A stretch of DNA of 64,000 nucleotides from Branchiostoma floridae. Its lineage: Eukaryota; Chordata; Leptocardii; Amphioxiformes; Branchiostomatidae. Under the pieces are notes generated by a model that was not told the DNA's origin, searched no databases, and saw only the letters and a program-made list of their open reading frames with translations. A program made the translations under genes and the position numbers. Below are positions 1 to 64,000 of this stretch, one piece after another (the first letter of the stretch is position 1; each line of letters opens with the position of its first letter). Where the stretch lies: NCBI RefSeq assembly GCF_000003815.2, contig NW_023365701.1, positions 209,782 through 273,781 of the forward strand, in the 5' to 3' direction.

Positions 1-3000
1 CGCATTTAAGTACCTTGCAAAGTATGTCATTGTTTTACGGCGATGACCAAGGACAACACGATAGCAGATAGCAAGCAAGACCATACTTAGATTCAACACA
101 AAGTGTTAGATTCACCAATAGATGAACTGGAATGACTTTTTCTACATTTTCAACTTGGGGTCATGTTCCGAAACCCCGCTTTTACACCTGCAAACTACAT
201 GTATGTGAAGACTTTGCAGTAAATGCTATAGAATTGTAGAAGTCACTTGCTTGACTTGCTGACTTGTGATTGAAGAATACAACAATAACAGAGACCCAGA
301 TCGTGATAACCAAAACGTTAATGTTTCATACGACGTACGTGTAACTGTAAGCATTGTGTAGATACTGTTGATATTGTACTTACCAAGTATTGACGAGTCT
401 CCTAGGCCGAGAGTTTTCTTGTTCACATCATTTATATTATGATATCTAGATAAGCACGAATGATGATGTACAGGAATATAGCAGAGTTAGACGCATCGTT
501 CTAGAGTGTATATGAATGTAGCGCTCAGAGAGAGAAGAAACAACAACATGTATTTGTTAATATGCATGTCACCCAATATGCAGTATGCAACGAATGATGT
601 ACATTAGAGCTAGAGTAGCGATATTGTACGTACGAACGACCACGGTATGCCCCGACCACAAAAATGGATTTTTTTTCCGTGACGTTTTGAGGGACTCTAC
701 TCTGTGGTTGTTTGCGGACTCCTAAATGTAGATAAAGAATGATTTTAGTGAGCCATGTTGAGAACATTTATTGCTAGGGACGTACATTGCTAGCTTCCAC
801 CAGGCCTTCCTATAGGGGCTAATGGATAGTAGAATTCAGCAAAATAAGGGTGAATATTTGTCTGTGTTAAGGATAACTTTTTCCAAGCCTAAGGTAACAC
901 ATGGCAGCCATGCTCCTCTGGGAAATTATTGTGACTCTTTATTTTGCTGAATTTTACCATTTTTTAGCCCAAAGTGGAAAGTCTGGTAGAGGCTAGTACA
1001 TTGCCTGTTTCCGTTATTTTGCACGTGTTTGTTGGCGTTTTGAAGGACTGTTGTGCCTTGCGGAATGTTTACAGCAAACTGAACGCTCCTTAGACAGAGT
1101 GAAAAGTGAAAATGAAGACGTTTTAATATCACTTTCGCCCCTTAGACCCGTACGTAGCTCAAAGTACAACCGACTGGGCAGCTTTTAGGTTAGAAAAACA
1201 CAAACAAGCAAAATCGTACGTTGGCTTAATCATCCCATATGTAGAGAATTGTTGTTTCTTTGTCCTTTCGTATATACGTGTATATATTATATTTTTTACA
1301 ATTGTATGGCCAATGACAATCTATGTTTCATCTCTTAGGCATTTTATCCGTAGCGCCCATTTACTAAATCTGGTTACTCCTGTACATGCGAGTGCTGATA
1401 GCCATGTTATTCATCGATTTTCTTGGTTTTATTTCTTTAAGAATGTAGCTCATCATATATTTCATTATGAGCCTTAAACAATGAATTTAATCCATAGTGC
1501 ATCTGACTGAGCCTCTACTTTAAGTTCCACTGTTTAAAGATCACCTGTTTTGTCAAGAAAAAAAATGGGAAAATCAAAGAAGTACAAGTGTTAACACCAA
1601 AAGATATAAGTTTCAATGGAAATGCACAAAAAGAAAGGAAAATTTTCTATACAAAACATTTCAGTCCTTTGGTACGAATCCTTGTAAATGCTGTAACAGG
1701 AATGTTATATGACAGCACAACCAATCATTTCAATTGTTGTTGGGTATCTGATAACAAACCGTTTTGTAACAGGTGGTTGTAACAGAGTACAACCTATGGA
1801 AGTGGTTTATCTCTTTTCTACATTGAACACCTGGTTCAAATGTTGTATCATGCAGTAGATACAGGTACCATAACTGATGTTGTAGGTGGTTATCTATCGA
1901 TACAACCAATCACTGATCTTGTTACTGATGGTTATTCGATAATCCAACCAATCACTGTTCTTGTAACAAATCATTTTGATCATATACTACATCCATGTAA
2001 TCATAAGCAAATGTAAATGTATAAAAAGATATTTTAAGCTGAACAAAACAGGTGTTTTTATGAATGGAACTTTTGGTAGATCAGCTTTCATCATAGTCTG
2101 TATTTCTTATGTGCCTCAATCAATACTTTGCAGGCACTTAGCTTCTATGTGTAAGCATTCTCATACAAAACAGTTCAAGTTTTGCCATCGCAAACCTGTA
2201 ATAAGAAATCATGTAGATCATGACTTACAATGATTTTTCTCACTTTTAGCAGTTATCACGTTTGATCATGCTTATATGTGAGACTTTCACATTTTTCAAG
2301 TGCAAAATGAAAGCATAATGTGTGGCACAGAAGCAATAAATTCCAAAAGTGTCTGCAGGCTTATATCCGCTGAGTTGTGTGCACTGTCCCCGGTATGTAC
2401 TGTGTTAGTCTGAGATGACCATGGCTGTCGAGTAAGTCCAGTTGTAATCTGAAAAATTTGTGGAAATAAAAGACGTTTCTGATGCTCTTCCCAATAGCTG
2501 TGGTGTTCTTTTGTTTCTTATTAAAGGCAATAATCTAATTTCTTGGTTTGAGTTAGATTGGTTCATTGTTTTAGATTTGGAATAAAAAATGAAATAAACA
2601 TTCAGGATGCAAAATTAATATTACATGTATATTAGGTTAGAGATAATTGCATCATTGATTATACCGGGAAAGATCCCAATTGAAGACTAAATTTTTCACT
2701 TTTTGACACTTGCTTAAAAGGCCTCTTTAGATCATGCTTTAATGTTTTAGAAATAGGAGACCACTCAAACACTGTTATGAAGCAGTACTGCACTCTAGCC
2801 GGGGCGACTCTGTAGAAAACGTATTTACTTGTAATACATAGACGTTGTTTTCTATATGCGGCTATACTGCATTATATGCATTTGTTCGTCTGTACCTGAA
2901 TCACGTACTTTGTGTATCACGTATAAAATCGGTAACACTGCAGAAAATAATTCACACCCATGTTTAACAGTTACCCAAATAGCCATTTATTCACAAGAAG

Positions 3001-4146
3001 GAGTTACAACAACTACAAATCAGAATAGATCTAACCTATTACTATGGACACGACACTCAAAATTAGCAGTCGGAAACAACAATGATGATTCCCTATACAC
3101 GATACACTTCTACTTAAATGCAGAATACTTCCAAAGGCTTGCTAAGTGAGATGTCAACTTAATTAAGTGGTAAGTTTTATTTGATATTCATTGGAAGAAA
3201 TGTCAATAAAGACCATAATCACCATAAGTAACGTTATATCTCTTTGTTTCGAGACCACCATATACATAAATATTAGCTTAAGGTAATGATATACCCCATG
3301 CATTATTTACACCTCTTAACATTAAGATTATTGCGTACAATTCCAGCTCCTTTTTATATTAAGTTATCGTCAATACATCAGTGGATTATTTATCCCGATC
3401 TCAGAGAAAGTAAAAATCTTCCTCATTTGATCAACATATTCATAGAGGCATTGCGAAGGACGGTTTAAAAGCTCCCTCTTGCGACCCAGTAATGAAATAC
3501 AGGTTAATACAACTACTTTCCAGTTGACGGTATGTCATCAGAGTTAAAGGTATTTTCCTATAGATACAATAGTTTAGGAGGGAATATGTGTACAGTGCAG
3601 GGTAATGGTTGTTTGAGATCAAATAGAACTCACATAAAACGTAGTACTACAAACAGATGAGGTCGAATCTCGATATCTCGCCCTATAGGAAGGCACTGGA
3701 AATAATTATGTACAACAACGCTAAAACTGTGCGTTTCTTTAAATGACTTGTTTGTAAATGTTCGTTATCTTTGCCCACCGGTAACTACAAATATCTAATA
3801 ATAGCTAGTTTGCCTTTTGTAATAATAATTGTGCAGAATATTGTTATATCTATGATTGTGATTTTAGTTTACCTATAAAATCAGCAAAGCAATATAACAT
3901 TGGTGACATTATAGCCTAGAAGTTACAGCTTAGAAGTTACCTTCACAGAAGTAAACATATTGGTTTAGGATTTTCATATAAAATCAGAAAATTGCGACAG
4001 CAATTGGACTCCCCCAGACCTAAATTGACAAGCTTGTTGGATGGTTCACGTCCTATCTCCAAGCAAATGTTTCGGTGGAAGATCATTTTCTGTCTGCCGT
4101 TTTGAACTTTCCTGACAACTACCACAGTGGCATAGTAGGCTGTCTG
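1..4146. other. intergenic, no gene seen
   Basis: This AT-rich stretch has only short ORFs with unremarkable composition and no recognisable domain on either strand. It could hold 3' UTR or further 3' exons of the minus-strand Cys-rich gene to its right, but I found no Cys-rich exon with matching phase here. Confidence 0.5.
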
Positions 4147-4180
4147 GTATGTTTGTTTGTTTGTTTGTTTGTTTGTTTGT
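4147..4180. repeat. (GTTT)n microsatellite
   Basis: About eight uninterrupted GTTT units follow the sequence tggtat. Confidence 0.9.
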
Positions 4181-4579
4181 TACAATCTTTGTTTATTCAT
4201 GAAAACTCAATAAGGCCCGCTGGCTGATTTTCTTTGAGGTCATGAGGGAAGAGGGAAGAGCCAGACAGCACTAGCAAAGAAAGATATTGAAGTCCTTACA
4301 AACCCGTAAAGATCTAGTCTTTGTAATAATTCATAAATTTGTATCCTAACACATACAATAACGAAATTAAAGCGAATGACCCTCGTCCGTTCATAGGGGT
4401 TGTTTCAGTTGAAAAGTCTCTTAAAATCAATAATGAGGTTTTGTTCATCAACTAAATGTTCTCTCTCCTTCTGATAAAGCTCCTCGTTAGAACTAAGATT
4501 GTTAGAATTAAGTCAGAGAATCCCGGCAGTCGGAAAAACGATACGATCTTCTAATCTCCAAGCAAATCTTGCGTGGCAT

Positions 4580-4679
4580 NNNNNNNNNNNNNNNNNNNNN
4601 NNNNNNNNNNNNNNNNNNNNNNNNNNNNNNNNNNNNNNNNNNNNNNNNNNNNNNNNNNNNNNNNNNNNNNNNNNNNNNN
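4580..4679. other. assembly gap, 100 N
   Basis: Exactly 100 N, so the true length is probably unknown. Its right edge truncates exon 7 of the Cys-rich gene. Its left edge abuts a short sequence (4550-4579) resembling the TIR of a small MITE whose complete copy lies at 7347-7416. Confidence 0.98.
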
Positions 4680-4781
4680 TCCCCGCGTGGGGGCGAAACA
4701 CCAGCCGCGGGTGTTAGCCCGACGGTCCCCGCCGTTACACCGCCCGCCCTCGCAGTCTTCGTCCCCGTAACAGTCCTGGCC
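4680..4781 (-). CDS. Cys-rich gene exon 7, truncated by gap
   Basis: It starts after acceptor CCCCAG in phase 0 with G-Q-D-C-Y, close to the G-R-D-C-Y start of exon 3, and has four Cys before the gap. No stop or donor is visible, so the exon and the gene continue into or past the N run. Confidence 0.75.
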
Positions 4782-5109
4782 CTGGGGAACATGGTGGGTG
4801 GAAACTATCAGTACGGATGCTACAATACGGTCTTATTTGATTGCAAAAGTTAGTCGTTGCTAAGAAGTGTTCTAGAATGCCATTGAAAATCGTGGAACGC
4901 CGTCGTCACATTGAGGTCGAACAACAGAACCTGGCGTGTTCTTAGAACGCAACGAACACATTTACCATGGTAACGCAGTTGTTCTCTGGTAAACAATCGG
5001 GCAACAAGTACTCGGAGGCAACCCATAACCCGCTCCTCGCTGGCGCTAACTGAACCGTTTGAGACGACTTGTGAACAGGTAGGATTGTTTTGCATTTCTA
5101 TATGTGTGT

Positions 5110-5173
<64 letters not shown>

Positions 5174-8100
5174 TTTATTTGGATCATCTTTCATGACAAT
5201 AACAGTTTTGGGGACAATCACAATTTCTCACCATCTAAAAAGCAAAACTTACAAGAACGAATTTGTCCTGAAGGTCTGTGAAAACGTTTTGGAAATTCTC
5301 ACGAAATAAGTGGAAAATTCAGGATCTTTTGATTTCACTTGTTGTCTAGCGTAGACAGAAACCTGCTTCCACCAGGCCTTTCTAAAGTTGTCCAGGAGAT
5401 TCGGTCCACGAGAAGGGTAACGTTAACACCATTTGTAGAGGACAAATATTACTTAATGGTGACCAAACTCCCCTCAAATTATTATCCCTATAGCCTGCGT
5501 AGTTAGCCTGTTAGAGACTAGACAGACACTTACCAGGCACTGTCCCGTGGTAACTCCGGACTGGTCCGAGCAGTACTCGTACGGGGAACACTCTGCATCT
5601 CCACGGCACGGAGTACAGCTGCCGTACGGGTTACAGGCCTGAAAACAAACAAAACATTAATTACGTTGACAACCTGTGGCTTCTCCAACAACATCTAGGC
5701 TGTTAAATCGGTTTCTCGCCATTGCAGCGAACTTAAATCACCTGATTGAAAGGTTGTGTACCCGTCCTGAAGAAGCCCACCTTGAGTCAGAACTAACCAG
5801 TCCTAAAACATTAGCGAATCTCTCATAAACTAGATGTAATAAGATTATAAAGGTTGGTCATGCTGTCATTTTATGTGTATATGTGTGTATACGTGTGTAT
5901 ATGTGTGCGCTCGCAAATATCTAAGTGCAATCCTCTTTGAGGTCAAAGAAGGACGAGATTTCTTTTGTAGAAAAGTCTTTGAGAACTCAGCACATTCAAG
6001 AATGAAAAAAAAAAGATATAGCTCGATTTGACGTCGTAGAAATTAGAATGTGTGCTGGAGATAACTTCAGTAATATTCTAACACGCTAGGTGGCGTACCA
6101 GTTGTTGGTTTCCCGGGACAACAGGCTGCTTCTGTGAGTCGTCCAGCCGGCACACGAAACTCTCCACACACTGTTCCCCGTACCGGCAGTCGTCCTGCTG
6201 GCGACAGTACCGCTCCTAGGGGAAAAATAACATAATACCAGTAAGTTAATAAACAAAGATGAATAAACAAAGGTTCAAATTTCAAACAAAAAAACTTTAT
6301 TGCAAGGGATGTGACTGTGGCTCAACTGGTAGCGATCTCCCTCACAAATAGGCTCATGTTTCCAGTTAGCTGGTAACAGGGAGACTCCGATTCAAATCCT
6401 AGGAAGGCATCTCGATTGGGGCTACATGGTCTTTCGGAAGGGTCCCGTGGCTCGGACATATTTCAGAGGAAGGGCTAACATCCCCTCCCTGTACATATGT
6501 ACCATATAGCGGCTATTATGTATGATGACCTAATAAAACACACCATTTCTCAGCAATGTCTGTGGTAATAAAGTCATCTACCTATACTACCGCAATAGCT
6601 TCATCATCAATAGTTGATGACTTGTTTTTTTTAATATGGCGGTGGATACATACAGTTGTATGGCGTCATAATCAAGCACACTGTCCCTTTACCTTGCCAT
6701 TGGCAGTGACGTTATCAACAATCTATCACAGCAGTAGCTAACGTCATCAATAAGGGGACGTTACAAGCTTACCAGTGAGTCCACGATGGCCTGACGGTTG
6801 ACGGGTCTGCACGTGCCGTAACCTTTGACACAGCGGGCACCCGGCACCTGGCAGTCCGCGTCGGTCAGGCACTGGGGATACAAACAAACCAAGTTCTTAT
6901 TCGAAATGCGATTAAATGAGTTTGATCGTCTCATACATACATGAAAAAAATTAAAGCAATATTTGACCATAAAATGATGTAGATACATGGTCATTCTAGA
7001 GTCAAAGCCGACAATGGTAACATCAATCTTGCTGATCTACAAAATGTAGTAGTATGTATACGTTTTGATCCCTCATTTATTACTTTTGAAAAAGGAAACA
7101 ATGCATATGTACTTTATACTTGTTGTGAAATAAAGTTAACAAGTATTAGATTCTTGGTGCATACTGACATATACCATACGTCGACCAATGATAATATCAT
7201 GACGACTGATAACCAGAAAATTAGTGAAGTAAGCATTTTTCTTATTAATGTTAAGGTAATGTTGAGTATAAAACTTATATGTACTAAATAAGACGATCAC
7301 CCCGTACCTCTGCGGGGGGTCTGGGTGGCCAGGGGTTGCCGGTACCTCATTATCTCCAAGCAGATTCCTCCGTGGCAAGACAGTAACATAAGCTGGGGGA
7401 ATCCACTTGGAGATTAGGTACCACACGCTCCCCGGTCCGTGTTTCTCTCCGGCACGAACACAGGCTCACTTATCACACACAAAACAAACAAACAAACAAA
7501 CAAACCGTACCTCTGCGGGGGGTCTGGGTGGCCAGGGGTTACCGGTACCACACGCTCCCCGGTCCGTGTTTCTCTCGGGCACGAACACAGGCTCACTTAT
7601 CACACACAAACAAACAAACAAACAAACAAACAAACCGTACATCCGCGGGCGGTCTGGGTGGCCAGGGGTTACCGGACACACAAGCTCCCGGGTCCGGTTT
7701 CTCTGGGGCACGAACACAGGCTCACTAATCACACACAAAACAAACAAACAAACAAACAAACCGTACCTCTGCGGGGGTCTGGTGGCCAGGGGATCCCGGT
7801 CCCACCACGCTTCCCCGTTCTGTGTTTCTCTCGGGCACGACTACAGGCTCGGACATGTCACACGTCACGTCACCGGGGCAGTCAGTGTCCGCGTAACAGT
7901 CTCGTCCCTGTAGTAACAAAGGGACGCAGATGTAACCACTCTAGGATCTCGTTCTATGACTTATTTCATTCTCTGTACTGTATGTCGCATGTAAGGGCTA
8001 CGTCGCATTTCCAAACTGGCGCCCGGCTTTTGGAAACGAAAATAGAAATGTATACGTAAAAATATGCACAGATAATGCCCACTGCTATTTTCTTATTAAA

Positions 8101-9317
8101 CGTCTTGTGTAGTTTGGTGTCCTTTATGATATTATACTTTTTCCTTTCTGAAGCTGCCCCGCCGGGCCCCGATTTGGAAATATGGCGTAGACCTAACAGG
8201 GTACATACATGCATGTGACCCGTGAATAGTTTCATCAGCTTTATAAGTGGCTGGAAAGCAAAGTTCTGGCCGAATCTGTTAGCAGCGACACCTAGCTGCA
8301 GTACGTGACAAAACCAGTCAGATTTGCTCTGAGGAAACCGAAACGTCGGTCCTAAATACAACACTTAGCTGTGTACGAACAACTTTGATCTCCACATGTC
8401 CATATGATATTCTAGAAATCCCACCATTTTTACAGAGGCTTCCAGTGTTAGCAAACAACTGTAAACAAGGCGCTTTCCCTGTTTTGACATAGTTCGATAA
8501 AGTTGCAGGAACAATTTAAGGAAAGGATCTTACCAAGCACTTTCCTTCCACCTGATTGGGCTGGATGGCGCAGTACTCGTGAGCCGGGCACTCCTCATAG
8601 GTCCGACAGGACTGCTGGCTACCAATCAGAGCGCTCTACGTGGCAAACATTTATTGGTTAGCAAAAGAACAAGGCAGTCGAGAACACCTTTCGATCATAA
8701 CACACAAACAACGTCTTTGACGAATGTCATTATGACATGGATTGACAATCAAACGTAAATGCATGTTATAGAATAGCTTCCTTTGCCAAGAAGGTTATGT
8801 TTTCGGTTATACTATGATGGAGTGATTGCAGACATATGTATGCATAACTTAAAAAGCTGTCCATGGATCTTCGTGACATTTGGTGCGTGGGTAGGTGTCG
8901 GAAAGACAAAGGTCAAGATAAGAAATGGGCACCGTAGCTACTTCCTACGACGCTTCAGTGAAACTTGAGTTCTATCTTTCGAGCTCCACAAGATCATTTC
9001 GATATTATGGAAGCCGTTTGGAGAATAGAAGTAAATAAAGATGGACTCATTACTCTCAAGCAGAAGATCAGCTCTGCCTGTTTTTGACGTGTTTTTAGTC
9101 GTCTTTATCGGGCTTTCTATTTGGCGTCGCTGTTTTTTTTTGTGTCTTCCTGAAAACAGCACAATGTAGAAAGCCAGAGAAGACACCCAAAACGCAAAAA
9201 AAAAACAGCCACAGCCTAACCTTTGCTTGGAGAGTACGAACTTACCACAGCTGACGACAGGAACAGTAGAAGCACCACATGGACGCCAACTGTCCCGGCA
9301 AGACGACTCCAAGCCAT
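4680..9317 (-). CDS. secreted cysteine-rich modular protein, 3' partial
   Basis: Seven exons can be read on the minus strand: 9317-9246, 8635-8534, 7907-7767, 6871-6773, 6215-6099, 5638-5534 and 4781-4680 (cut by the gap). All six complete exons have lengths divisible by three and every junction is phase 0 with AG/GT ends, so the joined frame stays open for 212 residues plus 34 more. Residues 1-24 are a signal peptide (M-A-W-S start, then a VVLLLFL core). The rest consists of short modules with spacing like C-x5-C-x5/6-C, several ending in a Cys-Leu pair just before the donor. I do not recognise the family. The pattern is loosely reminiscent of EB or dickkopf-type Cys-rich modules, but that is a resemblance only. 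A secreted or extracellular-matrix role is inferred from the signal peptide and Cys content. The 3' end is missing. Exon 3 has lost the last Cys of its module and has duplicated tail copies downstream. Confidence 0.8.
5101..5172. repeat. (TG)n microsatellite in an intron
   Basis: A near-perfect TG run in the last visible intron of the Cys-rich gene. It creates Cys/Val and Thr/His ORFs that are not genes. Confidence 0.95.
5534..5638 (-). CDS. Cys-rich gene exon 6
   Basis: 35 codons, phase 0-0, acceptor TTTCAG and donor GTAAGT. Six Cys; it ends G-Q-C-L at the donor and is paralogous in layout to exon 2. Confidence 0.85.
6099..6215 (-). CDS. Cys-rich gene exon 5
   Basis: 39 codons, phase 0-0, acceptor CCCTAG and donor GTACGC. 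Four Cys are spaced 5, 5 and 5 apart (starting E-R-Y-C), followed by a polar Gln-rich tail. Confidence 0.85.
6305..6545 (+). mobile_element. tRNA-derived SINE
   Basis: A tRNA-like A box (tggctcaactggtagc, 6318-6333) and B box (gattcaaatcc, 6389-6399) in order, followed by a roughly 140-bp tRNA-unrelated body. It lies in intron 4 of the Cys-rich gene, in antisense. The A-B spacing is longer than in a tRNA gene and no cloverleaf is evident, so this is not a functional tRNA. Confidence 0.6.
6773..6871 (-). CDS. Cys-rich gene exon 4
   Basis: 33 codons, phase 0-0, acceptor CCCCAG and donor GTAAGC. It begins with C-L-T-D-A-D-C and has four Cys spaced 5, 6 and 6 apart, followed by a Cys-free tail. 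Confidence 0.85.
7308..7726 (-). repeat. tandem copies of exon 3 tail plus donor and intron start
   Basis: Three copies of a roughly 125-130 bp unit follow exon 3 in transcription order. Exon-like parts start near 7641, 7511 and 7308, spaced by (CAAA)n. Each copy keeps the sequence from the S-E-P-V part of exon 3 to its GTACGG donor, then the (GTTT)n intron start and TGTGTGAT(A/T)AG. The last two bases can act as acceptor, but the frame that follows begins TGA in phase 0, so inclusion as a cassette exon would end translation. The copy at 7308 is interrupted by a 70-bp element. Confidence 0.85.
7347..7416. mobile_element. 70-bp MITE-like insertion
   Basis: Present in only one of the four exon-3-tail copies and flanked by GGTACC on both sides (7341-7346 and 7417-7422), which is single in the other copies. 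Its inner ends are inverted repeats, ATCTCCAAGCAGATT against ATCTCCAAGTGGATT. Related ends occur at 4049 and 4552. Confidence 0.7.
7767..7907 (-). CDS. Cys-rich gene exon 3, source of a duplicated tail
   Basis: 47 codons, phase 0-0, acceptor CTACAG and donor GTACGG. It begins G-R-D-C-Y with C-x5-C-x5-C, and the rest has no Cys. Compared with the duplicated copies at 7308-7726, its 3' part carries small compensating indels that replace a R-G-A-C stretch with R-G-S-V-V. The live exon has therefore diverged from its copies. The alternative is that the real exon ends earlier, but no better donor was seen. Confidence 0.7.
7992..8195. mobile_element. MITE, family A (GGCCTACGTC ends)
   Basis: Inverted terminal repeats of about 40 bp, with ends near TAAGGGCTACGTCGCATTT and its reverse complement. 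A second copy in opposite orientation lies at 11398-11600; both share the internal string acaccaaactacac or its complement. It sits in intron 2 of the Cys-rich gene. Confidence 0.8.
8534..8635 (-). CDS. Cys-rich gene exon 2
   Basis: 34 codons, phase 0-0, acceptor TAG and donor GTAAG. It has four Cys, including a C-P-A-H-E-Y-C motif, and ends K-C-L at the donor. It parallels exon 6, which has C-S-P-Y-E-Y-C and ends Q-C-L. Confidence 0.85.
9053..9234. mobile_element. MITE, family B (CTCTCCAAGCAGAGG ends)
   Basis: A long foldback with ends CTCTCAAGCAGA and TTTGCTTGGAGAG, flanked by TA on both sides. The arms include cgtgtttttagtcg and gggctttcta with complements on the other side. Related copies lie at 19389-19540, 29425-29717 and 30273-30475. 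It sits 11 bp inside intron 1 of the Cys-rich gene. Confidence 0.85.
9246..9317 (-). CDS. Cys-rich gene exon 1: start codon and signal peptide
   Basis: 24 codons from ATG to a GTAAG donor, phase 0. A basic residue near the N-terminus is followed by the hydrophobic core VVLLLFLSSAV, a typical secretory signal. A MITE is inserted 11 bp past the donor. Confidence 0.85.
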
Positions 9318-9499
9318 GTCTCAACCACCTGTTGTTTTTATCTGAAAAATATAATCCAAGGAACAATTAGAGATATTCTATATCCATCTATATAGCTACA
9401 GATGAAGATAGCATCACACATCAATGGGATAGGTTTACTATTGCAGTACTATTGCAGCTCTTGCTGCAGAGTTTATCGATCGTAGAGTAGGTTGCAGAT

Positions 9500-9592
9500 A
9501 TGCCAAAAAGCATTTACTCAAGCAACTGGATATGATTTTGGAAACGGCTTCCAAAACCATATCCAGTTGCTTGAGTAACTGCTTTTTGGTAT
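9500..9592. mobile_element. hairpin MITE, family C (ACTCAAGCAACTGGATAT)
   Basis: A nearly perfect palindrome: 44-bp arms around a 5-bp loop (ACGGC). Longer members with the same arms but more centre lie at 40568-40715 and 48454-48584. Confidence 0.9.
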
Positions 9593-9599
9593 ATCTTAT

Positions 9600-11397
9600 C
9601 ACCTGGATGTCTAATTTTCATCGACGTAGCATGCGGATAGTTGGAAATCTTTTGATCTTCGACTTGCTTTAACAAATATCAATAGCAAAGCTTGGGTCTG
9701 CTACGGTCAAGCCATGTATCATTGGACACAATTCCTGATGAATATTCCCCTTTCCAAGATATTTGGACCCCCCCCCCCAAATGACGATGTGCTAAACTTA
9801 ACCCTTCAAATGCCAAGCCCTGATATCCGACACACACACATATTTTTCCTGTGTGCCGCGCCCAGATATATCCGGGATAGCGTATCCCCTCTGGTATCCC
9901 CCCGAAGTAGCAGCTTTGCGCGCGTGTAGCGCACGAACCCCAAAAGTTAGGGACTTGTTAGGGGACTTTTTTTAGGTCAGCGGCCAACCCTAGCGCTGAT
10001 AGCATTTTATAGGGCTGAAACTCTGGCAGTTTAGGGGTTTTAAGAATCCGCTGCGAGCTCGAGGATTTCCACCGCTTAGGTGGGGCGAAATTTCGAGTGC
10101 CTCAAGGATTCATTTTAAGCCCTAGTCTAAGAAATGATACCCCGGCTTTAATAATTAAAGGTAGGGCTGAATCTAGTGTTACGTCAATTACATTGTTGCG
10201 TACAAGGGATTCTTTCCGGTTTAAGAAACGGATTTAGATAAGTATAAAGCGGTTACATTCATGATAATAGTATCTAATCGACTAGGAAATTTCGTTGAAG
10301 GTTAGACGTCCACGTTAGCAATTTCTAAAGACGAAATTAAAAACTTGATAAGAAACGGAGATTAGATCTGGAATTTTTGAGTGACACCCATCACTTTTCC
10401 TCCACTGCCAAAACAATAGTTACTACAACAACTATGTCATACAAGAGGGTTTCATCCGTAAAAATCAGCTTGATCGAGTTTCAAACCAACTTTTCGTATA
10501 CTATTCCCTACGTTCCTATGACATGTTTTGGCTTAGAAATTACTTCCAGATGAGTTGGACTGGTCAATAGTTTCTATATATACAAGGTTTTTCTTTTGTC
10601 TTCGTTAAGAACCAACTAAGCCGGGATTGCATGGCTTACCTGAACCGGAACATTGATATGGCCACCACAATACAAGCCTATGTCGTGCAGGTATTTTGTT
10701 CAATGAAGGGGTTTTGCGGAAATGACAAGATAAACGCCGAATGGCCCCAGGTAGGGGTTATGCTGGAGCAGGTGGCTATACCTGGCAATTCCACACCTCA
10801 CTTCAAACCTAGTCTCTACCAGACTCCCGACAGCTAGGCCGAATAGTAATAGGGGACTTTGGCCAAGTTAGGAATACAAGTCCAGTAGGAGTTAATTGGC
10901 CTAGCAGTAAACTCACCGGCCGGCTGAAATCCCTTGCCAACTTATTTCTACCCCTTTGGCCAAATTATTTTCTTTTTCATCCAGCTGACACGTTTGCTTG
11001 GAGACTACTTCAAACCAGCTCAAAAGAACACTACAACATGTACGTGAATATGTATCCCACTTCTGTGCGGAAATTGTGCGACCAAACGCGGTGCTTCGGT
11101 CTCTTTGCTCGTTTCGCTCATCAAAACGAAACAATTAGCTTCCCGTGAGTTGCGCTGTTAAACCCCGAGTGCTCTCCCACAAATCCCTGGAGTTATCCCT
11201 CAAAATCTCGTAAGAGATACCGCGAAATCCTGCGGGACTTTGAAGCATGTCCCGAAGTCTGTTCTGAACCTGCATCATTCAGGAAGAGACTTACATATAT
11301 ACCACTTCCAAAGAATACTCCGATACTGAATACTTCCCTAGCTTTATATATACATAATGAAAGTCTTACGAAAAACTGAAGACGTCAAATTTGGAGG
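9600..11397. other. intergenic, no gene seen
   Basis: Short ORFs only. It includes a run of C (near 9768-9779). Nothing with a recognisable domain or splice pattern. Confidence 0.5.
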
Positions 11398-11600
11398 TTA
11401 GGCCTACGTCACATTTCAAAAGCGGGGCCCGACCGGGCAGCTTTCGGTAAAAGTATGATATAAAAGACACCAAACTACACAAGACGTAAAAAGGAGAGTT
11501 GTGGGCATCTTTTGTGTTTATTTCCAAGTATAACTTTTTATTTTTTTGTTTCCTATAAGAATAGCCCGGCTGGGCCCTGGTTTGGAAATGCCTCTCACCC
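11398..11600. mobile_element. MITE, family A
   Basis: Starts TTAGGCCTACGTCACATTT and ends in the complementary arm (ggccctggtttggaaatg). It is in opposite orientation to the copy at 7992-8195. Confidence 0.75.
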
Positions 11601-12048
11601 CTGTTGTCCATTAGTGTTCATAATTTAGTTGCTCCATCCAGGGAATAAAACATATGGATATATCACTTATTTCATTAAAATGTACGAAGTGTTTCCATCA
11701 ACAAGTGACGGACGAATCCCCAAATGCCCCATCTCCCTTTCCCAAAGGGCCTTGCTAATATTAATCAACACAGGGCCACAACATCGGATGACGTAGAACT
11801 GATGGACGTAATAAATAATGCGCAGAGTTGTTTCCCCTCCCCTGTGTCGTTAATGGTTAAGTTGGTGGTATGTGACTATCTGTGTCTTCTGTTGCTATTT
11901 TCCCTTCGTTTTATCGTTTTTTTTGGTGTGATATCAAAAGCCTCATGTTGCTACTTTGATGTTATAGTACGAAAAAGGGCATCGTCCAATGTACAGAATG
12001 TAATAAGTATCTGAATCGTCATAGTAGAACTCGGAAAAGATAAGGGAA

Positions 12049-12320
12049 ATTGGTGACCAAGAAATTCAAGGTGTTTGGCCCAGAAGCCAGAGTCCCTGGG
12101 TTCAAATCCTGGTATGCTACCGATTTTGTGTTCTTTGGAAAGGCAATTCACACAACCTTCCTCGCTCCACCTAGGTGTACGAAAGGGTATCTGACTTCGG
12201 TTGGGGTGGCAAAAGCCGGTGGAAGGAGAGGGATGGGCTCCATCCTCCAATACTGTGACCTAGAGATAGTGACAACCCACTGCCCCTATGTCCTCGAAAA
12301 GGGTATGGGACTACGTACAT
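12049..12320 (+). mobile_element. tRNA-derived SINE, AG-rich body
   Basis: A B box-like gggttcaaatcctgg (12107-12121) is followed by a body with the strings cttcggttggggtgg and ggaggagagggatgggctcc. The same body occurs in reverse at 31310-31560, and the 5' part at 32290-32455 and 43650-43815, so this is a dispersed family. Confidence 0.65.
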
Positions 12321-12417
12321 ATGCTTGGATATATCACCGACCATATGTTGCCTTGTTCTCGAAAACTCGAATGCTTCGGGCTACACTGTGTCGGGTTAGC
12401 TATTGATGTCCGCATTA

Positions 12418-12670
12418 GGTTGATGGGCCAACTTAATTATCCGCATGAAATTAACTAAAACAATGTACCCTATGGCGAACTGAATATTTTCTGAGAATTG
12501 AATTTCATCCAAAATGTTCGGTAGTAGCTATCTAAGTATTAATATCAGCATCATTTTGATAGGACAACTTAATTATCCGAACGAAATTAAATAAAACTAT
12601 GTACCCTTTGGCGAACTGAATATTTTCTGAGAATCGTCTTTCGCCCAAAATGATCGAAGCTGGCTATCTA
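12418..12670. repeat. direct duplication, about 139-bp period
   Basis: Two imperfect copies share cttaattatccg, tgtaccct(a/t)tggcgaactg and aatattttctgagaat. No coding potential. Confidence 0.8.
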
Positions 12671-12699
12671 TAGGCTGGGAGGGAATTTAGGAATTGTTT

Positions 12700-14500
12700 A
12701 ACACCTGGTAGTTGTTTTGGAAACAATGAGAATATAAGGCTATATATAAGCAAGCCTAGGGCTAGGATGTTATGGAGTGCAAACGGTGTGAAACATTACA
12801 ATGAGAAAGGCGCTTACTACAATTGTTGTCGCACCTTTAAAAATACATTATGATCATTACTAAAGCCACCCACGAGTTTTTTTGTCACAATCACCTGTAA
12901 AAACACTTGACTTTCGTATCTTTTGTATACCACGGGTTTGTTAGTTGATTGTTTGCGAAGAAAAACACAAACAGGTGAAAAACACAGGAATGATTATAAA
13001 CCAGATCTGTTGCCCCACCCTTTGATAGACAGGTTGTTGGAATTGTGAATGATTGGACATAATGAGACAGGTATCCCCCCGGGCTACGGTACGGGCATTA
13101 GGAAGTCATATACGTGCTTAGGACGCAAATGTGTCAGACGCAATTAGCTAAAACCTCTGTCAAGTGTAGAGGAACTAAGTCACGTAGAGGACACCAAATC
13201 GTTTGCAAGCTATTTCTGGTTCTTCGATAGTTTGTCACGTTCTTTATTGGCTTAAGAATCTGGACATTGCCCCGTATTTATATATAGACTTTAGACACCA
13301 AGTCTCACGTGAAAGAATAGAAAACTGCGTGGTTTTGCAATGTACGTTCTGTAACAGGCGTCTCTTACAGGACCGCACAAACCGCAAACATAGACAGGGA
13401 ATAGTTTAAGCCTCCCTGAAATGTGTAAAGTCTTTTGCAAGAATAATTATGAACAATTCAACCAGGATTATGGATGGGCAAATCTGTCAAAACAATAAGA
13501 CGGATTGTTGGTCAGGAGTGTAAGGGCACATGTTTGGGAGGTGTTGTCATATTTGGGTCAAACTTCTCCGGCAAACAAGTGTTCCTATTTGGCTAAATTC
13601 TCCTACATGTATTTCCCAGCCAATACAGTCTGGTGAAGACTAATTGTGTGCCCATGTAGTCACAGACTGCTTGTTCAGGAATTCACCTCACACACGCCAA
13701 GGAGTTCAGCAGGTAATCTGAGAGGACAGGACTTCTTTTGATTGACAGACAGGTGTGAGGGGGCAACCGTTGTCTAACACCTGTGTCCTGCCTGGGGACG
13801 AGACAATGCCAAATATGGCAGGTGGTTGAAGAAATGAGATCTCGTTCTTTTTTCTTGATTTAACAAGAACACCTTCTACAACTTAGGGCATCTGAGACTT
13901 TGAAAGATAATTAGAAACAAGACTTGGTCTTTAACTTTAAGGATTTGGGCTGCTTTTATTTGGAGATTTGGAGTACGAGTCACTTTACCTAATGATTGCG
14001 TCCGGCAGGTGGCACTGAAGAAGGTCCCACGAGATTTCCGTTTGATGTTGCCGATACTTCAGCTCATAGAAAAAACTTGAATTTTCTCATGGAGATCTTC
14101 CCCGAACGTCATGGTAGTCTAACAGTTTAAACAAATTGTGCACGCAGATATCTGTTGCTGCATATAAACTTTGCTAAAATCTATCAGTAAAATTATGAAA
14201 ACCAAACTACATTGTATTTAGTTTTCTTTCATGTTTGGTTCGCCAATTCCATACCTGGATTGGACCATATGACTTAGATGACAACGATCTTTCTCCATAT
14301 CTTAAAAGATCCATTCCATCCCAATTTGGTCTTCACCAACATCACCTCCTTTGAAATTCATGGGCTCAAACATGTACAATATTAAACACCTATTCACAAC
14401 TAATGCGATGTATACAATTTTGATAGTGCGAAAGAAAAACTTAACAAGATAGCATCTGTACGAGGAATTGTTGTTCCTACTCTGTGATAAGGTTTCCAAG
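12700..14500. other. intergenic, no gene seen
   Basis: No supported feature on either strand; isolated short ORFs only. Confidence 0.5.
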
Positions 14501-14509
14501 GAAGCTTTA

Positions 14510-15860
14510 AGGCAACCAAAAGCAACTCGTTTTACATCATAATGGGATTATTATCGTTTTAACATACATATTAAGTGCTAGGTGTGGTCTGAGTGAGGCA
14601 TGCCTACAAGTCATACAAAATTCATGTTGATTACTCCCATGGTAATAAAGTTATCTCAGGAGTGAATTTAGTTTTTACCTAAGTTGTGTTTCTCATTGTA
14701 AATTTAGCTTATGATCAGGACAACGGTATTTCTACATATCGCAAGAGTTATTTCCATCCTAATTCTTCACTTTACTGTACACTTTCGTAAAGCTATGACG
14801 AATATTCTATATCTAACCGTATATTCAGAACAAAGGGCCCGTGTGGTGGACAAGGGACAGGTAAGCAGTAAGCTATTTTTCTATGGAAGCCCTAAGCCTT
14901 AGGCTACCAAAAGCAACCGCTTGAATCAGAATTGGGACAGCATTATCGTTTTAACATACACACTAAGTGATAGGTGTGGTTGTAAAGAATGCATGCAAGT
15001 CATTAAAATTTATGTTGATGACTCCCGTGGCACTAAAGGCATCTCAGGAGTGAATGGGTGAGCATACTCGCGATCACACCTTCCCCAACATATATCTAAC
15101 ACGATCGCCACACCATGAAAGGGGATCATATAAATATATATATAAATATAATGTTTTATGAACCTACAAATACCTCAACACATCAATAGATTTGTTCCCA
15201 TATACGTGTGGAACAGGTAGTTTCCGATAAGAACGTACGCGTGGTGTGATGTAATCTACAAGCAGATATAAGATCCGACTGATATTCGGTGTTTTGTATT
15301 TCTTGGGGGTTTTGCATAACATCTAGTATTATTTTTTAGAATTGTATGTTAAACATAATTCTAGGATATCAATGTTGCAAAAAGATAACGAGCCGCACAC
15401 TCGCATCTGTTCGGAGATTAATGAGTTTGGCAACATTGTACAGGTGATTATCATTAGATGATGGAATAAGCGATTGGGAATTATCGGTTCAAAGGAGATG
15501 TTACATATCCTTTTAACATAGATACTGCTCTTAGGTGTGGCTCTCACTGAAGCATACATACTAGTCATGAAAATGCATGCTGATTAGTCCCATGGTAATA
15601 GAGGCATCTGATCAGTGAATGGGTGAAGATGATCACACCTTCTTCCAAACAAATCTAACACGATCGCTACACCAAGAAAGGGGATGCTATAAATATGTAT
15701 GAGGTTTTATGAACCTACAAATACCTGAACACATCAACAGATTTGTTCCTTTATACATGTTGAACAGGTGGTTTCTGGTAAGAACCTGGTGTGATGTAAT
15801 CTACAAGCAGATATGGGGATCCTACTGATGTTTGCCGTTTTACTTGTCGTTGTGATTTTG
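14510..15860. repeat. three-copy segmental tandem duplication
   Basis: Blocks at about 14510-14710 (partial), 14895-15320 and 15490-15860 share ordered strings: cgttttaacata, aggtgtggt, ctcccatggtaataaag-like, atctaacacgatcgc, atgaacctacaaatacct and gatgtaatctacaagcagata. The unit is roughly 600 bp. No ORF is conserved among the copies. Confidence 0.8.
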
Positions 15861-15869
15861 CCACATGCA

Positions 15870-18300
15870 TGCAGTACTATTTTCTACCATTGTAATTTTC
15901 AACGGTTTGTCTTCAATGATCAAAACATTACAAATACTGGCTTGAAACAACTGGATATCAGTTGGATATAAGTGCGATGAGCAACATTATATCAGTGACT
16001 ATATTGCTTATAAATGTGGGATACAGTACTTGCAGCTAGGGAAATCATGGCTTGGAAGGAAACGTCACATATTGTGTGACCTTAGCTACAACCTCTGACC
16101 TGTACTAGTGACCTCTTATGCATGAGAACTAACTAGCCTTTGAGGCCACTTTTTGCAAGGAGGTTGAAAATCATAGAAATAAAGGACTTGCTTTTTGGTG
16201 GTTACTCACTCTTAAATGTTTTCCCAATTACATTAAGAAAAAGTCATCTTATACTTTGCTGTAATTTTAGTTCTCTGAGCCCAAATCTAAGATGGCCGTC
16301 TAAAGTATGTGAAAGAAATGTGTGTACTGTTGTCCTTTGTTGTGCAACAACACGTAACGTTATGTGAAAACAAATCAGTTGCTTCAGTCACCCTCGAGTT
16401 ACCTGTTCCTAAATCCATACTTTATCAACTTGTTGGAAATTCTACATCTATTTAGAATAAGAAAAACGTACTAATAGTGAATAAAATTGACTTGCGAACG
16501 ACTCAAGTTTCTACCCCGTCTGTCTGAAAGCACAATTGAATCTAAATGACCTTCTGTGACCTACTTATGTGGACAGTCAAAGCCTGTGACCTCGTTTGCT
16601 GTAGAATTGATATTTTATAGGGTCTTTAGTGATTGAAAGAGTTCTTTGACAATTGCCTGGCGTCACTAATGTCCTCGTTTCGGACGTAAAACCACTCACA
16701 GGTGACATAATGCCCTGGCCTTTTACTCACCTTTGTAGTCATGACAGTTAATGCCGAGAATAAAAAAATGGTTTGTGTAGATCACGATATACAAGTAACG
16801 TTTTCGTAGAATATAGCGTATCTTTTCATGAATATTCGATGTAGACTATATCCGAGTTATGTATTGAATTTGATATTTTCCTCATATTTATGTACCACTA
16901 CCAACACAGAATAGTCCACTTGCTGCACATACGTTTGCATATTCTACTGCTAAGTATATGTAACGGATATTACTTTTCTATGTTTTTATTTATAAACTGA
17001 GCTTCACTTAGAATCTTCGTATGTGCGACGAAACGCTTGATTCCCCATAATGCTCTGCGCTAATACACACCCAGAGTAGTTATGACTGCCAAGGACGCTC
17101 GAGGACACAACAAGCTCTTAGATTTGTTTCGCTGATAAACAAGCAAATACTTTGTTCTCGAAACACATTGTGCTTTTCTCTCATTTGAATATATTCATGC
17201 TATCAATTGGGATTTTCTTCATATATTCAGAAACGCTCCTATATATCTTAAGTTTGCATATTTATAATTTAAAAAAAAAAACAGCCTTGTGAGGTAGATA
17301 GTCTTCTTCTAATTCTACAAACCTTAAGGTCTTTAGGAATGGGAGTCTCTATGACGATTTTCTGTATGACGAGGTGACAGTGTCAAAGATGATAGATTGG
17401 GATTTTGCTAATTGTGACTATCAACGCAAAGATCAGTCATGCAATCTCACACGTGCTGTTCTCTCATTCTCCCTGATTCGGTAATTGTGTTTAGGCAGCC
17501 TTGAGTTATAAATACTCACATGTCACCTCACGATTTGCCACAGGCGTCTAGGACGCACAAAACGTACATAAACAAGCCTGGACGCCAGACGTTTTTAGAG
17601 CCTGGAAGGACCAGCTCCTTGGCTATAGGAACACAGAATTTCTTTTGCTACAGCCCTCCCCCTGAGTTAGCGATGGGAGCCAACTTTGGTAGCCTTCTCC
17701 GCCAGGGCGGGCAGATAATTTGTTCGGCAGCCAAGGCAGTCAAACAGGGAGACTTGAATGATGACTCCCTAAACGACTTCTCCCCGGTGTGCTTATCAAA
17801 AGTCCTCCGAAAGACCTGCCTTGACTGCCGAACAGATTCTCTACCGGCCCTGGCTAAAGTCCGGTTTCCAGGGTAAGCCCTCTTTGGCTCGAACAGGTAT
17901 ATCTTTTAGGGCGGTAGTATAGTCTGGCCAGAACATTACAGTACCAGACATCATTGTTCTAAAGATATCTCCCATAGACGCCAGGTTGTGATAAATGTCC
18001 CGATAGGCAGATATTTTACCTGATACGGCAGCTGACAAATGAACCTGTCTGTGCGGACACAGCACCTATACTTAACGTCGTAATTCATCGGTGATAGGTC
18101 CATTCATTTGCCAAAGTATACCCGCCCCTAATGTCCATGTCGACGAGATATGGTCGATTTTTGTATCGCTAGATGATCGTCGAATCACCTTGGTCGAATC
18201 GAGCATAGTTTAAGTTTTCTTATTTTTCTGAGACTTGTGGATATCGACTGATCTCTAATAATCGACAGAACACCGGACGCACTGCTGTCATAAACACATT
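15870..18300. other. intergenic, no gene seen
   Basis: Near 17717-17845 there is a small inverted pair, tgttcggcagccaaggcagtc against ccttgactgccgaacag, possibly a decayed MITE. Otherwise nothing. Confidence 0.4.
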
Positions 18301-18419
18301 TTAGAGCTCGTGACTCGACAAGCCTCTACCAGGCTCCACGGAACTTTGGCCTGCGGACTCCCCTAGAACACTATTCACTCTATTTGTCCAATTTCTACTA
18401 ATGATCAACGATCTTCGGA

Positions 18420-18800
18420 GCCTGGTAGAGGCCATACTCGTCGGCCGGTCGACTTTTTTTTCTGTGCGACCGGGCTTAACAACTAGATCCATGCAACTAG
18501 CTATAGGCTTCAGCGGCCATTGACTTTTTGGTCTTTGGTTTGATCTTTACTGCAGCTTTTTTTAAAGACTATGACTTTACTGTTGTACATGCCATTGGGT
18601 AGGAATTAATTATAATTCCTTGGTAGAGGGTAGACTCGTCGGCCGATCGACTCAGTTCTGCTGTGTGACAGGGTCTAACTACTAGGTACGAGCGGCCGTT
18701 GGCTTTTTGGTGTTTGGTTTGGTCTTTATTGCAGCTTTTTTTAAGACTATGAGTTTACTGTTGTGCATGTGTTGGCATTAATTACCATTCCTCGGGTCGC
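18420..18800. repeat. tandem duplication, about 200-bp unit
   Basis: Two units share actcgtcggccg(g/a)tcgact, ggctttttggt(c/g)tttggttt, tctttactgcagctttttt-like and tttactgttgt(a/g)catg. Confidence 0.8.
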
Positions 18801-19388
18801 GCGGGTTCTAAAAATTACGAGTCTGGCTGTCGTCTGCTTTACCTCAGAGCACGGGGCGCCCGTATTTGCCTCCGCAGGGCTAGTTCGAACTTCATGCCGA
18901 CGAGCGCTCGGAATGTTCCACAGGACTTATCGGGGGACCCATCTTTCCAGCAGCGAGCATTCACAGAATGTCTGGTGGCGCGCTGAGGACAGGTCCCTTT
19001 GTTTTGGCACGTCGCGCCTGTTGTGTTCAGGGGTGCAACTCTAGTGTCATCATAGGTCTATCAGCGCCAGGCTACAATCACGTTGATCTGCCTAAGGATG
19101 ATCTTTTGACCGCGAGGCGTATTCAGGCGCCATTACAGGAAGCATGCTAATAACGGTAATTACCATGTTTCCTGTATTGTCGCGACGACACCATTTGGTC
19201 GCTCCCCCCAAGGTGTGCGATTGTCATACTCTCCAAGCAGAGGTTAGGCTCCGGCCTGTTCTTGACAAAACAGGGTTAAAAAGACCCCCCTTGGTTCTTC
19301 CATGAAACTGCCCCAAATAACCATGCAATACACCAGCCTTAAATGTCCATATAAAGTCTGTAAGGAGAGTGCACTCTGTGAAAATCGT

Positions 19389-19540
19389 ACTTTACAAGCA
19401 GAGGTTGGACATTTTTTCAGGTGTTTTTATCGGAATTTCTACTTTGTCAGGTTTCCATCAGCCTTACGAAGTAGAAAGCCCAACAAAAACGCCCGAAAGA
19501 CGCCACAAACAAGTCGAATCCTAACCTCTGCTTGGAGAGG
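19389..19540. mobile_element. MITE, family B, diverged
   Basis: The left arm tttacaagcagaggttgg and right arm cctaacctctgcttggagag are complementary, with tttttatcgg and its complement inside. A separate single arm (actctccaagcagaggttag) lies at 19227-19247. Confidence 0.65.
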
Positions 19541-20446
19541 ACGATTTGCCCCGAATGCACTCTCCTTGTAGACTTTACACCTACTTTTCAAGCTGGTTTC
19601 TTGCGTGGTATAATTTTAAGGGAGTTGTCGTTCTGTTAAGACGAAACCGAGGGGGATCTTTTTAGCTCGGAAACGCACTGCCAACACAATAGCCTGCCGT
19701 CTTACAGGTTTTGTATCCCCGCAACTACGCGGGAGAGGATTTGGAATCAAGCGCTCGCTTTTCGCCGCTGTAAGGCCTTAAGGGGACCAAAAGGATAACT
19801 CGACGGGGGACTATTTGTCGGACACCGCCGCACGCTGTGCTGTTGTCGCGTTCTGACTTTAAAAAACTGCGCGGGATTTTTCAGTACATGTAACTCGCGT
19901 CGCTCCCCTTACATATATCACCTTCAAAAACACATTACAACCTCTCAATGCACCACCTAGGGCGGTGCGAATAGAGCAAAAAGTAACTACCAGTGGGGAT
20001 CATTCCCAGCATATGGACCTTCAAAAGTTTCCGCAACTTTGATTTGTTTGGCGTTTTACAAATATCATAAAGATGCTATCATATTACGATTACAGAGACC
20101 GCGCCCTAACATTGCGTACTGAAATAAAACTAAAGTATTGTGCGGTTTTAGCGTTACGAAAGGCTTTAAAACATGCAAATCCAGATGCTCCCCGCTTGCT
20201 CCTCTATTCTTTTCTTGTTCACGGAGAGAGAAAAAAAGGTTGGTGGGTCGTTCCAGGGTCACATCTGTCCTACTATTAAGGGTGAGGAAAAAACGCCACC
20301 AGATTTGGGGAATAGCGCCAGCTGTCGCGTCAAATAGTCGCGAAGCGTCACCAAAACTGACCCAACTTGACCTTCGGCTACTCAAACTTGATTCCTGAGG
20401 AAACTGGCGTTTAAGAAAAGACGGAAGAAGATTTGTTGTGACTCAC

Positions 20447-20640
20447 CTGAGGATTTAAGCAGCCGCACCGACGGTTCTTCCTGTAGTGAGTACACACGGT
20501 CACCTCGCACTCCACCCACCTGCGAGACCGACTCACGCATGCGCAGTGCCGGACCGCCCGGGGGCACAGATCCGCTGTTGTGGCGTGGCCGCAGTCTTTT
20601 GTGTGTAACAGGCAATTTTTAAATACAGGAGCGGAATGCA
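20447..20640 (-). CDS. possible Cys-rich exon, unassigned
   Basis: On the minus strand an open frame from M-H-S-A-P-V-F-K-N leads through ten Cys in about 57 residues, including C-A-C-V and C-G-C-L-N-P-Q, and meets a consensus donor CAG|GTGAGT at the start of the interval. The dense Cys and good donor suggest an exon. However, a second frame is also open here, no partner exon was identified, and its upstream part is a duplicated segment next to a MITE. Not recognised as a family. Confidence 0.25.
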
Positions 20641-20884
20641 CAACTCTACTGGGAATTTCTACACCGTGTCAATGGACCGATCCCAAAACCGCGCCCCCTG
20701 TTCGATCATGGTTCTATTTCGAACACCTCCGTCGAAAGTAGCGATTTCTGTCCAATGTGACAGTTTTTGACGGAGGTGTTCGAAATAGAATATAATAGGT
20801 GGTTCTATCTGTTCGATATGGCGTTCGACAGGATCGGTCCATTTTTAAATACAGGAGCGGAATGCACAACTCTACTGGGAATTT
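20615..20884. repeat. 44-bp direct repeats flanking a MITE
   Basis: The segment starting atttttaaatacaggagcgg and ending actgggaattt occurs at 20615-20658 and 20841-20884, bracketing the element at 20672-20841. It is too long to be a normal transposon target duplication. Confidence 0.85.
20672..20841. mobile_element. MITE, family D (ATGGACCGATCC ends)
   Basis: Long inverted repeats: ends ATGGACCGATCC and GGATCGGTCCAT; inner arms gttctatttcgaacacctcc and complement. A second copy lies at 34703-34850. Confidence 0.85.
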
Positions 20885-22480
20885 GCACACCTGGGTGATT
20901 ATACTGATAACACCTACAGGACCAGTGCAGACAATATACAACAACCACGCACATTCCTCTGGAGCGCAGGATCTGTCTATTTTGTGCCTCGAAAACGGTA
21001 GAAGATGAAGTGCACTTCACCGTAGACTTTACTACATTTCAATAAAAGAGATATCCTATTTATTTATATAGAAAGTAGATTCCCTCACATTCAATAGAAA
21101 TATGAGCAGCACTGAAAAATTTGCATTCCTCATGCGTTTTGACAAACCCACTATAGCAAGACCCATACTATACTGCATTTTACCATTTAGTACCAAGATG
21201 ATAGAATACGATTCTGGAACCAACATGTTTACGTGCAAATATGTCGTTGTTGTGACCTTTACAGTGGGAGAAAATGTACAATATTTAACTACTACAAATA
21301 GAAGCATGAGGCTCATTTTTGTTCGTCTTTTCCTTCGTTATCTTTGTTCCTTTTGCTTTAAAGTCAACACCTTTTAAGTGCACTCGTCAAAATAACCTGA
21401 ATGTTAGAAATTCCACAAAAGACAGGTGTATGTACATGGTCTCATCCTATGATACACTTTATCTTATATATGATAGAGCAGTTATAAGTGTTCTAAATGT
21501 AATAGTGAGTACATCTTATCTTAAACGATCGCTGTGTAGATATCATTATTTCAAAAACAAGCGAGCAAATGCATCTGTCAAACTGATTTTAAAACACGTA
21601 TTGGGAAGTATTGGGAGATTACGAAACAATGAAATAATCATTGGCATCTTTAATAAAAGAAGATGGTAAATTCGTGCCTGTCTGTTTATCTTGTACTTCA
21701 TTGTTCATATCTCCGTATTTTGTACATGAATAGATAATTGTAAAGAAAGGTTGACTAACAATGAGATTTCGTCTTGTCTGTTACGTAAATCAAGCAAAGT
21801 AGCTCAGAGTCCGGGTCCATGGGGACAAGGCAGTGGCGACCAACCTGCGAAAATTTCATTGTTAAGTGTTACAAAAACGACATATCTTGAATTGACGATT
21901 ATGAACACTTCTTGGTTTTTTGCTTGCCCGCAAAAAAAAGAAAAATAAACTAAAACTTATATAGCGTTTTAAGTGTATAAACACATTTGTATGAAGAAAT
22001 ACTAGAACCGCACGGTGACCATTTTACATGCCCTAAAGCGCTTTAACAGGTGTCACGTAGCTCATCTTAACGCATTGTTTTTATTCACCTTTTTGCTCAT
22101 CGCTTACGCATTTCAATGTACGCGTTTTTGTATGCGTGTATGGCGTCCAATGGTAGAACATTACCACATGAAAGAAGCACAAAGCGAACGAGAAGTCCTA
22201 CGTGTACCCGCACGAGTCGCACCCTGCTTGGAGTGAATGGATGAGGTGCAGATAGAGCTTAATGTACACGGTTTATCATATTTGCATAAGGAATGCAAAT
22301 TATACCGAACGACACGAGACTGACACCTGTTCAAGTGCCGACTTGTTTTTTTTTTTTTTTTAGTGGTGAGTTTTTTTTCTAACTTCGCCTGCCTCTACAT
22401 CTGCTTGGAAGTGAAAAGTGATTGACGTTTCGTGATTTCGAATTTGTCAAACGGTCCAAATTTAACGTGATTAATGTGTC

Positions 22481-22860
22481 TAACATCAGTATCTGTATAG
22501 TCGGTATAACCGCCCTTCGGCGTAACACACCAGCTTCTGTATCTGTATCTATATAGCCGGTATAACCGCCCTTCGGCGTAACACACCAGCTTCTGTATCT
22601 GTATCTATATAGTCGGTATAACCGCCCTTCGGCGTAACACACCAGCTTCTGTATCTGTATCTATATAGTCGGTATAACCGCCCTTCGGCGTAACACACCA
22701 GCTTGGCATGCACGCGGCGCGGCAGCAGCTGGTTATATTACACCGAACGACCCGTCACACCTAACTTTTGCACATCTATCTCTATTAAAACTATCCAGCG
22801 ACGATGCCCCTTCTGTGAACAGTGTTTTATTTGCGTGGTTAATTACGTACTCCGGTTGGG
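22481..22860 (-). mobile_element. LINE 3' end with four 56-bp tail units
   Basis: On the minus strand the end of a LINE ORF (…G-V-T-G-R-S-V-stop region) and its 3' UTR (ggtcgttcggtgtaatataa) lead into four tandem 56-bp units with gttacgccgaagggcggtta and (GATACA)n, period boundaries at 22530, 22586, 22642 and 22698. This is the same element as at 50923-51668 and 60318-60786. Confidence 0.85.
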
Positions 22861-22899
22861 TGATTTACCAGTCTGCGGGGACCGCGAAGCCCTGAAGTC

Positions 22900-24860
22900 C
22901 TGAATTCTTCAAGCACAGACTGGTAATTTATGGATTCGATGCCCACCTGGAATAACACGGTAGCCTTACGAAATTATAGTCCTTCGACACCTCGAATCAT
23001 CGCGGAAAGAATTACCTTTGTGTTCCATGATTAGAATTCCAGCTTATGATATCAGCTTCATTAGATTCAAACGAATAGGAAATGTTTCTTTTTTTCTCTG
23101 TTTATTTCTGAAGAAATGATCTCGCTTGCTTTGGGCGTGGTCGCATTCGTGTTGTGTTGGATTTATAACAGTAAGGCCCAATTTACATTTGCTCCTTGAA
23201 TCTGTAGTAATACACATCGTAGTCTGCTACTGTAGTAGACTACAGATTCGCGTCCGGTTTACACTCACTGTAAGTTGAAGGTCTACCGGTATCGCACAGA
23301 AGGTCGCAAATGTGGAAAATTCAGCTGTCTTTGATAGGACAGAAATTGGTACTTTTCGGCGCTCGCTTTTTCTTTCGTTGAAAATCCAACGACCCAAAAA
23401 TCATACGACGACTCCGGACAATTCTGACTAAACCCGAACCACCCTGGTCTGGGAGTACATTTGGGGAAACGTTAACTTTCCCAGCGAGTGAGTCTTGCTC
23501 AGTTATTCACCCTTTTCCCCGGAATTCTACTCCCCACTACCTCATATGGGTTAACGAGGCAAGCTCGATCTACTAGTCTAAGTAAACCCATCCAAATCTT
23601 ACGTTTCCACTAAATCTTGTCTGTCTTGTTAATCTTGCACACAGACCGATCTTACGGCTGAGGATTTGTTTGTGTTTCAAATAAACCCGGACACCTTCTG
23701 GACAGGGTGGAATTTCCCATGGGAACGTTTATGCTACAAACAGTGCGAAATATCTCCCAAACACACAATACTGAGGATAAACAGGATATGGCCTATTGTG
23801 GCATAAACATATTTTAAGAGACTCAATGCTACAGGCAGATTTGATTATATATTCAGATGTGACAACTCCCACAATACTAAAATAGGTAAATATATAAAAG
23901 ATTGCTTTGTCATAAGAAAAAATGCCGAAACTCATAATTAGCCCCACTCGATTGTAGTACAATGTTTTAGGCTAGCTCTCATTGTTTTAGAAATAAGGAT
24001 GTCAAATTCCATTCTATATTCATAATCTGCATATGTACTATGTTTAATACTTGCTTTAGTAATTAGGATGATAAGTTTGTCTCTTCTTTCTTTTGTCATA
24101 CATTGGACCATGTACGATCGTTGCGCAATAAAGTTCTTCTATCTTATGCCAAAATCAAGCATAGGACCTAACTTTACAGACTACAACTCTAAGAAAAATA
24201 ATACGCACTCTGTTTAATACTCGCCAGTCAAAATCTTATTTTCAGTTTCCCAACTTTCACAGTAGCCCCGTTTAGATGTGTATGGGTAGATACTGACTAA
24301 ACGAAGAAAAGTTTGATATTGGGCCTCCTAGCGGCTTCCTATGACACTGCAGTGAAATTTCCGGTTGGGGCATCACAGGTTTTGAATATGCTATGATCAC
24401 GACTTTCGTGTAACAGGTAACTTCCAGGCTGGGAAGAAGGTGGTGTATGCTTGAACTCGCTAGCGACTTTTCATGGAACTGCAGGCTTGTTTTACTTGTA
24501 GAAGAATTGCACACCTCATTTGCCAGGGTATTTCGTGCAATTATCCAGAAGGTGCAATAATGACTTTGGGATTCCGTGCAATTAACAGAAGTCTGCGATT
24601 ATTCGCTGTGCAATTAACTGGATACTACTGGATACTACCATCTCTTTAATATGCGATTCAGTTTTACAAAAGGAGAAGAGGAGACACACGCAAAAGAACC
24701 ACACCGACACCATACTTCTGCTTGTAGATTCTTGTCAATGTAATGTTTTGGACAACACTTTGCCTTATTATGATAACACCAGTGCGTCTCTGAATGTTAG
24801 AATATTACATAATACAAAGCACCTTAACTTGAAAGTTCATCTGTGTTGGTAGAAGTCATT
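22900..24860. other. intergenic, no gene seen
   Basis: Short ORFs only; nothing with recognisable domains. Confidence 0.5.
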
Positions 24861-24863
24861 CTT

Positions 24864-25209
24864 GAAATGGTTGAATTGTAATTTCCAACACCAAAATTGG
24901 ACTCACCCGAATTGTCAAGGAATGAAGAATCCTCTACAACAGCCTCTCTTAATGCCTTTTTCGCCAGAGGTATAAAGAAGCTATCTACATCCGGGCTTTA
25001 CAACTATCCCTGAACAGAGACGGTGGGCGCCATAGACTTCCTGCAACCTATAATCCACTGCTTACTGAGTCACGTGTTCTATCTGCATAACGTGACGTCA
25101 CGACAGCAGGGGATTGTTCATTCCTTGACAAAGACTGGAGCTGTTCAGTCGAAAATTTGGGTGAGTCCAATTTTGGTGTTGGAAATTACAGTTCAACTAT
25201 TTCAAGAAT
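24864..25209. mobile_element. foldback element
   Basis: The arms cttgaaatggttgaattgta…caaggaatgaa and ttcattccttgacaa…caactatttcaag are complementary, with the shared core ccaacaccaaaattggactc. About 346 bp in all, with a unique centre. Confidence 0.85.
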
Positions 25210-26187
25210 AATGCAAAGTAAATCAAGCAATCCATCCAGCTGCTTGTATATACATGTATCGTGTATTGCGTTACCATAACAACAGGTTTATGATTTAATC
25301 GAACGACACGTTCTACTGCTTATGTATCCAGAGCTAACTGAAAACGAATATCACTTTTTTGATGGTATGTCCCAAATATTCTGATATACGTAATTCACTA
25401 TACACAAGGCTATCATCGTATACACACATTCAACTCAATGGACTTGAAAATCACATTTAAGTACATTATGACACGTGACAGCTTCTTCATGCTATATATA
25501 TATAGGAAATTATATAAAAGAATGTGCAGTTTGCATGTAAATGTTTCACACCAATCAAATGTGCTATCAGTTTTTAACCGTTCACGATCACGGTGTTTTG
25601 CTGAACCGAATTGTCAGATTTCAAGTAGTTTTTCAAAAACTTTGCCAGAACAGAATATATACAGGAATTATATTACATTAAAACACTAAATCAACTACTG
25701 CACTACGTCATATTGCTAATGATAAGCTTATTTAAATGCAATTAAAACACGAAATATTAATATTTCATCGGTCACCACTGGACAGTGCCCAAAAGTGGTA
25801 GTAAGGTCACTACCATCTTTTCAAGTTGGCATTTTGAAAACAGACATAAGAAACATCACATTTGTCAAATATACAATTGTACAAACAAAATACAATATAA
25901 AAGAAAGTAGTTCTCCTTTTAACATCACAAAACCCACACATGATAGAAAAGGTGGGATCTTTCGTCTTCGACTGTCTTCGAAAAAGGAGTCGAACCCAAT
26001 AACCCAGGATCTAGAGTTAGCTTTTACTAGTTTTAGACTAGAGTGCACTTGTGATATTGTATTTTACACACTGTTTGAATCTTTTATTTTACCTGCAATT
26101 AGCCCACGGGCAAGAATTTGCAATAAAACTTGATATAAACACTCGGGTAATATACAGCACGGCCGAAGTGAACCTCCTTGTGGGAAA

Positions 26188-27210
26188 CTACAACAGCCCA
26201 TGCCACCAAGCAAAGGCGGCAGCGACAAAGGCAACACCGACTGACGCAGTGGCCAGAAGGTTGATAAGGCCAGCCATCTCCGAACCCTTCTGACCTACCC
26301 GCCCATTGGTAGTCGACTGGTAACTGTCATAAACCAGGAGGTTTGTACTGGCTGAGGTTGCCAAAACGTTTGAAGCAGTGCTCAAGCCGTTTGTTGTCTT
26401 TTCAGAAATCAAGATAATTTTGTCAGTCGTGCTCAAGTCGTTTGTTGTCTTTTCAGAAACTAGGAGAATTTTTTCAGTCGTTTCAGCCCCCATTTTTTCC
26501 TTTTGCTCAATGTGGCAGTCGGTTAGATTTGCCATGTGTATGCGGACGCCTGCTAGGTTTTCGGGACTGTTACATTTCGGTGCGCCTTTCGTGGCAAACT
26601 CGTGAAACATCAGAGTTTCCTTCACAGCGTTTGAGCACTTTATCGGCCAGCACTGGTGAAACTCTCGCGCCATTGTTGCCAACCAGAACATGTGGCAATC
26701 GCAGTGTATAGGGTTACCGAGGATGCGCCTGGACCCTCTGTTCTTCCATCCCTGTCTTATAGCTATAGGTCTACCCAAATGTGCCTCGGAAAATGTCGCC
26801 AACTTATTGTGGGACAGATCCACAGCAACTAGATGTTTCATTTCGCCGATGACCAAGTCAAGCCTAACAGAAGTTAGGAGATTATACGAGAGATCTAGCT
26901 TGACAAGGAACTTGGCATTACTCAAAGATTCCCAGGAGATTGTTGTGATGAGATTTTGGCTCAGGCACAAACTGTGGACCATCTGAAGTCCAGAGAAGTC
27001 GTGGATTTCCTGGATGCGATTTTGCCGAAGGTTCAGAGTGTATGTGCGGCGTAGATCTACGTTTGGCAGACTTGTTAAGTTGGCATTAGGGCAGATAATG
27101 TCTATTCCGGATGGAGTTATGACATTGCATCTGCTTGGAATTGCATTGCCGGCGCTTGTGCCTATTACCAATATCATAAAAAGTACACACATGCAATGTT
27201 TCATGAGCAT
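26188..27210 (-). CDS. VLR-like LRR protein, probably GPI-anchored
   Basis: 340 residues in one exon. Residues 1-23 form a signal peptide. C28 and C40 form an LRRNT-like cap. About four LRRs follow (57-72, 78-96, 102-118, 127-145) with L-x-L-S-x-N-x-L cores. The LRRCT is clear: G-N-P-I-H-C-D-C at 165-172, then C187, C192, C213 and C232. Residues 247-281 hold a 17-residue direct repeat (V/I-S-E-K-T-T-N-D/G-L-S-T) in a Thr/Ser-rich stalk. Residues 312-340 are hydrophobic with no basic cytoplasmic tail, which fits a GPI signal better than a transmembrane anchor. The layout matches lamprey variable lymphocyte receptors and small LRR surface proteins, but homology to VLR is not shown by this. The sequence CTTATTCAG stands one base before the ATG and could be a splice acceptor, implying an upstream non-coding exon. 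Confidence 0.85.
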   Translation of the reverse strand: MLMKHCMCVLFMILVIGTSAGNAIPSRCNVITPSGIDIICPNANLTSLPNVDLRRTYTLNLRQNRIQEIHDFSGLQMVHSLCLSQNLITTISWESLSNAKFLVKLDLSYNLLTSVRLDLVIGEMKHLVAVDLSHNKLATFSEAHLGRPIAIRQGWKNRGSRRILGNPIHCDCHMFWLATMAREFHQCWPIKCSNAVKETLMFHEFATKGAPKCNSPENLAGVRIHMANLTDCHIEQKEKMGAETTEKILLVSEKTTNDLSTTDKIILISEKTTNGLSTASNVLATSASTNLLVYDSYQSTTNGRVGQKGSEMAGLINLLATASVGVAFVAAAFAWWHGLL

Positions 27211-27873
27211 TCTGAATAAGATATGAAGTTATGTATTCCTACTCTAGCCAAACTGAAATGGTCGTTCTATATTGTTCTTTTGATGCTATACAGTAAATAT
27301 TGCAGAACAAGACCACTCAGCATCCGGTCTATGTGGACAGGTGGTCGCTTTAGACAGGATTCTTATATTTGTGTCAGTGAAAAATTATCTAAGTGACCAC
27401 CAAAAAGTGGTCGCATTGGCCAGGTGGTTCTTGTGTTGAGGTTACCACTTGCACGGTCTTCAGTGGCCGACAAGAACAGTTATAAAGATATTAAACTCTT
27501 AACAGTTTGACACAAAATACAGCTTCTTATTCACCACAGAATATGCTCGAGACGAGTGGAGATGGTTTGCGGCCCTCAAACTGACGACCAGCCACCAAAA
27601 ACCTGCAGTAACGGTTTATATGAATGAAATACCATAAATGTACATTTATACTCAAAACATGTTAAGTTCAGGTCATAGCGACAAGGCAGTATCATTAGTT
27701 TGATTCATGTATAACTTCAACTATAAGGAACCGGTATCATACAACATCTACAAAAACAAATTCATGCGCTTGTATGTACAAGTTCAACTTCTTCTCGCTT
27801 CTTTTAAAGACAGTTGTTAACATAAGGACCGACGGAATCAGAAACATATGATTTATCTAGTTACATGCATGGC

Positions 27874-28144
27874 CCTACGCAGGGACATCCAACAGCCAAA
27901 CTGCCTAGCTATCTGGATGTGCCCTGCTCTTTTAGCCGTCACTCTTAGTTCTTTTGGACGTCCCCCCAAACCAACTGTCAGCCAATCAGAGAATAGGTTT
28001 TCCGTTTTCAAAAGCTGTCTTACATCATAACCTCCTTGCTTACATGTATAAGGTAAGCTCATTAATATTTATATTATATAAGCAGGGCGGTCAGGAACTA
28101 AGGGTGACAGACAGGCGGTTTGGCTGTTGGATGTCCCTGCGTAG
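27874..28144. mobile_element. MITE (TACGCAGGGACATCCAACAG ends)
   Basis: Terminal inverted repeats of about 30 bp, starting TACGCAGGGACATCCAACAG on the left with the complement ending CCCTGCGTA on the right. The arms extend through ctcttagttc and ggaactaagggtga. Confidence 0.85.
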
Positions 28145-28362
28145 GAGGATGGTTGCATGATGAATATGAAAATTTCCGTGCTATTCAAATAGCGAAAATT
28201 ACGGAACGTATCTTGTATACAGTCGACGAGGACATTACGTACATGTACATGTGTCCGGACAAACACCTTTACATAAACACCTAAACAACTTTACGTAAGG
28301 CAAATGTGTCTTTCCGGTACATGGGGGGTTGTTATACCCCCCCCCCCCACACACACACATGT

Positions 28363-28530
28363 AGCGAAAATCGATCGGACGACGAGTCTGNNNNNNNNNN
28401 NNNNNNNNNNNNNNNNNNNNNNNNNNNNNNNNNNNNNNNNNNNNNNNNNNNNNNNNNNNNNNNNNNNNNNNNNNNNNNNNNNNNNNNNNNAAGAAAACAA
28501 AACCCGGGCGGTCGTCCGATCGATTTTCGT
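28363..28530. mobile_element. foldback element containing the second gap
   Basis: GCGAAAATCGATCGGACGAC lies left of the N run and its complement (GTCGTCCGATCGATTTTCG) lies right of it. A related end occurs at 59661-59685 in another MITE. Confidence 0.8.
28391..28490. other. assembly gap, 100 N
   Basis: Exactly 100 N, in the centre of a foldback element. Confidence 0.98.
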
Positions 28531-28735
28531 ACACATGAGGGGGGTGTTAGTAATGCATACAGTAAAATGTCTTTTAGTGATAAAGTGTTGCTTTTGTATG
28601 AGGATTCGTATGTCTTCCATCTCGAAAAGCGTTTGTTTTCCAGGTTACCCTAGTTTTCAAGTGCTATGAAAATCGTTTTAAGAAATAGTATCTAAGACAT
28701 GGGGTTATCTTTTGTATGTGTTATAGGTTGTTAAG

Positions 28736-28942
28736 GCCCCCTTTCCATTTAGACGGCGATCGCGCTGCGCTCTCACTGTGACCTAAATAGGAACTGTGTA
28801 GCCGCCGCTTTCACACTGAGTATATCATACAAAATGAAAAAAAAAGAGATTCGCTTCTTTTCTATACAATTCGTTGACCGATACGTCAAATGTTAGGTCG
28901 CAGAGAGAGCGCAGCGAGAGCGCCGTCCTAGTGGAAAGGGGG
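28736..28942. mobile_element. MITE (CCCCTTTCCA ends)
   Basis: Inverted ends ccccctttccatttagacgg and ccgtcctagtggaaaggggg; the arms include ctgcgctctc and gagagcgcag. Confidence 0.8.
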
Positions 28943-29424
28943 GGGGGGGGGTAAGGTACAGATAGTACGCTCGACATTCAGGTCTGTAGCTAAACCCCTA
29001 TTTCTGCACCTTTACATGGAAAATTCAATTCAGTACGACAGAAACTGTACGTACTAATGTGCTACTCCCAACGATATAACACTGTCGTCAACTGTCATCT
29101 TAATAACATTTTCTGTACGAAGAAGAAAGTATGTGACACATAGAAATGTTTACCTGAGTGTGTAGCACCGTCTAACCTCACCGCAGAGTCAGCCCCAAAT
29201 GATGATATATTGTTGCAGCCCTTTCTTATATATCCGCAGCCTTACAACCTTGTACGGGTGCTAGAAACACGTGAGTCTGTCTCCTGTACAGCTCAAATGC
29301 AAATTGGGTGTTGTTTTTCAAAGGCTCCCTGGTATAAATGTATGTATGTATGTGGGCCATGTGTTGTTCGAAAACGTGCTCACCACTTGCAACACTTGTT
29401 CTTCGTGATAAAAGAGTACAATCC

Positions 29425-29717
29425 AACCAGTTTTTATGTGTTTTAGGTGTTCTTTCGGGATTTCTATTCTGTGCTTTTTTTTCTTTGGTGCAGGAAGACA
29501 TCAAGAAAACAGTCCAAAAGTGGAAAGCCTGATAAAAACGCCTAAAACACGTCAATCAATAAACTCTGCTCTGTGTGGCCACTACACTAGATTCCTATTT
29601 TGTGCTCTTTTCTGTATGTCTTCCTTTGATAAAGAAAACAGTACGCAATAGACAGTCCGATAAAGAAAGCCTAAAACACGTCCAAAAACAGCCGGAGCCG
29701 AACCTCTGCTTGGAGAG
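29425..29717. mobile_element. MITE, family B, composite or internally duplicated
   Basis: The right end cctctgcttggagag is clear and the strings cctaaaacacgtc occur twice (about 29541 and 29670), indicating a duplicated or nested copy. The sequence after it (aaacaggtagctggtcgcgt) reappears after the copy ending at 30475. Confidence 0.6.
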
Positions 29718-29773
29718 TGATAAAACAGGTAGCTGGTCGCGTGCCCAATTTCCGTCTGGTAAAGCTTTTCACT

Positions 29774-30200
29774 TAGGGCTGGGTATCGGTACAGCGTACC
29801 GGTACAAAACCGGTTTTTCTTATTGGACCGGTCCAGAAAAACCGGACCTGAAAAAATTAGGTGGACCGGATGTTGGACCGATTAGAAAATTAATATATCA
29901 TTTTATCAGGCATTCACACGTTTTGGCGCTTGCAGTTGGAAGAAAATGACAAGAGTGAAGTAGAGTAGAGTTTATTGTAATTTCTACCAAGTTTTACAGC
30001 CAGTCGTACAGGTGCAGTTAGCGCTGTAGGGTTTTAAAACGCCAGTATGAGTCTAATACTCCACCAAACAGATTTCTTTTTAGTGAAATGGACCATTGAT
30101 ATGAGTCATACTGAATCAGGTTCAGGTCCGGACCTGGACCTGATCCTTTGGACCTGAACCGGACCTGGACCTGAATTTTCTTTACCGTTACCCAGCCCTA
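29774..30200. mobile_element. MITE (TAGGGCTGGGTA ends)
   Basis: The ends TAGGGCTGGGTATCGGTA and TACCGTTACCCAGCCCTA are inverted repeats; the interior is rich in ggacc and ccggt strings. A second, diverged copy begins at 63845. Confidence 0.8.
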
Positions 30201-30272
30201 GTCACTTGTATTTTTATTGCAACGTTTAAGTAAAGGGCATGATGACGACCTACTGACCGTTACTCAAGCTTA

Positions 30273-30475
30273 TCTCAAAGCAGAGGTTCGGTTCTGGCTG
30301 GGTTTTTTTACGTTTGTTAGTCGTTTTTATCGATCGGGATTTATATTTTGTCATTTCTCTTGACGTACGCCAGCCAGTTTTGACACAGCAAGATACAATA
30401 CAAAATAGAAAGCCCAATAAAAACGACTAAAAGAAGCGTTAAAAACAGCCGGAGCCTAACCTCTGCTTGGGGAGT
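30273..30475. mobile_element. MITE, family B
   Basis: The ends TCTCAAAGCAGAGGTTCGG and CCTAACCTCTGCTTGGGGAG are flanked by TA. The interior has gtcgtttttatcg and its complement. Confidence 0.85.
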
Positions 30476-30955
30476 AATAAAACAGGTTGCAGGTCGCGTG
30501 CCCAATCTCCGTCTGGTAAAATGTCGTGGCCTTTTCACGTGCATTTGCATGTATAGCATTCTTTGTCACCGGCCCTATATATATATGTCACGTGTATTTG
30601 CATGTACACTGTATAACACGCCCTACACACGCTCTGGCCAGATAGTATCAAAAGCTGGCAGAGGAGTGAAGCCGGCTTAAGAGTGCGTTTCGCTACAAGG
30701 CAAGCGGATACCTCTTGGCTGACTACACACCTGGGTCAGTTTGTGCCACTGTAGGATCTGCTTGGAAATTAAGGATGTGGTAGGTGTGATTGGAACAAAC
30801 CTGAATCCTTTTTACACCGCAAAGTCCGAAGGGTCATTTTGAAACCTTTGTTTGCTTTCCCCTCTTTTGGATGTAACGCACCAGCTTTGAACAGTAAGGT
30901 GCGTTAGACGTCAGACTATAAGGTTTGATCCACTCACACCAGGATGGTACAAAGG

Positions 30956-31268
30956 CAGGGCTCTAGCCAGCATCCGTTTTTCCGTCAATTGACAGAAATT
31001 TGCTGAGTGTGACAGAAAAATTTTTAAACCAATCCGTCAACCTTGACGGACAAAAATTCTTGGTGGAAGCTACAGGTGGCTTGGGGACACTGTTTCTTTT
31101 GCTATTGTTATGAGTGTTGACTTCTTAGTGTGTCGGCGCCCTTTCGCATACGACATTAAAAACCCGTTTTTCAAGGTCTCAGTTCCGTCCTGCTAACTTA
31201 ATTTTCGCAGTTTTCGCGACAATGGGAATTGGCTGACGGAAAAAAAATTCGAACTGGCTAGAGCCCTG
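30956..31268. mobile_element. non-autonomous hAT-like element
   Basis: Perfect 15-bp terminal inverted repeats CAGGGCTCTAGCCAG, flanked by an exact 8-bp duplication TACAAAGG (30948-30955 and 31269-31276). An 8-bp duplication and CAGGG-type ends are the known hallmarks of hAT transposons. There is no transposase inside, so it is a 313-bp deletion derivative. It is inserted into an older interspersed repeat. Confidence 0.85.
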
Positions 31269-31309
31269 TACAAAGGTAAACGGTAAAGGTGGCCCTATAG
31301 CTTTTTAAG

Positions 31310-31560
31310 GTTGTACAATGTAGGGGCAGTATGTTATTATCCACTGTGTCAACAGCACGGTATTGGAAGGTGGAGCCAATCCCTCTCCTCCCACTGCCTT
31401 TTACCTCACCAACCGAAGCCAGGAGCCCAGTATATATTTTTTTACACCTGGATGTAGTGAGTAAAGTCGTGTAAAGTGCTTTTCCCAAAGGCACAATATC
31501 TAGGACCTCTAGCTTCTGGGTCGTACACCCTTCTATCATGGCACACGGACACACTTTTTA
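31310..31560 (-). mobile_element. SINE, same family as 12049-12320
   Basis: The minus strand reads ttcggttggtgaggtaaaag and ggaggagagggattggctcc, as in the + strand copy, with the cactttacacgactttactc block between the tRNA-like head and the body. Confidence 0.6.
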
Positions 31561-32289
31561 TCAGACTGGGCCCCTTCTATTTTCTATAGGTGTGGTGGAT
31601 TCTTACACATAACCTGTAGTCCAACCATGTCAGCTTTGGTCTTCTTCCAACTGTAACTGAACATGCATGTAGCGGAGGAACCACAGCTGGGAGCGGATCA
31701 TTAGTAACAACACGGCTGGACTCCAGGCTACCTTCAACGTGACTCTCTTCAAACACGGGACCTGTAGCTTTCCGTTCCGTCCCTAACCGAAGCTAGGTAC
31801 TCTTTTTTCACCAGAGTCGAGTAAGGTTTGGAAGTTCCTTTTCCTAGGGCCTGTCAACCTGAACTTAAAAAGATTCTTAGTCAACAAACCTAACATACAA
31901 ATGACCCTTTCATCTTGCACACAGTTCATAACTGTGTACGCGTGATGTAATCAGTGGCACATTTCCCTCCACGTGCCACTGATGTGAGGACCCAGACAAT
32001 TACACAAGGCAGGGCTACTGCTGACATATTTCATGTGACCAGGATTGTTTGTTTGTTGCATACCCAGTAAGCCGCCTCATGGCGTAACACACCGGGTTTG
32101 TACTGAACAGTACAAGCTGCAGTTATATTTGGACAAATTTATTTGATCCACTCACACAGGGAAGGACCATTATTCTTTTCATGTGTGGTGGGTTCTTTCA
32201 CGAACTCGAGGCGTGGATCTCATCGAACACGGGTCCTTCAATGAACGCCATATCTGAGAGACGGATATGACGAACCGAACCGAACCGAA

Positions 32290-32455
32290 CCGAACCAAAA
32301 CTAGGTGCTAATTTTCACCTGAGTGAAGTGAGGAAAGTCGTGTAAAGTGCCTTTCTCAAGGGCAAATGATCGGTGGCACACCAACGGATTCGAACCCAGA
32401 ACCTCTGGTTTATGAATCGAACACCCTGTCGACTACGCCACATTACCCCACAATT
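32290..32455 (-). mobile_element. tRNA-derived SINE
   Basis: On the minus strand the A box tggcgtagtcgacagggt is followed by the B box gggttcgaatcc (32386-32397) at tRNA-like spacing, then cactttacacgactttcctc. The head is the best tRNA match in the window. The missing acceptor-stem pairing and attached body make it a SINE and not a tRNA gene. Confidence 0.7.
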
Positions 32456-32559
32456 ATCACATCTGTATTTTCCCTTCATGTTTACTTCATTCGATTACGT
32501 TTGATTTTCTGCATTTTTGTACAAGTATTAGATTTCATTATTTGCTCTGTGTGTTGACC

Positions 32560-33797
32560 CTTGCAAGAATAGTGTTACAGTGTTACACTAATGGAGATAA
32601 TGGAGATAAGTAAAACAAAATAAATCTTTAAAAGTCAAAATCCCACAATTTTCGGTGTATAGGGGCAGTGCCCATCCTCGTTTCTATCGCCCTTAGGCCA
32701 CACAGGCGGAATAGAAGACAGCTGAACCATGTAAACCGATATCAAGGTTTATTAGTTACGAAATTAGGAATTTCTTAACAGTAGACATTTTCGATATCAA
32801 ATATTTCGAAGATTGTCCCCTTTTTTGATCACATATGTGAACGTTGATTAATCATGAAAATGAGCGTTTCCTTCATAAATGTAGCAGTGAGACATTTTTG
32901 ATATCAAATATTTTGAAAATTCTTCTTGTTACATGTAGTTAGGAATATTTTTAGTTGTAAGATTAGGTGTTTCTTCAATATCACACATCTTTAATACCGA
33001 TTATTTTCATTGATATGTACACTATATTTATAGCAAACACTTTCAATAGTGACAAAGACATTTCAAAATCATGTCAACTTTCGTCTGTTCCAGAAAACAC
33101 GATTGAAACACAAACTAACCTATTGAATCTTGATAATGGCTCTTGATTATTAATATATTCACATATCTAAGCGGTAAATATGCAAGCATTAGAAGTCGAA
33201 GTTCAGTTATCGAACAAGCTATATCAATTGCATCGAGGACAAAGTATACCTTTTCTTGAAAATATGAATTCTTTTGCGTATTGTATGTGATGTATATGCC
33301 ATATCATCTGCTCTCCCGTTGAGACGTAAGCATGCATTTGCATAACGAAAGCATGTTACATGTACTGCTGGAATATAACCCTCTAAAAGAGTTTACCTGT
33401 ATGAAAATATTACATTCCGCTATTATAGCATATTCACTGAGACAGAAACATTTTTGCTGACGACTTATGACAAGGCTCTTTCAGAATTACGTTACATTGA
33501 CTTTTTGTCTCTTTCAGACGATGAAAGGACGTTTCTTACATTGTAGCACGAGATAAAATTCTCAATACAGTCTGTTACTCACTGACATATTCAAGTTAAT
33601 CATTAGATATTCAAACACAAAAAATTGAAATACCGATATCTTAACAGCTATTTACAATCGCGTCAAGATCAAAAATACATTGTTGATATCTTTCCTTTCA
33701 AGCATAACATGTAATCTGTTTTCTTACTGATATCTAAGCACATAACAGACTAAGTATGTATTTATAAAGAAAGCTTGGTGTGTTCTACTGAACAGTA
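32560..33797. other. AT-rich intergenic, no gene seen
   Basis: Short direct repeats of tttcgatatcaaatattt type (32785-32920), nothing coding. Confidence 0.5.
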
Positions 33798-33970
33798 GCA
33801 TGTTAAAAAGATGTTATGTTACAATTTTAGGACCATATATCCGTGCACAAAATAAAGCGCTTACCAACAAGCTTTCGATCAGTCCTCTGATCCTTCTCAC
33901 AGAGCCTAAGTCACATATCCGGAACGGTAGTGTGATGTCAGCAAAGGGTCAAAGGTGCTTGGCAGTCGGT
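33798..33970 (+). mobile_element. interspersed element, copy 1 of an inverted pair
   Basis: Shares aataaagcgcttaccaacaa, gctttcgatcagtcctctga and cagagcctaagtcac-like strings with the reverse complement of 40183-40370. One copy lies past the GPCR stop codon and the other in its intron 5. Confidence 0.75.
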
Positions 33971-34435
33971 ATGATGTTGTAGACAGAGCTATATCTACCT
34001 TTATGAAAATATCATATTCAGCTTAATATGTTTTCTGTCGAAACCCGGATACCTCTGTCAAGGTTAAAAAGGCCGCTTGTTCAGCTTCAAACACTACGAA
34101 ATATTATCAATTGGTCAATACTAGCCTACTAATCTTGTATCAGTGACCACTTTTTGGTAGTCTCTTGGATATGTCGATATGATAATCGCATTGTCTTCAT
34201 TCAGACTTATGTCTATAGTCCATGTTCCTCAAGCCCCTTGTGCGATCACTAGTCTATAGACAGATTCACTATATCCCATTGCTACTGACTGTATTTATCA
34301 AATTGAATGTTTATCAATATTTCCCATTTAGGGTTAGAAAATTTATCTTAAGATAAGTATCAATGCATTATTAAGAATCCTGTCTATACTGGCCACCTGT
34401 CTTTCACGATTTGATCACGTCTTCATCACGTGATT

Positions 34436-34644
34436 TTACATCGCGCCAGCCTGACGATTCAGCGGTTCGGTGCTGATGACCTCCACCCGGTCAGACCTGG
34501 TCCCCTTGATGTCCGCGTGGTCGTCGTCCTTAGATGACCCCGGCTCGGCTCCACCAATCACAGCGCAGCCCTCGGGAGGATTGAGGAGCCTGTCGCCATT
34601 GGCTCCGCCCTGGAGGACCGGCATGACTTGACGAGCAGACAGGG
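34436..34644 (-). CDS. GPCR exon 9: C-terminal tail and stop
   Basis: Enters in phase 1 after acceptor TTCCAG and ends at TAA (34436-34438). 68 residues of hydrophilic tail with an S-S-K-D-D-D-H acidic patch and several Ser/Thr. No Cys stands close to helix 8 for palmitoylation. Confidence 0.85.
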
Positions 34645-37600
34645 CTGGAACGGACAGAGAACACGATCAGGGGATTTACTTGTGAAGGATGGTCATCCAG
34701 GAATGGACCGATCCCGGAGCCCTACCCCCTGTTCGATCATGGTTCTATTTCGAACACCTCCGTCAAAAATAGCTATTTCTTGACGGAGGTGTTCGATATA
34801 GAATAGGGAATTCTATCTGTTCGATATGGCGTTCGACAGGATCGGTCCATTATCAGGGGAGCTCATCTGTGTCGCTAGCAATCATTTTCAACTTTCTTCC
34901 AACACAAAGGTGATATATGTTTTAGTACAATGACAGTTGATTTAGTTGTAAAGAATAGTCATCCAGGAATGAAAAATGTATATTGGAATCTCATCTGTGT
35001 CGGTTGTAATCATAGTGCAATGCTAAACGTTCTTCCAACACAAAAGTATACAGTACTATAACGTTACACAGATCAAAGTTTCAACGACCACTGTCGCCTT
35101 CTTCAGGATCAGTACTGAAAATTGATCATGCAGAATGAATCCTGAAGAAGGCGACAATGGTGGTACAAAATCTGATATGTGTATAACTTTGTGTTGGGAG
35201 AAAGTTTAGCATTGTACTAAAATGTATCCTTATACAATTTATACCACACGACATATTTTCTTAGAAATAACTGGCGTTTCACAGAACGTTCGGCGTCATT
35301 CTGCAGTGATCTTCAGAGACCGATATCTAGTTCAAGTTTCGAATCGTGTTGTATAATTGTCTCCCCTTTTCCTGGAGATTTAATGTTTTACATTATAAAG
35401 TACATTATTCTATTTTAATGAGAACATTTTGCAGTTGTTTATTCAAACATAACAAAGAATGTCACTTTGGTCATTTGTTCCAAAAGTAGCGCTCAATTTT
35501 CGTAAAAACAGGATCTCTGACGGCGCCGTCTCACACGTCTGTTATTTCTAACAGAAACGGGCCACGTCAGTTGATTTGCAATTGAGTTGATTTGATTTAT
35601 GCATAGATCCAGGGCAACCCAAATGGCCACAGGACTACCCCTTATGACTTAACAATATACAATATACAATACCAGTGGTTACAAGGCACATGTTAAAAAG
35701 GTGTTTGCAAATAGCAAGACTTAGGAACTACGTTTCTATTTTTAAACTTAGAATTCACAAAGCTATTTTGATGGGGAAAAGGGCTGGGGCACTATCCTTA
35801 CAAGCAATAAACATCTATGGTTAGTATTAACGCTTAAAGTCTACCTAAAAGCTACCTAGCATTACTACTTATTAAAGCTATACAGTACAGCACTGTCCAC
35901 AGTTTGAAGGAGCTGGCAGCTTGCTTGCTGGGTAGCTGGCCGGGTGAATGGCGGGTTGGTTTTGTTACCTAGATTACACACTTTTTGATGCAGAGAAGGC
36001 CTGGGATACTATCCTTACAAGCGATATCTATGATTAAAGTTAAAGTTAACATCTACCTAAAATCTACCTAGCATTACTATATATCAAAGCTATGCAGTAC
36101 AACATTGTCCACAGTTTGAAGGAGCTGGTAGCTTGCTGGATTGCTGGGCGGGTCACGACTGAGGGTCGGTTAGTACTAAGATTGGAAAGAAATCTTTTGG
36201 CAGGACAAGGGCTGACGCTAAAATCTAAAAGCTACCTAGCATTACTGTATATCAAAGCTATGCAGTACAACATTGTCCACAGTTTGAAGGAGCTGGCAGC
36301 TTGCTGGATTGCTGGGCGGGTCACTAAAGAGGCGGGTAGGTTAGTACTGAGTACGCAGGTTGCTGGGCGGGTCACGACCGAGGGTCGGTTAGTACTTACA
36401 GTCCGAGAGTGTTCGTTACTTCCGCCCACAGGAGAACAGAAGAGACACTGAAACAAGGTATCATAAAAGTGCTGACCCACAGTTCAATCTTAAACATACT
36501 GCTCCATCAGAAAGTCACAAGGGTCTAGTTTAATAGTAAACAGGGAAGGAAAAATGGCCTGCCCTTAAGCTATCACGAATAAACAAATATTCAAACAAAC
36601 AAACAGCAAACGAAAAGACAGAGGTTTGTCCACTTCAAATTTGTAGCACAGCTGATGGTTCTGTATCTGTATCTGTATCTGTATCTATATAGCCGGTATA
36701 ACCGCCCTTCGGCGTAACACACCAGGGTCCCAGGTAAGGGGGCATATTGTCAGGGCAAGTTGGCGGGAAGGCCGATCTGAACGAACTTGACCAAACTGGA
36801 AAAGACGCTATCTGTTCCTTTTAACCAAAGAGTCTTCAAAATTTGACAAAACTTTACACGGAAAGAAACATTTTCAAGGATGTTGAGTAGGCACTACAGT
36901 GGGGACTAGCTGTGAGTAGTAGTACATTTAAGCCCACCTTTACCAGTTTCTGTTACACATGTATATCCATTCTCATTGTGAATACCAGACCACAGATCCT
37001 ATGTCTTTTCTTACCCCCAAATCACAGGACAACTCCACAGTGATCTGAACGAACTTGACCAAACTGGAAAAGACGCTACCTGTTCCTTTTAACCAAAGAG
37101 TCTTCAAAATTTGACAAAACTTTACACGGAAAGAAACATTTTCAAGGATGTTGAGTAGGCACTACAGTGGGGACTAGCTGTGAGTAGTAGTACATTTAAA
37201 CCAAATAACAGAAAGATTTTTAGGAGGTTAAGAAGGGCACCACACGACTCACATCTGTTCTACCACCACCACCAACACTTCTATCTATACCTTCATATAC
37301 AGATTCGTATTATTTTCTATATGGCATGCAAGCTATTAAGACGAACTAGTTTCGACGCACCACGTGCAAGAGGACGTGTGAGTAAGTGAGTGAGGGAGTG
37401 ATTAAGTGAGTGAGTGAGTGTGAGTGAGTGAGTGAGTGAGTGAGTGAGTGAGTGAGTGAGTGAGTGAGTGAGTGAGTGAGTGAGTGAGTGAGTGAGTGAG
37501 TGAGTGAGTGGTTTCGACGGGGGCGTCTTAGTCAAATGGTCACCAAAATGTCAGTCTTGAACAAATACAAATACTAAGAATCTAGTGACTTACCAACCTA

Positions 37601-40600
37601 AAGAAACTATTCACCGATATCGCTACATGTGTAAGAAAGGAGCCAATTGGCGCCATGGCATGGCTGTTTGGCCCTACTTGAATCCCCCACTGTTACACTT
37701 GACAATTTAATGCATTTTAGCCATTTGAATGGATGGACTAAATAAAGAATTGTATCCAAAAGTATCCAAAAGCATCAGCACTTACCCAGCGGCATGACCC
37801 TGTTGGCATGGAACACCTTGGGGAAGGCCTTCTTGAACCTCTTGCGGAAGTTCTCCCCCATAAAGGCGTAGATGATCGGGTTGATGGAGGAGTTGGCGTA
37901 GCTCAGGCACAGCGCAGCCACCTTAAATGCAACCAGAATGTAGGGAAGTCAGCGTTTTAAGCTAAGGGCACAACCCGCCGGACGTGCAATTTGTCCGTAA
38001 GTTTTTTGTTTTGTTTTGGGAGGCCACGTCCGCCACGTATTTCTGAAAATTCAGGCTGTACAGGGCAGCTACAACTACTACTTCTTCAACTACTATCACT
38101 TCTTCTACTACTACTACTTCTACTACTACTACTTCTACTACTACTACTACTACTACTAACTGCTGCTGCTGCTACAACTACTACTACTACTGAGGTATGT
38201 CCAGAAATGGGGTAAATGTACGAAGTTTGTGTGTACGAACTTGTACGAACTTGTACGAAGTTCAAGGTAGATATAGACCGTAATCGGTAAACTTCGGAAG
38301 TTTTAAGTGACGTCATCTAAGTTCGTACAGGTAGGCAGGGTTGGTGTACGATGTACGATGTACGGAGTTAACAAATCTAAGTTCGTACAGGTAGGCAGGG
38401 TTGGTGTACGATGTACGATGTACGGAGTTAACAAATCTAAGTTCGTACAGGTAGGCAGGGTTGGTGTACGATGTAGATTGTACGGAGTTAACAAATCTAA
38501 GTTAGTACAGGTAGGCAGGGTTGGTGTACGATGTACGATGTACGGAGTTAACAAATCTAAGTTCGTACATTAGGTCCGCCCCATGTACGAACTTAGCATA
38601 ACCCACAAAATATAAAACATTTTAACTTCGTACATCGTACTCCGTACATTAGGTCCGCCCCATGTACGAACTTAGCGTAGCTACGTCACAGATAATTGTC
38701 GACGTTTCCCGAACTTTGCCGACAGCGGTTGTCGGAAGTTGTCGGAAGCTAGAAATTGTCGGAAATTACGTGTGACGTAGGCTGATCCAAACTTCGTACA
38801 TTTCACCCATTTCTGGACATGTATGCTACTACTACTGCTACTACTACTACTACCAATACCACTACTACTACTACCACTACTACTACTACTACTCTGACCT
38901 TGACCCCGAACATGACCCATGTCTCCGGGAAGTCGTCGTCCAGCAGGACCCACAGGTTGATGATGTGGTTGGGCGCCCAGCAGATGGTGAAGATCACCAC
39001 GACGGCAACCACCATGCGGCACACCTGCAGTCACACGGGGTCGCAGGGCAGAGGTCACTAATTGAACTCGGGTACAGAAGGCCCATCTATAGCCATCTAA
39101 AGTCATTTTCGTAAGAATTGTTGCCATTTCGACTTTGGACGTTTAAGATAGTTTGGGGTGTTTGAAGGTCAAAGGTCACCAATACTTGTTTAAAGTATGA
39201 AACCAAATACATTTATCTTAGCATGGATCCCTTTGCATGCTGGGAGGCACAGTGCACTATAGGTATCACTGGGGGTAAGAACACCAGTACCATGACAACA
39301 CAGACTTATGTCAATGTTTTTTGTACCCATAATCAAAGAGTGAATGTTTCATAGCTCAAAACAACAACTGAGATGAAATTTTGAAAAAAAAAAAAAAAAA
39401 AAAAAACGGTCCGTTCGCCCACCTTGCGTTTGCGCATCAGTGCCCTATGCTGGTTGGACGTCACGAGCGGCTGGGAGGCGGATTTCTTCCAGAGCCGGTG
39501 GAAGACATGCGCACTGGTGAAGGTGCACACGGCCAGGGGGATGACGAAACACAGCACCACCATGATTACCCAGTACGCCTTGCGCCAGTTCTGGTTAGAC
39601 CAATGCTGAAGAAGACGAAAATAGCCATGCAATTCAGATTACAATTCAAGAAAATCATTCTAAGTCTGTTACCAACCAGTTTACGTATAAAAAAAAGCCT
39701 TATTTGTTAGAAAAACAGCACCCCACATGATGAAATGCCAATGAATTAGCTTGAAAAATAAGACAAACTCAATTGCATTATAGAAAAAAATTACTTCCAA
39801 CACTTTACTTCCAACACTGAATTAAACTATGGAGACCTACCCCTCCACTACACGTACATCTAGACTTTCAGAACATCGCTTTTATATTGTTACATTTATC
39901 ACATAGTAGGTATGCAATAGATATGGAAATGTAACCTTACTATTGGGACAAAGATAGAGGAATGTTTATAGCTAAACCTTCATCAACAAAAGTCAATGTG
40001 AAAAAGAATCATTGGTGTTAGAACACTAATCTGGGGACTGATGTAATCCAAGACAAATAAACAAGATATAATCATTTTTACATCAGTGCTGTAGAAAATA
40101 CAAACTCATCACGACAAAGGTCTGGACATGTTTATTGCTAAACCTAACATCCACAAAAGCAATGTGAAGTAAGAATCATAATTGGCCAAGCACTTTTGAC
40201 CCTTTTCTGATGTCACACTTCCGTTCCGGATGTGTGACTTAGGCTCTGGGTCATTTCAACTTGAGAAGGATCAGAGGACTGATCGAAAGCTTGTTGGTAA
40301 GCGCTTTATTTTGTGTACGGATATATGGTCTTACAATTGTACATAATGGTCTTAAACATGCTAATCTGAAAAATATCATAATACAAGACAAATCCTAATG
40401 TTCCTCACATCAGTGCAGTAGGTGCGGGGTCCTTGGAAGTTGCCCTCCCACTGCTGATAGGCCACCGCCACGGGAGAGGCCAGCACAAACGCCGCTGTGG
40501 AGTGGGAGGGGGTAACGGTATTGTCAGAAACGTCGATGTACGTTAGACATCCAGGTAATAAGATACGCAAAAAAGCAGTTACTCAAACTACTGGATATGA

Positions 40601-43600
40601 TTTTAGAAACGGTCACGTGACACGTGTCACTGACGTATCACAGTGTCAGGGATAGTGAATACTATCTAAAACGTTTCCAAAATCATATCCAGTTGCTTAA
40701 GTAACTGCTATTTGGATTATTGTCTATATTCCAAAGAGCACGAGGTATAATCGGAAAACCGCTTTCTAAAGACCTGCAATACAGCAGCACTGACGACTAC
40801 GATTGCATGCTATGAGAACATTAGTTCAGCACCAAGGGCAGGGATCACTATTACACAACAGGAAAAAATCGGAAAACTGTAGGGCAATATGACATTATTA
40901 AGTAGCTAATATGAATCAATCACGAGCCTTCCTATCGATTATACAGCCATAATTTCATAATTTCATAGTTGCCCATAATAAACCACTGCGTGACCGAGGC
41001 AACCAAGGGTCAGGGAACCTTTTAGATGACGTAACTTCCCATAAGACAGCGTTGACCAGGAAAGCCGTGCGAGGGGTACGGTAGTACATGGAGCCGATGG
41101 GGTGGATGATTGCGTAGTAATGGTCAAGGCTAAGGGCTGCCATTTTATTTACCTTACCTGCTCATGATAAACCGCCGAGTGAGCGAAGTGAACAAGGGTT
41201 CATGACGTACCTGCCCACACGACGGCGTTGACCAGGAAAGCCGTGCGGGGGGTCCGGTAGTACATGGAGCCAATGGGGGTGAATGATAGCCTAGTAACGG
41301 TCAAGGCTAAAGGCTGCCATTTTATTTACCTTACCTGCCCCGAATAAACCACCGAGTGAGCGAAGTGAACTAGATGACGTACCTGCCCACACCACAGCGT
41401 TGACCAGGAAAGCCGTGCGGGGGGTCCGGTAGTACATGGAGCCGATGGGGTGGATGATAGCGTAGTAACGGTCAAGGCTAAGGGCTGCCATTTTATTTAC
41501 CTTACATGCCCCAAATAAACCACCGAGTGAGCGAAGTGAACAAGGGTTCATGACGTACCTGCCCATACCACAGCGTTGACCAGGAAAGCCGTGCGGGGGG
41601 TCCGGTAGTACATGGAGCCGATGGGGTGGATGATAGCGTAGTAACGGTCAAGGCTAAGGGCTGCCATTTTATTTACCTTACATGCCCCAAATAAACCACC
41701 GAGTGAGCGAAGTGAACAAGGGTTCATGACGTACCTGCCCATACGACAGCGTTGACCAGGAAAGCCGTGCGGGGGGTCCGGTAGTACATGGAGCCGATGG
41801 GGTGGATGATAGCGTAGTAACGGTCAAGGCTAAGGGCTGCCATTTTATTTACCTTACCTGCCCATAATAAACCACCGAGTGAGCGAAGTGAACAAGGGTT
41901 CATGGCGTACCTGCCCATACCACGGCGTTGACCAGGAAAGCCGTGCGGGGGGTCCGGTAGTACATGGAGCCGATGGGGTGGATGATGGCGTAGTAACGGT
42001 CAAGGCTAAGGGCTGCCAAGGTCAGCCCCGTGGCCGTGAACGTGACCTGGGGTCGAGAGGAAACAGTCATGTTACCTTGGAGATGTACAGTGTTCAGTAA
42101 TCGTTGATTTCATTGTTATCAAGAACTCATCGACTCCTGAATAGCTTTATGTATATTATGTATTTAAGTGTGATTGCTCTGGGGTTTCTCTGTCTGTCAT
42201 ATGATATTGTAGTGATGTACTTCATACATAGGACCACAGCAATGTGAAGCTAATTGTGTATCCAAATAAGTCAAATTTTATAGTTAACAGAGAGTTTGGG
42301 ATGCTATCAATGCGGTAGCTAAAAGGGTGGTCCGAGTGGTCTCCCATTCATACGTGTGCGTCCTTAGCTCTCAGATATTCAATTGATTTAAAGTGACATA
42401 CATATCCGTGAATCGAAGCTGAAAAGTTCTGACCCTTTTCTTAAGCAAATAGTCATTATAAAAAGCTTTTAAAAAACGTTTACAACCTCCGATCGACAGA
42501 AACTCGGATCACAATCTCTACCCTAATGTATGCAAGTGCCCAGTCTGGCATGCATAAAAGGACGAGCCCTTACCTGCATGAAATAAAAGACGAACTTGCA
42601 CATGAAGCTGCCGAACATCCAGTCGTTGGTGGCGAAGATGATGGCGGTGAAGGGCACGCAGCACAGGAGGAAGGACAGGTCCACCACGGCCAGGTTCAGC
42701 AGGTAGTAATTCGTCACGGTCTTCATCTGGCCGTACCTAGCCGTGGATAAATAAGACTCATTCATGTAATGTTCTTGAAAATAAAACTCAACTTATCCCT
42801 TGCTGTACTCTAGGGCCTCGGTTACTTCTACAATTACTAAGATAAGAAAGCAGTTTATGATACTTTTTAAACCCCGACGTTCCTAATCCAAGGTGAACAC
42901 TCTACCTAATTTAGGCTGTGGTTTATGCTACCGTCGCAATTGCACCACGGTGCCCGTAGGAATTGTAGCCCCGGCCGGGTCCCGAAGCTACAAACTTGTC
43001 CTGGTGGACTGTCGGTCGTGGTTACCTTTCGGTGTGCTCACGATTACCGTATGCCGTCCTTTTGTTACTACTTTAACCCGTAGTTAAAATCAACCCTGGC
43101 CCGGTTACGCCCCTCCCAAAAAAAGAAAATGACATAAAAGATACCCCAGGGTGTCCTCCGAGGCGAAGTAGGGGTCGTACACCAAAAGTGCAAAAGAAAA
43201 AAGCATGTTAACTACCCGTCGGGTCCCTCTTTTCCACGCAATTGTGGCCAAGGCTTTACGGTCCATAGTTAAGAGCATTTAGCACTAGACCACGCACTTA
43301 CCTGGCGATGACGTAGATGACCAGGCCATTTCCGGTCACGCCCACCAGCGTGATGATGGAGAAGACAAGCGGCACCACCCATGCCTCCACCCCGAGCTGG
43401 AGCGGCTTCACAACGGCCTCTGCCGGTTCTGTCAGAAACAGCAACAAAAGACAGAGTGATAATGGAGAAGAAAAAACAGTATCAGTCAGGACCAAAGCAA
43501 TGATAGTGAATGAGGTGTAGTTGAAGAAGAAGTGGCACTTTTTTATATTTACTTTTGGACAGACGAGAACAATGTGGCACTGCACTCATTATAATGACTC

Positions 43601-45639
43601 AAGTTAGTAACTTATTTTAGCAGTGCCACATACACAGTACAGACAGAAGGTAAAGGTAGTCTTTTACCTCCCCGGCCGAAGTCAGATACCCATTTTGACA
43701 CCTGGGTGAAGTGGGGAAGGTCGTGTTAAGTGCACAACGTCGGGGGCACGGCGAGTATTTAACTCGGGACCTCTAGATTCCAATCCGAGCGCTTTACTAG
43801 TTACGTAACAGCCCCAAGTGGCTCTTATAAGGGAAGATGAAGTTAGAGACATGTCGGTCCATCGATTTTTTTCCTGCTGTACGTGTGAAGTACTCAATCG
43901 AACCTGTCTAGAGTGACCACCGAAAGGGGCTTAATGAAAAAGGTCACAGTAGATATCTCATGTGGACACTACAGAATCGATGCTCAATTCTTCACGCTTA
44001 ATGGATTTATGAACAGTATGGGTCCTCGATGTATTACTTGTACTATAGTATAGTATAGTGCTGGTGACTTTCACTATTGATGAAATCATGGATGTTATTT
44101 GGACCGCGTTCTCCTCACAGATGCAGAATTTACAACACAATCATGATTTACAACGAATCCTCAATATAGTAGTGGCGACTTCCACGAAAGGTGTTGAATA
44201 TTTCAACAATTGGTAAACGCAAATCAATTCTCCGTCTCTAGAAATAGCCCTTGCTGTTAACACTTTATCTCTCTTTCCCTTCGTGAATATAAGGTTAAAC
44301 CGACTCGATTACATGGCAGCTAACCGCGCTCGCATCGATTTTCGTTCGTGTCCAAAATAAAAGTTTGCGTCCATACTGTAGATCATGCGAAGGAGCTGCA
44401 ATACGAGCAAATACATTCTGCCAATTGTACAACAATCTCAGAAAAAGGATACCGTAAATGCATTTAAGTCCGCGGAGATTTAAATTCGCGGTAACAGGAA
44501 AAAAGACTTTTTGCGGTGGTTTTAAGTTCGAGGTAGCACCTTGCACTGTGGTCTATCTCTTACTGCTATGGAACATAAAACCACTGCGAACATGTCTGCA
44601 TTTACACTAAAGAGCGAGGTCTTCCAAGGTTGAAGAAGAAGATGTGAAAGGAGAGACAGTTTTGGAGTACACCGAGGATTTCATCTATATACTGTAAATA
44701 GAAACTTTCGCGGTAGTTTAATGTTCACGGTTTTCTCGGTGACCGCTTCAACGCGGACTTAAACCACCGCGAAAATTTTTCCATGGTAGTAAGAGACTAC
44801 AGTGCATGGTGCTACCGCGAATCAAAACCACCGCGAAAGTCCTTTTTCCTGCTACCGCAAAATTAAATCCCTGCAAACTTAAATGCATTTACAGTAATGA
44901 AATCAGAACGGCCTAATGAACAGCACGTTGGCTACAGACACGCAGGAAATAAATCTTGTTATCAGAATAGAACCTAGGTAACGTTGACAACATTTCCTGT
45001 TTTGGAGTATACCGCGGATTTCATCTACATGTATATAACCAACCCAGCAGGGCCTAACGCACGCAGGAAATAACTCTTGTTATCAAGATAATCAGATGTT
45101 TAGGAAGCTAGGTAACGTTGACAACATTTGTTGTTTTGGATTACGCCGAGGATTTCATCTACATGTATATAACCAAACCAGCAGGGCCTAACGCACGCAG
45201 GAAATAACTCTTGTTATCAAGATAATCAGATGTTTAGGAAGCTAGGTAACGTTGACAACATTTGTTGTTTTGGATTACGCCGAGGATTTCATCTACATGT
45301 ATATAACCAAACCAGCAGGGCCTAACGCACGCAGGAAATAACTCTTGTTATCAAGATAATCAGATGTTTAGGAAGCTAGGAACGTTGACAACGTTTGATG
45401 ATTAAGAACCATGCATATAGATAGCTACATAGAATAGACACTTGTTACTTTTTACTGTCCCTGCCCTTGCAATTAGCCTACGGGCATGAATTTGCAAATA
45501 AAGAAATTTAATTTATTAAGGTTGATTTACCTGGTATACCTGGCGGCGTGCTCTGAGTGACGTTTGACGTCACGAACGAGTCCAGCTCCCACGTCGCGTT
45601 GTCAGGAAGACTGATCGTCAGGTTAGGGTCCGCCATCAT
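34436..45639 (-). CDS. class A GPCR, kisspeptin receptor-like (GPR54 type)
   Basis: Nine exons: 45639-45531, 43428-43302, 42736-42574, 42046-41911, 40494-40409, 39605-39423, 39024-38899, 37921-37786 and 34644-34436. Together they make 1275 nt, that is 424 residues and a TAA, with all phases joining. The N-terminus has N-glycosylation sites N6-L-T, N14-A-T and N26-V-T and no signal peptide. TM1 has G69-N70, TM2 D98, C125 and C205 form the conserved disulfide, D149-R-Y sits at the end of TM3, TM6 has C283-W-A-P and TM7 N324-P-I-I-Y. Helix 8 (E-N-F-R-K-R-F) follows. TM2 (T-V-T-N-Y-Y-L-L-N-L, F-L-L-C-C-V-P-F-T-A) and the R-T-P-R loop match what I know of GPR54; galanin and allatostatin-A receptors are the next nearest. 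Such receptors bind amidated neuropeptides at the plasma membrane and usually couple to Gq. The ligand here is inferred. Exon 4 has five tandem partial copies downstream. Confidence 0.9.
34703..34850. mobile_element. MITE, family D
   Basis: The ends ATGGACCGATCC and GGATCGGTCCAT match the 20672-20841 copy but the centre is shorter. It lies 58 bp upstream of the exon 9 acceptor, in intron 8. Confidence 0.85.
35013..35218. mobile_element. foldback element
   Basis: The arms gtgcaatgctaaacgttctt and complement, and gtcgccttcttcaggat and complement, surround a short centre. It is in GPCR intron 8. Confidence 0.8.
35860..36420. repeat. tandem repeat in GPCR intron 8
   Basis: Three main units share gctatgcagtacaacattgt and agtttgaaggagctgg, with extra gctgggcgggtcac subunits. 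They create a spurious + strand ORF. Confidence 0.8.
36660..36727 (-). mobile_element. single LINE tail unit with (GATACA)n
   Basis: One 56-bp tail unit of the CR1-like LINE with four GATACA repeats, on the minus strand, without the upstream UTR. Probably an extremely 5'-truncated insertion. Confidence 0.7.
36772..37199. repeat. 157-bp direct duplication, nearly identical
   Basis: Copies at 36772-36930 and 37043-37199 share gatctgaacgaacttgacca through gtgagtagtagtacatttaa with about one difference, so the duplication is recent. Confidence 0.9.
37382..37510. repeat. (GTGA)n microsatellite
   Basis: About 30 units of GTGA, in GPCR intron 8. Confidence 0.95.
37786..37921 (-). CDS. GPCR exon 8: TM7 and helix 8
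   Basis: Phase 0 in, phase 1 out; acceptor TTTAAG, donor GTAAGT. C-L-S-Y-A-N-S-S-I-N-P-I-I-Y is followed by E-N-F-R-K-R-F-K-K-A-F. Confidence 0.93.
38083..38195. repeat. (CTT/CTA)n triplet repeat
   Basis: Runs of ctactactact and cttctact in GPCR intron 7. Confidence 0.9.
38318..38575. repeat. 60-bp minisatellite in GPCR intron 7
   Basis: About 4.2 units, each with gtaggcagggttggtgtacg, GTACGATGTACG and gttaacaaatctaagttcgt. The period is 60 bp and therefore open on both strands. The palindromic tetramer GTAC recurs. Related non-tandem pieces continue to 38700. Confidence 0.92.
38826..38898. repeat. (CTA)n triplet repeat abutting exon 7 donor
   Basis: A triplet run that on the gene strand is (GTA)n starting immediately after the exon 7 donor. 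Confidence 0.9.
38899..39024 (-). CDS. GPCR exon 7: TM6 and ECL3
   Basis: 42 codons, phase 0-0. It holds the C-W-A-P-N-H motif of TM6. The donor GTCAGA is non-optimal and runs straight into a (GTA)n repeat. Confidence 0.9.
39423..39605 (-). CDS. GPCR exon 6: TM5 and ICL3
   Basis: 61 codons, phase 0-0. H-W-S-N-Q-N-W leads into TM5 (V-I-M-V-V-L-C-F-V-I-P-L). ICL3 is basic (R-L-W-K-K, R-K-R-K). The donor GTGGGC is weak and is followed 11 bp later by a 22-base T run on the coding strand. Confidence 0.9.
40183..40370 (-). mobile_element. interspersed element, copy 2 of an inverted pair
   Basis: Reverse complement of 33798-33970 with moderate divergence; lies in GPCR intron 5 (between exons 5 and 6). 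Confidence 0.75.
40409..40494 (-). CDS. GPCR exon 5: TM4 end and ECL2
   Basis: Phase 1 in, phase 0 out; acceptor CCACAG, donor GTGAGG. Residues 179-207, including the conserved ECL2 cysteine in T-Y-C-T-D. Confidence 0.88.
40568..40715. mobile_element. MITE, family C
   Basis: Arms agcagttactcaaactactg and the complementary agttgcttaagtaactgct, with tatcagtgtcactgacg-like centre. It lies 74 bp upstream of the exon 5 acceptor. Confidence 0.85.
41045..41842 (-). repeat. five tandem partial copies of GPCR exon 4 (176-bp unit)
   Basis: The donor edges lie at 41735, 41559, 41383, 41211 and about 41045. Periods are 176, 176 and 172 between successive copies, with the first 176 from the real exon. 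Each unit is the last 108 bp of exon 4 plus 68 bp of intron with ggtaaggtaaataaaatggc. Copies 2-4 are intact. Copy 5 has an inserted base and a stop just after D-R-Y. Copy 6 reads D-H-Y and has lost its GT donor. In copies 2-4 a cassette from the GGCAG acceptor to the donor is 102 bp, phase 1-1, so its inclusion would keep the frame. Confidence 0.92.
41911..42046 (-). CDS. GPCR exon 4: TM3 end, DRY motif, TM4
   Basis: Phase 0 in, phase 1 out; acceptor CCCCAG, donor GTACGC. Residues 134-179 with L-D-R-Y-Y-A-I-I-H-P and R-T-P-R. Its last 108 bp are the template of the tandem copies at 41045-41842. It is the only copy that keeps the true 5' part and a phase-0 acceptor. Confidence 0.92.
42574..42736 (-). 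CDS. GPCR exon 3: TM2 and start of TM3
   Basis: Phase 2 in, phase 0 out; donor GTAAG. Residues 79-133 with N-L-A-V-V-D, the W119-less ECL1 motif N-D-W-M-F-G, and C125 at the top of TM3. Confidence 0.93.
43302..43428 (-). CDS. GPCR exon 2: TM1
   Basis: Phase 1 in, phase 2 out; acceptor GACAG, donor GTAAG. Residues 37-79 with TM1 and the G-N pair, ending V-I-Y-V-I-A-R, a site where kisspeptin receptor genes also carry an intron. Confidence 0.92.
43650..43815 (-). mobile_element. tRNA-derived SINE
   Basis: On the minus strand a tRNA-like head with gatttggaa-type anticodon arm and a degenerate B box precedes cacttaacacgaccttcccc and cttcggccggggagg. It lies in GPCR intron 1. Confidence 0.55.
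44450..44607. mobile_element. MITE, family E (CGCGGT-rich), short copy
   Basis: Strings taaatgcatttaag, ttcgcggtaac, ttttaagttcg and gtagcacc, as in the fuller copies at 44690 and 59879. It ends tctgcattta. Confidence 0.75.
44690..44896. mobile_element. MITE, family E
   Basis: Foldback flanked by TACTGTAAAT and ATTTACAGTA. The arms carry gaccgcttcaacgcggactt, aaccaccgcgaaa and ctaccgcaaaattaaa. Confidence 0.85.
44909..45400. repeat. 134-bp tandem repeat in GPCR intron 1
   Basis: Four units; the string ggcctaacgcacgcaggaaa recurs at 45051, 45185 and 45319 (exact 134-bp period). The first unit is more diverged. Units 2-4 are nearly identical. Confidence 0.92.
45531..45639 (-). CDS. GPCR exon 1: N-terminus
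   Basis: Starts M-M-A-D; the first ATG is taken, the second is equally possible. It holds three N-glycosylation sequons in the first 28 residues. The donor is ambiguous between CAG|GTAAAT (used) and CAG|GTATAC nine bases earlier; both leave phase 1. Confidence 0.85.
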
Positions 45640-45649
45640 CGATTAGACA

Positions 45650-47345
45650 CAGCGCTTAGAGAGGGAGAGTAGAACAGAGAGACCCAGTTTTTACTTCGTG
45701 CTATGAATTCTTCATATGCAACTTGGTCCTCCAACCTATGAGCGTTTAGCAGCCCACCACTGTAAACCAATTGCTCCTACAAAGAAAGACCTAGTTTTAC
45801 GTCGTGTCTTTTTCCTGTCCATCCTGTTGACAAATCCATAATCGGTTAGCGGTCAGCACGGCAAAGACTGCACGCCTACAAAGAGAGATTAGAACACAGA
45901 GATCCTGTTTGACTTCATGCTATAGATCCTTCATATGCAACTCGGCCCCCCAACCCATGAGCGTTTGATAGCCCAGCACAGTTCGGCCATCGCTTCCACA
46001 AAGACAAAATTTCCGAAAGACCTCGTTTCAGGTCGTGTCTTTCTTCCTATCCATCATGGTTACAAACCGACCATTGGTTAGAGTCCGCACAGCACAGACA
46101 CCGCGGCTACAGGGAAAGATTAGAACAGGAAGATCCAGTTTTACTTCGTGCTATAAATTCTTCATACGCAAACTTGGTCCCCGACCCATCGGCGTTTGAT
46201 AGCCTAGCACAGTTCGGCCATCGCTCCTACAAGGGCAATGTTGCAGGAAGACCTCGTTTTAGGTCGTGTCTTTCTTTGAAGCTTCCTGTCCAACCTGGTG
46301 AAAACCTTTTCATGGGTCAGTGGTCCCTCAGAGAGAAGGAACAGCTATGCTTCATATGCATCTTGGTAATCAAGCCATCAGCGTTTAGTAGCCTAGTATA
46401 GTAAAGCCATCGCTTTAACATATATAGAGAGGCCAAGCTTTAGGTTGCATCTTTCTTCGAAGCTTCCTTTAATGGGTCAGTGGTTCGTCAGAGAGAATGT
46501 ACCTACCTGTAGAGAGAAATTAAATCAGACCTAGTTTTACTTTATGTCATTTATCATCTCTAACCTGTTCACGAACCGATAATCGTTTGGTGGTCCCCCA
46601 GAGAAATGTCACTGCGTTTGTGAATAAAGATTTAAACAGAGAGACCAAACGTTGATATTGATTCGTATGCATTATTCATATTAAGCCTGGTGACCAACCG
46701 ATCATCGGTTGCATGGTCAAGCCACCGCGCCTGCTGGATGTAAACAGAAAAGACCTAGTTTGACGTTATGTCATCATTCTTCTATAACCTGGTCACGGAT
46801 CGATAATCGTTTGGTGGTCCCGCAGAGAAATGTCACTCCGTTTGTGAATAAAGATTTGAAAACAGAGAGACCAAACGTTAATATTGATGCGTTTTCGTTC
46901 TTCATATTCGGCCTGGTGACCAACTGATCATCGGTTGCATGGTCAAGCCACCGGCCTGCGGAGGTGGATTAAAACAGAAAAGACCTAGTCTTATGGCATG
47001 TGGTTTGTGAAGAAAGATTTAAACAGAAGAGAGACTTAATGTTAATATTGATTTGTGTTCATTATTCATCTTCAGCCTGGTGACCAACCGATCATCAGTT
47101 ATAGGTCCCGCATGGTCAAGCCACCGCGCCTGCGGAGGTAGATCGATATAGCTTTAATCAGAAAAGACCTAGTTTTCTGTCATTCCATTCTTCACCTTTA
47201 ACCTTTTGAGTTGTGAACAAACCACCAGTGGTCCAATGCAGCAAAGCCACGAAGTTTGGGAATATTTTTTAGATTTAAATTGAGAGAACTAGTTTTACTT
47301 CGTGTCCATCGTTAATTTGAAACCTGGCCACCAACCCATGACCGT
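45650..47345. repeat. degenerate tandem array upstream of GPCR
   Basis: Units of very roughly 200-240 bp recur from 11 bp upstream of the GPCR ATG outward. Markers are agacctagttttac, cttcatatgcaactt-like, accaaccgatcatcggtt and ggtggtcc(c)gcagag. The array occupies the position where the promoter or 5' UTR would be expected. Confidence 0.8.
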
Positions 47346-48124
47346 TTAGGCCTACGTCACATTTTCGAGCTTGATCCCTGAACTAACTGAATGGCATTTC
47401 TATTACTACAGAAATAGATTTTTGAGGGCGAAGACCCACGCCCAAAAATTTCTTACTATGTAGGTCCGGTGAAATTTTGAAATTCGAACGCCCTCAATCA
47501 CCATTCCCTGTATTTGCAGGGGCAAATTTTGCCAGTAAACTAGCTAGGTGTAATGGAATTTCCATTAGTAAAAAATACACAAGGTATGAATTACGGTAAA
47601 ATCCGGCTAGCTTCTACGCAATAAGTTAAATTGACGGGGCCAATTTCGCTCGACGCCGAATGCACCGCGATGGCGTTCTACGTTGAATTTGAGCGGGACA
47701 CGCTACGAATTACGTAGAAGTAAAACCGCCGATTACGCTCTACGGAAAATGGCATTGGGCCCCAGAAAGATTATATCAGAGACCCAGCGTTAGTACATGT
47801 ATAATTAGTGTCCATCGCTATATGAAACCTGGCCACCAAAACATCATCGCCAGAGGTCCATTAAGGTGAAACCACCTCACCTACAAAGTCAAAGAAAGAG
47901 CTAAAAAGACCGCGTTACCTCCGGGTTAAACATGGAGGTATTGTTTGGAGTGTGCCTGTCTGTGTTTCTGTTTGCGTATCCTGATGTTTTTTGTCAGCAT
48001 AAATTAAGAACCTTAGGATGGACTGTGATGATATTTGGGATGTAGGTATGTCTTGGAAAGCAGACCTTCATGGTCATGGTCAATTTTTGGCATCCTGTCG
48101 CCATTCCTTGTTACTACAACTGGA

Positions 48125-48266
48125 CTACTGTAAATATATTTACGTTCGCGGGGATTTAATTTCGCGGTAGCGGGAAAATGATGGACTTTTCGCGGTGGTT
48201 TTAAGTTCGCGGTAGCACCATGCACTGTAGTCTCTTACTGCCAAGGAAAATGTTCGCAGTGTAAAT
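48125..48266. mobile_element. MITE, family E, partial
   Basis: tactgtaaatatatttacgttcgcgg, then ggtttt aagttcgcggtagcacc; the right arm is shortened. Confidence 0.75.
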
Positions 48267-48453
48267 TCTGACTTTACTTATTGTAGAGCGCAGCTCAAAC
48301 TCAACTAGTTCTAACTGGTTACAAGCTCATATCGTAAAACTGGCCCAAGATCTCCCCTCTTCGTTAAAAACCCCATCGGGCTTTCATTCTTCCAACCACG
48401 CTAATTCTGACTTCACTTATTGTAGAGCGCAGCTCAAAATCAACTAGTTCTAA

Positions 48454-48584
48454 CACCAAAAAGTAGTTACTCAAGCAACTGGATATGGTTGTGGAAACGG
48501 TAAGACGTTTCGGATAGAACCCACTATCCTTCGTCAGTGACACCAAAACCATATCCAGTTGCTTGAGTCACTACTTTTTGGTGC
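48454..48584. mobile_element. MITE, family C
   Basis: Arms caccaaaaagtagttactca and complement. The centre has cgtttcggatagaacccact and cttcgtcagtgac. Confidence 0.88.
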
Positions 48585-48717
48585 ATCTTATTACCTGGAT
48601 GTCTAACCTACATAGACGTGACTAGTACAAGCTCATAGCGTAAATCCGGCCCGCTGTCTCTCCTCTTCGTTAAAAACCCAATCGGGCTTTCATTTTTCCA
48701 ACCACGCTCGCATTTTT

Positions 48718-49190
48718 GTGACAGCTACCGGTCTTCTGGTGCAACAGCCGTCAGAACCGGTAATTAGCTGTGACAACTTGGTGCGTAGTCGGAAAATCAA
48801 AACGTACGGAGGGGTTTTGAAACTGCGGCTTAGCTAAAGTCTCGTCGGCATTAAGTCGTTTTTGTCACATCTTTGTCTCCAGGTGGCACAGCCGTCAGAA
48901 ACATGTTATTGGCTGCCAATTAAAAAAATGTCTGTGACAACTTGGTGCGCAGTTGGAAAATCAAAACATACGGAGGGGTTTTGAAACTGCGGCTTAGTCT
49001 CGTCGGCATTAAGTCGTTTTTGTCGCATCTTTGTCTCCAGGTGGCACAGCCGTCAGAAACATGTTATTGGCTGCCAATTAAAAAAATGTCTGTGACAACT
49101 TGGTGCGCAGTCGGAAAATCAAAACGTACGGAGGGGTTTTGGAACAGCGGCTTAGCTAAAGTCTCATCGGCATTAAGTCGTTTCTGTCGC
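48718..49190. repeat. tandem repeat, about 158-bp unit
   Basis: Three units with ggcacagccgtcagaaac, ttattggctgccaatt, gacaacttggtgcgcagt and acgtacggaggggttttg. A diverged single unit occurs near 51735-51880. Confidence 0.88.
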
Positions 49191-49690
49191 ATTTTTCCAC
49201 ACTCATTGATCACAAAGTAACAATACTCGAAGGCCACACGAGGGATAATAAATTGAACAACACCTCTTCTTTCGAATACTCGAAGGCCCTTTCAAGTGTG
49301 CGGGTTTCATGAGGAAGAATGAATCTCTTGTCTCTAAGTCAGATATCACGAGGACTTCAAGTGAGGACTATAATTCTACTCTCCATTAAGTTGTTTCTGT
49401 CGCATTTTTCCTCACTCATTGATCACAAAGTAACAATACTCGAAGGCCATACGAGGAAGAATGAATAGAACAACACCTTTTCCCTCTAATACCCGGGGGT
49501 CACTCCAAGTGTGCTGGTTACATGAGGCAGAATGAATGGGACAACATCTCTTCTGTCTAAGTCAGATATCACGATCAACTTCAAGTGAGGACTATAATTC
49601 TACTCTCCATTAAGTTGTTTTTGTCGCATATTTTTTACTCATTGATCACAAAGTAACAATACCCGAAGGCCACATGAGGCAGAATGGATG
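49176..49690. repeat. tandem repeat, about 215-bp unit
   Basis: Three units share actcattgatcacaaagtaa, caatactcgaaggcca and tcagatatcacga(g/t). Confidence 0.85.
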
Positions 49691-50530
49691 GGACACCATC
49701 TCTTCATGTGAGGACTAAAGTCTAGTCTCCAAGCAGAAATTTGTGGGGAAGGGTGGAGCATTTTGCTACATGCCTTAATTTCTTTCCGAACACGGAGTGC
49801 CAACAAAAAGGGGATATATAATAAAAAAATTAAAAAGGTCACAATCTTCCCCGCAAACCATTTCTTGGTTAGCATTTGCCAAGACTGCTCGGGAACATTC
49901 CCTTCTTCATTTTTTTTCCACATATACCTCCACACAGAGAGCGGGCGAGATATCAGTATCCAGACAGTCAGTAATAAATCTCTATGGGTCAGGGCCAGGC
50001 CACGTCATTTGGGCAGCCGAAAGTTTGCTGGCCATCGTATTCACATCCAACAATTCATCTTCATCCTTCTCGGTCAATTTTCTTGCTATCTTCGTAAAAC
50101 AGCTGTAGTCTTTAGCCTCCTTTACCGGCCTCTCTGTGGGTATTGGCATATGTATCATGAACAAAGCATGCGAGATTTTCAACCGTGAAGGTTTTGATGC
50201 AGGGAAACTTGTAGCCTACCCACAGCTGCAGCCTTTAGGTTTTGAGCCACTTGCATCACCGGGGTAATGGCTAACCTACATAGGGATGATTTAGTGTTTG
50301 GAAACAGCTGTTTCAGTCGTGCTTGTTTCATGTTCTTTCTTCCGGAGGGAGTTGAGTTGTTTTCCCTGACTGGAGTCAACACATCGATAAGCTTGTGCGT
50401 CAGCTATTGAAGTATTAACGCTTCAAAAGTCTTAAGTGTGCCTTTGAAGGTTGTAATTGCATCGCTAAGGGATGTAACAAGCGGGTCAGATCCTCAAACG
50501 TTTCTTGAGAGCCTTGTCTTTCTTTCTTTC
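49639..50530 (-). pseudogene. decayed coding relic of unknown family
   Basis: On the minus strand three consecutive stretches with protein-like composition follow each other in shifted frames: around 50511-50183 (S-D-A-I-T-T-F-K-G-T-L-K then a TAG), 50182-49985 (R-K-L-T-E-K-D-E-D-E-L-L-D) and 49935-49640. The first stretch has a paralogue at 62159-62286 on the plus strand with conserved amino acids, including the same in-frame TAG. I do not recognise the family. It may be a transposon or a gene-fragment family. Confidence 0.3.
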
Positions 50531-50922
50531 TTTGTTTCTTTCATGCCTTCCTACTTTCTTATTTCTAGACGCAGAGAAGAAAAAAAAGTTATGCAAACTC
50601 TATCAGATGCTAAATAGCAACGTTGTCAGAAGAGCGGCGATGATGTGAAACTGGCTCTTCTTGTTGAATCTATCTGTGCATTCTTAATGGCGCCAGCGTG
50701 GATATGCAAGGAGGACAAGGCATCTCAAATGTACCAAATAATCGGCATCCAAAGGCCCTAGGGCATAAAGGGTTACATGCGCATTTAAACACTCGAATCT
50801 AGGCCATAGATAATTGATCTTCCGACCAGATTCTGCAGGCAATGAGAGGCCCTAAGGACTGTATGGTCTCTGGTATCGGCGAACCGTTTCAAACTCTATT
50901 TGTCAAGAAGGGCTGATGGGCT

Positions 50923-51668
50923 TTGGATCAATACAATGAAACAACTGGGCTGAAGTGGGGTGTCCATGTTAACAAAATAACAACCAAGGCTAAACAGACA
51001 TTGGGAGTAATCAAACGCAACTTTTGGGCATGCCCAGCCAGGGTAAAATCACTTGCATACACGTCACTGGTAAGACCTAACCTTGAATATGCTGCAACAG
51101 TATGGGACCCGTATACAAAGAAAGACAAAGATAAACTGGAAAGGGTACAGAACCAAGCTGCCAGATTCTGCACAAACAACTACAACAGGGATTCTAATGT
51201 TACCAAAATGAAAACAGATTTGCAGTGGATGTCACTTGAAGACAGAAGAAAAATATCCAGCCTTTCCATGATGTTCACAATGACCAATAAAATGGTGGAC
51301 GTACCAACAGATAAGTATCTAATACCAGTTCAAAAAAGAACAAGAAACAGTCATGCCTTCAAATACCAGAGTTACCAAATTCGTATTTTCTCAGAACTAT
51401 CGTAGAGTGAAATATATTATCACAAAGCACAGTAGGGGCATCTTCTCTGGATAGTTCCAAAGAACGCTTGCAGAAAGATGTGCAAAAGTTAGGTGTGACG
51501 GGTCGTTCAGTGCATAGTGTAATATAACCAGCTGCTGCCGCGGCGCGTCCCTGCGAAGCTGGTGTGTTACGCCGAAGGGCGGTAATACCGGCTATATATA
51601 GATACAGATACAGAAGCTGGTGTGTTACGCCGAAGGGCGGTTATACCGGCTATATAGATACAGATAGG
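50923..51668 (+). mobile_element. CR1-like LINE fragment: RT C-terminus, UTR and two tail units
   Basis: The open frame 50923-51405 (160 residues) matches the C-terminal side of non-LTR reverse transcriptases: T-L-G-V-I-K-R-N-F, A-Y-T-S-L-V-R-P-N-L-E-Y-A, V-W-D-P-Y and V-Q-N-Q-A-A-R-F. It breaks just after S-Y-Q-I-R-I-F. The true C-terminal segment then appears (S-S-L-D-S…L-G-V-T-G-R-S-V) from about 51432, and the 3' UTR leads into two 56-bp tail units at 51555 and 51613. The 5' part, endonuclease and RT catalytic core are missing, so the copy is dead. Confidence 0.85.
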
Positions 51669-52032
51669 ATTCTAAAAATGAAGAATCGTCAAAGGAAATT
51701 AAGCCTCCATTGTAAGCTACATTGCAGATCTATCTTTCCAACCACGTACAGTTTTCTGACAGCTTCTGGTTTCCTGGTAAAGTAATTGCCAAAACCTCTA
51801 CTAAGCTGTCACAACACTGCAGATAATTGGGTAATACAAAGGTATGGATGTATCTGAAAACAAGGCTTAGCTATCTTTGGATCCGTGGTTAATGTTTGCA
51901 TCTGTATCAAGTAATCATTTCTGTTTCCGTGTATGAGTTATTCGTGTTTATTTCCATATTTGAAATGCAATTAAAAAACAAGGCTTAGCTTAAGTCTCTG
52001 TCACTGTCAGGTTATTCCTTCCAGTAGGAGTG

Positions 52033-52545
52033 AGCAGTGGAACAATTTAAACCTTTCAGTTTTAGGATTTAGACATTTCAACGACATGGGTAAATTACAA
52101 GCTACTTGGCTATGGCATTCGTAAGCAGTGGAACAATTTAAACCTTTCAGTTTTAGGATTTAGACATTTCAACGACATGGGTAAATTACAAGCTACTTGG
52201 CTATGGCATTCGTAAGCAGTGGAACAATTTAAACCTTTTAGTTTTAGGATTTAGACATTTCAACGACATGAGCAAATGACAAGCTACTTGGATAAGGCAT
52301 TTGTAAGCAGTGGAACAATTTAAACCTTTTAGTTTTAGGATTTAGACATTTTAACGACAAGGGTAAATTACAAGCTACTTGGATATGACATTCGTGAACA
52401 TTGAAACAAGTCAAACCAATTAGGATGTAGACATTCTAACGACATGAGCAAATGACAAGCTGAATATGGCAGTTTCGATCAGTGGAATAATTCAAACATT
52501 TTAGTATGTATTTTAACGACATGAGTTAATCAAAACTAGTTGGAT
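52033..52545. repeat. 91-bp tandem repeat
   Basis: Unit starts agcagtggaacaatttaaac at 52033, 52124, 52215 and 52306 (exact 91-bp period), followed by one to two decayed units. Confidence 0.93.
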
Positions 52546-53190
52546 ATGACATAGGACAACAGTAATGGAACCTCCTAGGGAGCAATTAGAACTGTTTAGG
52601 AGTTACAAATGGAAAACAACTGACACAGAAAATCAAAACAGGTTACCACCGATGTCAGTTTGTATCCGCCAGAGGAAATTAAAGACCAGAAAATTTCGTT
52701 GACGCGGCGAGGCAAGTGATAGTTCTAAGCAACAATTATGAAAACATGCCAAAATTTGAATTTGAAACTTGCCACAGCGCATTAGCCAACTTTGAAGCCA
52801 AATGCAATTAATCTAACAACCCATATCTGTTATTGCTGTTTAAACCATTTCTTACTAACCACGGTAAATCGAAGGCCAGCGAATTAGTTGACACAGCTAG
52901 AAAAGGGACACAATCGAAAACTGTCAGAACTCAAAATTGGGACACCTGTCGGAAGGCATTAGAAGTGAGTTTGGTGATGAATGTAAATTCTTCGGAAATC
53001 AAAACCGTTATTTGAATACTCTCACTTCGTTTTGGTATAAAATAGTAAAAGAAAGTACGTTGACCCACCTGGCCAACTGTCATTTCCTCTAATCAGATAA
53101 CAACAAAATACTTTTCAAGGTTAACAAATAGGAACACCTGTCGCTTGTTATAAATTAGAAGAAGATTTGGTGAGGTTGAAGTTCGAAGAA

Positions 53191-53568
53191 ACCGGCCGGA
53201 ATACTCAAAACAAACAGAAACTGAATACTCCACAATGCCGTACCAATCGACAAAAAACTCTCCGATCCCATATATACGTATACCTAGTGAAACTGTTGAA
53301 CAGTGACTGAACCGGACTGAACTCCTATAACCCCGCACTGAATTTATCTTTAGTCTACCGAATGTTCTTCACGCTGTATCTCAATCGTCTAATGTTTTAA
53401 GCGATCGTGTTAATCACTATGTATAGTAATATATTTGTAATGTATATAATCTTGTTCAACTGTTTTAATGATTTTAAGTGAGTGTGTACTGAAGTGTAAT
53501 GTATCACACAATTCAGCCTTCAACGCTGCGACGTTATTCAAATAAATCATTCTGATTCATTCTGATTC
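53191..53568 (+). mobile_element. 5'-truncated LINE 3' end with target duplication
   Basis: 378 bp flanked by aagttcgaagaa on both sides (53179-53190 and 53569-53580). It ends with a repeated cattctgatt tail and begins in a short open frame with C-R-T-N-R, a motif typical of the far C-terminus of CR1/L2-group ORF2. No RT core is present. Confidence 0.8.
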
Positions 53569-54127
53569 AAGTTCGAAGAATCAAACTTTCGGCTACGTTT
53601 GCATTGTTTTTTTTAGGAAATTGAAGACCAGGAGATATCCTGTCGATTACAAGGAACAGTCAAAAACCTTTCAGGCTTTAAGAATTAGAAACCCGCGGAA
53701 TGAAAATATAAAGCTAAGTTTGAAGAGTTACGAGGCAATCATAGCCTCTTACGTTTGACATTACTTCGACTCGACGAAATGAAAGGTCTGGATTCAGTGT
53801 GATTACTGTGATTTTATTTAGAAACGATCAAAATAGATTTCGGAGAAAGCTGCTCTTCAATGAACCACGGAGTAAATAACACCCGTCACCTAGGGAATTA
53901 AAGACCTGGATCAAGTTTTATTACTGTTATTCTTAAGAAAAATGAGGTGAGTTATGACGTTCGAAAAATGGAAAAATACAAACATCTGACGGTAGCGTGA
54001 GTATCGAAGGTCGGGGTCACCCGTTGGCTCTTAGGAAATTGAAGTCGGGGTCATCTGTTGGCATTTCTAGGACGTCAAAGTTGGGTATGAAAATAGATAC
54101 ACGGGGTCTAACTAGGACACAGAGACA

Positions 54128-54379
54128 TCATTGACGACTTTCAGGTCGAAAAGTCAGCCATGAGGACTTAATTGGCCGAGCAATTTTCACAAACTGTTGA
54201 ACTAAGATGATACATGCTTGGAAATGGAGAAAGGGCAAAAACAATACGCCATAAATGGTCTGAGTGGCGTTGAAATACCTGACGGGGAAGGCGACTAAGC
54301 AGCAAACTGCCGTACTGAGACATGCAATGGGAACGTATTTGACAATTGTCATTTTATAAGTTGTTCGTTTCTTTTTCAA
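54128..54379 (-). other. unassigned hydrophobic ORF
   Basis: 83 codons on the minus strand with two hydrophobic stretches (around residues 14-33 and 42-62) and one N-glycosylation sequon. No splice context, no recognised family, isolated from other coding sequence. Probably a chance ORF, kept because its composition is membrane-like. Confidence 0.12.
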
Positions 54380-55440
54380 GCAGGTGTCCTTGACAAGGGG
54401 GAGGTGCTCATTTACAACTGGGTGAAGTGAGGAGATTGGTGTAAGGTGCTTTTACTTATCTATTTAGTTTTATCACATTTGTGGAAGGATTGACATAACA
54501 GGTGACTATCACCTTTTCAAGATTTCAACTCGGAGACCAGACTGTAAGGTTTGATCCGCTCACACCTGGCAGAAACCCTCCTCTTTTCGATACGTGTAAT
54601 CTGGCGGGTTCTTTTACATGTACTTGTTGCATTGGAGGTCAGCACCGAGAAAAGCAAGGTGATGGTGAACAGTAGGGATGAGACACATGCAGTCATCCTT
54701 ATGAACGGGGAACTGCTGGAAGAGGTGGGAACATTTACTTACCTAGGAGGGACCATTACAAAAGACGGTACTAGCGAGATAGATGTACGGAGGAGGATTG
54801 CCATGGCAACATCTGCAATGGCTCGTCTGTCCAGGATCTGGAAGTCCAACAACATCAGCTTTCCTGTCAAGTTCAAGCTCTACAAAACCCTAGTTGTGTC
54901 CATACTGTTGTATGGGTGTGAGACCTGGACTCTATTGGCAGCAACAGAGAGGAAGATCAGAGCCTTTGAGATGAGGTGCCTGCGTAAGCTACTACACATC
55001 TCGTACTATGAACACGTCACGAACGAGTATGTACGGGAACAGGTACGCAGCCTCGTTGGCCCGCAGGAAACACTTCTAGCAACAGTTAAAAGACGTAACC
55101 TGCAATGGTTCGGGCACGTCACCCGACACAACAACCTAGCCAAGACTATCCTACAAGGAACGGTGGAAGGTGGACGTCGCCGAGGACGGCAGCGAAAAGC
55201 TTGGCAGGATAACATCGCTGACTGGACGGGCCTCAGCCTACAGGAGAGACTAACCCTGGCTAGGGATAGAAGAACCTGGAGGCATCTCTCGATCTTCATG
55301 TCTACCTTGTCCCCCCAACGACCTGGAGGTCAAGGGACTAGGTAGGTAGGTAGGTAGGTTGCATTGGACGTGTGGCTCTCCCAAACACGGGAACTTCCCA
55401 AGCGACCTGTACGGTTCTTAATCATCCTCCCTACCCACAA
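54370..55440 (+). repeat. interspersed repeat interrupted by a LINE
   Basis: Outer parts (54370-54636 and 55369-55440) carry aaggtttgatccgctcacacc, ggcgggttcttttac and gtggctctcccaaacacggg. Related pieces lie at 30910-30950, 31575-31880, 32140-32290, 56270-56540 (reverse) and 58830-59080, so it is a dispersed family. Confidence 0.7.
54637..55357 (+). mobile_element. 5'-truncated non-LTR retrotransposon, RT C-terminus intact
   Basis: An open frame runs from the 5' junction to 55345. It has T-Y-L-G-G-T-I-T, V-R-R-R-I-A-M-A, S-I-L-L-Y-G-C-E-T-W-T-L, then W-F-G-H-V-T-R and G-G-R-R-R-G-R-Q, the usual C-terminal half of an RTE/BovB-type endonuclease-reverse transcriptase ORF (clade assignment by resemblance). 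It ends in a (GTAG)n tail. The 11-bp direct repeat gttgcattgga (54626-54636, 55358-55368) is a clear target duplication. The first Met of the open frame at 54551 lies in host DNA, so this is not a gene start. The catalytic core (Y-x-D-D) and endonuclease are missing. Confidence 0.88.
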
Positions 55441-55444
55441 ACTA

Positions 55445-56265
55445 GGCCATGTATTGCATTGTCTGCATTCTCAATAAATTAAATCAAATTAGATTAAACA
55501 AGGCTACCGAAATAATCAAGCAAATCAATAGAAGTAATCTTCAGGCCATGAAACAGCATTATAAGTCTCCGTGGGAGTCATTTCTATGATCCATGGGCCA
55601 ATTGAAAGCTGTAATGATTATCGTTATCCTGCTCCTATTCAGCACTATATTGATGGATGTTTCAATCAGTTTCGGTTCCTGTCAAATTCTCGACTTTGTG
55701 TTCAATTACATTTCCAAGACTGTGAGAGTTGCTCACTCTAATTTAGATTAGTAAGCCAGCCTTGTTTTTGTCATGGGCTTAATTGTTGTTTTCGTTCGTT
55801 TGCTATTGCTGTTAATTAGACCGACATGTAACCTTCACTTTCCTCCGTCGATTTAGTTTATTTTGATGTCAATATCTGCTATATGTCAGTGTTGTGATTA
55901 TTAGTTCCCTTTGTTGTCTTTTAATGTTTTGTTTCTATGTTTCATTGAGCAGAAGACTTATATAAGCAGAATTTTCGTTTGTTTTTATGATTCATTGAGC
56001 AGGAGACGTATATAACCGGATTTTTCATTAAGCAGAAGACTTACATGAGCAGGTTTTTTTTTGGTTTCATGTTTCATTGAGCAAGAGACTTATATAAGCA
56101 GATGTTGTTTTATTGTGATTCATTGAGCAGGAGACGTATATAAGCAGATTTTGTTTTGTTTTATGTTTCATTGAGCAGGAGATAAATACAGGCAGATCTT
56201 TCATTGAGCAGAAGACTTACATAAGCAGATGTTTTGTTTGCACTGGAAAGGCACTTAACACCTCA
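55445..56265. other. intergenic with short degenerate repeats
   Basis: From 55940 to 56230 the string cattgagcaggaga(c)ttatataagcaga recurs about seven times at 50-60 bp intervals, a degenerate minisatellite. No gene seen. Confidence 0.7.
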
Positions 56266-56269
56266 GTTA

Positions 56270-56540
56270 AGTGAGGAAAGCCGTGTTAAGTGAATAAATA
56301 ACGTAGCTTCAGTTAGGACCAGCCCTCGGAAAGGACGTTAAATGGGGGCCCGTTATTGTGAGAGCCATACCCCAAGCACATTGGCCTTAAAGAACCCATC
56401 ACACTTATAGAAAATAAAAAAATAAACGTAGGGGTCCTTCCCGGTGTGAGTGGACCAAACCTTGCAGTCTGGTCTCCGGGTTGACACCTATTATGTCGAT
56501 CATCCTTCCACAAATGGAGTAAAACTAACAAAACGAATAG
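56270..56540 (-). repeat. interspersed repeat, same family as 54370
   Basis: The minus strand reads ggagaccagactgcaaggtt, tggtccactcacaccgggaa and gatgggttctttaaggcc, matching the host repeat of the LINE at 54637. Confidence 0.7.
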
Positions 56541-56559
56541 ACCAGGTCCTTAGCAAACT

Positions 56560-58130
56560 ACAGTGTGTTCAAGTTAAACATTCAGTTTTCTTGCATTAAA
56601 GACGAACTGCACAAAAAGCTTGATCTGAGAATATTGTTTGTCCTCTCCAAACCAGAAATGCGCCCTTTGCACGTGCACATTACCGTGGTTAGAGCTAGTC
56701 TTGTAAGCTAGAAATTGTACATTTTTATTGAAACAAATTACTCGGACGCCAAGACAGTAAAAATCTTTAATTTGCATCTTCCTACTTAAAGGGCTACATC
56801 CTGTGAAATCACAGTCAGGAGATTCTCCTGAGTAGTAACCCATCGTTCTGGCGACAAACAGTCTGTACTTCCCATCGCTTGAGGAGCAAAGGGTACTAAT
56901 GGTGAGAAACCAGTGTACAATTAAGATGGTAAGTATTATTGTCAGTTTGCTGATAAGAGGGGAAAACCCAAAGGTCTATTCAGCGAATTAAAAGTTCCCA
57001 AACAGGTGTCCAAAGTCTGACGGATTCACATTTAGACTTTCATCAGTAGGGCACCAAGTACAGTGTCAGATACTGCTTTGAATTTATAGAAAGCCAAATC
57101 CCTTTGATATCCAGTATATTTGCGTTGGTTATAGGTATAAGTTTCGGTAGACAATGTACGATTTTCAGAATCCATGGCTAGAGTTTAGGGAAAAACACTA
57201 CCCAAAGGTATTATTATCGAACGAAAAGCTTCCGAAAAAGGCGTCCAAAAATGCATGCTGACGGATACAAATGTGGACTGAAATCAACAAAATCATACAC
57301 TATCTAACTCTCACAGGAAGAAAGAAATATCCTTTTAACATCAGTACATAATATTCAAAGACAATGTTTATCGGCGAAAGCTTTAATAGCTAGCGTACAA
57401 ACCATAGAATTTATAGAGCTTAGAAAGAAAGTTTTACGGTCTATTTATGTCGCTGTCACACGGCTTACGAGCTTCCGGACTAGGTGTTGATTGCTATAAC
57501 AAAGTAGACGCCGCTGGTAGTCTGCACAATTATAGCGTCGGCGAACGTAAAAAAAAAATCAGTCACGACAAAAACAGGATGTGGATTGTACTGTACTTAT
57601 GTTGAAAAACAGCGCAAGTAAGGACGGTAATCATGATAAGACAAGTGTCACCCTTACTTACTTTGAAGTCGATCTTCCCAATCCTTGTGGCAAATTGGAA
57701 TTAGCAAGCTTTGAGACAGTGGCAAACAGCGTCTGGCGCACGTGCTGAGCCTTGTGCTGTGATGCTCCACAAAATCATCGCTAAGATCGGACGCAGGCGC
57801 ATTCAGTGTCGTGCGCTCACGACCACTGCTTGTGTGACACTGGCCGTTTGCTAGCCGTTTACTACATCGCTGTTCATCTTGGATTCCATCTAATGATACG
57901 AAAGCGCAATAAAATGCACCAACCGAGTATATTCGTTCTAGGCCGAAGTGATTTCAACCAATCAGTTTGTAATGGTACCTGTTTCGTACAATGTAAGGTG
58001 TAACTTATCATGATGGAAAATGACAGGTCGGCGAATCGCTGGAACCAAAATTGAGCTTTGTGCTTATCGAGGTAGACTCAGAGTTCCAACAGTGCACTCT
58101 CCTTACTAGATTAATGAGTCCGTCGGGAAC
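56560..58130. other. intergenic, no gene seen
   Basis: Short ORFs only on both strands. Confidence 0.5.
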
Positions 58131-58829
58131 TCTCTGATGGCTTAGAGATACACTACTGACGTAGCCCGGGTGCTATCCAATTTCTACAGGGGCTACTTTC
58201 ACTCGCTGCCCTAAAAAATAATTGTTGTTTTTTTTTCAGTGTTTTTAGGGCAGCGAGGGCAAGGACGGGCTGTTTTTTTACACTCTCGGGCGTGTCCCCT
58301 ACGTGGCCCCATGGGGACATTTTGTGGCTCCCGGGGTATTTTTTTTTATTGCAACGTATATTTACAAGACATGGTGACGGCACACTCGAGTCATGACTTA
58401 TATTCATGCCACCACCGCAAAAGAATGCGATTACATGGGTAAATAAATACAATATAAGAAAACAAGATAACAAAATAACAAGCAAGCAAAGCACTGAAGC
58501 AAAAACAACAAATGAAGATTCAAAGATATAAACTGAGGATATGATGATTACCTTAAGCCTGGTATCTTTGGACCCGGTTGGGCACCGGCTTGAATATGAA
58601 AAGGACTCAAAATGAACCCGGGACCTGGCAACAAATAGATGCCTTGACCTACCCGTGGGGAACATTGAGCAGTCCGTGGGGACAGATTTGTGGCTTCGGA
58701 CCCCGGACTGGCACCGGTGCATTTGGGACCTAAACCTAAATCATCTATCTTCGGGCTATGTGTGCCTGCCGGTACTTAGAAGAAGAAGAGAAGAACTTTA
58801 TTGCACGACAACTGTAGAGGATACAGTGT

Positions 58830-59080
58830 TTGGATGAAAGGTATGAACCACCCACATCGGGAAGGACCCCTTTCCATTTCAGAAAGTGTGGTGACCCATT
58901 GAATCTTTAACGTGCCCGAGATGTGGTTCTCCCCAAACACGGGACCTCATTTTTTAAACGTCCTAGCTGAGGGACATCCCTAGTCGAAGCTCAGTGAAGG
59001 TCACAACATCGGGCCATGCCACTGGCTTGGACGCAGAACAATTTAGCCGCTCAACCACGCGATGAAATACAAGGGTGAAC
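58830..59080 (+). repeat. interspersed repeat, same family as 54370
   Basis: accacccacatcgggaaggacccc, gtgtggtgacccattgaatc and ggttctccccaaacacggga follow the family order. Confidence 0.65.
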
Positions 59081-59641
59081 GCAATGAAATGCAAGGGTTA
59101 ACGGTCTATATTAGAGGGATCGATTTTCAACATTGATAGTCTCTCTAGCTAGAGAACTGTCCTCTCTGCTTTGTCTCAAGAGGCTGTTTCAGACCACAGT
59201 CTCTACCAGACTAACTACCGTATAGACTCTGAGAGTTTGCTAGAGGATCGAGTGTGGTCACAGTAGGGTTTCATTTACCCGTACAGTTAAATATTACTAA
59301 AGTACCTATTTACCGCCGGCTAACTCTACTGGCCAATGCAAATAGATAGGCCACTGAGATCCACGCTAATTTCTTCATGTTTGAAGTCGTAGATTACTGT
59401 AGATTTTTGACTAGCGTGTATTGTTCTACACTGTTTGTGCGTTCCAGTTCATGTTACCTGCAAGTATCCAAGGCATGAATTTGCAGTAAACCTATATCAT
59501 AAAATTCACTTTGATTGTCCTATTTCACTACGCCTTAGGACGGCCTGGTAGAGGAAATATTGCTTTTACCGCGAGTTCACTCTTCAGGGTAAGCCTTCAC
59601 CCTATTTTTGTCGACTTCTACCTACTATTTTAAATTCCGTA

Positions 59642-59879
59642 TACCCCTGTCACATTTGGCGAAAATCGATCGGACGACGATTCTGCGGCTTTCGCCCGAG
59701 CCTCGCTTATAATTGTAACCTTTTATTTATTGCACAACAATTGTACAAGGTATAGCGTATGGCTTATATGTGACAGGGACGGTTTTCAGGTGAAAAATAC
59801 ACGCAACCCTCTGTCGATCTCAAATATGGCCGACCTTCCATCGACACGCCCGAAGATCGCGGATAATGTGACAGGGGTA
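59642..59879. mobile_element. MITE with perfect 15-bp ends (TACCCCTGTCACATT)
   Basis: Left end TACCCCTGTCACATT and right end AATGTGACAGGGGTA are exact complements. An inner segment GCGAAAATCGATCGGACGAC is shared with the foldback at the second gap. Confidence 0.88.
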
Positions 59880-60088
59880 CTGTAAATGCAGAAATGTTCG
59901 CGGTGGATTAATGTTCGAGGTTTTCGCGGTGACCACTTCACCGCGAACTTAAAACCACCGCGAATATTTTTCTATCATGGTATTAGACTGCAGTCTATGG
60001 TGTTACCGCGAAATTAATCCACCGCGAAAAGTCCTTTTTCCCGCTACCGCGAAATAAAATCCCCGCGAACTTAAATGCATTTACAGTA
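59879..60088. mobile_element. MITE, family E, full copy
   Basis: Ends TACTGTAAATGCA and TGCATTTACAGTA. The arms have gcggtgaccacttcaccgcg, aaccaccgcgaa and cgctaccgcgaaat. It begins where the previous MITE ends. Confidence 0.9.
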
Positions 60089-60317
60089 GTCCCACAGGGC
60101 ATTGAACTTTCTGCACGCAGCGATGGAGGTCAGTACCCCCATGTAGTGGGCTGTGCTGACACATGTACAACAACACTGCGGAATGCAGGTACGAACATGT
60201 AGTACCAATTATACTTTAGATGAAACACATGCCTGGCCTAGTTCTGTTCCCCTCCCCCTATCCCTATCTCTGACAGGTTAGAGTATATCTGGTACAAATA
60301 ACTCATACCTTATCATG

Positions 60318-60786
60318 ATAAACAAGCACAGTAGGGGCATCTTCTCTGGATAGTTTTAAAGAACGCTTGCAGATAGATGTACAAAAGTTAGGTGTGACGG
60401 GTCGTTCAGTGTAATATAACCAGCTGCTGCCGCGCCGCGTGCCTGCGAAGTTGGTGTGTTACGCCGAAGGGCGGTTGTACCGGCTATATGGATACAGATA
60501 CAGAAGCTGGTGTGTTACGCCGAAGGGCGGTTATACCGGCTATATAGATACAGATACAGAAGCTGGTGTGTTACGCCGAAGGGCGGTTATACCGGCTATA
60601 TGGATACAGATACAGAAGCTGGTGTGTTACGCCGAAGGGCGGTTATACCGGCTATATGGATACAGATACAGAAGCTGGTGTGTTACGCCGAAGGGCGGTT
60701 ATACCGGCTATATGGATACAGATACAGAAGCTGGTGTGTTACGCCGAAGGGCGGTTATACCGGCTATATGGATACAGATACAGAAA
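60318..60786 (+). mobile_element. LINE 3' end with six 56-bp tail units
   Basis: ggcatcttctctggatagtt encodes the last residues of the LINE ORF (S-S-L-D-S-F-K-E-R-L-Q to G-R-S-V-stop), then the UTR, then six exact-period units starting at 60447, 60503, 60559, 60615, 60671 and 60727. Because 56 is not a multiple of three, long ORFs appear in all frames here; none is a gene. Confidence 0.9.
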
Positions 60787-60919
60787 CTACACGTTTGGGG
60801 GCTTTAAGCGGAGGAGAAAAATATCATTTACTTTGGACCGTGAGAAAGTTTGAAGTAAGACTATCTGTCACCAACGAAAGATTCACTCAATCGGTACCAT
60901 ATACTGAATGTTGAATCCC

Positions 60920-61930
60920 TATTTATCTATCAATATGAATGAATGAATGAATTTTACTGTTTTCTTGAAAGAATCTTACTGATTTCTTATTAACAGCAAA
61001 TACATTTTATGGATGACATCAGCGATTTTGGGCTGATATTCAGAAAAAAAATCTTTTTTTTTCTTTGGAGATGGTCAACATGACGAACGATATTCGCAAA
61101 ATGAACAAATATGTTGTGTTGAAGCCTAATGACTACCTGTGGAAGTGATACTAGCAAAGTAACCATGGCTAACGTTGTAGAAGTGAAACTTTAGTTGTAA
61201 AATTGGCGCCAAGATGGAAGCCAAGCTCTGAAAGCTATGAGTGTAGTTGCCAAGTTGGTAGGGGATACCTGTCTCCAACACTAGTGTCACTTTTACAACA
61301 CCAGTTCACGTCTTGAATACAGGAATGGATGCATTCACACGCTCGCATTGATCAGTCCTGGGGTTCACAGAAGATGTGTGAACATATGATCAAATCAACG
61401 AGGCCAAAGTAGCAATTGTCGTCGCAAAAATAGAATCCATCTTCATTTATGTACTACGTAGGGCTTGCGGACGATAATAATTCTTTCATCTTTTTCCCCC
61501 TACTCATTCCTCCGACGTCAGCATACGGCACCCCACCAGCTACCTGATGGATACTGTCCCAGGGGGAAGCTCAATAATCAAAACCGTTTTCACGACATCA
61601 AAACAGACGGTAGCGCTGAATACTAAATATGGAAAATCACGCGCGCAAAAACACGCACGTGGCCAGGCTTGTGACGGGATGCCGAGAGGCAAGGGTGTTG
61701 TTCTAAGCGAAGGACTTTGAAAATGATGGACAGGAATCTTAAACTAAAACGAAGAACTGTCAAAATGATGAGGACGACCCTTTTCTAAGGTGAAAACAAC
61801 ATCACTGAATGGCAAGAACCTTTATTGACCTTTATGAGACACGGGCCTTGTCGCAAACTACTGTGGTGAGATTTTCTTTCAATGACGATGGGATTTATTT
61901 CGTAGAAAACCACCTCAAAGTTCACATTGT
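60920..61930. other. intergenic, no gene seen
   Basis: Nothing supported on either strand. Confidence 0.5.
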
Positions 61931-61937
61931 GTCATGG

Positions 61938-62155
61938 TTAAGAAAGGAAAGAAGAAAGAAGCTGGAACATAAAAAGGTGGAAGGAAATGTGTAAAAATAT
62001 CATGAAGGCAAGAGCGACAGAATGAAGGAAAGAAAAGAAAGGGAAATGAAGAATAGAGAAAGTAAAGAAAGAAAGAGACAGAGAGAGAAGGGAGAGAGAG
62101 GGGGAAAGAGGGAGGGAGGGAGAGCGAGAGAGAGAGCGAGAGAAAGAGAGACATT
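61938..62155. repeat. polypurine tract (GA-rich)
   Basis: About 215 bp almost entirely A and G on the plus strand, ending in gagagagagcgagagaaagagag. Confidence 0.9.
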
Positions 62156-62158
62156 GCT

Positions 62159-62286
62159 CTCGAGAAACCTTTAAGGACCTGACCCGCTTCTTACATCCCC
62201 CAGCGATGCAATTACAACCATCAAAGGCACCCTTAAGGTTTTTGAAGCGTCAATACTTCAATAGCTGACGCAGAAGGGTATCGATT
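62159..62286 (+). pseudogene. paralogue of the relic at 50383-50511
   Basis: Strings ctgacccgcttc, gcgatgcaattacaacc, gcgtcaatacttcaatagct match the reverse complement of the other copy. The frame reads S-D-A-I-T-T-I-K-G-T-L-K-V-F-E-A-S-I-L-Q then TAG. Confidence 0.35.
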
Positions 62287-62506
62287 CTTTACCCCTGCCG
62301 AGGGAAAAGTGCAGATAAGCTAACTCTCGCTCATGTCTCTCCAGACGTCTCACATTAGCTACTAAACCCCGCCGGAAGATTGTTATAAACGTATGCGGTT
62401 AACTGGGCTAAGTACCGTACTATCGGCCCATTTACAATTACATCTCTTCTTAGATATTGATCAGTACGGATCCACAGCAGTACGGATATTTGGACCGTCT
62501 TGTAAG

Positions 62507-62640
62507 ACTTGTGTGTGTGCATGTGTGTGATCGTACGCGTTTGTGTGCGCGTGTTTGTGTGTACATGAGCGAGTGCGCGCGCGCGCGTGTGTGTGTGTGT
62601 GTGGGGGGGGGGGGGGTGCGTGTGGGGGTGAGCGTGTGTG
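62507..62640. repeat. (GT)n and G-run low-complexity tract
   Basis: gtgtgt and gcgcgc runs followed by a run of 13 G. Confidence 0.92.
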
Positions 62641-62644
62641 TCTG

Positions 62645-62770
62645 CCCAAATGAGGTCGAAGACGAACGTCACTTTGTTATGGAATGTTCTCGATATAATG
62701 ACAAACGTACAGAGCTGTTCACATTACTTTTCGCTTGCTCTAAAGAATTCGCTACCCTCTGTGAGTAAGA
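62645..62770 (+). mobile_element. LINE ORF C-terminal scrap
   Basis: The frame reads E-V-E-D-E-R-H-F-V-M-E-C-S-R-Y then R-T-E-L-F, a pattern found after the RT domain in many LINE polyproteins (E-D-E-x-H-F-L-x-x-C-P-x-Y). The upstream part is replaced by the (GT)n tract. Confidence 0.55.
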
Positions 62771-62899
62771 GTACCTTGGGAGTCATAACTACAATGCCTT
62801 ATATGTAATGTCCACGATCAAATCATTTGTCATCATTTTCTTGCTGGCGGCCCTATTGAATACCGATCAAAGAGTAAAGAAAACGTGTGCGGGTCATTT

Positions 62900-63840
62900 A
62901 CGTACTCCCTTTGCCTTGAAATGCACGAGGGCATTGTAAGGATATTCGGAGAAAACTCCCCTCGTATTTTAACCAGGAAGGGTTTGTTGTCTGGGGACGG
63001 AAAGAACACAATCACAGCTAGCTCAGCCATTCAACGTTTTCTTTTTAATGGCATAGGAAACGCCTCACCGACTGATGTTCTCAAGGAGGTATAAGGAGGT
63101 TGTAAGATAATGCTTCCAGTGCGGAACGTTGTCCAAGCACTCGGTTTGCAGTGCTGACGCCGGCTCTTTCTAGCCTCTTTCACCGTGTCTCTTGGGACCT
63201 TGGCCTAAGTTTGGGGCCCGTACAAGCTATCCGGTATATATTTCTTTCCCGGTATTTTTCCTTTCCCGGCATATTTTCCTTTCCCATCGCATTCCCGGTT
63301 AGAAATTGCGAAGGCCGTCTTCAGCACCGGAAGCCAGAGCAGAAAAAGGAGGGCGAAGCTTTCGTATTTTTGCAAGATAGTGAAAACAATGATTTAATAT
63401 TCGATGGACTGTGATAGAAAGTACGAACATGTAAACTTACGACACGACACAACATGCGGCTAGCTTCCCGGCAACTGCAACTCTCAGACCGCCACTTGAA
63501 ACTTCTCGAGCGCGAGCGCTGAAAGCAAGAACGTTCTGAAGAGCTGGGCTGAATGCAGTTTTGTAAACTGTCCAACGGCCACGACAGGCAAAGTAGGGAC
63601 TTCAGGCGCCAAACGCATTTATGCTGAAAGGCACTTGTTCAGACGTCAAGAGCACGACGCCCGTAAAAGCGATGTAGCAAGAACACGATTGTCCGTCAAC
63701 AACCATTCTCATCCATCAAAAATCATTCTCCAACGCAGATCTTCACTCATGATAAACACAATATGCATTCTGCAGGATCTGCTAATTATAAACCGGCGTG
63801 AGGTTTCCACTTTTGCGAGCGTTCCCTTTGAGGATAGTTT
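62900..63840. other. intergenic, no gene seen
   Basis: Includes three tandem ttcccgg(t/c)ata motifs (63246-63280); no gene. Confidence 0.5.
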
Positions 63841-63844
63841 ACAC

Positions 63845-64000
63845 TAGTGTTGGGTACCGGGACGGTGTACTGGTACAAACCCGACTTTCTTGTTGGACCG
63901 TTCCAGAAAAAACGGACCTGAAAAAAATCAGTAGACCAAGAAAATAACAAGAGAGAGCGAAAAAGAGGAGAGTAGATATTCATTTTGGCAGTCAAACTTG
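63845..64000. mobile_element. MITE (TAGGGCTGGGTA family), cut by window end
   Basis: tagtgttgggtaccgggacg, ttcttgttggaccg and aaaaaacggacctgaaaaaa match the left half of 29774-30200. Confidence 0.7.

Follow-up and report, generated by a model that had tools for sequence, protein, structure and literature searches.

A neuropeptide-receptor-like gene of Branchiostoma floridae carries a tandem array with a 176-bp period at the donor end of one of its exons, within the 64,000-nucleotide stretch of genomic DNA analysed here (the window). The array is very probably a donor-side "mirage", that is, a minisatellite that came from a duplicated exon end and is spliced out silently. In lancelets, mirages are minisatellite-like tandem duplications of exon-intron boundaries, described for Adh3, globin, TnC and PGBD5 in the excerpted text of PMC3087553 and PMC3902484. 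The original prediction offered a non-functional minisatellite of exonic origin or, alternatively, a reservoir for gene conversion or for rare isoforms with extra TM4 segments. The first reading is supported by the unit structure, the graded decay and the parallels with known mirages. Poor acceptors, a probably broken fold and two of five copies unusable as cassettes argue against the isoforms.

Structure of the receptor gene and the array

The host gene lies on the minus strand and was modelled with seven exons (Table 1). When joined, they give one 318-residue open frame with TM1 to TM7 of a class A GPCR, and the ends of the gene lie outside this model. The joined protein matches Pfam 7tm_1 with an E-value of 2.1e-65. 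By similarity score, the KiSS-1 receptor ranks first among its solved matches with 5e-67, followed by galanin receptor 1 with 2.4e-66. Going by these similarities, "kisspeptin-receptor-like" is a fair name for the receptor. The exon at the head of the array, called the live exon here, is the third of the seven modelled exons, and its numbering as exon 4 hinges on unmapped 5′ exons. It has a phase 0 acceptor (CCCCAG/GTCACG, the slash being the splice junction) and a phase 1 donor (GCAG/GTACGC), and the acceptor of the following exon (40409-40494) is the likely splice partner of this donor. The region from the end of TM4 to TM7 is spread over four exons in this gene (37786-40494), whereas one continuous match runs across most of it in the paralogues L062, L063 and L076. 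This difference reflects either intron gain in the window receptor or intron loss in the paralogues.

Tandem Repeats Finder reports the array at 41026-42018 with a period of 176, 5.7 copies, 94% matches and a score of 1725, the highest of its 20 listed entries from the window. The repeat unit combines 107 nt from the 3′ end of the live exon, which is 136 nt long, with 69 nt of intron. Six units (C1 to C6) are arranged head to tail on the minus strand, comprising the live exon end and five copies downstream of it in the next intron. Both the program output and our unit delimitation match the prediction of an exon followed by five partial copies with a 176-bp period. The predicted array end at 41045 had to be moved, as the intron remnant of the last copy reaches at least ~40970. 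None of the copies includes the first 29 nt of the live exon or its acceptor, and only the first unit is joined to a real acceptor and a full exon; the phase 0 acceptor was correctly assigned to the live exon alone. Relative to the live exon, the exon parts of C2, C3 and C4 have 3, 2 and 3 changes in 107 positions, respectively, all synonymous, and no two of these copies differ at more than 2 positions. C5 has 7 mismatches to the live exon and one inserted base, and C6 has 8 mismatches. Compared with every other unit, the exon part of C6 has 6 to 12 mismatches. Aligned with that of C1, the intron part of C6 shows 18 mismatches in 69 positions as well as additional gaps, and it merges into ordinary intron; C6 is therefore taken as the old outer edge of the array. 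We also note that the 12-mer TATGGGCAGGTA is found both at the live donor (41908-41919) and 53 nt into the intron (41855-41866). The intronic occurrence makes CAG/GTAAGG, which we take to be a better donor than the live one, going by the consensus.

Table 1 Features of the receptor gene, its array and related loci. Positions are those of the window, except for the paralogous receptor.
Feature	Position	Strand	Description
Receptor exon	43302-43428	-	TM1; open spliced frame
Receptor exon	42574-42736	-	TM2 to start of TM3; open spliced frame
Live exon	41911-42046	-	136 nt; end of TM3, DRY, ICL2, first half of TM4; frame open with neighbouring exons
Receptor exon after live exon	40409-40494	-	End of TM4, ECL2; open spliced frame
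Receptor exon	39423-39605	-	TM5; open spliced frame
Receptor exon	38899-39024	-	TM6; open spliced frame
Receptor exon	37786-37921	-	TM7; open spliced frame
Unit C1 (live)	41842-42017	-	107 nt exon and 69 nt intron
Unit C2	41666-41841	-	Peptide identical to live exon peptide
Unit C3	41490-41665	-	Peptide identical to live exon peptide; differs from C2 at 1 of 176 positions
Unit C4	41319-41489	-	171 nt, with 5 nt deleted from the intron part; same peptide as live exon
Unit C5	41142-41318	-	Broken: in-frame TAG and inserted C
Unit C6	40950-41141 (far end approximate)	-	Donor GT lost, R to H; oldest-looking
Second candidate mirage	7420-7850	-	Four units of 127-129 nt; exon end CCCGCAGAG/GTACGG of cysteine-rich ORF
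L067, paralogous receptor	G000:C10:16699600-16703800	-	

Proposed origin and splicing of the array

We propose that the 3′ end of the receptor exon was duplicated in tandem together with its splice donor and 69 intron nucleotides, and that the array then grew through slippage or unequal exchange. The first join probably took place at a TGGC microhomology between the exon (TTGGCAGCC) and the intron (ATGGCTGTA). The intron position is common at least to L062 and L063, and none of the seven paralogous DRY exons has a copy beyond chance in the 960 nt searched downstream. The array therefore looks specific to this locus and most likely arose inside an existing intron. An intron gained by the tandem duplication was considered and rejected, as the exon ends of L062 and L063 lie at the corresponding place (TGGGCAG/GT) and no array was found there.

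In exon definition, the spliceosome pairs an acceptor and a donor across an exon. Here, the only good acceptor, that of the live exon, would be coupled to the first donor at the other end of this exon. The live donor would then be joined to the acceptor at 40494, and the whole array would be discarded as intron. The remaining donors would be decoys without a partner, the array would have no cellular function, and its number of units would be expected to vary between haplotypes.

Alternative explanations

The copies could instead serve as optional cassette exons, with C2 to C4 spliced in to give additional DRY/ICL2/TM4 segments. These three copies keep the open frame, the motif and the GT donor, as the original prediction had it, and encode the live peptide unchanged. 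The predicted cassette of 102 nt and phase 1-1 is indeed frame-neutral when one, two or three cassettes are added. The last two copies were rightly described as broken: C5 by a change of TAC to TAG together with an inserted C, and C6 by the change of its donor from GT to TT (GT is present in C1 to C5) and of R to H, to which we add V to L and A to E. When the frame is read beyond the donor, the fourth codon is a stop in four units (live, C2, C3 and C5) but not in C4; C6 is donorless. The "possible acceptor" of the copies held up only in part, because there is an AG in AAAATGGCAG but the pyrimidine tract is nearly absent. In all five copies, pyrimidines make up 20-25% of the 20 nt before CAG, compared with 60-80% at all seven modelled receptor acceptors; this share is a simple measure of acceptor quality, neither a trained splice model nor a splicing assay. 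With candidate acceptors so poor in pyrimidines, the array most likely leaves with the intron. An alternatively spliced tandem exon duplication was rejected on the same acceptors and on the uncopied 5′ 29 nt, even though C2 to C5 keep the donor. Moreover, the cassette begins near the end of TM3 and ends halfway through TM4, so its product would repeat fragments of two helices. Such a product would probably break the seven-helix topology and fail to fold as a receptor. For comparable mirages, RT-PCR suggested regular splicing, according to the excerpted PMC3087553. Isoforms with extra TM4 segments are thus unlikely, and it is very improbable that C2 to C4 are used as optional exons.

The substitution pattern bears on another alternative, in which the array is a sequence reservoir whose gene conversion with the live exon homogenises it or brings in variants. 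When each distinct base per column is counted as one event and the inserted base of C5 is left out, the exon parts contain 14 substitution events, 9 synonymous and 5 nonsynonymous (expected synonymous share ~0.27, P ~0.004). All four events in C1 to C4 are synonymous (P ~0.005), and all five nonsynonymous events are private to C5 or C6. Private events alone split into 5 synonymous and 5 nonsynonymous (P ~0.11), and the bulk of the skew therefore comes from the four shared variants, which are all synonymous. In C6, the exon part is less diverged than the intron part (8/107 versus 18/69, Fisher P 0.001). The skew is stronger than expected for five copies that never functioned as exons, provided that every change occurred in the copies themselves. 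Together with the contrast within C6, it suggests that the copies spent part of their history as a selected exon or exchanging with one. Besides the skew and the C6 contrast, conversion is favoured by the third-position columns 93, 96 and 99, no two of which fit a single tree unless some change occurred more than once. However, the sites are few, and the same pattern would arise if mutations recurred or units were exchanged unequally as the array turned over. Changes of the live exon that later spread to the copies, or past exchange, would explain the skew equally well, and the C6 contrast too, with no need for an array function; selection on the copies is not required, though on data this few it may have acted. 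C2 to C4 vary only synonymously, so that conversion would have no visible effect on the protein of the live exon, and any exchange would simply follow from the tandem arrangement and be no proof of function. A reservoir of this kind is therefore unlikely in our judgement. We give still less credence to the array as a live partner, where repeated conversion with the DRY/ICL2 exon would keep C2 to C4 coding-competent and occasionally feed variants or a whole cassette into the receptor.

That the array is an assembly artefact, with an inflated copy number or no array in the animal, seems extremely improbable. Points in favour of an artefact are that C2 and C3 are nearly identical, that the contig carrying the window has 504,810 bases and is not of chromosome size, and that BflGb6 haplotype 1 was aberrantly assembled in the draft genome, according to the excerpted PMC3087553. 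Against this, the sequences of C1, C2, C4, C5 and C6 all differ clearly from one another, C4 to C6 have private changes, and decay is graded along the array. A 32-base exact pattern was found at five places in the whole assembly, all in units C1 to C5, and nowhere else. No second allele was seen among the 129 matches listed for the 318-residue protein (a lower bound, with 125 of 862 candidates scored), and the top identity outside contig C143 was 65%. Short exons can be missed by such a protein search, because only one of the six places on C143 among the matches listed, the live exon, is inside the array. It is unlikely that the assembly contains a second allele.

Comparison with known mirages

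The donor-side mirage that we favour is known in kind, and the receptor array appears to be an ordinary new example of the published ones. It is a head-to-tail, minisatellite-like repeat whose unit runs across an exon-intron boundary, so that a splice signal is repeated, and whose edge unit lies outside homogenisation. The following comparisons rest on excerpts of the cited papers. Like the arrays of BflGb6 and BflGb9 (PMC3087553), it has boundary-spanning tandem units with splice signals in many of them. BflGb6 has units of 150-160 bp, in 6 and 3 copies in two haplotypes. Its inner units are homogenised and its boundary units are excluded from homogenisation, similar to the homogenised central units and diverged edge units of the receptor array. 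In BflGb6, however, the acceptor side is duplicated, and haplotype copy number and splicing were examined, while the donor side is duplicated in the receptor array. In BflGb9, the 3′ boundary of an exon is duplicated, as it is here. According to PMC3087553, the Adh3 mirages are an earlier case; they differ from the receptor array in their shorter units (10-72 bp against 176 bp) and their somatic instability. Adh3 data and globin RT-PCR suggested regular splicing (PMC3087553). In PGBD5, a different gene with different unit lengths, tandem repeats of 60 and 108 bp lie over splice sites (PMC3902484). Whole exons or parts of exons, some of which have canonical splice sites, lie within introns of VCBP3 (PMC2632668). 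A tandem duplication across an exon-intron boundary is also common to the potato RdRp gene, but only there did a new intron arise from it (PMC4974935). By title or start of abstract, we found no report on this receptor array among the matches listed from the open-licence literature.

Probable recurrence in the window and in paralogues

To judge from its sequence, the region at 7420-7850 is a probable second exon-boundary tandem array (Table 1). Neither Pfam (at E 0.1) nor the rest of the genome (at E 0.01) gives a match to its exon, which is therefore only putatively coding. The last unit of this array contains an insert of ~75 bp with GGTACC on either side and inverted ends ATCTCCAAG and CTTGGAGAT, which resembles a small mobile element.

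Among the paralogues, 19 exon ends at 12 loci were compared with shuffled sequences, with donors picked by a simple rule. The only clear case is L067, where the TM1-3 exon end, donor included, is found again at two places downstream (over 39 nt at 95% and over 32 nt at 94%), and none of 200 shuffles was as good as the donor-spanning copy. This duplication is probably a degenerate mirage and looks older. The next-best exon ends were those of L075 TM1-3 (9 of 200 shuffles as good), where the alignment misses the exon side of the donor, L062 TM1-3 (11 of 200) and L063 DRY (12 of 200). For L076 TM1-3, all 200 shuffles were as good, as expected of a simple repeat. With a clear copy at only one of 19 exon ends, the process is not at work everywhere. 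Tandem Repeats Finder listed no array overlapping the exon matches at the paralogue loci, and the L067 copies are therefore too degenerate or too spaced for this program. Genome searches gave 148 matches for 7tm_1, mostly the whole domain in one frame and of little use for exon ends, and 115 for P450.

Within the receptor gene itself, five of the six other exon ends were matched by 20 to 408 of 500 shuffles and showed no copy beyond chance. At the sixth (40494-40409), there may be a degenerate copy further downstream, which was equalled by 3 of 500 shuffles and by 13 of 2000 in a second test, where the best alignment was intron-only. The segments 40013-40094 and 40347-40421 on the minus strand may represent a decayed copy of this next exon's donor region ~330 bp downstream, which is statistically weak. 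We do not claim a mirage at this exon on such statistics.

These observations add a neuropeptide-receptor-like gene to the lancelet genes with exon-boundary minisatellites. The probable second array within the same 64 kb and the decayed one in a paralogue suggest that the process recurs in this genome. Exon-boundary arrays offer natural tests of how the spliceosome disregards decoy donors. They may also be taken for false exons by gene predictors: a gene model of PGBD5 took part of the repeats as an extra exon with no transcript support, and the authors excluded it (PMC3902484, in the excerpted text).

Two other features of the window are worth recording. A minisatellite unit of 56-58 bp is closely similar in three arrays (22485-22704, 51555-51666 and 60447-60785), which occur in both orientations. 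On the minus strand, positions 26191-27228 hold a 346-residue open frame with leucine-rich repeats (LRR_8, 2.3e-11), within which lies a two-copy tandem repeat of 51 bp.
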